41,811 nt of DNA, taken from assembly GCA_947569245.1 (NCBI GenBank), contig CANORV010000004.1:1-41811 (forward strand). Reading direction: 5' to 3'. Positions 1 to 41,811 of this stretch are shown in pieces; position 1 is the first letter of the stretch; each line of letters starts with the position of its first letter. The position numbers and the translations under genes were made by a program. The notes under the pieces were generated by a model. The model was not told the origin of the DNA. It saw nothing but the letters and a program-made list of their open reading frames with translations, and did no database searches. This DNA is from an uncultured Mycoplasmatota bacterium (GTDB lineage Bacteria; Bacillota_I; Bacilli_A; RF39; UBA660).

Positions 1-9
1 ATTAACTAA

Positions 10-49
10 AAATAGTGTCGATGATTTACTCACCAACACTATTTATTAT
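10..49 (+). terminator. hairpin, possible terminator of the upstream gene
   Basis: Arms AAATAGTGT (10-18) and ACACTATTT (36-44) pair perfectly over 9 bp around a 17-nt loop, followed by a short T/A stretch. The T-tract is poor, so terminator function is only likely. The rest of 50-170 shows no gene. Confidence 0.4.
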
Positions 50-174
50 AGAACCTTGATAAGCTATTAATATAATGTTAGTTAAAAAGTAATAATTTGA
101 ACCTAGACAAATTAATTAACAATTAAAATATATAAAACCTATATATAAATTAGTTGAATTGAATTTCATAAGGG

Positions 175-203
175 TTGTTTTATTTTTGGAATTTGTTTAT
201 AAT
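175..203 (+). promoter_or_regulatory. vegetative promoter of ychF
   Basis: TTGTTT (175-180), a 17-bp spacer and TATAAT (198-203) fit a housekeeping sigma-A promoter. The expected start site leaves a leader of about 35 nt before ychF. Confidence 0.6.
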
Positions 204-247
204 AAAACATATAGGCCGATATTAAAATAAAAAGGAAGGTGAGAAAA

Positions 248-1348
248 ATGGGATTAACTGCAGGTATAGTAGGATTACCTAATGTAGGTAAGTCGACATT
301 ATTTAATGCAATAACAAAAAAAAATATTCTAGCAGCCAATTATCCATTTGCAACAATTGACCCTAATGTAGGTGTTGTAGTAGTGCCAGATGAAAGACTA
401 GTTAAGTTAGAAGAAATGTATCTTCCTCAAAAAACTATTCCAACATCAATAGAATTTACAGACATAGCAGGATTAGTAAAAGGTGCAAGTAAAGGAGAAG
501 GTTTAGGAAATCAATTTTTATCACATATTAGAAAAACAGATGCTATTATTGAAGTAGTAAGATGCTTTCAAGACAGTAATATCATTCATGTTGAAGGACA
601 AGTTGATCCAATAAGAGATATAGAAATAATTAATTTAGAATTAGTAATAGCGGACTTAGAAATAGTTGGAAACAGAATTGAAAAAATGCGTAAGAAAGCT
701 GAATCAAATAAGGACAAGGAAGCTTTAATGGAAATGGAAGCACTAAGTAAAGCCAAAGAAGCTCTTTTAAATAATATTCCACTTCGTTCAGTAGAATTTA
801 CAAAAGAAGAACAAAAAATATTGAAATCATATAGTTTTCTTACTATAAAACCAATAATATATCTTGCCAATATTAGTGAAGAAGAAGTATCATTAAAAGA
901 TAATGAGTTCGTAACTATGGTTAGAGAATATGCTGCTAAAGAACATTCTAAATGTGTAAAAATATGTGCCAAAGTTGAATCTGAATTAAGTGAGTTAAAT
1001 ATAGAAGATAAAGAAGATATGTTAGCTATACTAGGAATGGAAGAAAGTGGTTTAAATAGATTAATAACAGAAACATATGATTTACTGGGTTTAGAAACCT
1101 ATTTTACAGTTGGACCAGATGAATGTCGTGCATGGACATTTAAAAAGGGAATGAATGCTAAAGAATGTGCAGGTATTATTCATACAGACTTTGAACGTGG
1201 ATTTATTCGTGCAGAAGTAATATCATATAGAGACTTAATAGCGTGTGGAAGTGAACTTAAAGCCAAAGAAAATGGACGAGCACGATTAGAGGGAAAAGAC
1301 TATTTAATGCAAGATGGAGATATTTGTCATTTTAGATTCAATGTTTAA
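248..1348 (+). CDS. ychF: redox-regulated ATPase YchF (Obg-family P-loop NTPase)
   Basis: YchF is a ribosome-associated, ATP-preferring member of the Obg GTPase group. The P-loop GLPNVGKST lies near residue 10, the G3-like DIAGLVKGASKGEG near residue 68, and a TGS-like C-terminus (FTVGPDECRAWTFKKG) follows; the length, 366 aa, is the usual family length. An in-frame GTG at 239 exists, but ATG 248 is preferred: a Shine-Dalgarno GGAAGGTGA sits just upstream and the family begins with MGLTAGIVG. B. subtilis carries the same gene (yyaF) just upstream of rpsF-ssb-rpsR near oriC, matching the order here. Confidence 0.97.
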   Translation: MGLTAGIVGLPNVGKSTLFNAITKKNILAANYPFATIDPNVGVVVVPDERLVKLEEMYLPQKTIPTSIEFTDIAGLVKGASKGEGLGNQFLSHIRKTDAIIEVVRCFQDSNIIHVEGQVDPIRDIEIINLELVIADLEIVGNRIEKMRKKAESNKDKEALMEMEALSKAKEALLNNIPLRSVEFTKEEQKILKSYSFLTIKPIIYLANISEEEVSLKDNEFVTMVREYAAKEHSKCVKICAKVESELSELNIEDKEDMLAILGMEESGLNRLITETYDLLGLETYFTVGPDECRAWTFKKGMNAKECAGIIHTDFERGFIRAEVISYRDLIACGSELKAKENGRARLEGKDYLMQDGDICHFRFNV

Positions 1349-1419
1349 AAATTTATGATATAATAATAATGAATAATATAATAAAATTATATTAAAATAA
1401 TATTGAGAGGAGAATTTTT

Positions 1420-2064
1420 ATGAATAGCAAAGTCTTTTCCAAAGTATTCTTTTGGATGTTTATAGGACTAATAGTAACATTTGCAACAGGATTTACCTGT
1501 GCATCAAATATAGATGCTTTAGAGTTTATTTATGGAAGCAGCATTAATTACTTAATATTAATTGTCATAGAGTTAGGTTTAGCTGTATTCTTATCTGCAA
1601 GATTAAGCAAAATGAATGGAATAACAGCAAAATTGGTTTATATTCTATATACATTTTTTAGTGGAGTTACATTTTCATCAATATTTGTAATATATAAATT
1701 AGAATCAATTATGTGGATATTTTTAGCATCAGCATTACTATTCTTAATTTTTGCACTTATTGGTCATTTTACAAAAGTAGACTTGACAAAGTTTGGAACA
1801 ATGTTAGCAATGATTTTATTAGGTATAATAATATGTATGTTAATAAATATGTTTATAGGAAGTGAACAATTTGACATTATAATAAGTTGTTTCAGCATAG
1901 CAGTATTTTTAGGATATATTGCTTATGATATTCAAAAAATAAAAAAACTAGATGGAGAATATCCAGAAGAAAATTTGGCTGTTTATGGAGCTTTCCAATT
2001 ATACTTAGACTTTATTAATGTTTTATTAGACTTACTAAGATTATTTGGAAGTGAAAGAGATTAA
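1420..2064 (+). CDS. Bax inhibitor-1/YccA family membrane protein
   Basis: A 214-residue protein made almost entirely of hydrophobic segments (about seven predicted transmembrane helices). It ends in the pattern typical of this family: a YGAFQLYLDFINVLLDLLR helix followed by a short charged tail. Family members are implicated in calcium leak or membrane-protein quality control, but no bacterial role is certain. The start has a good Shine-Dalgarno (GAGAGGAG). The gene is apparently monocistronic, 71 bp after ychF, with its own hairpin terminator overlapping the stop codon. It does not belong to the conserved ychF-rpsF cluster of Bacillus. Confidence 0.85.
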   Translation: MNSKVFSKVFFWMFIGLIVTFATGFTCASNIDALEFIYGSSINYLILIVIELGLAVFLSARLSKMNGITAKLVYILYTFFSGVTFSSIFVIYKLESIMWIFLASALLFLIFALIGHFTKVDLTKFGTMLAMILLGIIICMLINMFIGSEQFDIIISCFSIAVFLGYIAYDIQKIKKLDGEYPEENLAVYGAFQLYLDFINVLLDLLRLFGSERD

Positions 2065-2101
2065 AAAGTTTTTAGACTAAAAAGGTTTAAAAACTTTTTT
2101 T
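2063..2101 (+). terminator. Rho-independent terminator of the Bax-inhibitor-like gene
   Basis: AAAAAGTTTTTA (2063-2074) pairs with the TAAAAACTTTTT strand at about 2088-2099, and the hairpin is followed by more T. The left arm overlaps the stop codon. Confidence 0.75.
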
Positions 2102-2120
2102 AATAAACAATAAAAAAATG

Positions 2121-2149
2121 TTTACAAAAATTTAAATATCTGTTATAGT
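2121..2149 (+). promoter_or_regulatory. promoter of the rpsF-ssb-rpsR operon
   Basis: TTTACA (2121-2126), a 17-bp spacer and TATAGT (2144-2149) with an upstream TG make a strong sigma-A-type promoter. Transcription would begin near 2156, directly at the hairpins of the rpsF leader. Confidence 0.8.
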
Positions 2150-2156
2150 ACAAAAA

Positions 2157-2189
2157 GAGTATTTAGGTACTCCTTGCCAAGAAATTGGC
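2157..2189 (+). promoter_or_regulatory. structured rpsF leader, candidate S6:S18 autoregulatory site
   Basis: Two adjacent hairpins lie between promoter and start codon: GAGTA/TACTC (2157-2161 with 2168-2172), and GCCAA-GAAA-TTGGC (2176-2189), which has a GAAA tetraloop. Leaders bound by the S6:S18 complex are known upstream of rpsF in many bacteria. I see the structure but cannot confirm a match to that RNA family. Confidence 0.45.
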
Positions 2190-2215
2190 CTTAAGTCCAA
2201 AAGGAGGTGTAGAAT

Positions 2216-2506
2216 ATGAAAAAATATGAAATTATGTTTATAGTTAGACCTGATTTAGATGAAGCAAGTATTAAGCAAGTTGCAGAAAATATGAAGTCAA
2301 CTATAGTAAATTTTGGTTCAAAAGTTACTGAAGTTAAAGAAATGGGTCAAAGAGAATTAGCATATGAAATAAACAAATACAAAAATGGTTATTATTTCTT
2401 ATTCAACGTTGAAGCAGAAGATGCTAATGCAATTAAAGAATTCGATCGTCTATCTTTAATTAGTGAAGACATAATTCGTCATTTAATTGTTAGAGTAGAA
2501 GACTAA
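2216..2506 (+). CDS. rpsF: 30S ribosomal protein bS6
   Basis: S6 of the 30S platform, which pairs with S18 (rpsR, two genes downstream). The 96-residue protein starts MKKYEIMFIVRPDLDE, the usual S6 beginning, and contains MGQRELAYEINKYKNGYYF, the conserved central strand-helix region. A strong AAAAGGAGGTG ribosome binding site precedes the start. It is the first gene of a compact rpsF-ssb-rpsR operon with 16-bp and 15-bp gaps, an order conserved across Firmicutes. Confidence 0.98.
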   Translation: MKKYEIMFIVRPDLDEASIKQVAENMKSTIVNFGSKVTEVKEMGQRELAYEINKYKNGYYFLFNVEAEDANAIKEFDRLSLISEDIIRHLIVRVED

Positions 2507-2522
2507 GAAAAGAGGTAATAGC

Positions 2523-3017
2523 ATGAATAAAGTATTTTTAATTGGAAGACTAACAAGAGATCCAGAATTAAGATACACAAGCAATCAAATAGCAAGTGCA
2601 ACATTCTCAATAGCAGTAAATAGAACATTTGCTAATCAAAATGGAGAAAGAGAAGCTGACTACATAAATATCGTTGTATGGAGAAAACAAGCCGAAAATG
2701 TTAAACAATATTTAACTAAAGGTAGCCAAGTAGCAATAGATGGAAGAATACAAACAAGAACATATGATGCTCAAGATGGAACAAAAAGATATGTTACTGA
2801 AGTAGTAGCAGATAATGTTCAATTCTTAGATACAAAATCATCAAGAGCAACTAATAATGATTTTCAACAACCAGGTATGCAACCAGCATTTAATGATAAT
2901 GCTACACCATATGATTTTTCATCACAACCTGACATGGGTGGGTCAGATATAAGCTCAGATCCATTTAAAGACTTTGGTTCAAATATAGAAATAGGTGACG
3001 ATGACTTACCATTCTAG
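2523..3017 (+). CDS. ssb: single-stranded DNA-binding protein
   Basis: SSB coats single-stranded DNA during replication, repair and recombination. The N-terminal OB fold (residues 1-105) starts MNKVFLIGRLTRDPELRYT and contains the conserved FANQNGEREADYINIVVWRK. A flexible Gln/Asn/Asp-rich linker follows. The acidic C-terminal tip DDDLPF is the docking peptide for partner proteins. At 164 residues it has normal Bacilli length. It sits between rpsF and rpsR in the usual operon. Confidence 0.98.
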   Translation: MNKVFLIGRLTRDPELRYTSNQIASATFSIAVNRTFANQNGEREADYINIVVWRKQAENVKQYLTKGSQVAIDGRIQTRTYDAQDGTKRYVTEVVADNVQFLDTKSSRATNNDFQQPGMQPAFNDNATPYDFSSQPDMGGSDISSDPFKDFGSNIEIGDDDLPF

Positions 3018-3032
3018 GAAGGAGAGTTAAAA

Positions 3033-3251
3033 ATGGCAGAAGGATTTTATAGAAAAAAGAAAAAAGTTTGTTACATGTGTACAGGAAAAAATATCGATTA
3101 CAAAGATGTAGAAACTTTAAGAAGATATATAAATGAAAAAGGTAAAATATTACCAAGACGAATTACAGGAGCTTGTGCAAGACATCAAAGATATATTGCT
3201 GAACAAATTAAAAGAGCTCGTGCAATTGCTTTATTACCTTATACAAAATAA
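3033..3251 (+). CDS. rpsR: 30S ribosomal protein bS18
   Basis: S18 binds S6 on the small-subunit platform. The 72-residue protein has the family motifs [20 protein letters not shown] and [15 protein letters not shown]. The CxxC near the N-terminus is present (C14, C17), indicating a zinc-type paralogue. A clear GGAAGGAGAG binding site precedes the ATG. It ends the rpsF-ssb-rpsR operon and is followed by a terminator. Confidence 0.98.
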
Positions 3252-3252
3252 A

Positions 3253-3280
3253 AATAGACCAAGATTGGTTTATTTTTTTA
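3253..3280 (+). terminator. terminator of the rpsF-ssb-rpsR operon
   Basis: AATAGACC (3253-3260) pairs with GGTTTATT (3267-3274, one G-U pair) around AAGATT, followed by a T run to 3279. Confidence 0.8.
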
Positions 3281-3379
3281 TTATATATAAATATGTTAAG
3301 TAGAAATATACTATACATACACATCATCAAATACTTAAATCTAAGTTTATTTTTCATTTAATAATTAACAAAAATAGTG

Positions 3380-3385
3380 TATAAT
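3380..3385 (+). promoter_or_regulatory. probable -10 element of the DHH-rplI-dnaB operon
   Basis: TATAAT preceded by TG lies 35 bp before the DHH gene; the -35 region is weak (TTTAAT at 17 bp). No gene is visible between the rpsR terminator and this site. Confidence 0.45.
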
Positions 3386-3420
3386 TAATGTGGAGGGGGA
3401 TTGTTTAGAAAGGAGATTAA

Positions 3421-4395
3421 ATGAATATATTAGAAAAGAAAAAAAATTTAATGAAATGTATTAAAGATAATAACAATATATTCATTATGGGTCATAAAGG
3501 ATTAGACCTTGATGCTTTAGGTAGCTCACTTGGCATGTATGAAATATTATCAAATAAAAAGAAAAATTGTTTTTTAGTAATAGATGATAAAGAATATGAA
3601 TTAGGAGTATCAAAAGTAATTGAAAAAGTAAAAAATAAAGTAAAGATTATTTCCAGTGACGATGTAAATCGAAATAAATGTGGAAAAGATTTACTTTTAG
3701 TTTTAGATTGCAATAAACCATACTTATTCCAAAGTGAGAAAATAGTTTCCTTATTTGATAATATCATCATAATAGATCATCATAAAACAAACAGTCAAAC
3801 ATTAAAAGAAAGTCTTTTAATAGTAGATACAGAAGCATCTAGTACTTGTGAAATGATTACAGAGCTAGTATACTATTATGATATAAAGTTAAGTGATAAA
3901 ACAAGTACTATAATTTTATCAGGAATAGTTTTAGATACAAATAATTTCGTCCTAAAAACAACCTCTAAAACATACTTAGCAGCATATTATTTAACAACAC
4001 AAGGTGCATCACCAAGAGAAGTTCAATACTTACTAAAACAAGATATTGAAGACTATAAGATAAGACAAAAAGTTATAACAGATATTGAGGTTATAAACAA
4101 AACAAAAGCTCTATCTGTAGGAAGTCAAAAAGTTAGATATCGTAAAGAAGAACTTGCCAAAATAGCAGATACGCTACTACAATTTAATAATATTGAATCC
4201 TCATTTGTAATAGGAAAAATAGATGAAAACACAGTAGGGCTAAGTGCTAGAAGTATAGGAAGTATAAATGTTAGTAAAATAGCAGAATATTTTGGTGGTG
4301 GTGGAGATAACCATGAAGCTGCAGCTCAAATAAAAGATAGAAGCCTACAAGACATAGAAGAAGAACTAAAAAAAATTATATCAACATCAACATAA
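3421..4395 (+). CDS. DHH/DHHA1 phosphodiesterase, GdpP-like but without the N-terminal half
   Basis: The predicted role is hydrolysis of cyclic di-AMP or a related nucleotide. DHH motifs are visible in order: HKGLDLDALGS (about 25-35), LLLVLDCN (about 95-102), DHHKT (about 119-123) and LDTNNF (about 171-176). The C-terminal DHHA1 part runs VGLSARSIGSINVSKIAEYFGGGG, very like GdpP. Position immediately before rplI and dnaB is the classical gdpP (yybT) locus. B. subtilis GdpP is about 659 aa with two transmembrane helices, a PAS and a degenerate GGDEF domain. Here only the catalytic 324 aa remain, with no membrane helix and no room upstream for the missing part. The usual GGGGH is GGGGDNH here. 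A standalone NrnA/DhhP-type enzyme is the alternative. Confidence 0.85.
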   Translation: MNILEKKKNLMKCIKDNNNIFIMGHKGLDLDALGSSLGMYEILSNKKKNCFLVIDDKEYELGVSKVIEKVKNKVKIISSDDVNRNKCGKDLLLVLDCNKPYLFQSEKIVSLFDNIIIIDHHKTNSQTLKESLLIVDTEASSTCEMITELVYYYDIKLSDKTSTIILSGIVLDTNNFVLKTTSKTYLAAYYLTTQGASPREVQYLLKQDIEDYKIRQKVITDIEVINKTKALSVGSQKVRYRKEELAKIADTLLQFNNIESSFVIGKIDENTVGLSARSIGSINVSKIAEYFGGGGDNHEAAAQIKDRSLQDIEEELKKIISTST

Positions 4396-4407
4396 GGAGA
4401 TGATAAA

Positions 4408-4848
4408 ATGAAAGTTATATTTATAAAAGATTTGAAAAATCAAGGAAAAAAAGGAGAAGTTAAAATAGTAAAAGATGGATATGCCGAAAATTTTTTGATC
4501 AAAAAAGGATATGCAGTCCAAGTTACAGAAGAATCCTTAAGAAAACTTGAAGATTCAAAAAGAAAGGAAAAACAAGAAATACTTAAAAATACCAAAGAAG
4601 CCGAAGAAGAAAAAGTAAAACTAGAAAAGATTATTTTATCATTTAAAGTAAAAACGGGAGAATATGACAAAGTATTCGGTAGTATAAGTCCAAAACAAAT
4701 AAAAGAAGAATTATCTAAGAAGGGATATAAATTAGATAAAAAACAAATTTTATTAGACAGTAATATTTCTTCTTTAGGTTTTCACAATGTAAAAATAAGA
4801 TTATATAAAGAAGTAATTGCAACAATAAAAATAGAATTAACTAAATAA
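4408..4848 (+). CDS. rplI: 50S ribosomal protein bL9
   Basis: L9 is the elongated protein at the base of the L1 stalk. The N-terminal domain, [19 protein letters not shown] then [15 protein letters not shown], is the conserved rRNA-binding signature. A long charged connecting helix (residues 50-75) leads to the C-terminal domain containing [14 protein letters not shown]. Length 146 is normal. It lies 12 bp after the DHH gene and 12 bp before dnaB, one transcription unit in the gdpP-rplI-dnaB order. Confidence 0.97.
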
Positions 4849-4860
4849 AGGAGCGGTACA

Positions 4861-6219
4861 ATGCAAGTTAAGAATATACCAAATGACATAATAGCAGAAC
4901 AATCTGTACTTGGATCTATGTTTTTAACCAAATATGCTTTAGATAGAGCTTGTGAATCATTAAAAGAAGAATCTTTCTATTTAAATAGTCATCAAAAAAT
5001 ATTTAAAACAATAAAAGAAATAGCTGACAAAAAAATTCCACTAGATTTAACAATTCTAACATCAGAATTAAAACAAAAAAATATACTAGATGAGGTTGGA
5101 GGTGTTGAATACCTAACAGAAATATTAGATTCTGTTCCAACAGCAGCAAATATTGACTCGTATATTCAAATAGTAGAAGAAATGTCAATGAGACGAGATT
5201 TAATAGAAACAGCAACGAATATAGCTACATTAGGATATAGTGGAGAAGGAACCATAAATGAAAATTTAGATGAAGCAGAAAAAAAGATTTTAGGAATTTC
5301 TAAAAGACGAAAATCAAGTGAATTTAGAACAATTAGAGATGTCTTAAATAAAGCTCAAAAAGACCTACTAAAATTATCTGAAACCCGAGGAGAAATAACT
5401 GGACTTTCAACAGGATGGTATGATATAGACAAAGTGACATCTGGACTTCATGAAAATGAGCTAATAATAATTGCAGCACGTCCAGCAATGGGAAAAACAG
5501 CTTTTGTTTTAAATTTAGCAACTCATATAGCTATGAATAACACTAAAGCTGTAGCATTATTTAACCTAGAAATGGGTGCTGAACAATTAGCAATGCGTAT
5601 GTTATCATCACTTGGGCAAATTGAAGGAAACAAATTGAGAACTGGAAACTTATTGAATAATGACTGGAAAAGAATAAACGAAGCAGTAAGTCAATTATCA
5701 GAAGCCAATTTATACATTGATGATACTCCAGGTATCACAATAGGTGAAATAAGATCAAAGTGTCGTAGATTAGCAAGTAGTGAAAACGGATTAGGAATTG
5801 TTATAATCGACTACCTACAGCTTATCTCTGGTGGAAAGGGATATGGATCAAACCGTCAACAAGAAGTATCAGATATATCACGTTCATTAAAAACAATGGC
5901 TATGGAATTACATATTCCAGTAATTGCTATAGCCCAATTATCACGTTCAGTAGAAGGTCGTGAAGAAAAAAGACCAATCATGAGTGACTTACGTGAATCA
6001 GGTTCAATTGAACAAGATGCCGATATAGTATCATTCCTATATCGTGATGATTATTATAATAAAGAAGCAAGAACAGATGATAATACTAGTATAAGTGAAT
6101 TTATAATAGGAAAACATCGTAGTGGACCAACTACTACAATCGAACTATTATTTAAAAAGGACACTTCGACATTTTTAAGTTATAGAAAAGGACCAAAAGA
6201 AGGTGAACAAAATGGATAA
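4861..6219 (+). CDS. dnaB: replicative DNA helicase
   Basis: The hexameric helicase that unwinds DNA at the replication fork (called DnaC in B. subtilis). The N-terminal domain begins MQVKNIPNDIIAEQSVLGSM. The RecA-like C-terminal ATPase has Walker A AARPAMGKTAF (about 206-216), Walker B IVIIDYLQLI (about 315-324), and the downstream ELHIPVIAIAQLSRSVE and SDLRESGSIEQDADIV motifs. Length 452 is normal and no intein is present. The 3' end overlaps the start of the next gene by 8 bp. Confidence 0.98.
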   Translation: MQVKNIPNDIIAEQSVLGSMFLTKYALDRACESLKEESFYLNSHQKIFKTIKEIADKKIPLDLTILTSELKQKNILDEVGGVEYLTEILDSVPTAANIDSYIQIVEEMSMRRDLIETATNIATLGYSGEGTINENLDEAEKKILGISKRRKSSEFRTIRDVLNKAQKDLLKLSETRGEITGLSTGWYDIDKVTSGLHENELIIIAARPAMGKTAFVLNLATHIAMNNTKAVALFNLEMGAEQLAMRMLSSLGQIEGNKLRTGNLLNNDWKRINEAVSQLSEANLYIDDTPGITIGEIRSKCRRLASSENGLGIVIIDYLQLISGGKGYGSNRQQEVSDISRSLKTMAMELHIPVIAIAQLSRSVEGREEKRPIMSDLRESGSIEQDADIVSFLYRDDYYNKEARTDDNTSISEFIIGKHRSGPTTTIELLFKKDTSTFLSYRKGPKEGEQNG

Positions 6220-7750
6220 AAAAAGTTTTTTTTCATCGATTATAGCTGCTATATTATCTGGTATACTTATATTTATAAGTCCAGAAACAAATGAAATAAA
6301 GGACCCAAATATAACAAATAAAAAGATAAACACAAATTTAAAACAGGTTTATAGAGTATATCTAGAAGGAAAATCCCTTGGTTTAATAAAATCTAAAGAT
6401 GAATTAGAAAATTATATTGACCAAGAACAATCAATCATAAAAGAAAAATATAATGTAAACAAAGTTTTTGCTCCAAATGATTTAAATATCAAAAGAGAAT
6501 ATACATATAGTGACGAAATATCATCAGCAAAATATATTTATTCCAAGATAAAATCTATTAAAGGAATTGAATCCTTCACAATAGATGGATTTAAAGTAAC
6601 AATTGAAGGAATAGAAGAAACAACAGAAGATGGTACAATTGAAGGAAAAAATCAAAGTATCTATGTTTTAGACAGAAAAGTTTTCGAAGATGCAGCACAA
6701 AAAACTATTACATCGTTTGTATCCTTAGACGAATACGAATCATTTCTAGAAGGTACACAGGATGAGATCAAAGACACTGGTAAAGTAATTGAAGATTTAT
6801 ATATAAAAAATACTATCAAAATTACAAAAGAAAAAATACCAACAGGTGCTAAAATATTTACTGATGTAGAAACATTAAGCAAGTATTTACTATTTGGAAC
6901 AACATCTAATCTTAATACATATACAGTAAAAAGTGGAGATACTATAGCTAAAGTTTCAAATGATAACAAAATGTCCCCAGAAGAATTCTTAATAGCCAAT
7001 ACATCATTTAATTCTGTTGATGCCTTACTATTTGAAGGACAGCAAGTAACAGTTGGAGTTATTACTCCACAATTTAAAGTTGTTGAGGAAGATTATGTCG
7101 TTGAAAAAAAAGTTGTAACATATAATACAACCTATGAATCCGATCCTGATAGATTTGTAGGATACGAACAAGTAAAACAAGAAGGTCAAGATGGTTTACA
7201 GAAAGTAACTTCAAAAATTCAAAAAGAAAACGGTGAAATAGTTGCAACTAGCATTGAAGGAACACCAGAAGAAATCAAACCAACTATTGATAGAATTATT
7301 GTTCGTGGAACCAAAAATTATACGAATACTTCAGCAAATGGTACACCACCACCAATTGGACAATGGGTGTTCCCAGCACAAAAACCATATACAATTAACA
7401 GTCCATATGGATGGCGTTGGGGAAAACTACACGGTGGAATCGATATTGGAAATGGATATGGTACAGACATATACTCAGCAAATAATGGACTTGTTACTAA
7501 ATCAGCATACAATGGAACAAATGGACATTATATTGTAATAAAACATGAAAATAATTTATATACTATGTATGGTCACATGGCTTCACGTACAGTAGCAGCA
7601 GGTCAGACTGTCTATGCCGGTGATAAAATAGGTACTATGGGTAAAAGTGGATTTGCAACAGGAGTACATTTACATTTTGGTTTATTTGTAGGAGATCCAT
7701 ACGGTGTTGGATTCCATACAATAAATCCAAATACATACTTAAGATATTAA
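6212..7750 (+). CDS. LysM-G5-M23 cell-wall endopeptidase
   Basis: A secreted or membrane-anchored zinc endopeptidase likely to cut peptidoglycan cross-bridges. An N-terminal hydrophobic segment (FFSSIIAAILSGILIFI) acts as signal or anchor. A LysM module follows around residues 232-280 (YTVKSGDTIAKVS), then a G5-type domain (about 285-370). The M23 domain closes the protein, with HGGIDIG and HLHFG supplying the zinc ligands, so it looks active. ATG 6212 is preferred over GTG 6203 because the Shine-Dalgarno GAAGGTG overlaps the GTG. The gene overlaps dnaB by 8 bp and touches walJ, so all are probably co-transcribed. Confidence 0.9.
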   Translation: MDKKSFFSSIIAAILSGILIFISPETNEIKDPNITNKKINTNLKQVYRVYLEGKSLGLIKSKDELENYIDQEQSIIKEKYNVNKVFAPNDLNIKREYTYSDEISSAKYIYSKIKSIKGIESFTIDGFKVTIEGIEETTEDGTIEGKNQSIYVLDRKVFEDAAQKTITSFVSLDEYESFLEGTQDEIKDTGKVIEDLYIKNTIKITKEKIPTGAKIFTDVETLSKYLLFGTTSNLNTYTVKSGDTIAKVSNDNKMSPEEFLIANTSFNSVDALLFEGQQVTVGVITPQFKVVEEDYVVEKKVVTYNTTYESDPDRFVGYEQVKQEGQDGLQKVTSKIQKENGEIVATSIEGTPEEIKPTIDRIIVRGTKNYTNTSANGTPPPIGQWVFPAQKPYTINSPYGWRWGKLHGGIDIGNGYGTDIYSANNGLVTKSAYNGTNGHYIVIKHENNLYTMYGHMASRTVAAGQTVYAGDKIGTMGKSGFATGVHLHFGLFVGDPYGVGFHTINPNTYLRY

Positions 7751-7751
7751 T

Positions 7752-8513
7752 ATGAAATTAAAAGTATTAGCAAGTGGTTCAAAAGGAAACTCATCACTAC
7801 TTATAACCAAAGAAGCCAAAATAATTATTGACTTAGGAATGAGTTATCCTTATATATCAAGTAAATTATTTGAAGAAAATATTGACCCTAAAAGTATAAA
7901 CGCTATATTTATAACCCATACTCATAGTGACCATATAAAAGGATTAAAACAATTTGTAAAAAGGAACAACACATTAGTATATGTACCATTAAAAATGGCA
8001 GAAGAATTAATAGAAATTATTCCTCAAAACAACATTAGAATAATAGAAGAAGAATTTATATTAAAAGATTTAGAAATTACAATAATTCATACATCACACG
8101 ATGCAGTTGCATCTTGTGGTTACATTTTAAATAATAATCAAAAAAGCATTGTTTATATTACTGACACTGGATATATAAATAGAAAATATCTGAAAAAATT
8201 AGAAAATAAAAATATATATTACATAGAAAGTAATCATGATGAAGAAATGCTTATGAATGGACCATATCCATATTTGATAAAACAAAGAATTTTATCAGAT
8301 GAAGGACACTTATCTAATAAAAGAACAGCAAGCTACCTAAAAAAAATAGTTGGAACTAAAACAAAATATATTATTTTAGCTCACTTAAGTGAAAAAAATA
8401 ATACAGAAGAACTGGCTTATAATACCACAAAAGAGGCTATGGATGATATCAACTATCAGGAATCTATTTTAATAACCAAACAAAATGAAGCTTTAGAAAT
8501 GGTTGAAGTATAA
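7752..8513 (+). CDS. walJ: metallo-beta-lactamase-fold hydrolase WalJ (YycJ)
   Basis: An MBL-fold protein of the YycJ/WalJ family, linked in Bacilli to the WalRK cell-wall signalling operon and to coordination of division with replication. It starts MKLKVLASGSKGNSSLL, typical of the family, and carries the metal-binding motif THTHSDH (about 56-62), a later HTSHDA and the terminal AHLSEKNN. Length 253 is close to the usual 264. No walR, walK, walH or walI is in the window; the gene has moved behind the M23 peptidase. Its stop overlaps the rlmH start (TAATG). Confidence 0.88.
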   Translation: MKLKVLASGSKGNSSLLITKEAKIIIDLGMSYPYISSKLFEENIDPKSINAIFITHTHSDHIKGLKQFVKRNNTLVYVPLKMAEELIEIIPQNNIRIIEEEFILKDLEITIIHTSHDAVASCGYILNNNQKSIVYITDTGYINRKYLKKLENKNIYYIESNHDEEMLMNGPYPYLIKQRILSDEGHLSNKRTASYLKKIVGTKTKYIILAHLSEKNNTEELAYNTTKEAMDDINYQESILITKQNEALEMVEV

Positions 8514-8968
8514 TGATAAAAATATTATGTGTAGGAAAAATAAAAGAAAAGTATTTGACAGCAGCAATAGAAGAATATAAAAAAAGATTAAGTAAATATA
8601 CAAAACTAGAAATAATTGAAATAATGGACTCTTCTTTAGAAGATGAAACAATAGTAAAAAGAAAAGAAAAGGAAAACCTTTTAAAACATATAAACAAAAA
8701 GGATTATATAATAACATTAGAAATAGAAGGAGAACAACTAACATCGAAAGAATTTGCTAACAAGTTAGAATCTATTAATATAACAAATACCAATATAACC
8801 TTTATAATAGGTGGATCATACGGACTAGATGATGATATTAAAAAAATATCAGACTTAAAACTTTCTTTTTCAAAAATGACATTTCCTCATCAACTATTTA
8901 GAGTATTATTACTAGAACAAATATATAGAACATACAAAATTAGAAATAACGAAAAATATCATAAGTAA
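8513..8968 (+). CDS. rlmH: 23S rRNA pseudouridine-1915 N3-methyltransferase RlmH
   Basis: A small SPOUT (knotted) methyltransferase that modifies pseudouridine 1915 in helix 69 of 23S rRNA using S-adenosylmethionine. The N-terminus MIKILCVGKIKEKYL, the SAM-loop IIGGSYGLDDDI (about 100-111) and the C-terminal FPHQLFRVLLLEQIYRTYKI and YHK are diagnostic. The length is 151 aa against the usual 155-160. It follows walJ with a 1-bp overlap; yycJ and rlmH (yydA) are also near each other in Bacillus. Confidence 0.95.
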   Translation: MIKILCVGKIKEKYLTAAIEEYKKRLSKYTKLEIIEIMDSSLEDETIVKRKEKENLLKHINKKDYIITLEIEGEQLTSKEFANKLESINITNTNITFIIGGSYGLDDDIKKISDLKLSFSKMTFPHQLFRVLLLEQIYRTYKIRNNEKYHK

Positions 8969-8990
8969 CTATGGTATTTTTCGTTTATAT
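8948..8990 (+). terminator. terminator of the dnaB-rlmH operon
   Basis: AACGAAAAATA (8948-8958) pairs perfectly with TATTTTTCGTT (8975-8985). The left arm lies inside the last codons of rlmH. The trailing sequence is TATAT. Confidence 0.7.
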
Positions 8991-9067
8991 AGAAACAAAT
9001 AAAAAAATACTTTCTTTCCTGTCAAATTTCGATATTAATAAATAGTAAAATGATAATGGGTGATACT

Positions 9068-10360
9068 ATGATAAAAATACTAAATTCAATTCTTTGGTCA
9101 ACAACAATAGTCCTTTTACTAGGAGGGGGACTATATTTTACAATAAAATTAAAGGGTGTTCAATTTAAAATAATATCCATGTTTAAAAGTTTCAAACCTG
9201 AAAAAAATTCAACTGTTACACCATTCAAAAGTCTAACAATGGCCTTAGCAGCAAGAATAGGAGTTGGTTCACTTGCTGGAATAGCAATAGCAATATATAA
9301 TGGTGGAAAGGGAACCATTTTTTGGATATGGATTTCATCTTTAATAACATCTGTCAATACTTTTGTTGAAAGTGTACTTGGAATAAAATACCATCAAAAA
9401 GACAAAGAACAATATATTGGTGGACCTGCTTATTATATTGATAAAGGATTAAATAAAAAAAAATTAGCCAAATGCTATGCATTATTAATAATACTAGCAT
9501 ATATTGTTGGCTTTATGTCTATTCAAGCTAATACCATAGCAAGTTCACTAAATGACTATTATAAAATAGCACCTATTATAACAGGTATAATAGTAGCAGT
9601 AATATCCGGAATTATTATTATAAAAGGATTGAAAGGTATAGTGGAAGTAACAAGCACATTAGTTCCGATAATGGGATTTGGATATTTACTTTTAAGTCTT
9701 TTAATAATAGCAATAAATATTAATAAGATACCATCTATTATTTTTGATATTGTACAAGATGCATTTAATTTTAAGGCAATAAGTGGTGGATTAATTGCAA
9801 CATTTATTATAGGAATTCAAAGAGGAGTCTTTTCAACAGAAGCAGGACTTGGAAGTGGAGCAATAGCAGCAAGTGCCGTTCCTACAAATAAAACTATAAA
9901 AATAGGTCTAACACAAGTCCTAGGTATTCACTTTACAACGTTTATAATATGTACATTAACAGCACTAATAATTTTAACATCACCATACGAAACATTAAAT
10001 ATTGCAAATATGAATGGAATAGAACTAACACAATATGCTTTAAATTATCACCTAGGACACATTGGAATAATAATATTAGTACTTTCAATTATATCATTTG
10101 CCTTTTCGACAATCATAGCAGGATACTATTATGGAGAAAGTAATTTAAAATATCTAAAAAATAATATAAATAATCTTGATATTTCACTGTTAAAAGCAGT
10201 AACAATTGTAATTTTAATAATTGGAAGTGTAGTATCAGCAAGTTTTCTATGGAACTTAGTAGATATTTTTGTTGCACTAATGGCAATAATCAATATGTAT
10301 GCTTTAATATCATTAAGAAAAACAGTAATTAAAGAGTATAACGACTATCAAAAGAAATAA
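9068..10360 (+). CDS. amino acid:cation symporter, AGCS/AlsT family
   Basis: A sodium- or proton-coupled alanine/glycine-type transporter. Family signatures are GGPAYYIDKGLNKK, AARIGVGSLAGIAIAIYNGG, and the long block around QRGVFSTEAGLGSGAIAASA. About ten or eleven hydrophobic helices fit the AGCS fold; the length is about 430 aa, slightly short for the family. Several in-frame ATGs occur (9050, 9056, 9068). ATG 9068 has GGGTGAT at the right distance and is chosen. A TAAAAT -10-like box at 9045-9050 would place the transcription start beyond the first ATG. The substrate cannot be read from sequence. Confidence 0.88.
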   Translation: MIKILNSILWSTTIVLLLGGGLYFTIKLKGVQFKIISMFKSFKPEKNSTVTPFKSLTMALAARIGVGSLAGIAIAIYNGGKGTIFWIWISSLITSVNTFVESVLGIKYHQKDKEQYIGGPAYYIDKGLNKKKLAKCYALLIILAYIVGFMSIQANTIASSLNDYYKIAPIITGIIVAVISGIIIIKGLKGIVEVTSTLVPIMGFGYLLLSLLIIAININKIPSIIFDIVQDAFNFKAISGGLIATFIIGIQRGVFSTEAGLGSGAIAASAVPTNKTIKIGLTQVLGIHFTTFIICTLTALIILTSPYETLNIANMNGIELTQYALNYHLGHIGIIILVLSIISFAFSTIIAGYYYGESNLKYLKNNINNLDISLLKAVTIVILIIGSVVSASFLWNLVDIFVALMAIINMYALISLRKTVIKEYNDYQKK

Positions 10361-10365
10361 TCATA

Positions 10366-10374
10366 TGATATAAT
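10366..10374 (+). promoter_or_regulatory. extended -10 promoter of ung
   Basis: TG-A-TATAAT (10366-10374) lies 16 bp before the ung start codon, so the leader would be very short. The -35 region is unremarkable. Confidence 0.45.
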
Positions 10375-10390
10375 AAAAAAAGGTGATAAA

Positions 10391-11071
10391 ATGATAGGAA
10401 ATAATTGGGATAAAATATTAAAAGAAGAATTTTCAAAAGAGTATTTTAAAAATTTATTAGAATTTGTAAAAACAGAATACCAAACAAAAACAATATATCC
10501 AAAGGAAACGGAAATATTTAATGCTTTCCGTAAAACAAACTATGAAAATGTAAAAGTAGTTATCTTAGGTCAAGATCCATACCATGGTGTTAATCAAGCA
10601 CATGGATTATCCTTTTCAGTAAAAGATGGAATTAAATGTCCACCATCATTAATTAATATATATAAAGAATTACATGATGATCTAAATATTGATATTCCAA
10701 AAACTGGTAACTTACTACCATGGACTGAAGAAGGTGTATTATTACTTAATGCAACACTAACTGTAGAAGCATCAAAACCTGGATCACATCAAAATAAAGG
10801 ATGGGAAACATTTACTGACGAAGTAATAAAACTATTAAATCAAAAAAACACTCCGATAGTATTTATTTTATGGGGTAATTATGCAAGACAAAAAAAGACA
10901 CTTATAACTAATCCAATTCACTACGTTATCGAATCTCCCCATCCATCTCCTTTTTCTGCATATAATGGTTTCTTTGGTAGTAAACCATTTTCCAAAACCA
11001 ATAACTTTTTAATCTCTAAAGGTTTAAAACCAATTAATTGGCAAATAAAAGATCCAGTAAACAATAAATAA
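10391..11071 (+). CDS. ung: uracil-DNA glycosylase (family 1)
   Basis: Removes uracil from DNA to start base-excision repair. The water-activating motif GQDPYHG (about 59-65), the Phe-stacking NLLPWTEEGVLLLNATLTVE block, and the minor-groove loop HPSPFSAYNGFFG (about 187-199) are all intact. Length 226 is typical. The start has AAAGGTGATAAA before it. In B. subtilis ung (ywdG) lies near gerQ (ywdL), and gerQ is again close by here. A bidirectional hairpin separates it from the leftward LemA gene. Confidence 0.97.
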   Translation: MIGNNWDKILKEEFSKEYFKNLLEFVKTEYQTKTIYPKETEIFNAFRKTNYENVKVVILGQDPYHGVNQAHGLSFSVKDGIKCPPSLINIYKELHDDLNIDIPKTGNLLPWTEEGVLLLNATLTVEASKPGSHQNKGWETFTDEVIKLLNQKNTPIVFILWGNYARQKKTLITNPIHYVIESPHPSPFSAYNGFFGSKPFSKTNNFLISKGLKPINWQIKDPVNNK

Positions 11072-11079
11072 TTAATAAA

Positions 11080-11109
11080 AACCCCATTTCATATCATAGA
11101 AATGGGGTT
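11080..11109. terminator. bidirectional terminator between ung and lemA-like gene
   Basis: AACCCCATTTC (11080-11090) pairs with GAAATGGGGTT (11099-11109) around an 8-nt loop. On the minus strand a T-rich tract follows (complement of TTAATAAAA), so it fits best as terminator of the leftward lemA-like gene but can serve both. Confidence 0.8.
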
Positions 11110-11121
11110 AATTCATAGTTA

Positions 11122-11679
11122 CTAGTTCTTTTTCAATATTTCAAACATTTCCTGTTTTTCATTTGAATAAAAATCTTTTAATTTATAATGCCATAATTTT
11201 CCAACTATATTAGAAGGGAAACACTTTATCAATTTATTATAACAAACAACATAATCATTATAATACTTTTTAGCAGCTGTTAAATCATTTACTGCTTCTA
11301 TAATATCATACTTTATATCAACAAGCTTTTCATTATCAATTAAATTAGCATCACTATCAATTAATTCTTGTAATAAAAATCGACAACTATTAAGACTTTT
11401 ATCCAAAAGAAAACTATTTTTCTTATCATCATTGATTTTATTAAATTCAACAATTGCCTTTTCATCATCATAACGACTATTAATCTCTTTTATAGCAGAA
11501 ATCAATCTCGTTAAGTGTTCTTCTAATTTTGAAAGCAAAACATCAATATTATTTTCAGCTTCACTTATTCTAACAATACATCTTTGATAACTATTATAAT
11601 TAACAACGATTGTTATACCAACTCCAGCCAAAATAACTATAATTAGAGATATCAATACAATTATACTAATTATATTCAT
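11122..11679 (-). CDS. LemA-family membrane protein
   Basis: A 185-residue protein with one N-terminal transmembrane helix (residues 3-27) followed by an all-helical domain. The family hallmarks are the YNSYQ after the helix, LLSKLEEHLTRLI, and the late AAKKYYNDYVVCYNKLIKCFPSNIV, matching the LemA pattern of Y-N-x(3)-Y-N then F-P-S-N. The cellular role of LemA proteins is not established. It lies 58 bp downstream of gerQ on the same strand and may share its transcript, which would place it in sporulation; that is only inference from position. Confidence 0.85.
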   Translation of the reverse strand: MNIISIIVLISLIIVILAGVGITIVVNYNSYQRCIVRISEAENNIDVLLSKLEEHLTRLISAIKEINSRYDDEKAIVEFNKINDDKKNSFLLDKSLNSCRFLLQELIDSDANLIDNEKLVDIKYDIIEAVNDLTAAKKYYNDYVVCYNKLIKCFPSNIVGKLWHYKLKDFYSNEKQEMFEILKKN

Positions 11680-11737
11680 TAAATCACCTCATTATATTAA
11701 AATTATATCAAAATTAAAAGAATGTTACAACATCCTT

Positions 11738-12106
11738 TTAATAATTAATTGGACCGTTAAAAGTCACATAATTTATATAAATCATCCAAATAAGAATCCA
11801 TGTTCCATTACTATCTAAAAGAACATAATCCTTACCAGACTCCCTAATAATTCCAGTAAATACTTTATCTCTCCATTCTATAGAATCAGAATATGACAAG
11901 TAAAATGAGGCTTCTTTACCAATATTAAGTCTAAAAATATTATCTACATAATCAATATTAGTAGGTGGTAAATTAACTCCATTTTCCATACCAGGAATAT
12001 TATTAAGATTAGGCAAATTATTTATATTAGAATTGTTATTTGGCATAACATTTTGTCTATTATTAATTACGCTTGGAATACTTTGTGGGTAATAATTATT
12101 ATTCAT
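11738..12106 (-). CDS. gerQ: spore coat protein GerQ
   Basis: GerQ is an inner coat protein needed for the cortex hydrolase CwlJ and is cross-linked by Tgl in B. subtilis. The N-terminal half is a low-complexity Asn/Pro/Tyr-rich segment. The C-terminal domain starts at about residue 52 with YVDNIFRLNIGKEASFYLS, followed by EWRDKVFTGIIRESGKDYV and YINYVTFNGPINY, matching the family. Length 122 is slightly short against about 180 in B. subtilis. The start ATG follows GAAAGGATGA. A sigma-E-type promoter lies directly upstream. Confidence 0.92.
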   Translation of the reverse strand: MNNNYYPQSIPSVINNRQNVMPNNNSNINNLPNLNNIPGMENGVNLPPTNIDYVDNIFRLNIGKEASFYLSYSDSIEWRDKVFTGIIRESGKDYVLLDSNGTWILIWMIYINYVTFNGPINY

Positions 12107-12133
12107 TATCTCATCCTTTCTAGTTTACAGTAA

Positions 12134-12161
12134 AACATATGAAAAAAAATAGAAAAATATT
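12134..12161 (-). promoter_or_regulatory. candidate sigma-E promoter of gerQ
   Basis: Reading the minus strand, AATATT (12161-12156), a 14-nt spacer and CATATGTT (12141-12134) resemble the mother-cell sigma-E pattern (ATATT, 13-15 nt, CATACA-T). Transcription would begin about 25 nt before the gerQ start. GerQ is sigma-E dependent in B. subtilis, which supports the call. Confidence 0.6.
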
Positions 12162-12199
12162 AATAAACATGATAAAATATTTTAGAAAGAAGGAATATA

Positions 12200-12766
12200 A
12201 TGCAAGTTCAAATAGGAATAAGTAATCATCATGTTCATTTAACAAAAGAGGACTTTGAAATACTTTTTGGAGTAGGAAAGACTTTAGATAATATAAAGGA
12301 CTTAAAACAACCAGGTCAATACGCATCAGCTTTTAAAGTAGATATTAAAACAGAAAAAAATACCATAAAAGGATTAAGAATTTTAGGACCATTAAGAAGC
12401 TATACCCAAGTAGAAATTTCAAAAACAGATAGCTATATACTAGGAATAAATCCTCCTGTTAGAGAAAGTGGCAATTTGAAACAAGCAAGTACTATTACTA
12501 TCGTTGGTCCAAACGGAGAATTAACTAAGCCATGTGCCATTATAGCCAATAGACATATCCATATCGATCACAAAACAAGAGAAGAATTAGGATTGATAGA
12601 TATAGATGAGGTAAAAGTATCAATAGGTGGTGAAAAAGGTGTAACCTTAGAACATGTATCAATAAAAGAACAAGAACCATCTTACTTTGAAATGCATCTT
12701 GATACCGATGATGCCAATAGTTCTCTTACAAAACAAGATGATTTTGCTACAATAATAAAATACTAG
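12200..12766 (+). CDS. pduL: phosphate acyltransferase PduL (phosphotransacylase)
   Basis: PduL converts acyl-CoA and phosphate to acyl-phosphate and CoA, and serves as an alternative to Pta in acetate or propionate formation. The two zinc-binding histidine motifs are clear: SNHHVHLT near residue 8 and IIANRHIHI near residue 114. QPGQYASAFKV and LRILGPLRSYTQVEIS also fit. Length 188 matches the free-standing type; there is no N-terminal microcompartment-targeting extension and no microcompartment gene nearby. A cytosolic role in fermentation with an acetate kinase elsewhere is inferred. A TG-A-TAAAAT box at 12170-12178 may be its promoter. Confidence 0.92.
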   Translation: MQVQIGISNHHVHLTKEDFEILFGVGKTLDNIKDLKQPGQYASAFKVDIKTEKNTIKGLRILGPLRSYTQVEISKTDSYILGINPPVRESGNLKQASTITIVGPNGELTKPCAIIANRHIHIDHKTREELGLIDIDEVKVSIGGEKGVTLEHVSIKEQEPSYFEMHLDTDDANSSLTKQDDFATIIKY

Positions 12767-12782
12767 TTAGTATCTAGTATTT
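12758..12782. terminator. bidirectional terminator spanning two overlapping stop codons
   Basis: AAATACTAG (12758-12766) pairs with CTAGTATTT (12774-12782). The left arm contains the TAG stop of pduL (12764-12766) and, on the other strand, the TAG stop of the PBP gene (12763-12765). T-rich DNA follows mainly on the minus strand. Confidence 0.6.
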
Positions 12783-14718
12783 CATCAAAAACCGGATCAG
12801 TAAAGGAAGGTTCTGTACCCTTAACGTAGTACATAATCTTCTTTTTTGTATCACTTTCAGTAGCAGGCATACCAGTAATTGGATTAGCTAAAACTCCAAC
12901 TACATTATTAGGCATGTCATACCAACTATCTTCTTTATCTTTAAGAAATCCCTCAATAGAATCAGCAAAAATACTTTTTACATATTTATATTCATTAAGA
13001 GGTAAATCTCTATTATCATCATATCCAACCCAAATACTACACAAAACATCCTTATTATAACCAATTGACCAACTATCTGTATCTGTACTACCACTCTTTA
13101 AAGCAATTTTATGATTTATCTTAGCAGCAATTGATAAAGCAGTTGGATAATTATAATCAATGAATGTAGAATCATATGTAGACGTTAATAAATTATTTAA
13201 TATAAAAGTTAAACTCTTATTAAGAATAGCTTCATGTTTTATTTTTCTATCATATAAAACATTTCCCTTTAAATCCTCAACTCTAGTAATTAAATGACCC
13301 TCAACTTTATATCCCTCATTAGCAAAGGCAGCATAACTATTAGCCATTTCAATCATACTAATACTTGAAGTACCAAGTGGTAAAGAAGGAATTAATTCTA
13401 AATTTGCAGTAATACCAAGTCTTTTAGCTATATTAACCAAAGCATCTTCTCCTAAAAACATGTGAGTTTTAACAGCATAAATATTATCAGAATAACTAAT
13501 AGCTGTTGCTAGTGATATAGGTTTATCCCCATAAGTACCACCAGCATTTTGTGGAGAATAAGTCTGATTATTAGAAAAGGTAAAAGTTGTTTCCTCACTA
13601 GTAAAAGTAGTACTAGAAGTAAAACCATTTTCTAAAGCAGCATAATACAAAAGTGGCTTCATTGTAGAACCAACTTGCCTTTTTGCCTGATATGCTCTAT
13701 TGTATTGTGACTTATTAAAATCACGTCCTCCAACTAATGCTATAATTTTACCAGTATTAGGATCCATCATAATTCCTGATGCTTGAAGCTCTGTTTCATC
13801 ATCCAAATTATTTTTAATAGCATCCTCTAATGCTTTTTGAGCATCCATATTTAAATTAGTATATATTTTTATACCACCAGTTTCTAAGTAAGAATTAGGA
13901 ATTTCCCTAATATTCTTAAGTTCTCTAATAACAGCATCCTGATAGTACATAATTGTAGCCAATTGACTATTTTCTTTTTTTCCATAAAAGGTAAGTTTTT
14001 CCTTAACAGCATTATCGTATTCCTCTTTTGAAATAACCTTATTCTTTAACAAATTATTTAAAATACTAATTTGTCTACTAGTTGCAAGTTTTAAATTAAC
14101 GAGTGGAGAATAATAAGAAGGTGATTTTGGAATACCAGTAAGCATACAAGCTTCTGCCAAAGTTAAATCTTTTGCACTTTTATTAAAATAATAATTACTA
14201 GCATTTTCTATTCCATACATCCCATGTCCATAATTTATGGTATTTAAATATCCCTCTAAAATCTCATCTTTACTATAATGTGTCTCAAGCCTCATTGTAA
14301 GCCACATCTCATTCCATTTTCTTTCCCACGTCTTATCAAAATCCAAAAACAAGTTCTTAGCATACTGTTGAGAAATAGTAGAAGCTCCTTGTCTTCTTGA
14401 TTTAGTCGAAATATTAATATATAAAGCCTTCATAATTCGTAAAAAATCAAATCCATGATGTTTATAAAAACTTTTATCCTCGGTAGAAATTGTAGCTTTT
14501 ATTAAATATTCAGATATATTATTTAATGAAACCCATTCCTGAGAACCACTTCCTTGAAAGAACAATTCCTCATTTGTATCGTACATTAAAAAAGCATTAG
14601 CACTTTTTATCTCTAACTTAGGAGTAAGTTTAGCATATCCATAAAAACCAATAATAGTAAAAACCCCAAGCATGAATATAAATATAAAAAATTTAATTAA
14701 TTTCTTTAACTTTTTCAT
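12763..14718 (-). CDS. class A penicillin-binding protein (PBP1A family)
   Basis: A bifunctional wall synthase: glycosyltransferase GT51 plus transpeptidase. An N-terminal membrane helix (residues 7-29) is followed by GT51 with catalytic EDKSFYKHHGFD (about 77-88) and RRQGASTISQQYAKNLF. The transpeptidase shows all three motifs: GSTMKP (SxxK), SYSDN (SxN) and KSGST (KTG-like). Length 651 is on the short side for PBP1A/PBP1 and lacks the long C-terminal repeats. Start ATG has GGAGGAAG upstream. The gene is convergent with pduL and overlaps it by 4 bp. Confidence 0.95.
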   Translation of the reverse strand: MKKLKKLIKFFIFIFMLGVFTIIGFYGYAKLTPKLEIKSANAFLMYDTNEELFFQGSGSQEWVSLNNISEYLIKATISTEDKSFYKHHGFDFLRIMKALYINISTKSRRQGASTISQQYAKNLFLDFDKTWERKWNEMWLTMRLETHYSKDEILEGYLNTINYGHGMYGIENASNYYFNKSAKDLTLAEACMLTGIPKSPSYYSPLVNLKLATSRQISILNNLLKNKVISKEEYDNAVKEKLTFYGKKENSQLATIMYYQDAVIRELKNIREIPNSYLETGGIKIYTNLNMDAQKALEDAIKNNLDDETELQASGIMMDPNTGKIIALVGGRDFNKSQYNRAYQAKRQVGSTMKPLLYYAALENGFTSSTTFTSEETTFTFSNNQTYSPQNAGGTYGDKPISLATAISYSDNIYAVKTHMFLGEDALVNIAKRLGITANLELIPSLPLGTSSISMIEMANSYAAFANEGYKVEGHLITRVEDLKGNVLYDRKIKHEAILNKSLTFILNNLLTSTYDSTFIDYNYPTALSIAAKINHKIALKSGSTDTDSWSIGYNKDVLCSIWVGYDDNRDLPLNEYKYVKSIFADSIEGFLKDKEDSWYDMPNNVVGVLANPITGMPATESDTKKKIMYYVKGTEPSFTDPVFDEILDTN

Positions 14719-14865
14719 ATACTTCCTCCATATCTAATCTTAGTATTTCAAGTAAAGAAAAAAATATACTCAGAAACTAATTTTAAATTTTATAAAACAA
14801 ATCAAAAAACTCTTTATCAAGTCAAAAATTTTTCTAATAAAAATATATAAAAAATACAAAACTTA

Positions 14866-14874
14866 TGTTATAAT
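14866..14874 (+). promoter_or_regulatory. extended -10 promoter of the DUF1934-argS unit
   Basis: TG-T-TATAAT at 14866-14874, 36 bp before the start codon. No good -35 is present. The 14719-14860 stretch between the divergent genes otherwise shows only AT-rich DNA. Confidence 0.55.
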
Positions 14875-14910
14875 CTGTGGTAGAATTTTATATACGAAAG
14901 AGGTGTCTAT

Positions 14911-15282
14911 ATGAAAAATGCCGAAGTACTTGCAATTTTACATACTCCAGGTAATGATATTGTAAATCAAACAGAAGGAAAATATGATAATATTAAAAAC
15001 ATCCTAGAATACAATGAAAAAGATGAAGAACAAACATTAGTACATTTTGATTTTATTAACAATATCCTAACTCGTGAAAATGACAGTATTGAATTAGAGT
15101 ATCAATTTATTGAAAATGAAACAACTAAAAATAAAGTAAATGTCAAAAATCTAGATCAAATACTATTTGTATCTATTTTCACTAAAAAAATACTTATTGA
15201 TGATAGATATATTTGTATCAAATATCAAATAGTAGATGCCAATGAAGAATGTACATTTGAAATTAAATATGAGGAAATTTAA
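14911..15282 (+). CDS. DUF1934 (YwiB-like) beta-barrel protein
   Basis: A 123-residue, soluble, beta-strand-rich protein. I recognise the family mainly from its position directly before argS, where B. subtilis has ywiB, and from its size and strand pattern (for example LEYQFIENETTKNKVNV and ICIKYQIVDANEECTFEIKYE). DUF1934 proteins have a lipocalin-like fold and no known function. The start has GAAAGAGGTG before it. It is 56 bp upstream of argS and probably co-transcribed. Confidence 0.7.
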   Translation: MKNAEVLAILHTPGNDIVNQTEGKYDNIKNILEYNEKDEEQTLVHFDFINNILTRENDSIELEYQFIENETTKNKVNVKNLDQILFVSIFTKKILIDDRYICIKYQIVDANEECTFEIKYEEI

Positions 15283-15338
15283 GTAACACATAATTATTAA
15301 TGAAATACTTAAAATAAAAGAAAGGAATGAATCCTAAA

Positions 15339-17081
15339 ATGAGTATAATAAAAGATTTAGAATTAAAAATTACAAATATTATTAAAGAGTCTGGCTATGA
15401 TATTACCTCAGTTAAACTATGTAATTCATCACGAAAAGAATTTGGAGAATATCAAATAAATGAAGCTATGGCTATTGGAAAAAGATTAAATAAGAATCCA
15501 AGAGATGTTGCAACAGATATTATGAAAGTATTAGAAAAAGATTCCTCATTTCAAAATATAAATATTCAAGGTCCAGGGTTTATAAATATTACACTAAGTG
15601 ATAGTTTTTTATTAAAATCTTTAAACAAAATATTACTTGATAAATATTGCAATATTGATAAAAAAGATAAAAAGAAAATAGTTTTAGATTATGGTGGAGC
15701 AAATGTAGCAAAAGCTTTACATGTAGGACATTTAAGAAGTGCCAATCTTGGAGAAGCCCTTAAAAGATTATCCAGGCTTTTAAATCAAGAAGTTATAACA
15801 GATGCTCATTTAGGTGATTATGGAAGACCACTTGGTTTAGTTATCTTAGAAATAAAAAAAATGTATCCTAATTTACCATACTTTGACTCATCATATACCG
15901 GTGACTTTAAAGAAATAAAACTTCCAATTAATAATTTAGATTTAGAAAAAATCTATCCACTTGCCTCACTAAAATCCAAAGAAGATGATTCATATTTAGA
16001 AGAAGCAAGAGAAATAACAGCAAAGATTCAAAATCATGAAAGAGGTTACTATGAATTATGGGAAAAAATTGTTTCTATTTCTAAAGAAGAGATTAAAAAA
16101 GTATATAATAGTTTAAATGTTAATTTTGATTTATGGAAAGGTGAAAGTGATGCCATTGACTACTTTTTTGAATTAAAAGAAATGTTTGAAGAAAAACATC
16201 TATTAACAAAAAGCAATGATGCCTTAATTATTGATGTTAAAGAGGAAGAAGACAATGAACCGATGCCACCTCTATTGTTCGTCAAATCAAACGGTTCTAT
16301 CTCATATGAAACAACAGATTTACTTACCATTTTAGAACGAAAAAAACTATTTAATCCAGATGAAATATGGTATGTAGTAGATGGACGTCAAGAACTTCAT
16401 TTTAAACAAGTCTTTAGAGCAACAAAACTTGCTAAGATAGTAGATGATAAAACAAAGTTAGAATTTATTGGCTTTGGAACAATGAACGGTAATGATGGTA
16501 AACCATTTAAGACCAGAGATGGTGGAGTAATGACACTAAAAAATCTAATTGAATTAGTAAAAGAAGAAACCCTAAAAAGAATTAATGAAGAAACAGTAGA
16601 AGAATCAGAAAGAGAAAAAACAGCAATGACTGTTGCAATTGCTGCCTTAAAATATGCCGATTTTTTACCATATAGGAAAAAAGATTATATTTTTGATGTT
16701 AGTAAATTTTCTGATTTAGAAGGAAAAACTGGACCATATCTTTTATACTCTACAATAAGAATGAAATCATTATTACAAAAAGTAACAGATAATAATATTG
16801 AATTTAAAACAATAGATTTAACAACAAGAGAAGTTATAAAAAATATATTAAATTTACCAAATATATTAAACTCTTCATATGAGGAAAAATCTTTAAATGA
16901 TATAGCTGAATATTTATATAAATTAACAAGTTCTTATAATAAATTCTATGCAGAAAATAGAATTTTAACTGAAGAAAACAAAGAAAAAAGATTATCATGG
17001 ATAGCCTTAACAAAAGTAGTATACGATATAAATTTATTACTACTAGATATTTTAGCAATAGAAGTTCCAAATAAAATGTAA
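15339..17081 (+). CDS. argS: arginyl-tRNA synthetase
   Basis: Class I synthetase that charges tRNA-Arg. The N-terminal additional domain is followed by the HIGH-type motif ALHVGHLRSANLGEAL (about 125-140). ETTDLLTILERK and the catalytic-loop FKTRDGG (replacing KMSKS, as is usual in ArgRS) are present. The C-terminal anticodon-binding helices include TGPYLLYSTIRMKSLL. About 580 aa is full length. An in-frame ATG at 15327 touches the Shine-Dalgarno AAAGGA with no spacing, so ATG 15339 is preferred. Confidence 0.96.
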   Translation: MSIIKDLELKITNIIKESGYDITSVKLCNSSRKEFGEYQINEAMAIGKRLNKNPRDVATDIMKVLEKDSSFQNINIQGPGFINITLSDSFLLKSLNKILLDKYCNIDKKDKKKIVLDYGGANVAKALHVGHLRSANLGEALKRLSRLLNQEVITDAHLGDYGRPLGLVILEIKKMYPNLPYFDSSYTGDFKEIKLPINNLDLEKIYPLASLKSKEDDSYLEEAREITAKIQNHERGYYELWEKIVSISKEEIKKVYNSLNVNFDLWKGESDAIDYFFELKEMFEEKHLLTKSNDALIIDVKEEEDNEPMPPLLFVKSNGSISYETTDLLTILERKKLFNPDEIWYVVDGRQELHFKQVFRATKLAKIVDDKTKLEFIGFGTMNGNDGKPFKTRDGGVMTLKNLIELVKEETLKRINEETVEESEREKTAMTVAIAALKYADFLPYRKKDYIFDVSKFSDLEGKTGPYLLYSTIRMKSLLQKVTDNNIEFKTIDLTTREVIKNILNLPNILNSSYEEKSLNDIAEYLYKLTSSYNKFYAENRILTEENKEKRLSWIALTKVVYDINLLLLDILAIEVPNKM

Positions 17082-17101
17082 TAAAAAAAGTATAAAAAAT
17101 A

Positions 17102-17130
17102 TTGCAATTATCAATAATACATGATATAAG
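17102..17130 (+). promoter_or_regulatory. promoter of rpoE
   Basis: TTGCAA (17102-17107), 17 bp, TATAAG (17125-17130) with TG-A directly upstream. The leader to rpoE is about 70 nt. Confidence 0.65.
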
Positions 17131-17204
17131 TTTAAATGGTAATTTAAGTAAGTTGAAACAAGAAATATAAATTTGCATATAATGCTTTACCAAGGAGGAT
17201 TATT

Positions 17205-17639
17205 ATGAGCATAAAAAAATTAAAAAAAGAAGAATTGGAACTATTATCAAATAAAGATATTACAAATATATTACTAGAAGAAAAAGGAAAACAAAATACA
17301 GCTAAATTATTCAAAAAAATAATTGAGTTATTAGAATTACCAGAAGAAACTTTTGATAAAAAAATCGGTGATTATTATACCTCATTAACAACAGACAAAA
17401 GATTTATTCTTTTAGAGGATGGAACATGGGATTTAAGAAGTCGTTATACGTCTGATAAAATTATTAAAGTTATCGAAGAAGATGATGATGAAGAAGAAAT
17501 CGAAGTAGAAAAGGAAGAAGAAGCTGAAGAAGTAGATGACTTTGATTCAACAGATGACGAAGAAGATTTAAGTGATACCGATGATGATTTAAAAGATTTA
17601 GTAGTACTTGATGAAGATGAACTAGAGTTAGAACAATAA
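17205..17639 (+). CDS. rpoE: RNA polymerase delta subunit
   Basis: Delta is the Gram-positive RNA polymerase subunit that speeds recycling and makes initiation sensitive to nucleotide levels. The N-terminal winged-helix HARE-HTH domain covers about residues 1-90 (LFKKIIELLELPEETFDKKIGDYY then FILLEDGTWDLRSRY). The rest is the typical disordered acidic tail, a run of Asp and Glu. Length 144 is usual. It lies between argS and prfA; a start-proximal AAGGAGG is present. Confidence 0.95.
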   Translation: MSIKKLKKEELELLSNKDITNILLEEKGKQNTAKLFKKIIELLELPEETFDKKIGDYYTSLTTDKRFILLEDGTWDLRSRYTSDKIIKVIEEDDDEEEIEVEKEEEAEEVDDFDSTDDEEDLSDTDDDLKDLVVLDEDELELEQ

Positions 17640-17650
17640 TTCTAGTTTTT
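17621..17650 (+). terminator. weak terminator after rpoE
   Basis: ACTAGA (17621-17626) pairs with TCTAGT (17641-17646) followed by TTTT. The stem is only 6 bp with a 14-nt loop, so efficiency is doubtful. Confidence 0.4.
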
Positions 17651-17671
17651 GTATATAACTAAGGAAAATTA

Positions 17672-17680
17672 TGTTATAAT
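17672..17680 (+). promoter_or_regulatory. extended -10 promoter of prfA-prmC
   Basis: TG-T-TATAAT (17672-17680) lies 28 bp before prfA, in the gap after rpoE. Confidence 0.55.
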
Positions 17681-17708
17681 AAACATGCTTATGAAAGGGT
17701 GATTATCA

Positions 17709-18767
17709 ATGACTGAAAGACTTGAAGCTATCGAAAAAAGATATAATGAATTATCGTTAGAATTAACTAAACCAGAAGTTTTAAGTGATATAAAAAAAAC
17801 TAGAGAATTATCAAAAGAAAGCAGTGAACTTGAAGATACTGTTATTTGCTATAAGAAATACAAACAAGTTTTAGAAGATATATTATCAGCAAAAGAAATG
17901 ACAAAGGATATGGAACTTATGGAATTTGCTAAAGAAGAACTTCTAACACTAGAAGAAAAAAAATTAGCACTTGAAAAAGAATTAGAAGTGTTATTAATAC
18001 CAAAAGATCCAAATGATGGTAAAAATGTAATTGTTGAAATAAGGGGAGCAGCAGGTGGAGATGAAGCAAATATTTTTGCTGGAGATTTATACCGTATGTA
18101 TTCAAGATATGCCGAAAAGCAGGGATTTAAAACGGAAATACTTAACAGTGTTGATGGAGAAGCTGGAGGTTTCTCACAAATAGAATTTATGGTAAAAGGT
18201 AAAAATGTATATTCAAAGTTAAAATATGAAAGTGGTTCACACAGAGTACAACGTGTACCAGCAACAGAGTCACAGGGAAGAATTCAAACATCTACTGCAA
18301 CTGTATTAGTAATGCCAGAAGCAGAGGATGTCAACATTGAAATAAACCCATCTGATTTAAGAATTGATATTTACCGTTCAAGTGGCTGCGGAGGACAAGG
18401 AGTAAATACTACTGACTCAGCAGTTCGTATAACACACTTGCCAACAAATACTGTAGTAACCTGTCAAAATGAAAGAAGCCAAATTCAAAATAAAGAACAA
18501 GCAATGAAAGTATTAAAAGCTCGTCTTTATGAACAAGAATTACAAAAGCAAGAAGAAGCATTAGGAACAGAAAGAAGAAACAAAATAGGAACCGGAGATC
18601 GTGCTGAAAAAATTAGAACATATAATTATCCACAAAATAGAGTTACAGATCACAGAATAAGTTATTCAAGTAATAACTTAGATAGGATTATGAATGGTGC
18701 TATCGATGAAGTAATTGAGGCATTAATAACAGAAGATCAAAAAAGAAAATTAGCAGGTGAAAAATAA
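17709..18767 (+). CDS. prfA: peptide chain release factor 1
   Basis: RF1 releases peptides at UAA and UAG. The codon-recognition domain carries the PAT motif (VPATESQGRIQTSTA, about 184-198), which separates it from RF2. The GGQ catalytic motif is in SSGCGGQGVNTTDSA (about 224-238). The Gln of GGQ is the substrate of PrmC, encoded immediately downstream with a 1-bp overlap. Length 352 is normal. Confidence 0.97.
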   Translation: MTERLEAIEKRYNELSLELTKPEVLSDIKKTRELSKESSELEDTVICYKKYKQVLEDILSAKEMTKDMELMEFAKEELLTLEEKKLALEKELEVLLIPKDPNDGKNVIVEIRGAAGGDEANIFAGDLYRMYSRYAEKQGFKTEILNSVDGEAGGFSQIEFMVKGKNVYSKLKYESGSHRVQRVPATESQGRIQTSTATVLVMPEAEDVNIEINPSDLRIDIYRSSGCGGQGVNTTDSAVRITHLPTNTVVTCQNERSQIQNKEQAMKVLKARLYEQELQKQEEALGTERRNKIGTGDRAEKIRTYNYPQNRVTDHRISYSSNNLDRIMNGAIDEVIEALITEDQKRKLAGEK

Positions 18768-19597
18768 TGACAGTAGAGGAATTGATTGTTTTTGGTAAAG
18801 AAAATATTCATTCAATACATGCTAAAATATTATTAGCAGACTTACTAGGAATCAATCAATTAGAATTAATAAATCACTTAGATGAAACAGTTTCTCAAGA
18901 ACTTGCTGATACATATAAAAAAAGAATAAAAATGTTACATGATAATAAACCAATCCAGTATATTATGGAAAATGTTAATTTTTATGGTAATAAGTTTTAT
19001 GTTAATGAAGATGTTTTAATTCCTCGTTTTGAAACAGAAGAATTAGTCGAAAACACCATAAATTTATTAAATGAACATTTTAAAGATGAACCTTTAAATA
19101 TAATTGACTTAGGTTGTGGAAGTGGAGTAATCGGTTTAACACTTAAGCAAAAAATACCAAAAAGTAATGTTACTCTTGTCGATATAAGTAATAAAGCCTT
19201 AGAAATAGCTAGAAAAAATAGTAGAGACCTTAATTTACCAGTTGAAATAATTAATAGCAATTTTCTTGATGGAATTACTGATAAATATCACTGTATAATA
19301 TCTAATCCACCTTATATAAAGTTAGATGAAAAAATAGATACAATTGTTAAAGAAAATGAGCCACATATTGCTTTATATGGTGGAAAAGATGGACTTGATT
19401 GTTACCGACAGATATTTAAAAATATAAAAAATAATCTAAAATCAAAATATTTAATAGCCCTAGAAATAGGAATGACCCAAAAAGACGACATAATTAAAAT
19501 AATTAATGAAAATCTTAAAGATAATAAAACTATAATTGCAAAAAAAGATTTGCAAGGTCGAGATAGAATGATTTTTGTCATAAAAAATACTGAATAG
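18767..19597 (+). CDS. prmC: release factor glutamine N5-methyltransferase
   Basis: Methylates the GGQ glutamine of release factors with S-adenosylmethionine. SAM motif I is IIDLGCGSGVIGL (about 108-120) and the substrate-binding NPPY is in ISNPPYIKLDE (about 178-188). The N-terminal helical domain includes KPIQYIMENVNFYG. Length 276 is normal. Overlaps prfA (TAATG), which indicates translational coupling. Confidence 0.95.
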   Translation: MTVEELIVFGKENIHSIHAKILLADLLGINQLELINHLDETVSQELADTYKKRIKMLHDNKPIQYIMENVNFYGNKFYVNEDVLIPRFETEELVENTINLLNEHFKDEPLNIIDLGCGSGVIGLTLKQKIPKSNVTLVDISNKALEIARKNSRDLNLPVEIINSNFLDGITDKYHCIISNPPYIKLDEKIDTIVKENEPHIALYGGKDGLDCYRQIFKNIKNNLKSKYLIALEIGMTQKDDIIKIINENLKDNKTIIAKKDLQGRDRMIFVIKNTE

Positions 19598-19603
19598 ATA
19601 TTA

Positions 19604-19642
19604 AAACAACCACTCACTATTATAATAGAAAGGTGGTTGTTT
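19604..19642 (+). promoter_or_regulatory. hairpin covering the spoIIR ribosome binding site
   Basis: AAACAACCAC (19604-19613) pairs perfectly over 10 bp with GTGGTTGTTT (19633-19642). The right arm includes the 3' half of the Shine-Dalgarno AAAGGTGG and ends 3 nt before the TTG start. It may attenuate spoIIR translation or act as a weak terminator after prmC; a real T-tract is missing. Confidence 0.5.
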
Positions 19643-19645
19643 AAA

Positions 19646-20164
19646 TTGAAAAAATTTATCTTCCTAATAGCATTTTTATTAATGATTGTTTTAATAGATA
19701 CAAAAGAGAAAGAAGTACTAATCAGTGAAGAATCTCTAAGATTTCGAGTAATTGCAAATAGTGATAGTAAAATAGATCAGGAAATAAAAGAAGAAGTAGC
19801 TAAAAATTTAGAGCCACTTATTACAAGTATTCCAAGTAGTAATTTAACTGAATCAGTTGAATACTTAAATAATAAAATGAATCAAATTAATAAAAATATA
19901 ACTACAACACTTGAAAAACTAAAAGTAGAAACAAAGTATAATGTAAACTTAGGACACAACTATTTTCCAGAGAAAGTATATAAAGGTGTAAAATATAAAG
20001 AAGGAAATTATGAATCATTAGTTGTAACATTAGGAGAAGGAAAAGGAAAAAACTGGTGGTGTGTTTTATATCCGCCACTATGTAATTTAGAAAAAGATCA
20101 AAAATCTGATATTAACGATGCTGAATACAGATTATATATAAAAGAAATATTAAATAAATATTAA
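19646..20164 (+). CDS. spoIIR: stage II sporulation protein R
   Basis: A protein secreted from the forespore that triggers SpoIIGA to activate pro-sigma-E in the mother cell. An N-terminal signal/anchor (KKFIFLIAFLLMIVLI) is followed by the family motif LRFRVIANSDSKIDQEIK and, near the end, GKGKNWWCVLYPPLCN. About 172 aa, slightly short but complete. TTG 19646 is chosen: AAAGGTGG lies 9 nt upstream, while the in-frame TTG at 19637 falls on the Shine-Dalgarno. prfA-prmC-spoIIR is the B. subtilis order. Confidence 0.93.
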   Translation: MKKFIFLIAFLLMIVLIDTKEKEVLISEESLRFRVIANSDSKIDQEIKEEVAKNLEPLITSIPSSNLTESVEYLNNKMNQINKNITTTLEKLKVETKYNVNLGHNYFPEKVYKGVKYKEGNYESLVVTLGEGKGKNWWCVLYPPLCNLEKDQKSDINDAEYRLYIKEILNKY

Positions 20165-20187
20165 AAAATATTCTAACTAAAACTTTC

Positions 20188-20193
20188 TATAAT
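20188..20193 (+). promoter_or_regulatory. -10 element of the MntP-like gene
   Basis: TATAAT (20188-20193) lies 24 bp before the start codon, downstream of the spoIIR stop. No clear -35. Confidence 0.4.
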
Positions 20194-20216
20194 ATATTTT
20201 TATAGGAGGTCTTTTT

Positions 20217-20747
20217 ATGTCACTGACCATGTCAATTATCATAGGAATAAGTTTAAGTATGGATGCCTTTTCACTAGCTATGATATACGGAACTTTAAAT
20301 TTAAATAAAAAAACAATTAGAACTTTGAGTATTGCAGTAGGTATATTTCACTTTTTTATGCCACAAATTGGTTTTGCTATCGGAAAACTATTATTAAATG
20401 TGATAGAAATAGATCCAGATATTTTAGTAGGGCTAATATTTTTATTTATATCTCTTCAAATGATTTTTTCTGTCTTTAAGGATGAAGAAATAACTGCTCT
20501 AAAAAGTATATTTTCAATCATCTTATTTTCTTTTACTGTCAGTATAGATAGTTTTTCTGTTGGCTTCGGTTTATCAGGATTAGTAGATAGTATATATCTA
20601 CAAGGAATAATTTTCTCATTAATAAGTGCCTTCTTTACTTTTTTAGGATTAAATCTAGGAACAAAACTTGCATCCAAATTTGGGAATATTACTACATTAA
20701 TTGGAAGTATACTTCTGTTTTTTATAAGTTTAGATTACTTATTTTAA
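20217..20747 (+). CDS. MntP-like manganese efflux pump / YtaF-type membrane protein
   Basis: A 176-residue, six-helix membrane protein with two similar halves, each with an Asp-containing helix: ISLSMDAFSLAM near the start and FTVSIDSFSVGFGL around residue 105. This is the MntP/YtaF fold. In B. subtilis mntP (ywlD) lies just downstream of spoIIR, which favours MntP; the sporulation protein YtaF belongs to the same superfamily and cannot be excluded. Strong TAGGAGGT binding site. A hairpin terminator follows. Confidence 0.8.
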   Translation: MSLTMSIIIGISLSMDAFSLAMIYGTLNLNKKTIRTLSIAVGIFHFFMPQIGFAIGKLLLNVIEIDPDILVGLIFLFISLQMIFSVFKDEEITALKSIFSIILFSFTVSIDSFSVGFGLSGLVDSIYLQGIIFSLISAFFTFLGLNLGTKLASKFGNITTLIGSILLFFISLDYLF

Positions 20748-20767
20748 GCTTTAAGCACGTTATAGAT

Positions 20768-20798
20768 AAAGAAACTTTACATATGTTTCTTTTTATTA
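20768..20798 (+). terminator. terminator of the MntP-like gene
   Basis: AAAGAAAC (20768-20775) pairs with GTTTCTTT (20785-20792) and is followed by TTATT. Confidence 0.75.
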
Positions 20799-20831
20799 TG
20801 TAAAAAGATTTTAAAATTATTAAAAATATAC

Positions 20832-20837
20832 TATAAT
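20832..20837 (+). promoter_or_regulatory. -10 element of the aldolase gene
   Basis: TATAAT (20832-20837) lies 16 bp before the chosen start codon. It also argues against the in-frame TTG at 20842, which would lie at the transcription start. Confidence 0.45.
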
Positions 20838-20853
20838 TAAATTGGGTGATATA

Positions 20854-21696
20854 ATGCTAGTAAATAGTAAGGAAATGTTATTAAAAGCAAAAAAAGAACA
20901 CTATGCAGTACCACATTTTAATATTAATAATTTAGAATGGACTAAGTATATTTTAGAAGAAATGCAGCATTTACAAAAACCAGTAATCTTAGGAGTAAGT
21001 GAAGGTGCCATTAAATATATGGGTGGCTATACTGTTGTATCAAGTATGGTAAAAGCCTTACTACAAGATTTAAATATAACAATAGATGTTTGCTTACATC
21101 TTGATCATGGTTCATCAATTGAATCATGTAAAAAGGCAGTAGATGCAGGCTTTACATCAGTTATGATTGATGCTTCAAAATATAATTTAGAAGAAAATAT
21201 AAAAATTACTAAAGAAGTAGTAGATTATGCTCATTTAAAAGATGTTACAGTAGAAGCTGAAATTGGTCATATTGGTGGTTCAGAAGATGGTGTTTCAGGA
21301 AATAATACTAATGCAAAATTAGAAGAATGCATATATCTAGTAGAAAAGACTAATATTGATTCTCTTTCACCAGCACTAGGAAGTGTTCATGGTTTATACA
21401 AGGGCCAACCCAATTTAGATTTTAAAACAATGAAAGAAATAAATGAAAGTATAAAAATTCCTCTAGTATTACATGGAGGTACAGGAATACCTGATTATCA
21501 ATTACAAAAGGCTATAGAATGTGGAATTAGCAAAATAAATATCAATACAGAGCTCCAAATAGCTTGGCATAATGATATAAAACAATTTATTTTAAAAAAT
21601 GAAAATATTTATGACCCAAGAAAAGTAATATCTAGCGGAGAAAATAAAATAAAAGAGACAATAGATAACAAGGTCAAAGAATTTAAAACAAAATAG
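20854..21696 (+). CDS. fba: class II fructose-bisphosphate aldolase
   Basis: Zinc-dependent aldolase of glycolysis, splitting fructose-1,6-bisphosphate into two triose phosphates. The zinc ligand and catalytic motifs are CLHLDHGSS (about 80-88), EAEIGHIGGSEDG (about 132-144), SVHGLYKGQPNLDF, and VLHGGTGIPD (about 204-213). About 280 aa, normal. ATG 20854 follows GGGTGAT at the proper distance. Tagatose-bisphosphate aldolases share these motifs, but a single copy beside murA and rpmE, as in B. subtilis, supports the glycolytic enzyme. Confidence 0.93.
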   Translation: MLVNSKEMLLKAKKEHYAVPHFNINNLEWTKYILEEMQHLQKPVILGVSEGAIKYMGGYTVVSSMVKALLQDLNITIDVCLHLDHGSSIESCKKAVDAGFTSVMIDASKYNLEENIKITKEVVDYAHLKDVTVEAEIGHIGGSEDGVSGNNTNAKLEECIYLVEKTNIDSLSPALGSVHGLYKGQPNLDFKTMKEINESIKIPLVLHGGTGIPDYQLQKAIECGISKININTELQIAWHNDIKQFILKNENIYDPRKVISSGENKIKETIDNKVKEFKTK

Positions 21697-21747
21697 ACAC
21701 CTAAATAAAACTAATTAATAAAATATAATATAAAATCGGAGGTAAAT

Positions 21748-23004
21748 ATGAAAGTATTAGAAATAACCGGAGGGCACAAACTAACTGGTACAATAAGGAT
21801 AAGTGGTGCCAAAAATTCATCAGTAGCACTAATACCAGCAGCAATACTAGCAGATGATGAAGTAACAATTTGCAATGTTCCAGAAATAACAGATACAGAT
21901 GTCTTAACAGAAACATTAGAATACTTAGGTGCAGAAGTAAAAAGAGCAAGTGAAAGTATTGTAATAAATCCAAGTACAATTAATAATAAGGAAATTCCAG
22001 AAAGTATTTCTAAAAAATTACGAGCTTCATATTATTTTATGGGAGCATTATTAGGAAAATACAAACACGTAGAAATGTATTTTCCAGGTGGTTGTTCTAT
22101 TGGAGCAAGACCAATCGATCAAACTTTAAAGGGATTTAGAGCCTTAGGAGCAGAAGTAATAGAAGAGGACAATCGTTATACGATAGATGCCAAAGAATTA
22201 GTAGGCTCTCATGTATATTTGGATATGCCAAGTGTTGGAGCAACTATAAATACAATGTTAGTTGCTGTAAAAGCAATCGGGGAGACAATCATAGAAAATG
22301 CTGCAAAAGAACCAGAAATAGTTAATATAGCAACATTTCTAAATAGTATGGGAGCTAAAATTACTGGTGCTGGAACAAGTGAAATTAAAATTAAGGGAGT
22401 AAAACAGTTACATGGTTGTTATACAGAAGTAATACCTGATAGAATAGAAGCAGGTACTTACATAATAGCAGGAGCTTTAGCAGGAGAAAACTTAAAAATA
22501 GATAATATTATTCCAGAACATGTCGAAATGTTAATCTTGAAACTTAAAGAAATGAAAGTTCCTATTGAAGTTGGTCAAGATTATGTAATAATTTCAAAGA
22601 AAAATCATACTAGGCCAGTAAACATAAAAACTCAAGGATATCCTGGTTTTGCAACAGATTTACAACAACCTATAACAGTAATGCTAACACAATGTGAAGG
22701 AACTAGTATTTTAGAAGAAACAATCTATGAAAATCGTTTTCAAAATGTTCCATATTTAAATAAAATGCAGGCAAATATTGAAATTGATGAAAGAAAAATT
22801 ATCATTAAAGGAAAAACACCACTTAAAGCAACAGAAGTTGTAGCAACGGACCTAAGAGCTGGAGCTTGTCTTGTTTTGGCAGGCTTAGTAGCAGAAGGAA
22901 CAACTAAAATTTCAAATGTTGAACATGTTCTAAGAGGATATGAAAATATTGTAGAAAAATTAACAAGTATAGGTGCTAAAATCAAGTTAACTGAAATAAA
23001 CTAA
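21748..23004 (+). CDS. murA: UDP-N-acetylglucosamine 1-carboxyvinyltransferase
   Basis: First committed step of peptidoglycan synthesis: transfer of enolpyruvate from PEP to UDP-GlcNAc. The catalytic cysteine, target of fosfomycin, is present in GGCSIGARPIDQT around residue 115. Other marks are RISGAKNSSVALIPA at the N-terminus, YPGFATDLQQP, and LRAGACLVLAGL. Length 418 is normal. Near fba and rpmE it matches the position of B. subtilis murAB (murZ). Followed by its own terminator. Confidence 0.96.
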   Translation: MKVLEITGGHKLTGTIRISGAKNSSVALIPAAILADDEVTICNVPEITDTDVLTETLEYLGAEVKRASESIVINPSTINNKEIPESISKKLRASYYFMGALLGKYKHVEMYFPGGCSIGARPIDQTLKGFRALGAEVIEEDNRYTIDAKELVGSHVYLDMPSVGATINTMLVAVKAIGETIIENAAKEPEIVNIATFLNSMGAKITGAGTSEIKIKGVKQLHGCYTEVIPDRIEAGTYIIAGALAGENLKIDNIIPEHVEMLILKLKEMKVPIEVGQDYVIISKKNHTRPVNIKTQGYPGFATDLQQPITVMLTQCEGTSILEETIYENRFQNVPYLNKMQANIEIDERKIIIKGKTPLKATEVVATDLRAGACLVLAGLVAEGTTKISNVEHVLRGYENIVEKLTSIGAKIKLTEIN

Positions 23005-23029
23005 AAATAGAGTAATCTCTATTTTTTTG
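23003..23029 (+). terminator. terminator of murA
   Basis: AAATAGAG and CTCTATTT pair around TAAT, followed by a T run. The hairpin starts at the stop codon. Confidence 0.85.
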
Positions 23030-23048
23030 TTCTAAGGAGGAGTAGGTT

Positions 23049-23795
23049 ATGAGATTTAAAAAGACAATAGTGTTATCTATGATAATTTTGAGCGTTGTAG
23101 TAATCTATAATTGTTTTAGGCCACAAAAAGAATACTATGTTTCTTTAGGTGATTCAGTTGCTCGTGGAATTAACTCATATGGTGAAGATAGTTATGGATA
23201 TACTGACTATTTAAAAGATTATTTAAGGGATAAAAATAAATTAAAACAATATGTTGATTTTTCAGTCAGTGGTTATAAAACAGAAGATATTTTAGAAGAC
23301 TTATCTGAAAATAAAAAGGTTAAAAAAAATAATAAAGAGTACAATATTAAAAGTGCTTTAAGAGAATCGACCTTAGTAACAATATCTATAGGTGCTAATG
23401 ATTTTATGCATGAAATTGATATCAATAACTTATCTTTTACTGATATAACACCATATAAAAAAACTATAGTAAAAATCATTCCAAATATAAATAAAACGTT
23501 AAAAGAAATAAGAAAATATGCAAAGAATAAAGTTATAGTAGTAGGATATTATAATCCAATACCTTTTCTATTTAATACAAATGAAAAAGAAATGGATGAA
23601 TTATTTGCTTTTGTTGATGAAGAGTATCGAAAAATAGCCAGCAACAACAATATGGAATATATAAGTATGTATGAAACATTTAAAAATCATGGTGAATTTT
23701 TACCAAATCCGATGAATATTCATCCAAATTCCAGTGGATATAAGGCAATATTTAATAGTATAAGAAAAAATTTAGAAAAAAAGAGTGAAAAATAG
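23049..23795 (+). CDS. SGNH/GDSL-type hydrolase, membrane-anchored or secreted
   Basis: A serine esterase/lipase fold. N-terminal hydrophobic segment (TIVLSMIILSVVVIYNCF) suggests export or anchoring. Block I has the catalytic Ser in VSLGDSVARG (about 32-41), block III the Asn in SIGANDFMHE (about 115-124), and block V the Asp/His region in NPMNIHPNSSGY. Length 248. The natural substrate is unknown; wall-associated esterases of this type deacylate polymers or lipids. TAAGGAGG precedes the start. Confidence 0.88.
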   Translation: MRFKKTIVLSMIILSVVVIYNCFRPQKEYYVSLGDSVARGINSYGEDSYGYTDYLKDYLRDKNKLKQYVDFSVSGYKTEDILEDLSENKKVKKNNKEYNIKSALRESTLVTISIGANDFMHEIDINNLSFTDITPYKKTIVKIIPNINKTLKEIRKYAKNKVIVVGYYNPIPFLFNTNEKEMDELFAFVDEEYRKIASNNNMEYISMYETFKNHGEFLPNPMNIHPNSSGYKAIFNSIRKNLEKKSEK

Positions 23796-23824
23796 TTGAA
23801 ATATCCTTATTTACTTGCTATAAT
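23796..23824 (+). promoter_or_regulatory. promoter of rpmE
   Basis: TTGAAA (23796-23801), 17 bp, TATAAT (23819-23824), with TG-C directly before the -10. It overlaps the 3' end and stop of the SGNH gene. A leader of about 77 nt precedes rpmE and could hold an L31 leader element, which I could not establish. Confidence 0.75.
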
Positions 23825-23907
23825 AGGTTAGCAAATGAATTACTATGGTATTAAAAATTATCATGGCGAAAACAAAAAGGCAAAATACAAAACAGGAGGA
23901 GTTAAAA

Positions 23908-24123
23908 ATGAAAAAAGGAATCCATCCAGAATACAAAGAATGTAAAGTTGTATGTGCTTGCGGAGAAACTTTTACTACAATGTCAACAAAAGAAGAAATC
24001 GACGTTGAAGTTTGTTCAAAATGTCACCCATTCTATACAGGAAAACAAAATAGAGCATCTAAAACAGGACGAGTAGATAAGTTTAATAAGAAATATGGAT
24101 TTGATGAAAAAACTGCTGCATAG
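23908..24123 (+). CDS. rpmE: 50S ribosomal protein bL31 (zinc-binding type)
   Basis: L31 bridges the two subunits. The 71-residue protein begins [19 protein letters not shown] and continues [15 protein letters not shown]; the CxC and CxxC cysteines make it the zinc-containing (C+) form. ATG 23908 is preceded by AGGAGGAG at ideal spacing; in-frame upstream starts lack a binding site and lengthen the protein beyond the family. Followed by a terminator. Confidence 0.95.
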
Positions 24124-24136
24124 TAGTTTTTTTTCA
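24107..24136 (+). terminator. terminator of rpmE
   Basis: AAAACTGCT pairs with AGTAGTTTT (one G-U pair) and a T8 tract follows; the left arm is within the last codons. Confidence 0.75.
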
Positions 24137-24175
24137 TATAATTAAATGATATAATTATAATGAGGAGGAATTAAA

Positions 24176-24772
24176 ATGAGTAAGTTAAAAATTGATTCTA
24201 AAATACTTGCAGTATTATTGCTAGTAGGAATGTTTGCTGGATGGCAGTATCTGTTATTAGCATCTGGTTTTGCCTTAATAGTAGCTCACGATGATGAGAA
24301 AGTGATGGATATTTTAAAAAAGGTTGTTATATTATTAGCAAGCATTACTCTATTCTTAGCACTATGGAACATTATCTATTCAGGGTATAATTGCTTTGAA
24401 GAAATAATAAAAGGAATATTTGACATTTTACATTCATTTAATGATGAATGGTATATGCCAACTTGGCTTAATAGTTATCTTTTAAATCCATTAAAAATTG
24501 TATTTAAAGTACTAGATAATGTAGTCGATTTATTGGTAATAATTACTAAGTTTACTTTTGTACTAGCAATTATATCATCAAAAAATATGCCTAAAACATT
24601 CAGTAAGATTGAAGAATATGCTAATCTATTTGGAAAGTTTGTTACAGAAAAGGTAACAAAACACAGTCAAAAAGTAGAAGATGCAGAAAAAAATATTAAG
24701 ACTTGCCCAAATTGTGGAAATGAATTAAATAAAACAGCAACTTTCTGCAATAAATGTGGGACTAAGCAATAG
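24176..24772 (+). CDS. membrane protein with C-terminal zinc ribbon
   Basis: I do not recognise a named family. The 198-residue protein has several hydrophobic segments, in residues 10-35, 50-72 and 100-128, then a charged amphipathic stretch. It ends in a zinc ribbon, CPNCGNELNKTATFCNKCGTKQ-like, with two CxxC knuckles 13 residues apart, at the extreme C-terminus. Such ribbons are often fused to membrane proteins of unknown role in Firmicutes. GAGGAGGA precedes the ATG, and a TATAAT at about 24148-24153 may be the -10. Monocistronic, with a good terminator. Confidence 0.7.
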   Translation: MSKLKIDSKILAVLLLVGMFAGWQYLLLASGFALIVAHDDEKVMDILKKVVILLASITLFLALWNIIYSGYNCFEEIIKGIFDILHSFNDEWYMPTWLNSYLLNPLKIVFKVLDNVVDLLVIITKFTFVLAIISSKNMPKTFSKIEEYANLFGKFVTEKVTKHSQKVEDAEKNIKTCPNCGNELNKTATFCNKCGTKQ

Positions 24773-24798
24773 AAAAAGAGGAGAAATCTTCTTTTTTT
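24773..24798 (+). terminator. terminator of the zinc-ribbon membrane protein gene
   Basis: AAAAAGAGGA pairs with TCTTCTTTTT (one G-U) closing a GAAA tetraloop, with two further T. Confidence 0.85.
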
Positions 24799-24830
24799 CA
24801 TATTGTTTACACATTTTTTTTACAAAGTTA

Positions 24831-24839
24831 TGCTATAAT
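24831..24839 (+). promoter_or_regulatory. extended -10 promoter of rpiB
   Basis: TG-C-TATAAT (24831-24839). TTTACA at 24806-24811 is too far for a normal -35. Leader of about 20 nt. Confidence 0.5.
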
Positions 24840-24865
24840 AAAAAAGAAAATAAGAGGTGAAAAAA

Positions 24866-25306
24866 ATGAAAATAGGATTAGCAAGTGATCATAGAGGATA
24901 CAAGCTAAAAACAAAAATACAAAAATATTTAACTAAAAGGGGATACGAAATAGTAGACTTCGGTACTACATCAACTGCCTCAGTTGATTATCCTAACTTT
25001 GGAATACTTCTAGGAGAGGCAGTTAGAGATAAAGAAGTTGAATTAGGCATAGCAATATGTGGAACTGGAATAGGTATATCAATAGCATGTAATAAGGTAG
25101 AGACAGTTCGTTGTGCAAAAGTTGATAATACTAAAGAAGCAAAGCATTGTATAATTGATAATAATGCCAATATAATTGCTTTAAACGGAAGTATGCCAGG
25201 ATATAAAGCTTATGATATTGTTGATGTTATTTTAAGAACAAAATATACAGAAGTAGAACGTCATCAAAGAAGAATAGATCTTATTTCAAAATATGAAAAA
25301 AAGTAG
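24866..25306 (+). CDS. rpiB: ribose-5-phosphate isomerase B
   Basis: RpiB/LacAB sugar-phosphate isomerase, interconverting ribose-5-phosphate and ribulose-5-phosphate in the pentose-phosphate pathway. It starts MKIGLASDHRGYKLK and has the catalytic Cys in AICGTGIGISIACNK (about residue 67). DFGTTSTASVDYPNF is also typical. 146 aa. ATG 24866 has AAGAGGTGA upstream; GTG 24857 lies on that site. In B. subtilis the equivalent ywlF is near mntP and spoIIR. It leads a short run with the DUF1146 gene 12 bp downstream. Confidence 0.93.
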   Translation: MKIGLASDHRGYKLKTKIQKYLTKRGYEIVDFGTTSTASVDYPNFGILLGEAVRDKEVELGIAICGTGIGISIACNKVETVRCAKVDNTKEAKHCIIDNNANIIALNGSMPGYKAYDIVDVILRTKYTEVERHQRRIDLISKYEKK

Positions 25307-25318
25307 GTAATAAAAAAT

Positions 25319-25516
25319 ATGGATGCTAAATTTTTTCTGTATATATTCGTAATACCATTAATACTATGGTCAATTGAGTCAGTAAATATAAATCAAATTT
25401 TTAAAAAAAATAGAGTTATTCAAGCTAGAGTATTTTATTTAATGCTAGCTTTATCTCTTTCATATTTAGTAACCAATTTTGTTTATGATTTCTTTTTAGC
25501 AACAAAATTTGTTTAA
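25319..25516 (+). CDS. DUF1146 (YwzB-like) small membrane protein
   Basis: A 65-residue protein with two hydrophobic helices. The C-terminal ALSLSYLVTNFVYDFF is the DUF1146 signature, and B. subtilis has ywzB in the same region upstream of spoIIQ. Function unknown. The upstream binding site is weak (AGTAGGTAATAAAA), and the gene is probably co-transcribed with rpiB, 12 bp upstream. Confidence 0.85.
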   Translation: MDAKFFLYIFVIPLILWSIESVNINQIFKKNRVIQARVFYLMLALSLSYLVTNFVYDFFLATKFV

Positions 25517-25521
25517 TTTAT

Positions 25522-25551
25522 GTATAATTCCACCAAAAAAAGGTAACAATT
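25522..25551 (+). promoter_or_regulatory. candidate sigma-F promoter of spoIIQ
   Basis: GTATA (25522-25526), exactly 15 bp, then GGTAACAATT (25542-25551) fits the forespore sigma-F/sigma-G pattern (GYATA, 15, GG-nn-A-n-A-h-T). spoIIQ is a classical sigma-F gene in B. subtilis. The site starts 6 bp after the DUF1146 stop. Confidence 0.75.
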
Positions 25552-25568
25552 AAAATGAGGTGGAAAAT

Positions 25569-26192
25569 ATGCAAAAAAAATTAAGATTAAAACCATTTGT
25601 TATACCAGTAGTATATACAATATTAGTAATAGGATTACTTGTAGGTACATATGTTGCAACTAAAGATTTTTCTAAAGAAGAAGATACCTTTCAATATGTA
25701 TCAAATACTATTTTAGACAATGAAGTTCCAGTAATGAATACTGAAGTAACTATTATGAAACCATTTTCAAGTCAAAATGTGACAATTTCTAAGAATTTTT
25801 ATGATAATCAAGATAATGAAGAAAATCAACAAAATTCAATAATATATCATGAAAATACATATATGCAAAACTCAGGAATTGATTTCACTAGTAATGAAGC
25901 ATATGATGTTTTAAGTATTCTAGATGGTGAAGTAATTGAAGTAAATCAAGAAGAATTATTAGGAAATATTGTAACAATCAGGCATTCTAATGATATCATA
26001 AGTATATACCAAAGTATTAGTGAAGTTAGTGTAAAAAAAGGAGATCACGTTACTAGAGGACAAATAATAGGTAAAAGTGGTTCCTGTGAGTTAAATAAGG
26101 AAATAGCTAACCATTTACATTTTGAACTATCAATAAAAGGACAAATTGTTAACCCAACTAACTATTTTGATAAAAAACTAAGTGACCTATAG
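25569..26192 (+). CDS. spoIIQ: stage II sporulation protein Q, degenerate M23 domain
   Basis: SpoIIQ is the forespore half of the channel linking forespore and mother cell (partner SpoIIIAH). One N-terminal membrane helix (residues 12-30) is followed by a LytM/M23-like domain with LGNIVTIRHSNDIISIYQS and NHLHFELSIKGQIVNPTNYF. The first zinc ligand of M23 enzymes (His in HxGID) is replaced: the sequence here reads QNSGIDF, as in B. subtilis SpoIIQ, so peptidase activity is unlikely. ATG 25569 after GAGGTGG is preferred over GTG 25560. Neighbours DUF1146 and spoIIID give the conserved order. Confidence 0.92.
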   Translation: MQKKLRLKPFVIPVVYTILVIGLLVGTYVATKDFSKEEDTFQYVSNTILDNEVPVMNTEVTIMKPFSSQNVTISKNFYDNQDNEENQQNSIIYHENTYMQNSGIDFTSNEAYDVLSILDGEVIEVNQEELLGNIVTIRHSNDIISIYQSISEVSVKKGDHVTRGQIIGKSGSCELNKEIANHLHFELSIKGQIVNPTNYFDKKLSDL

Positions 26193-26219
26193 AAAATGAT
26201 AATTTATTCATAAATAATA

Positions 26220-26244
26220 TTTAGTAAATATATACTTTACTAAA
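26220..26244. promoter_or_regulatory. perfect palindrome upstream of spoIIID, candidate operator
   Basis: TTTAGTAAA (26220-26228), seven bases, TTTACTAAA (26236-26244): a perfect 9-bp inverted repeat just before the ribosome binding site of spoIIID. It does not look like a terminator (no T-tract). Its binding protein is unknown. Confidence 0.5.
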
Positions 26245-26258
26245 GGTAGGGTATATAT

Positions 26259-26513
26259 ATGAATAAAAAAATCGAAGAGAGAGTAAAAAATGAAACATCT
26301 CTTATCTTATCAACAGATATGACAATTAGAGAAATATCAAAGTACTTTAAAGTAAGTAAAAGTACAACACATAAAGATTTAAAAGAAAGACTATTAATAA
26401 TTGATCAAAAATCGTATAAAAAAGTTAAAGATATTTTAGAAAATCATATAAAGATAAGACATATAAGGGGTGGACAATCTACTAAATTAAAGTATTTAAA
26501 TATGAAAAAATAA
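26259..26513 (+). CDS. spoIIID: sporulation transcriptional regulator SpoIIID
   Basis: A small mother-cell DNA-binding protein that modulates sigma-E genes and helps switch on sigma-K. The 84-residue protein has the helix-turn-helix TIREISKYFKVSKSTTHKDLKERL (described here in parts: TIREISKYF then VSKSTTHKDL) and the basic tail with RHIRGGQSTKLKYL, both characteristic. Shine-Dalgarno GGTAGGG. It precedes mbl by 17 bp, exactly as in B. subtilis. Confidence 0.95.
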   Translation: MNKKIEERVKNETSLILSTDMTIREISKYFKVSKSTTHKDLKERLLIIDQKSYKKVKDILENHIKIRHIRGGQSTKLKYLNMKK

Positions 26514-26530
26514 AAGAAATAGGTGAAGTC

Positions 26531-27514
26531 ATGAGGGATATAGGAATAGATTTAGGAACAGCAAACGTCCTTATATATGAAAAAGGTAGAGGTGTTGTGT
26601 TAAATGAACCAAGTGTTGTTGCACTAGATACACAAAGTAAAAAGGTATTAGCAGTTGGAAAAGAAGCAAATGAAATGTTAGGAAGGACACCAGGAAAAGT
26701 ACAAGCCATAAGACCAATGAGGGATGGTGTAATTGCTGATTTTGAAGTTACAGATATTATGCTAAAACATTTTATCAAAAAAGCAATAGGTAAGAAAATG
26801 TTTCAAAAACCAAGAATTCTAATATGTTGTCCTACAAATACAACCCAAGTAGAAAAAAATGCTATTAGAGAAGTTGCTGAAAGAATGGGAGCAAGAAGGG
26901 TATTCTTAGAAGAAGAGCCTAAAGTTGCTGCTGTTGGAGCAGGTATGGATATTTCAAAACCAAGCGGAAGCATGGTAATTGATATAGGTGGAGGAACAAC
27001 TGATATAGCAGTTTTATCACTTGGATCAGTTGTAACTAGTGCATCTAGTAAGATTGCTGGAAATACCTTTGATAAAGATATTGTTAGATTTGTAAAGGAA
27101 AAATATAAATTGTTAATTGGTGAAAAGACTGCAGAAGAAATAAAAATAAAAATTGGAACAGTAAATCCTAATAGAAAGAAAGAAGAATTAGAAATAAGTG
27201 GACGTAATGTAACAACTGGTCTTCCTAACATGATAAAGATATCATCAGATGAGATAGAGGAAGCATTAAGAGATGATATTAATAAAATTATATCAACAGC
27301 TAAAACAGTTTTAGGAGATACACCACCAGAGTTATCCGCAGATATTGTGGATAAAGGTATTGTCCTAACTGGAGGAGGAGCTCTAATAGATGGATTAACA
27401 AAAAGATTAAAAGATGAATTAAAAGTTCCAGTTTTAATATCAGATAACCCATTAACAAATGTTGCAGAGGGTACTGGGATACTACTAGATAATTTGAATT
27501 TAATCGATGAATGA
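26531..27514 (+). CDS. mbl: MreB-family cell-shape protein Mbl
   Basis: A bacterial actin that guides lateral-wall synthesis. ATP-binding phosphate 1 is IGIDLGTANVLIY, phosphate 2 is VIDIGGGTTDIAVLSLG (about 154-170), and the adenosine motif is VLTGGGALIDGL (about 279-290). Length 327 is usual. MreB, Mbl and MreBH are hard to separate by sequence; the position directly after spoIIID points to Mbl. It starts MRDIGIDLG after AATAGGTGA and ends before a strong terminator. Confidence 0.93.
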   Translation: MRDIGIDLGTANVLIYEKGRGVVLNEPSVVALDTQSKKVLAVGKEANEMLGRTPGKVQAIRPMRDGVIADFEVTDIMLKHFIKKAIGKKMFQKPRILICCPTNTTQVEKNAIREVAERMGARRVFLEEEPKVAAVGAGMDISKPSGSMVIDIGGGTTDIAVLSLGSVVTSASSKIAGNTFDKDIVRFVKEKYKLLIGEKTAEEIKIKIGTVNPNRKKEELEISGRNVTTGLPNMIKISSDEIEEALRDDINKIISTAKTVLGDTPPELSADIVDKGIVLTGGGALIDGLTKRLKDELKVPVLISDNPLTNVAEGTGILLDNLNLIDE

Positions 27515-27517
27515 TAG

Positions 27518-27543
27518 AAACTACAAAAAGTAGTTTTTTTTAT
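27518..27543 (+). terminator. terminator of spoIIID-mbl
   Basis: AACTAC (27519-27524) and GTAGTT (27530-27535) around AAAAA, followed by a T run. Confidence 0.8.
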
Positions 27544-27553
27544 ATCAATGATT

Positions 27554-27562
27554 TGTTATAAT
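27554..27562 (+). promoter_or_regulatory. extended -10 promoter of the tagO-like gene
   Basis: TG-T-TATAAT (27554-27562). The predicted start near 27569 lies at the Shine-Dalgarno, so the leader is minimal and the upstream ATG at 27567 cannot serve as start codon. Confidence 0.55.
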
Positions 27563-27581
27563 TATAATGAGGGTGGTAGCA

Positions 27582-28694
27582 GTGTTAACAGAAGAAATGA
27601 AAAATATATTTACAATAGTAGTCGTAACATTTATTTTTAGTGCATTAATTATGCCAATAATGAAAAAATTAGCACATCATATAGGGGCAATAGATGTTCC
27701 AAGAGATGTAGAGCAAAAAAGACACATTCATAAAAAACCAATTCCTAAATTAGGAGGAGTAGGAATATTCTTATCTTTCTTATTTGGTTATATGTGTTTT
27801 GGTGTTCCAAGTATAAAAATGAATGCTATTTTAATAGGAAGTTTTATAATTATCATTACAGGAATAACAGATGATATTCATGATTTAAAATCATCAAAAA
27901 AACTACTGGGACAATTATTAGCAGCTAGTGTTTTGGTTTTTTACGGTAAGATTGAATTAACAGAAATATCTGTATTTGGATATAATATTGATTTTGGAAT
28001 ATTATCAATTCCAGCAACTATATTTTTTATCGTAGCTTGTATAAATATAATTAATTTTACTGATGGCTTAGATGGACTAAGTAGTGGAGTAACATCAATA
28101 TTTTATTTAACAACGGGAATAATAGGAATTTATCAGGGAAGAGCATTAAGTTTAGAAATGACATTGTCATTTATTATGTTAGGAGCAACACTAGGCTTTT
28201 TATTACATAACTTTTACCCAGCTTCAATATTTGCAGGTGACTGTAGTCAGTTTATGGGCTTTATTATTGCAGTTATATCTTTACTAGGCTTTAAAGGAAC
28301 AGCACTTACTTCATTATTTGTTCCAATTATTATATTAGGGCTACCAATTATCGATACATTATTTGCAATAATTAGAAGAACCCTTCAAAAAAGACCGATA
28401 TTTAGTGCTGATAAGGGACATATTCATTACCAATTATTAGGAATGAATTTATCACAAAGAACCACAGTTTTAATAATTTATTTTATAAATATTTTATTTG
28501 CATTAACATCAATTTTTTATATTCTTGGTGACAGTGAAGCAGCAATTGTAATATATATTATTTTACTAATAATACTTATTTGGTTTGTAGTTCATACTAA
28601 TATTATAACTGATAAAAGACCACCAAAATTAAAAGATATTGTAAAGTCTAAAAAGATAACTAATAGTAAAAAAAATATTAAAAAGGGAAAATAA
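27582..28694 (+). CDS. tagO: undecaprenyl-phosphate GlcNAc-1-phosphate transferase, TagO/WecA family
   Basis: A polytopic enzyme that puts GlcNAc-1-phosphate on undecaprenyl phosphate, the first step of teichoic acid or related wall polymers. MraY/WecA motifs: HIHKKPIPKLGG (about 50-61), the DD of ITDDIHDLKSSKK, NIINFTDGLDGLSSG, and HIHYQLLGM. About ten membrane helices; basic Lys/Asn tail. The loop usually written GDxGSxxLGF is shortened to GDCSQFMGF here. Start GTG 27582 follows GAGGGTGG; the in-frame ATG at 27567 lies upstream of the Shine-Dalgarno. Confidence 0.88.
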   Translation: MLTEEMKNIFTIVVVTFIFSALIMPIMKKLAHHIGAIDVPRDVEQKRHIHKKPIPKLGGVGIFLSFLFGYMCFGVPSIKMNAILIGSFIIIITGITDDIHDLKSSKKLLGQLLAASVLVFYGKIELTEISVFGYNIDFGILSIPATIFFIVACINIINFTDGLDGLSSGVTSIFYLTTGIIGIYQGRALSLEMTLSFIMLGATLGFLLHNFYPASIFAGDCSQFMGFIIAVISLLGFKGTALTSLFVPIIILGLPIIDTLFAIIRRTLQKRPIFSADKGHIHYQLLGMNLSQRTTVLIIYFINILFALTSIFYILGDSEAAIVIYIILLIILIWFVVHTNIITDKRPPKLKDIVKSKKITNSKKNIKKGK

Positions 28695-28711
28695 ACTTTC
28701 TCTTTTTTTTG
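28681..28711 (+). terminator. terminator of the tagO-like gene
   Basis: AAAAGGGAAA (28682-28691) pairs with TTTCTCTTTT (28698-28707) with one G-U, then more T. It begins in the last codons. Confidence 0.8.
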
Positions 28712-28753
28712 TTATGTGATAGAATGAAAGAGGTTGTATATAAAGGAGAGCGT

Positions 28754-29491
28754 ATGGTAAATTTTATCTTATATGAAGATAGCAAAGAATTTAGAAGGAT
28801 GTATTCTGATATAATTTTTAAAGTTTTAGGAGATGCAACAGATGCCTATAGAATTATAGAAATACCTAAGTACACTAACAGTACAATGTGTAGTTTAAAG
28901 AATATAGTGGGTAAGAAGATATTTATAATTGATATTGAGGTGCCAGGAAAATCAGGTCTAGATTTGGCTAGGGATATAAGAAACTCAGGTGATTGGAGCA
29001 GTCAGTTAATTATAGTTACATCACATGACAAGATGATATCATGGAATTTTCACAAAAGAATGTTAATGTTAGATTTAATATCTAAGTTTTATGAGTGTGA
29101 AGAAAATTTAAAAGAGTCAATTAAATTGGCCTTTGAAATCCAAACTTCCGAAGAAGCTTTTAAATTCCATCAAGGTGGAGAAATTTATAGGATACCTTAT
29201 CAAGATATCATGTATATTGAAAAAAATCCAGAAAGTTATTGTTCGACAATTGTAACAAAAGAAAGAGAAATAGAAATATCTCAGGATTTAAGTACTATTA
29301 TGAATCAATTAGGAACAGATCCTAGATTCTTTAGATCACATAGAAGTTGTATAATAAATACATTTAACGTAAAAAATATCGATTTAGTTGCAGGAGTAAT
29401 TAAATTTGAAAATAGAGAAACTTACCTTTTATCACGAAGCAAAAAGAAAGAGTTAAAAGAAAAAATGTGTGGAGATAAGTTAAAAGTATAA
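28754..29491 (+). CDS. AgrA-like LytTR response regulator
   Basis: Response regulator of an agr-type quorum-sensing system. An N-terminal receiver domain starts VNFILYEDSKEFRRMYSDI; the phospho-acceptor Asp is in IFIIDIEVPGKSGLDLA, about residue 57. The C-terminal LytTR DNA-binding domain includes IPYQDIMYIEKNPESYC and FFRSHRSCIINTFNV. About 245 aa. ATG 28754 follows AAAGGAGAG and opens the receiver domain; an upstream in-frame ATG at 28709 lies in the tagO terminator. The kinase gene follows after 21 bp. Confidence 0.9.
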   Translation: MVNFILYEDSKEFRRMYSDIIFKVLGDATDAYRIIEIPKYTNSTMCSLKNIVGKKIFIIDIEVPGKSGLDLARDIRNSGDWSSQLIIVTSHDKMISWNFHKRMLMLDLISKFYECEENLKESIKLAFEIQTSEEAFKFHQGGEIYRIPYQDIMYIEKNPESYCSTIVTKEREIEISQDLSTIMNQLGTDPRFFRSHRSCIINTFNVKNIDLVAGVIKFENRETYLLSRSKKKELKEKMCGDKLKV

Positions 29492-29512
29492 ATTTAATAA
29501 GTAGGTGATAAA

Positions 29513-30823
29513 ATGGAGCCTAAGGAAATAATAGAATTAGTAATATGTGGAATAATTAGTATGTTGATAATAATTTCTATTGGAAATCATATATATAAAG
29601 ATAACTATAAAAAGTTATCGTACATTGATATTTTGATTTTATTAGCAATGGTCTCTATAATTATAATAAATAGTATTGTGTTAGATTCTATTGTAAAATT
29701 ATTAACTACATATATAACAGCCTTTGTAGCATACAAAGTGTTATATAAAACAAATACAAATAAATTGCTTATAGGATCACTTTACACACTTGGAATAATA
29801 GCAGCAAGTGAGGGTCTGATTGCAATACTAATTTCTATACCAGGTATAAATGCATTATCAAACAATATTATATTATTAAATTTATCAATATTAATAGTAG
29901 CAACAATAATTGCTAAAAAAATAAGCATAGATATTACATATTTATCAAGTAAAATGAGATTAAATACAAATTATTATGTAATTGGTATAATAATTTGTAT
30001 TCTATGTATGATTGTTATAATTGTATTTAGATTTAAAGAAAATAGTTTTGTGATTAGTTATGAGATAATAACCAATTCGGTATTGGTAGTTTTATTATTT
30101 GTTGTAGGTATAATAATAGAAAATGACAGAAAAATATCTGATAAGTTGCAAGAAAAATATACTGATCTAGCCAAATATACTAAACAGAGTGAAAATCTTA
30201 TAGATATCTATAGAATTGAGCGTCATGAAAATAAGAATCAATTGATAATTATTAAAAATATGATAGAGCAAAATAATCCAAAAACAATTGAATATATTGA
30301 TAATTTGCTAAATATAAAAAGTAAACAAATAAATAACGGCTTCATATGTGATTTACAATATCTAAATATTCCTGGATTAAAAGGATTTGTTAATTATAAA
30401 TTACAAGAAATGAAAGATTTAGGAATAAACATAGAATTAACAATTAGTAAGGATGTTTCAAATTTTAAATATAACAAGTTTTCTATAAAGGAAGAAGATG
30501 AATTATATAATTTAATTGGCATTTATATTGATAATGCTAAAGAAGCATCCCTTGATTCTAAAGAAAAAATCGTAGCAATTAATATATATAAAGATAAGAA
30601 GAAAATGGTAATAGAAATAGCTAATACCTATGATGAAAGTGTAGAAATTTATAATAATAGTGGTAATATAGTTAGTACCAAAGGATATGGACATGGCTAT
30701 GGATTAAAGATAGCTAACTCTATAATTAATAAAAGTAAAATATATTCAGTAAAAACAGAAGTAAGAAATGGTTTCTTTTGTCAAAGGTTGATGATAACTG
30801 AACAAAAAAAGAGAGATAAATAA
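29513..30823 (+). CDS. AgrC-like sensor histidine kinase (GHKL)
   Basis: Membrane receptor for the autoinducing peptide. Residues 1-200 are six or so membrane helices without an extracellular domain, as in AgrC. A coiled-coil linker leads to the dimerisation/H-box IYRIERHENKNQLIIIKNM with the phospho-accepting His at about residue 240. The GHKL ATPase has the N box LIGIYIDNAKEAS and the G box KGYGHGYGLKIANSI. 436 aa. It converges on the leftward agrD/agrB pair 14 bp away. Confidence 0.9.
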   Translation: MEPKEIIELVICGIISMLIIISIGNHIYKDNYKKLSYIDILILLAMVSIIIINSIVLDSIVKLLTTYITAFVAYKVLYKTNTNKLLIGSLYTLGIIAASEGLIAILISIPGINALSNNIILLNLSILIVATIIAKKISIDITYLSSKMRLNTNYYVIGIIICILCMIVIIVFRFKENSFVISYEIITNSVLVVLLFVVGIIIENDRKISDKLQEKYTDLAKYTKQSENLIDIYRIERHENKNQLIIIKNMIEQNNPKTIEYIDNLLNIKSKQINNGFICDLQYLNIPGLKGFVNYKLQEMKDLGINIELTISKDVSNFKYNKFSIKEEDELYNLIGIYIDNAKEASLDSKEKIVAINIYKDKKKMVIEIANTYDESVEIYNNSGNIVSTKGYGHGYGLKIANSIINKSKIYSVKTEVRNGFFCQRLMITEQKKRDK

Positions 30824-30835
30824 ATCTCTCTAATA
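30803..30835 (-). terminator. hairpin terminator between agrC and agrD
   Basis: AGAGAGAT (30810-30817) pairs with ATCTCTCT (30824-30831); the agrC stop codon is in the loop. A run of A on the left becomes the T-tract for leftward transcripts, so it terminates agrBD. It could also slow the agrC transcript. Confidence 0.7.
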
Positions 30836-30837
30836 AA

Positions 30838-30951
30838 CTAATCAATATAAAACTCAGGTTCATCAATTACAAGTAACAAACATCCCATAGAACAGAACTG
30901 AGCAACATACAAGCTTCCAACAGCTAAAACTGTAGCAAATAACTTTTTCAA
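30838..30951 (-). CDS. agrD: AgrD-like autoinducing peptide precursor, 37 aa
   Basis: Small gene found by reading the minus strand between agrC and agrB. Start TTG 30951 follows GGAGG by 7 nt. The product starts with an amphipathic leader (MKKLFATVLAVGSLYV), then AQFCSMG, a Cys-led hydrophobic stretch CLLLV, and an acidic tail IDEPEFYID. This is the AgrD layout; clostridial AgrDs have a Cys-led five-residue thiolactone ring followed by an acidic Pro-containing tail. The mature ring is predicted as CLLLV (Cys24); Cys20 is a second candidate. It lies 33 bp after agrB on the same strand. Confidence 0.85.
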   Translation of the reverse strand: MKKLFATVLAVGSLYVAQFCSMGCLLLVIDEPEFYID

Positions 30952-30984
30952 ATTAATATCCTCCATATATCATATTCAGGTAAT

Positions 30985-31596
30985 TTAAACGGTACTAACA
31001 ATATACTTAATATAATTATTATAAGGTAATTTAAATAATTTATATATTAAAGGGTTAGTTAGTAAAGCTTCAATTATCATAGCAAATAATAGTGTATTTA
31101 CTAAGAAGTTATTATTAATTATCATGCTAAGTAGTAAATAAGTAATACCAATTATACAAGTTAAGACTTTATAGATAAGTCTTTTCTTTTTGTTTTTTAA
31201 TGGTCTTTTAATTGTATCAGCTGGTGCATGAAAATAAAGGTTTATTAAGCATAATATTTCTAAACATATAACTATGTACCTAGGAATTGTTATATGTAAG
31301 CATAATAATGGGCAGCCAATAAAAATTAAACTAGATGAAACTAAACACATCCAACTTTTTGAAGCATGTAATCCAAATCCAGTAAATCTCAAAATATTGA
31401 AAAAAAATAACAAAATCAAAGTTTCCTTTAGTATACCAAGAATAAATGATACAAAAAAGATAACTATAATTTTAGTAATTGATAAATATATAGCTTCAAT
31501 ACCATATCTAATCTTATCAATAGTTCTCTCATCATATTCAGGATAAAACTCTTTTACTAACGATAACAATTTACTAATCAATAATTTTTTAATCAT
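30985..31596 (-). CDS. agrB: AgrB-like membrane peptidase
   Basis: Processes AgrD: removes the acidic tail and closes the thiolactone. 203 residues with about five membrane helices. The catalytic pair is visible as His in RFTGFGLHA and Cys seven residues later in SKSWMC, the same His-to-Cys spacing as H77/C84 of S. aureus AgrB. ATG 31596 follows GGTGG. A minus-strand TATAAT box (31630-31625) lies just upstream. First gene of the leftward agrB-agrD unit. Confidence 0.9.
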   Translation of the reverse strand: MIKKLLISKLLSLVKEFYPEYDERTIDKIRYGIEAIYLSITKIIVIFFVSFILGILKETLILLFFFNILRFTGFGLHASKSWMCLVSSSLIFIGCPLLCLHITIPRYIVICLEILCLINLYFHAPADTIKRPLKNKKKRLIYKVLTCIIGITYLLLSMIINNNFLVNTLLFAMIIEALLTNPLIYKLFKLPYNNYIKYIVSTV

Positions 31597-31624
31597 ATAA
31601 CTCTACCACCATATTTGCACCCTT

Positions 31625-31630
31625 ATTATA
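31625..31630 (-). promoter_or_regulatory. -10 element of agrBD
   Basis: TATAAT read on the minus strand with TG immediately upstream, about 30 bp before agrB. No strong -35. Confidence 0.5.
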
Positions 31631-31720
31631 CATCCAATTATTACCTATAAAATAAAAATACAAGAAAATGTGTTAAAATCGATAATTTTGACATAGAAAC
31701 ACACCATGAGTAAACAAAAT

Positions 31721-31740
31721 TACCAAAAAATACCAAAAAA
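31721..31740. repeat. direct repeat of a 10-mer between agrB and csp, possible regulator site
   Basis: TACCAAAAAA occurs twice back to back. It lies 125-144 bp upstream of agrB, on the shared 260-bp intergenic region with the cold-shock genes. LytTR regulators bind paired direct repeats, so it is a candidate AgrA target, but the spacing differs from the known sites. Confidence 0.35.
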
Positions 31741-31856
31741 CGACATTTTTTCAATAAAATATAATGGCATATAAATAATTTGATATCATAAAAACGTGCA
31801 CGAAAATGGAGGTCTCAAATATGATAGAAACAAAAAATAAGAGAAGAGAGGAAATT

Positions 31857-32081
31857 ATGGTAGGAAAAGTTAAGTGGTTTGATGATAAAAAGGGTTATGG
31901 ATTTATCGAATATAGTAAGGAAGAAGATATCTTCGTGCACTATTCATCAATCAAACAAAATGGTCATAAAACATTAGTAGAGGGCCAATTAGTTGAATTT
32001 AGTTTATTAGAAACTACTAAAGGACTACAAGCTTTAGAAGTATCAGTAATCAAAGATTGTGTTCCAACTAGTACAAACTAA
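31857..32081 (+). CDS. cold-shock domain protein (first of two)
   Basis: CspA-type single-strand nucleic-acid binding protein. RNP-1 is KGYGFIEY and RNP-2 is DIFVHYSSI; it starts MVGKVKWFDD, 74 aa. ATG 31857 fits the family length and has AGAGGAAA before it. An in-frame ATG at 31821 with a stronger GGAGG would add 12 charged residues (MIETKNKRREEI) and may be the real start. Paralogue of the next gene, about 90 bp away. Confidence 0.9.
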   Translation: MVGKVKWFDDKKGYGFIEYSKEEDIFVHYSSIKQNGHKTLVEGQLVEFSLLETTKGLQALEVSVIKDCVPTSTN

Positions 32082-32170
32082 AAATTTTAGAAGTAACATT
32101 TTTCGACAAAATACGACACAGTATAGTAGTAAGATGTATGTATACTAAAAAGAATGAGAGGTGATTAGTT

Positions 32171-32389
32171 GTGACAGGGCGTGTAAAGTGGTTCAATAAT
32201 GAAAAAGGATATGGATTTATTGAATATACAGAAAACGAAGATATCTTTGTTCATTATTCTACTATCAAACAAGAAGGTTATAAGACGTTATCAGAAGGAC
32301 AAGTAGTAGAATTCACACTTTTAGAAACAATGAAGGGTCTTCAAGCACTAGATGTAAAAGTAGTAAAAGATTTAGTAACTACCAAATAA
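32171..32389 (+). CDS. cold-shock domain protein (second of two)
   Basis: 72-residue Csp with RNP-1 KGYGFIEY and RNP-2 DIFVHYSTI; very similar to the first copy along its full length, implying tandem duplication. Start GTG 32171 follows GAGAGGTGA at good spacing. TATACT at 32141-32146 could be its -10. A terminator overlaps the end, so the pair ends here. Confidence 0.92.
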
Positions 32390-32402
32390 GGTAGTTTTTT
32401 TC
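32377..32402 (+). terminator. terminator of the cold-shock genes
   Basis: AACTACC (32377-32383) and GGTAGTT (32390-32396) close a loop that contains the stop codon, followed by a T run. Confidence 0.85.
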
Positions 32403-32440
32403 TTTAAAATATGATATTATATAATTAGGAGGGATGATAT

Positions 32441-32977
32441 ATGAATATTTCCTTAAGAGGAGACAAAGTTACTATTACTAAAGCTATGGAAGAGTATGCT
32501 ACTGAGAAGCTATCAAAGCTAAATAAGTATATTGAAAAACCAGAGTCAGTAAAAGTATCTATCATAGTAAAAGTAAATAAGGATTTACATAAGGTAGAAG
32601 TAACAATGCCACTTAAATCACTAATTTTAAGAGCAGAGGAAGAAAGAGAAGATTTCTATTCTGCAATTGATGTTGTTTTAGACAAGTTAGAAAGACAAAT
32701 TAGAAAGAATAAAACGCGTTTGTCATCAAAGAAGATGAAAGATAAAAAGGAATTTGTCTATGCATACATTGAAGATATCGAAAAAATGGAAGAATCTGAT
32801 GAGAAAGTAGTGAAAAGAAAGAAAATAGAAGTAAAACCAATGGATGAAGAAGAAGCAATTCTTCAAATGGAATTACTTGGTCATCAATTCTACTTATACA
32901 AAGATATAGAAACTAATCAACCAACGGTTGTATATAAGAGAAAAGATGGTAACTATGGAATTATAGAGGCTGAATAA
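32441..32977 (+). CDS. hpf: ribosome hibernation promoting factor, long form
   Basis: Binds idle ribosomes and, in the long form, joins two 70S into 100S. The N-terminal S30AE domain (1-105) starts MNISLRGDKVTITKAMEEYATEKL. The C-terminal dimerisation domain begins with VKRKKIEVKPMDEEEAILQM and ends VVYKRKDGNYGIIE. 178 aa, as in Bacilli. It sits immediately before secA, the conserved order. Confidence 0.95.
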   Translation: MNISLRGDKVTITKAMEEYATEKLSKLNKYIEKPESVKVSIIVKVNKDLHKVEVTMPLKSLILRAEEEREDFYSAIDVVLDKLERQIRKNKTRLSSKKMKDKKEFVYAYIEDIEKMEESDEKVVKRKKIEVKPMDEEEAILQMELLGHQFYLYKDIETNQPTVVYKRKDGNYGIIEAE

Positions 32978-32987
32978 GCCTCTTTTA
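32965..32987 (+). terminator. terminator of hpf
   Basis: AGAGGCT (32965-32971) and AGCCTCT (32977-32983) around GAATA, followed by TTTA. Overlaps the stop. Confidence 0.7.
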
Positions 32988-33082
32988 TATTACTTAAATT
33001 ATTCAGTGATAAATTAAAAATAATCCCCTTAAAAATTTAAAATTGTAACGAAAGAAGTTAACAAAACTAATAATTAGTTATT

Positions 33083-33110
33083 TTGAATTACACACAACAT
33101 ATGTTATAAT
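33083..33110 (+). promoter_or_regulatory. promoter of secA
   Basis: TTGAAT (33083-33088), 16 bp, TATAAT (33105-33110) with TG-T upstream. A leader of about 117 nt precedes secA; I see no clear small ORF in it. Confidence 0.65.
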
Positions 33111-33233
33111 AATGGTCATTAAAGAAATATTGTATATAAAACAGCTTAAAATAAGTATAAATCTGATAAAACTATTTAAATATAAAGCTTTTTTTGATAC
33201 AATTATTAATAGTATGAAGAAGGAGATGATTTC

Positions 33234-35729
33234 ATGAATTTCTTTAGAAGTTTATTTGATAATGAATACAAAGAATTAAAAAGATTTTCAGCATATGCTG
33301 ATAAAATAGAAGCTTTAGATGAAGAATACAAAGCTTTAACTGATGAAGAGTTAAAAAATAAGACATCAGAATTTAAAGAAAGATTAAAAAATGGTGAAAC
33401 TTTAGACGATATCTTAGTAGAAGCATTTGCAACAGCAAGAGAAGCCTGTTTTCGAGTTATAGGGGAAAAACCATATTATGTTCAAATTTTGGGAGCTTTA
33501 TCAATTCACTTTGGAAATATTTCTGAAATGAAAACAGGAGAAGGAAAGACTTTGACCTCTGTAATGCCAGCTTATTTAAATGCCTTAACAGGAGAGGGAG
33601 TACATATCATTACAGTAAATGAGTACTTGGCAGATCGTGATGCTAATTGGATGGGAAATATTCATAGATTTTTAGGACTTACTGTTGGTATAAATCTTCG
33701 TGAGCTATCACCTAAGGAAAAGCAAGAACAATATAATTGTGATATTTTATACTCTACTAACAACGAGATAGGATTTGATTATTTAAGGGATAATATGGTT
33801 ATTAGAAAAGAAGATAGAGTTCAAAGAGGATTAAATTTTGCTATAATAGACGAAGTTGACTCTGTTTTAATAGATGAGGCTAGGACACCATTAATTATTT
33901 CAGGTGGGCAAATGAGTAGTGCCAACTTATATATTGATGCAGACCGCTTTGCTAAATCATTAAATAAAGAGGAAGATTTTATTTATGACGAAAAAACTAA
34001 GAGTGTTAATTTAACTGACTCTGGAAGTCAAAAAGCTGAAAAACATTTTAGAGTAGATAATTTATATGATTTAAGTCAAGCAAATCTTGTTCACTATATA
34101 AATCAAGCCCTAAGAGCAAATTATTCAATGCGTAATGATGTTGATTATGTAGTGCAAGATGGAAAAGTAATCATTGTCGATCAATTTACTGGACGTTTAA
34201 TGCAAGGTCGTGCATTTAGTGATGGTCTACATCAAGCAATAGAAGCAAAAGAGGGTGTGGAGATTCAAGAAGAAACAAAGACGCTTGCCACTATAACATT
34301 CCAAAATTTATTTAGAATGTATAAGAAATTATCAGGTATGACTGGTACAGCTAAGACAGAAGAAGAAGAATTTAGAAATATATATAATATGTATGTTATT
34401 ACAATCCCAACAAACAAGCCAGTTATTCGTGAAGATGCTCCAGATTTAATGTATTCAACAAAAGCTGGAAAATATCGTGCTATTGTAAATGAAATAGAAG
34501 AAAGATATAAAAAAGGTCAACCAGTGTTAGTAGGTACTATAGCAATCGAGACAAGTGAATTAATAAGTGATTTGTTGAAACAGAAACGTATCCCACATGA
34601 AGTATTAAATGCAAAAAATCATGCTCGTGAAGCTGAAATAATTAGCAAAATTGGTTTAGGAAAATCAGTAACAATTGCAACAAACATGGCAGGTCGTGGA
34701 ACAGATATTAAATTATCAGATGAAGTAAAAGAATTAGGAGGTCTATGTGTAATTGGTACAGAACGTCATGAATCACGTCGTATTGATAATCAGTTGCGTG
34801 GTCGTAGTGGACGTCAAGGAGATCCTGGATTTACTCAATTCTATGTATCTATGGAAGACGAATTAATGGTACGTTTTGGTTCTGACAGAATAAAAAATAT
34901 GATGCAATCTTTAGGTTTTGATGAAAATCAAGCTATCAGAAGTAAAACCTTTACTAAATCATTAGCAGGAGCTCAAGCACGTGTAGAAGGAAATAACTTT
35001 GATACCCGTAAACAATTGTTACAATATGACGATGTTATGAATAATCAAAGAGAAATCATGTATAAAAAGCGTAATGAAATATTAGATAGTGAATCAATTC
35101 ATGATACAATTATAGAGACTATGAAAAATCACATAACTGATTTGGTTAATTCCCACATCTATCCAGAAGGAAGGTTAACGAACGATGATATAAAAGATAT
35201 CGTGGATGTAGCAAATGAGAATTTACTAAATAAAGATATTGATAAAGAAGAAGTTGATAATAAAACACCTGAAGAGATAATTAATATCATAACAGAAAAG
35301 GTAAATTCAGAATATGATGCTAAGTTAAATGATATTCCAAGTGAAATAAAAGATGAATTTGAAAAAGCAATTGCCTTAAATGTAGTTGACCATCATTGGA
35401 CAGAGCATATAAATACAATGTCACATTTAAGGGAAGGAATTTATTTAAGAGGATATGGTCAGGAGGACCCATTACGAGCATATACTATGGAAGGCTTTGA
35501 TTTATTTGATAATATGATGCAATCAATTGATAAGGACATAAGTATTATGCTAATAAAAGCAGAAGTAAAACAAAATATAGAACGAAAAGAAGTTTCTAAA
35601 AAACAAATAACCAATGATAATGATGATACTAAAGTAAAAAAACAGCCAAAAAGAGTATCAAAAATAGGTAGAAATGATCAATGTCCATGCGGAAGTGGCA
35701 AGAAATATAAGCAATGTTGCGGGAAATAG
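33234..35729 (+). CDS. secA: preprotein translocase ATPase SecA
   Basis: Motor of the Sec export channel. Walker A is MKTGEGKTLTSV (about 98-109), the DEAD-like motif is FAIIDEVDSVLIDEART, and motif VI is QLRGRSGRQGDPG. The C-terminus has the zinc SEC-C tail QCPCGSGKKYKQCCGK that contacts SecB/ribosome. 831 aa, normal. In Bacilli prfB normally follows; here an accessory island follows and the last codons are repeated 2.2 kb further on. Conserved function is not disturbed by the insertion. Confidence 0.97.
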   Translation: MNFFRSLFDNEYKELKRFSAYADKIEALDEEYKALTDEELKNKTSEFKERLKNGETLDDILVEAFATAREACFRVIGEKPYYVQILGALSIHFGNISEMKTGEGKTLTSVMPAYLNALTGEGVHIITVNEYLADRDANWMGNIHRFLGLTVGINLRELSPKEKQEQYNCDILYSTNNEIGFDYLRDNMVIRKEDRVQRGLNFAIIDEVDSVLIDEARTPLIISGGQMSSANLYIDADRFAKSLNKEEDFIYDEKTKSVNLTDSGSQKAEKHFRVDNLYDLSQANLVHYINQALRANYSMRNDVDYVVQDGKVIIVDQFTGRLMQGRAFSDGLHQAIEAKEGVEIQEETKTLATITFQNLFRMYKKLSGMTGTAKTEEEEFRNIYNMYVITIPTNKPVIREDAPDLMYSTKAGKYRAIVNEIEERYKKGQPVLVGTIAIETSELISDLLKQKRIPHEVLNAKNHAREAEIISKIGLGKSVTIATNMAGRGTDIKLSDEVKELGGLCVIGTERHESRRIDNQLRGRSGRQGDPGFTQFYVSMEDELMVRFGSDRIKNMMQSLGFDENQAIRSKTFTKSLAGAQARVEGNNFDTRKQLLQYDDVMNNQREIMYKKRNEILDSESIHDTIIETMKNHITDLVNSHIYPEGRLTNDDIKDIVDVANENLLNKDIDKEEVDNKTPEEIINIITEKVNSEYDAKLNDIPSEIKDEFEKAIALNVVDHHWTEHINTMSHLREGIYLRGYGQEDPLRAYTMEGFDLFDNMMQSIDKDISIMLIKAEVKQNIERKEVSKKQITNDNDDTKVKKQPKRVSKIGRNDQCPCGSGKKYKQCCGK
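35688..35729 (+). other. secA 3' end used as integration site (att copy 1)
   Basis: The last 13 codons plus stop are matched by a second copy at 37931-37972, 33 of 42 bases identical and all residues identical (CGSGKKYKQCCGK). This is the usual footprint of integrase insertion at the 3' end of a gene. The exact core cannot be bounded by eye, but the longest identical run, AAGAAATATAA, lies within it. Confidence 0.7.
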
Positions 35730-35817
35730 TCTTTAAACCCTTTATTTATAAGGACTTGATAAAAAATAAAAATTTAGGAAAGACTATAAATTACATGAAA
35801 ATTATAAAAAATACCTC

Positions 35818-35853
35818 AATTTGTCCTCATTTTTTTTAAAACGAGGACAAATT
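35818..35853. repeat. inverted repeat, candidate integrase arm site (left of element A)
   Basis: AATTTGTCCTC (35818-35828) and GAGGACAAATT (35843-35853): perfect 11-bp arms with a 14-nt T/A-rich spacer. It lies about 90 bp after the secA stop, and related sequence recurs at the right end of element A. Confidence 0.6.
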
Positions 35854-35873
35854 AAAAGAAAAAGGAGCAAAGT

Positions 35874-36119
35874 ATGAATGAAATAAAAATAAATAGAATT
35901 TACAAACATTTTAAAGGAGATTATTATTTAGTTGTTGATGTTGCTAGTCATTCTGAAACTAAAGAAAAATATGTTGTATATAGAAGATTATATGGAGATG
36001 GGAGTCTTTGGATTCGGCCTTTAGATATGTTTTTAAGCAAAGTAGATCATGAAAAATATCCAGAAGTGAAACAACAATATAGATTTGAACTTCAAGAGAT
36101 AAAAAGTATAGTAAAGTAG
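35874..36119 (+). CDS. DUF1653 protein
   Basis: 81 residues: INRIYKHFKGDYYLVVDVA near the N-terminus, VVYRRLYGDGSLWIRPLDMFL in the middle (shown in parts: VVYRRLYGDG then LWIRPLDMF). This matches the short SH3-like DUF1653 family, often found on mobile elements and with no established function. AAAGGAGC precedes the start. A strong terminator follows, so it is a separate unit from abiE. Confidence 0.85.
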   Translation: MNEIKINRIYKHFKGDYYLVVDVASHSETKEKYVVYRRLYGDGSLWIRPLDMFLSKVDHEKYPEVKQQYRFELQEIKSIVK

Positions 36120-36134
36120 TCTTTTAACTTACAT

Positions 36135-36165
36135 TGGTACAAATTAATCTGTACCATTTTTTTAT
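36135..36165 (+). terminator. terminator of the DUF1653 gene
   Basis: TGGTACA (36136-36142) and TGTACCA (36151-36157) around an 8-nt loop, then a long T run. Confidence 0.9.
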
Positions 36166-36188
36166 TTATAGAATATTAAATAAGGCTA

Positions 36189-36231
36189 TTTACTTTCATA
36201 AGGAAAAGGTGTTAAAATATCCTTATGAAAG
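36189..36231 (+). promoter_or_regulatory. abiE promoter with palindromic autoregulatory operator
   Basis: Promoter TTTACT (36189-36194), 18 bp, TAAAAT (36213-36218). A perfect 12-bp inverted repeat CTTTCATAAGGA (36193-36204) and TCCTTATGAAAG (36220-36231) flanks the -10, overlapping the -35 and the Shine-Dalgarno. AbiEi antitoxins are known to repress their own promoter by binding inverted repeats. Confidence 0.8.
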
Positions 36232-36243
36232 GAAAATAAGAAC

Positions 36244-36837
36244 ATGGATTATAAATCAAAAATTTTAAAAATTGCAGATGATAATAATGGATATATTACT
36301 ACAAAAGATGTTGTTAATAAAGGCATCCCTAAAATTTATTTAACTAATTTATTTAAAGAAGGAAAACTTGTTAGGGTAAGTAGAGGATTTTATATGTTAG
36401 TGGATTGTTTCGAAGATGATTATTATAAAATTCAACTCTCTAATTCTGATGCTGTATTTTCTTTAGAAACCGCTTTATATTTATATAATTATTCTAATAG
36501 AGTTCCAACGAAATATTATGTGTCTGTTCCGTCAAATTATGGTGGAAATCTCTTGAAAAATAAAAATGTTCAGTTATTATATACAAAAAAAGAATGGCTT
36601 CTTTTAGGTGTTATTGAAATTACTTCTCCATTCGGACTTCCTATTAAAGTTTATGATAGAGATAGAACGATTTGTGATATTATTAAAAATAAAGATAGAG
36701 TTGACCCTGAAATATTTAGTGAAGCTATGAAGCAATATATAAGATCAAAAGAAAAAAATATTACTAATCTTTTTGTTTATGCCAAAAAATTAAATATTGA
36801 AGATATTGTAAGAAATTTACTAGAGGTAATGTTATGA
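36244..36837 (+). CDS. abiEi: AbiEi-family antitoxin / autorepressor
   Basis: Antitoxin of a type IV toxin-antitoxin system linked to abortive phage infection. The 197-residue protein has an N-terminal winged helix (about 1-55: YITTKDVVNKGIPKIYLTNLF then LVRVSRGFYML) and a C-terminal antitoxin domain (FSLETALYLYNYSNRVP; VYDRDRTICDIIKNKDRVDP). These are typical AbiEi features. It overlaps the toxin gene by 4 bp (ATGA). The operator palindrome lies just upstream. Confidence 0.93.
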   Translation: MDYKSKILKIADDNNGYITTKDVVNKGIPKIYLTNLFKEGKLVRVSRGFYMLVDCFEDDYYKIQLSNSDAVFSLETALYLYNYSNRVPTKYYVSVPSNYGGNLLKNKNVQLLYTKKEWLLLGVIEITSPFGLPIKVYDRDRTICDIIKNKDRVDPEIFSEAMKQYIRSKEKNITNLFVYAKKLNIEDIVRNLLEVML

Positions 36838-37688
36838 TAACTAGTGCAAAATTGAAAAATATAGTATCTAAAAAGTCTCTTGGCGATAACACAATATCAG
36901 CACAATTGTATCAAATGTTCTTTTTTGAACGTATCTTAGAAAGAATCTCTATTAGTAGATATAGGAATAATATAATTTTAAAAGGAGGCTTGCTTTTATC
37001 TTCAATTATTGGTGAAGATATGAGAACAACAAAAGATATGGATGCAACCTTAAAAAGTGTTTTATTAGAAAGGTCAAACATTTTAAATATAATGAATGAA
37101 ATACTAGCAATTCCTTTTAATGATAGTGTCAAATTTGAAATAGTAGATATTAAAGATATAAGAGAAGAAGCTGAATATGGTGGTTTTAAAATCAATATTG
37201 TTGGTATGTTAGAAAAACTAAGAGTTAATATGTTTGTTGAATTTACAACGGGAGATAAAATAACTCCTAAAGAAATAGATTATAATTATAACTCTATATT
37301 TGAAGATAAAAAAATACCAATATTAGCATATACAATTGAGACAATTTTAGCAGAAAAATTTGAAACTATAATTAGTAGAAGTATTGCAAATACTAGATTA
37401 AAAGATTTTTACGACGTATATATTTTAATGTCAAATTATAAAGAGATAATTTCCAATGATGTGTTAGTAGAAGCTATTAAAAACACATTTAGAAAAAGAG
37501 AAACTAATATTAATGTTGATAAAATTTCCGATGTTATTTCTCTAATAAAAAATGACAATGTTATGAAACATTATTGGGAAAAATATCAGAGTAAATTTTC
37601 TTTTGCTCAAGGAATTAATTATAATGAAATTGTGGATAAATTAGATTACATTCTGCTATTATTAGAAAAAGAATTTGTTTCAGTATAG
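36834..37688 (+). CDS. abiEii: AbiEii/AbiGii nucleotidyltransferase toxin
   Basis: Toxin of the AbiE system, a DUF1814 nucleotidyltransferase-fold protein. The nucleotide-binding signature is NIILKGGLLLSSIIG (about 45-59) and the acidic motif is RTTKDMDATL (about 64-73); a later ILAYTIETILAEKFETI and TRLKDFYDVYIL match the conserved C-terminal block. Length 284 is normal and no residues look lost, so the pair appears functional. Family members modify tRNA with nucleotides; which tRNA is not readable here. Only element A carries it. Confidence 0.93.
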   Translation: MITSAKLKNIVSKKSLGDNTISAQLYQMFFFERILERISISRYRNNIILKGGLLLSSIIGEDMRTTKDMDATLKSVLLERSNILNIMNEILAIPFNDSVKFEIVDIKDIREEAEYGGFKINIVGMLEKLRVNMFVEFTTGDKITPKEIDYNYNSIFEDKKIPILAYTIETILAEKFETIISRSIANTRLKDFYDVYILMSNYKEIISNDVLVEAIKNTFRKRETNINVDKISDVISLIKNDNVMKHYWEKYQSKFSFAQGINYNEIVDKLDYILLLLEKEFVSV

Positions 37689-37768
37689 TATATAATCTTT
37701 AAATATGATAGAATTGAAAAGAAAGGAGTTTTCTACAATAGTTGTTTGTAAAGAACGAATCAGGAAAA

Positions 37769-37795
37769 TGAGGACATTTACCTCATTTTGTCCTC
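37769..37795. repeat. candidate integrase arm sites (right of element A)
   Basis: GAGGACA followed by ACCTCATTTTGTCCTC (37780-37795). The second matches the left-end ACCTCAATTTGTCCTC at 15 of 16 bases in the same orientation, so the pair bounds the element's genes. Confidence 0.6.
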
Positions 37796-37882
37796 GTTTA
37801 ACAAATATTTATAATATTCATAATACCATAAATATTATATATACTAAATGTGTATGGTACTGAAATTTAAGGAAATATCAAT

Positions 37883-37915
37883 AATATTGTAAATACTATA
37901 AATATTGTAAATACT
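37883..37915 (+). repeat. 15-bp direct repeat, 18-bp period
   Basis: AATATTGTAAATACT at 37883-37897 and again at 37901-37915, just before the second secA tail. Possible protein-binding repeats for excision or integration; function unknown. Confidence 0.6.
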
Positions 37916-37930
37916 TGATTGAAAGGAACA

Positions 37931-37972
37931 TGTGGCTCAGGTAAGAAATATAAACAATGTTGTGGAAAATAG
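37931..37972 (+). pseudogene. secA 3'-end remnant (att copy 2)
   Basis: 42 bases encoding CGSGKKYKQCCGK and stop in frame, with no upstream secA body. All nine differences from the real secA tail are synonymous, so it was under coding selection until recently, that is, it came from a secA end of another host or carried by an element. It marks the junction of two elements. Confidence 0.8.
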
Positions 37973-38043
37973 CTTATTTTATAAGGGTTTGTAAGAATTT
38001 AGGAATATCAAAAATGGCAAAATTCATAGAAAAATATGAGTAA

Positions 38044-38144
38044 TGTTCCCATTTTGATCCCGTAAAACAAATCTTTAATCATAAAAAAGGCTAAAAACCC
38101 TTTAAAATAAAGGGAAAATCTAATGGGAACATTTTATGGGAACA
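38044..38144. repeat. candidate integrase arm sites of element B
   Basis: TGTTCCC (38044-38050) is followed by GATCCC, and 75 bp on by GGGAACA twice (38125-38131 and 38138-38144). These lie between the secA remnant and the integrase, where arm-type sites of such integrases are normally found. Confidence 0.55.
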
Positions 38145-38212
38145 AATTTAGATAGCATTCGTGCTATCTTTTTCATTGCTTACTAAAGGAATTTTAGTAG
38201 GAGGAAAAAGAA

Positions 38213-39484
38213 GTGTCGAAAGTAAGTGTTCGTAAAAGAGGAGATGTTTTTCAATATCGTTTTGAAATTGCATCTCAAGAAGGAAAAAGAAAATATATTA
38301 GCAAGTCTGGATTTAAAACTAAACCAGAAGCAGAAAGAGCAGGTGTTAAAGCTCTTAATGAATATTTAGAAACAGGTCATAGCTTTAAACCATCAGAAAT
38401 TTCATATAGTGATTATTTAGATTATTGGATGCAAGAGTATTGTTTTATAAATCTAAAACACCGTACTATTGAAACATACAAATATATTATTAAGAATCAC
38501 TTAAAACCTAGATTAGGAATGTATAGAATATCTCAGATTACTACAGCAACAATACAGGAAGTAATAAATGATATTTACGTTGAAAGAGGATTTGCTAAGA
38601 GTTATATGAAAAATATACTCAAGGTTATAAAATCATCATTTGATTATGCTGCTGAGATAGTAAAGTTTATAAAATATGATCCATCAATAAAGGTAAGAGT
38701 ACCAAAGTATGATGAACCTGATGAAGATCCAGCACACATTTTTACAAAAGAAGAGATAGAAATAATTTTTAATAGTGTAAAAAATAACCATTGTGTTTAT
38801 TATGCGTTTTTAACCGCATATCATACTGGACTTCGTATATCTGAGGTATTTGGACTAACTTGGGAAGATATAGATTTGGAAAATAAAAAAATTCACGTTA
38901 GAAGAAATATTGTAAAAAAGAATCAAGCTGGAGGTACTAAAAAAAGACACATAAGTGGAAATTCAACAACAGTTTGGTATTACGGGACATGTAAAACAGT
39001 TAATAGTTATCGAATAATAGATATAGGGGATACTTTGGTAAATGCTTAAAAAAAATATAAAGAAGAACAAGAAATATTTAAAGAGATGTATGGTGATATG
39101 TATATGAAACATTACAAAAAAATAGTGGATAATCCATATACAAAAAAACCAGAAACGAAAATAGTTAATGCTTATGCTGAAATTGAAGTTGCATTACCCG
39201 AAGCTCATTTGGTATTTTTAAAAGATAATGGAATATTTGAAGGTACAGATAGTTGTAAATACGCATTCAAAGTAATTCATTACCAATTAGGAATCCCATG
39301 TAGATTTCATGATTTTCGAGATACTCATGCTACAAGATTGATTGAGGCAGGAGCAGATATAAAAGCTGTATCAAAAAGACTGGGGCATAGTACAGTTGAA
39401 TTTACTTACAATATTTACGTAAGAGTTACAACAAAAATGGAGGAAGAAGTTGTTAGTAAGTTTGAGGCTTATGTAGCAGCATAA
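38213..39484 (+). pseudogene. tyrosine recombinase (phage/ICE-type integrase), interrupted by in-frame TAA
   Basis: Reading from GTG 38213 (after AGGAGGAAAAAG), the N-terminal part (SVRKRGDVFQYRF, then a SAM-like core-binding domain) leads to the catalytic Arg in TGLRISEVFGLTWED. A TAA at 39047-39049 stops it after 278 residues. The same frame resumes without shift and contains HDFRDTHATRL (HxxR), RLGHSTVEF and the catalytic Tyr in YNIYV. Full length would be about 423 aa. The catalytic C-terminal half is lost unless the stop is read through. Recent nonsense mutation or sequence error are both possible. Confidence 0.88.
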
Positions 39485-39529
39485 ATTGTATTAATGTAGT
39501 ATAATAAAAAGAAAAGGAGATTAAGAATA

Positions 39530-39628
39530 ATGTTTATAAATGCTTTGTTTGACGCAATAGTAAATGGAGAGATATAGATTTTGAAAACAATAGTATTGCT
39601 ATTTCAAATGATGAAATTGATATTTATT
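39530..39628 (+). pseudogene. short degenerate ORF between integrase and rep
   Basis: After GAAAAGGAG, a 15-residue ORF (39530-39577) begins MFINALFDAIVNGE and stops. A different frame continues as DFENNSIAISNDEIDIY and stops at 39628. The two look like one short gene broken by a frameshift. No family recognised. Confidence 0.4.
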
Positions 39629-39655
39629 AAGAGCTTGAATGTAGCTCTTTTTATT
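39629..39655 (+). terminator. terminator after the integrase region
   Basis: AAGAGCT (39629-39635) pairs with AGCTCTT (39643-39649) around TGAATGT, followed by TTTATT. Confidence 0.8.
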
Positions 39656-39683
39656 ATGTAATGAAAGGAAAAGGTGATGAAGT

Positions 39684-40498
39684 ATGGTATTTAAAATTGA
39701 GAAAAATAAGAATTATACTGTGATGAGTAATCACCATTTAAGAAATAGGAATTTATCACTAAAAGCTAAAGGATTATTGTCATTTATGTTGTCATTGCCT
39801 GAAGACTGGGATTATTCTTTAAATGGATTAGTTAGTGTCAGTAAAGAAAGTAAAAAAGCAATTCGATCTATACTAAATGAACTGAAAGAAAATGGTTATT
39901 TAGTTGTTGAACAGACTAGAGGAGAAAAAGGACAATATAAATATAATTATATTATTTATGAAGAACCATTAGATATTAAGAAGGAGAAAGATAATCCAGA
40001 TACCCAAAAAGGGAATACCGCTGAAGGAGATGTTGAAAAGGATACCCAAATAAGTACTAATAAACAAAATACTGAAAAAGAAATAGATAAAATAGATAAA
40101 ACCATTCCTCATGAAGAAAAAATCAATTTTAAATCTAGTAAAAAAAAACACACATATTAACAAAAGATATTATTAAACGAAAATATATAAAAAGTAATGA
40201 TATAGAACAAGGAAAATATGATAAATTCTTTAAAAATCTTTTAGAAGAGTATGATTTGGATGATGTGGTTACAATCTTGCATTATGTTATTAAGAGTGTT
40301 AAAAGTAGAGATTTTAGAGATGAGAATGGTAAAAAAATAAATAATAGATTTGGATATTTGAAAAAATCAATATTAGAAAATATAGATAAATTTAAAAATA
40401 ATGAGATTGAGTGGGATGAAGAATTAGGCTGGTTTAAGGAGACAGTAGATAATAGTAATTTATATGAACAAGATAAAGAATTAGACTATGACTACTAA
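39684..40498 (+). pseudogene. replication initiator/DnaD-like protein, frameshifted at an A9 run
   Basis: The N-terminal 145 residues start MVFKIEKNKNYTVMSNHHL with a winged-helix domain (SLKAKGLLSFMLSLPEDWDY; SKKAIRSILNELKENGYL), typical of initiators on mobile elements. At 40140-40148 a run of nine A is followed by an early stop (40158-40160). With one extra A the reading continues as THILTKDIIKRKYIKSNDI and joins a DnaD-like C-terminus (NNRFGYLKKSILENIDKF; EEYDLDDVVTILHYVI) to 40498. Programmed slippage on the A run is possible. Confidence 0.75.
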
Positions 40499-40534
40499 AA
40501 TGCACTATCCTATCTATAAAAGTATGCAAAAAAA

Positions 40535-40543
40535 TGATATAAT
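40535..40543 (+). promoter_or_regulatory. extended -10 promoter of the small-gene row
   Basis: TG-A-TATAAT (40535-40543), 49 bp before the first small gene; the -35 is poor. It is the only good promoter I see before the row, so the genes may be read as one unit. Confidence 0.55.
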
Positions 40544-40555
40544 TAACTCACAGAT

Positions 40556-40567
40556 AAATAGTAATTT
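40556..40567 (+). repeat. imperfect copy of the intergenic 12-mer before the first small gene
   Basis: AAATAGTAATTT matches AAATTACAATTT in 9 of 12 positions and precedes the Shine-Dalgarno of the first gene of the row by a similar arrangement. Confidence 0.35.
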
Positions 40568-40591
40568 GTCGAACAGATAGGAGTGGTAAAT

Positions 40592-40687
40592 ATGTCAAAA
40601 TGGTTTAAAGAGCATAAAAAAACAATAGGATGGATAATAATCCTAATAGGTATAGTTGTTGCTTGTGCAATAAATTTATTGTGGTAA
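40592..40687 (+). CDS. 31-residue single-helix membrane peptide
   Basis: Starts MSKWFKEHKKTIGWII, continues as a hydrophobic helix and ends NLLW. A good GATAGGAGTGG binding site lies 6 nt before the ATG. Positively charged N-terminus and one helix, so N-in topology is likely. No family recognised; small toxins and phage-related peptides have this form but nothing specific points there. First of four small genes. Confidence 0.6.
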   Translation: MSKWFKEHKKTIGWIIILIGIVVACAINLLW

Positions 40688-40697
40688 ATTACAATTT
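40686..40697 (+). repeat. intergenic repeat AAATTACAATTT, copy 1
   Basis: Overlaps the stop codon of the 31-residue gene. The arms AAATT and AATTT are inverted repeats around AC. It is 17 bp before the next ATG. Confidence 0.8.
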
Positions 40698-40714
40698 GAA
40701 AGTGAGATGTAATT

Positions 40715-40858
40715 ATGGATAAGAAAAAAATTATGAATTGGTTAATAGCAATCATAGTGGCTATTGTGTATTTAACAGTAAGTCTTATATTTGATATATG
40801 GGCATTCTCTTGGCTTATATGGGTTGCTTATGCAATTTATAGATTTATCGCAAAATAG
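40715..40858 (+). CDS. 47-residue two-helix membrane peptide
   Basis: Starts MDKKKIMNWLIAIIVAIVYL and contains a second hydrophobic segment rich in Trp (AFSWLIWVAYAIY); ends RFIAK. GTGAG precedes the start. Two short membrane helices. Unrecognised. Confidence 0.6.
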   Translation: MDKKKIMNWLIAIIVAIVYLTVSLIFDIWAFSWLIWVAYAIYRFIAK

Positions 40859-40861
40859 AAA

Positions 40862-40873
40862 AAATTACAATTT
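40862..40873 (+). repeat. intergenic repeat AAATTACAATTT, copy 2
   Basis: Three bases after the stop of the 47-residue gene and 14 bp before the next ATG. Identical to copy 1 over 12 bp. Confidence 0.8.
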
Positions 40874-40887
40874 AGAATGGAGCAAGT

Positions 40888-41526
40888 ATGAAAGAATTTT
40901 TGTAAAAAATTAGAATTCCTGATAGAAGTCTAAAAATAAGTAGGAAAATATTAAATACAAGTTCAATATTTTTATTAGGAATAATATTGGGGATATTTTC
41001 TAAATGGCTAGATAATTTAAGCATTGATGATACAATATGGTGGAAACATATATTTGGAATATTAGATTTAAGAAATGTATTTTCTTTGTTTGGAATATGG
41101 ATCTTTATTGCTGCTACCATTTCAGTATTTAGTAAGACACCATTAAGAGCAAGTTTGAATGTATTTTTGTTTTTTGTAGGTATGACAGTAAGTTACCATT
41201 TATATACAATTTATTTTAGTGATTTTAATCCTAAAAACTATATGATGATTTGGTATGGAATAACTATGATAACACCAATACTTGCCTTTATTTGTTGGTA
41301 TGCAAAGGGAAAAGAAAAAATATCAATTATTATTAGTAGCATAATCCTTACTATAATGTTAATATCATCTTTTAGTATAGGAGTTGGGTATTTTTATTTT
41401 AAAAGTATAATTGATACTATTTTGTTTATAGGAACAATATTAGTGTTATATGTAAATCCTAAAAATAGTGTTTATAGTTTGTTAATAGCATTATTATTAG
41501 CTTTTGCATTTAGAATTTTAGTATAA
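40888..41526 (+). pseudogene. polytopic membrane protein with in-frame stop at codon 6
   Basis: ATG 40888 follows ATGGAGCAAGT. Codons are Met-Lys-Glu-Phe-Leu then TAA (40903-40905). The same frame goes on without shift as IRIPDRSLKISRKILNTSS and a six-helix membrane protein to 41526 (about 212 aa). An internal start TTG 40987 preceded by AGGA could give a 179-residue product lacking most of the first helix. No family recognised. Confidence 0.7.
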
Positions 41527-41529
41527 CAC

Positions 41530-41541
41530 AAATTACAATTT
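41530..41541 (+). repeat. intergenic repeat AAATTACAATTT, copy 3
   Basis: Three bases after the stop of the membrane protein and 16 bp before the DUF3781 start; identical to copies 1 and 2. Confidence 0.8.
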
Positions 41542-41557
41542 ATGGAGTTGATAGTTT

Positions 41558-41803
41558 ATGAATAAAGAGATATTGTTATTAAATATAGATAAAGTTCATA
41601 CTACAAAAATGGGTATAGATAGAATTAAGAAAAATCTTAAACTAGATACAAATGATGTAGTTGATTATTGCAAAAATAAAGTTTTAGATAAAAAATGTAA
41701 TATATATAAACAAGGCAAGAATTGGTATTGTGAAATTGATAATATAAAGATAACTATTAACTCATACAGTTATACGATTATTACAGCACATACTATTCAC
41801 TAA
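41558..41803 (+). CDS. DUF3781 protein
   Basis: 81 residues: MNKEILLLNIDKVHTTKMG at the start, then RIKKNLKLDTNDVVDYCK, GKNWYCEIDNIKITINSYS and TIITAHTI at the end. This is the DUF3781 family, small proteins of unknown function common in Firmicutes accessory DNA. GGAGTTG precedes the ATG. The gene is complete; its stop is followed by the fourth copy of the intergenic motif. Confidence 0.85.
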   Translation: MNKEILLLNIDKVHTTKMGIDRIKKNLKLDTNDVVDYCKNKVLDKKCNIYKQGKNWYCEIDNIKITINSYSYTIITAHTIH

Positions 41804-41811
41804 ATTACAAT
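41802..41811 (+). repeat. intergenic repeat, copy 4, cut by the window edge
   Basis: AAATTACAAT starts in the stop codon of the DUF3781 gene and reaches the end of the window; the first ten bases equal those of copies 1-3. Another gene in the row presumably follows. Confidence 0.7.

Follow-up and report, generated by a model that had tools for sequence, protein, structure and literature searches.

A predicted agr quorum-sensing system with signal genes head-on to sensor genes, shared by a family of uncultured gut Bacilli

Should a set of agr-like genes that run head-on into one another be read as a quorum-sensing system, and what accounts for their layout? The question is raised by a locus in a 41,811-nucleotide stretch of DNA from an uncultured Mycoplasmatota bacterium, here called the window. 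Judged by its gene content, the locus is a genuine agr quorum-sensing system of predicted function, in which the signal-making genes are directed into the signal-sensing genes. AgrB, AgrD, an AgrC-type kinase and a LytTR-containing AgrA lie together, and the collinear B-D-C-A order of the classical agrBDCA operon is absent from the window. On the plus strand, an AgrA-like response regulator with REC and LytTR domains (28754–29491) provides the only LytTR match in its genome, which is 72% complete (LytTR 5.7e-18; REC 4e-4, below cut-off), and its residues D24, D75, T104 and K126 are conserved in the family comparison. It is followed by an AgrC-like sensor histidine kinase (29513–30823, plus strand) that matches the NCBIfam AgrC model over nearly its full length (6.2e-10, residues 15–425) and whose H238, N341, G395 and G397 are conserved across the family. 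The kinase score and that of the regulator against the AgrA model (7e-14) fall below the equivalog cut-offs of models that are Staphylococcus-specific. On the minus strand, agrB (30985–31596, 203 aa; Pfam PF04647 1.1e-30) encodes the active-site stretch H77-A-S-K-S-W-M-C84, numbered as in S. aureus AgrB, with H77 and C84 invariant in 71/71 sequences. Divergent from agrB, in a conserved pairing, is a cold-shock domain gene (csp, 31821–32081, plus strand; PF00313 1.8e-24), followed on the same strand by a second csp copy (32171–32389) with a terminator-like hairpin after it (32377–32396) and by hpf, of the ribosome hibernation factor family (32441–32977; PF16321/PF02482), which belongs to the conserved synteny. 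An earlier note on this DNA had placed every gene on its correct position and strand, and its reading of the AgrB His-x6-Cys spacing and of convergent 3′ ends 14 bp apart, from kinase stop to agrD stop, holds on re-examination. Its contrast with a single agrBDCA transcript is true here but not new, since C. acetobutylicum also has separate agrBD and agrCA units (PMC12312760). Elsewhere in the window, an AbiEi/AbiEii type IV toxin-antitoxin pair lies downstream of secA (36244–37688; PF13338 2.9e-11, PF08843 3.9e-34). A tyrosine integrase occurs in two ORFs (38213–39049 and 39086–39484) beside a helix-turn-helix protein (39684–40160), and the split integrase at 38213–39484 is probably a remnant or a frameshifted integrative element.

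The identification of a signal gene depends on a 37-aa reading frame, MKKLFATVLAVGSLYVAQFCSMGCLLLVIDEPEFYID, on the minus strand (30838–30951), which starts with TTG at 30951 and stops at 30838. A Shine-Dalgarno sequence, GGAGG (30960–30964, minus strand), precedes the TTG by 8 nt and has an equivalent in relatives. An in-frame ATG at 30966 was rejected as the start, as it overlaps the Shine-Dalgarno sequence and relatives begin at the position equivalent to the TTG; GTG or TTG starts also occur in other relatives. Profile searches of the window AgrD against TIGR04223 and PF05931 (Pfam, NCBIfam) were below detection, and annotation based on HMMs would therefore miss agrD, whereas orthologs in relatives match TIGR04223 above its curated cut-off at up to 2.6e-8. 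An orthologous frame, usually with a clear Shine-Dalgarno sequence, is found behind agrB in all family loci that extend far enough; two loci, L032 and L127, where just some 90 bp follow agrB, lack a usable candidate. Aligned on the tail with those of 89 relatives (90 sequences), including MKKLLARVLAILGLLSFTSASTACIIFLMDEPELEFDFE from the same-genus locus L031, the window AgrD fits the pattern of a propeptide encoded beside agrB, with amphipathic leader, Cys (Ser) core and acidic tail. In 40 close pairs, which overlap such that the values are pooled and descriptive, pS was 0.46 vs a pN of 0.19, pN being lower in the tail (0.07) than in the core (0.38). The orthologs that follow agrB in every adequate locus, together with the excess of pS over pN, indicate that the frame is more than a chance occurrence, and by this comparison AgrD is a real gene under purifying selection. 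The 37-codon, TTG-started AgrD of the earlier note is thereby borne out; loss of the frame in relatives that keep AgrB, which the note had named as grounds for refutation, was looked for and the frame was conserved in all adequate loci.

The size of the ring that AgrB would close on this peptide can be approached from the register of the tail. Counted from the proposed cut, the 90 family AgrDs have D+1 in 85, E+2 in 88, P+3 in 82 and P+6 in 79, with a conserved L, M or I at +9, and the residue at -6 is Cys in 73, Thr in 9 and Ser in 4. In S. aureus the ring comprises Cys28 and four further residues, and E34 and L41 are needed for AgrB processing (PMC10482373). Counted after the S. aureus cut these are E+2 and L+9, the register also found in the family tail. 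The two registers agree only if the cut in the family falls one residue further on, which favours a six-residue ring, spanning C24–I29 in the window (CLLLVI; codons 30865–30882, minus strand), where D+1 and E+2 are present and Cys lies at -6. AgrB thus probably cuts after I29, giving CLLLVI|DEPEFYID and a ring one residue larger than the textbook case. The window assignment is less certain than that for the family, as the short window tail (DEPEFYID) lacks P+6 and L+9, as does that of L031, and the assignment leans on the D-E-P anchor and on relatives. The register rules out Cys20 as the ring cysteine. The earlier note had proposed a classical five-residue ring, CLLLV with tail IDEPEFYID, in an otherwise identical system. 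Staphylococci and Listeria generally have five-residue rings (PMC12312760), and in the family the residues at -1 and -2 are equally hydrophobic. However, the C-x4-[DY]-E spacing of such a ring is absent from the window, the fixed D+1/E+2/P+6/L/M/I+9 register matches the S. aureus tail only with six residues, and outgroup AgrDs with the identical E+2/P+6/L+9 tail register have their Cys at -5, so that we regard the smaller ring as unlikely. Thr or Ser replaces the ring Cys in L073, L076, L085, L095, L099, L106, L118, L123, L125 and L126. Three of the Thr/Ser AgrDs have a Cys one residue off and about 10 loci are clearly without a ring Cys; the AgrB His and Cys are kept wherever checked among these loci. 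A Ser or Thr at the ring position implies that these signals would be lactones rather than thiolactones.

The head-on layout extends well beyond the window. AgrB matches were present in 253/386 sampled family genomes, and the surroundings were inspected at about 100 loci from many genera on metagenome-assembled contigs. Family loci with both agrB and a kinase numbered 84: 72 were simple, 6 were truncated where a contig ended, 4 had tandem kinases and 2 were irregular. Two of the 84, L063 and L122, duplicate L039 and L064. In each of the 82 distinct loci, regulator and kinase converge on agrD and agrB, within a conserved block of MreB-TagO-regulator-kinase / agrD-agrB / csp-hpf-secA. This block suggests vertical descent of one arrangement, and the 82/82 count is therefore one ancestral state retained rather than 82 events. 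None of six class-level outgroup loci is convergent: the order is B-(D)-C-A in two and A-C-B in a third, a fourth has a kinase collinear with agrB but a reversed regulator, a fifth shows a collinear regulator alone and the last shows neither kinase nor regulator. Convergent agr is a shared trait of this whole family of uncultured gut Bacilli and no local oddity. No published head-on or convergent agr locus was found in the open-access literature, which is weak evidence of absence. At L046, L073, L101 and L116 one agrBD unit is faced by two tandem AgrC-like kinases. Divergent AgrB-like proteins with His-x6-Cys occupy the same genomic site in L053 (2108–2560) and L054 (5213–6448), where the genes are collinear with csp rather than convergent and have neither a recognisable AgrD nor an AgrC-like kinase match.

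Whether the convergence is itself functional is a separate matter. The earlier note had placed one shared hairpin at the junction and proposed that read-through antisense RNA couples agrBD and agrCA. The hairpin exists (30810–30831, minus strand) and overlaps the last kinase codons; its stem of 8 precedes a TTTTTTG tract on that strand. There is no T-tract in the kinase direction, so the hairpin is the predicted terminator of the agrBD transcript and is not symmetric. The gap of only 14 bp in the window, the frequency of short gaps across the family and a kinase transcript without a T-tract at the hairpin would all suit a functional junction. Family-wide, however, gaps range from -9 to >200 bp (median about 25–30 bp), and a hairpin with T-tracts both ways is found at 15/81 junctions (vs about 2% per strand in shuffled sequences), while 34/81 have no terminator by the criteria of this analysis. 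In compact genomes a short gap between convergent genes is nothing unusual, and Rfam found no conserved RNA element between 28 and 34 kb. Although antisense read-through could occur in the window, the family does not conserve it, and that it should be the point of the arrangement is improbable. The account favoured here is that agrBD lies head-on to agrCA because it is head-to-head with csp, the 3′ convergence being a by-product.

If the system is as predicted, the peptide should be read by the neighbouring kinase. In genus g69, genome G072 has agrBD and a kinase of 419 aa, while in G205 and G299, which showed neither an AgrB match nor a remnant of one (genomes 64–65% complete), the kinase is 265–268 aa, aligns to the G072 kinase only from residue 204 of the latter, and its gene abuts the operator and csp. 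Loss of the sensor along with agrBD, which counts as one event in one genus, suggests that the signal genes are coupled to the kinase sensor. The genome of L150 is a counter-example, being without agrBD and retaining a kinase of 405 aa. The earlier note expected the peptide to vary between strains with AgrB and the sensor; its core does covary with each in the expected direction, though only slightly (partial r ~0.07, p 0.045 for each). A covariation this weak would also be compatible with a cyclic peptide made for another use, such as a bacteriocin, and not as ligand of the kinase. That reading is set against a linkage to an AgrC/AgrA-type pair that is fixed in 82 loci and against the sensor loss in g69, and we consider it very improbable.

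The divergent region between agrB and csp is where a regulator might act. In S. aureus, AgrA drives a divergent pair of promoters, P2 and P3, and the operator repeats there have a period of 21 bp. A two-block motif search in 91 agrB-csp regions returned a LytTR-type direct repeat, TTTnAGACAT at a period of 21 bp, some 120 bp upstream of agrB. Begun at eight gaps, it converged on the identical half-site pair in seven, and of three shuffled controls two gave nothing and one a weaker, unrelated motif. The seeds were not blind, because the repeat had been noticed by eye before modelling, and when near-exact repeats upstream of agrB were scanned for blind, no spacing was enriched; the 21-bp period emerged from the motif model only. 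A genome-wide pattern scan of 386 genomes, a more independent check than the motif model, gave 25 operator sites vs 9 for the reversed pattern. Fourteen of the 25 adjoin agrB. Another five occur in genomes without an AgrB match, a short distance upstream of csp; four of these sites come immediately after a regulator or kinase gene, and the fifth (L156) is close to the end of a contig. The operator-like repeat, carried by many relatives, is read directly from the sequence in other genera. The window has no consensus operator; a weak TACC...GACA block, 21 bp apart and conserved with its congener, lies at the matching distance from agrB and is a candidate AgrA operator (31720–31749, unstranded). 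This deficit, the TTG start and the short tail shared with same-genus L031 could also mark a locus in decay in the lineage of the window, but this is highly doubtful, with all four genes intact, catalytic residues present, same-genus AgrB 69% identical with a conserved active site, and non-ATG starts in other relatives too.

A regulon beyond agr and csp was rejected, as its single sites (G251, G149) fall within the reversed-pattern background. One of the 25 sites lies upstream of an orphan regulator in G149. In G251 an exact copy of the pattern (L144:1501–1530), near background, precedes a sugar transferase, a single case of a possible surface-polysaccharide target. Two sequences, AAGTGGTT and GAAGGGAG, were discarded as regulatory motifs, since they correspond to the start of the csp coding sequence and to the Shine-Dalgarno region before it. 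TTTGTCGAA was discarded as a LytTR site, as it looks like a Spo0A box; it lies right in front of csp, is conserved close upstream of the csp promoter, for example in L105, L103 and L151, and is not clearly present in the window. The genome of the window also encodes, on contig C65, a 122-aa protein consisting of a Spo0A DNA-binding domain alone, with no receiver (L133:1447–1815; PF08769 2.4e-13).

Taken together, gene content, AgrD coding, layout, synteny and tail register, all read from the sequence, make it likely that this is an agr system with a six-residue signal and with AgrA acting between agrB and csp, the head-on layout being secondary. AgrB, through His77 and Cys84, would remove the AgrD tail before D30 and close a six-residue thiolactone on C24. 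A protease encoded elsewhere would trim the leader; the single CPBP/Rce1-type protein matched in the 72% complete genome is a candidate. The exported peptide would be sensed by the AgrC-like kinase, which would phosphorylate the AgrA-like LytTR regulator. We infer ring size and the pairing of peptide with kinase, as well as AgrA binding in the agrB-csp intergenic region, which would raise agrBD leftward as autoinduction and probably also csp rightward, much as at P2 and P3 of S. aureus. Position alone makes csp a candidate target; it is preferred to hpf because a terminator-like site separates the csp genes from hpf.

In its parts the system resembles that of S. aureus, with AgrB H77/C84, an AgrD leader, core and tail with E+2/L+9, an AgrC-like kinase, a LytTR AgrA and a divergent control region beside agrB with operator repeats of 21-bp period (here in the relatives). 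It differs in that agrBD is inverted relative to agrCA, a six-residue ring is predicted and the divergent partner is csp rather than RNAIII. The AIP ring of C. acetobutylicum is likewise of six residues, [CVLVTL] (PMC12312760, PMC10301443). Its separate agrBD and agrCA units are a further likeness, although they lie in one cluster with CA_C0082 nearby, whereas the agrBD unit described here adjoins csp and runs head-on into agrCA. Relatives with Ser or Thr for the ring Cys recall the Ser-lactone AIPs of Staphylococcus pseudintermedius and the Enterococcus faecalis fsr system, although the window itself has Cys, and Thr at that position is absent from the published table (PMC12312760).

Most studies of agr-type signalling concern pathogens; these results extend it to an uncultured, small-genome gut lineage, in about two thirds of the genomes sampled. 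The roughly 90 natural AgrDs, mostly in six-residue register and with Ser/Thr variants included, are a resource for the study of AgrB specificity and ring size. More tentatively, AgrA may control agrBD and csp from one divergent operator family-wide, with signals that are six-residue thiolactones and in some cases Ser/Thr lactones. The claim that a divergent promoter puts a cold-shock protein gene under the control of an agr system is testable; if it is true, quorum sensing in this family would feed straight into an RNA-binding effector, a cold-shock RNA chaperone.
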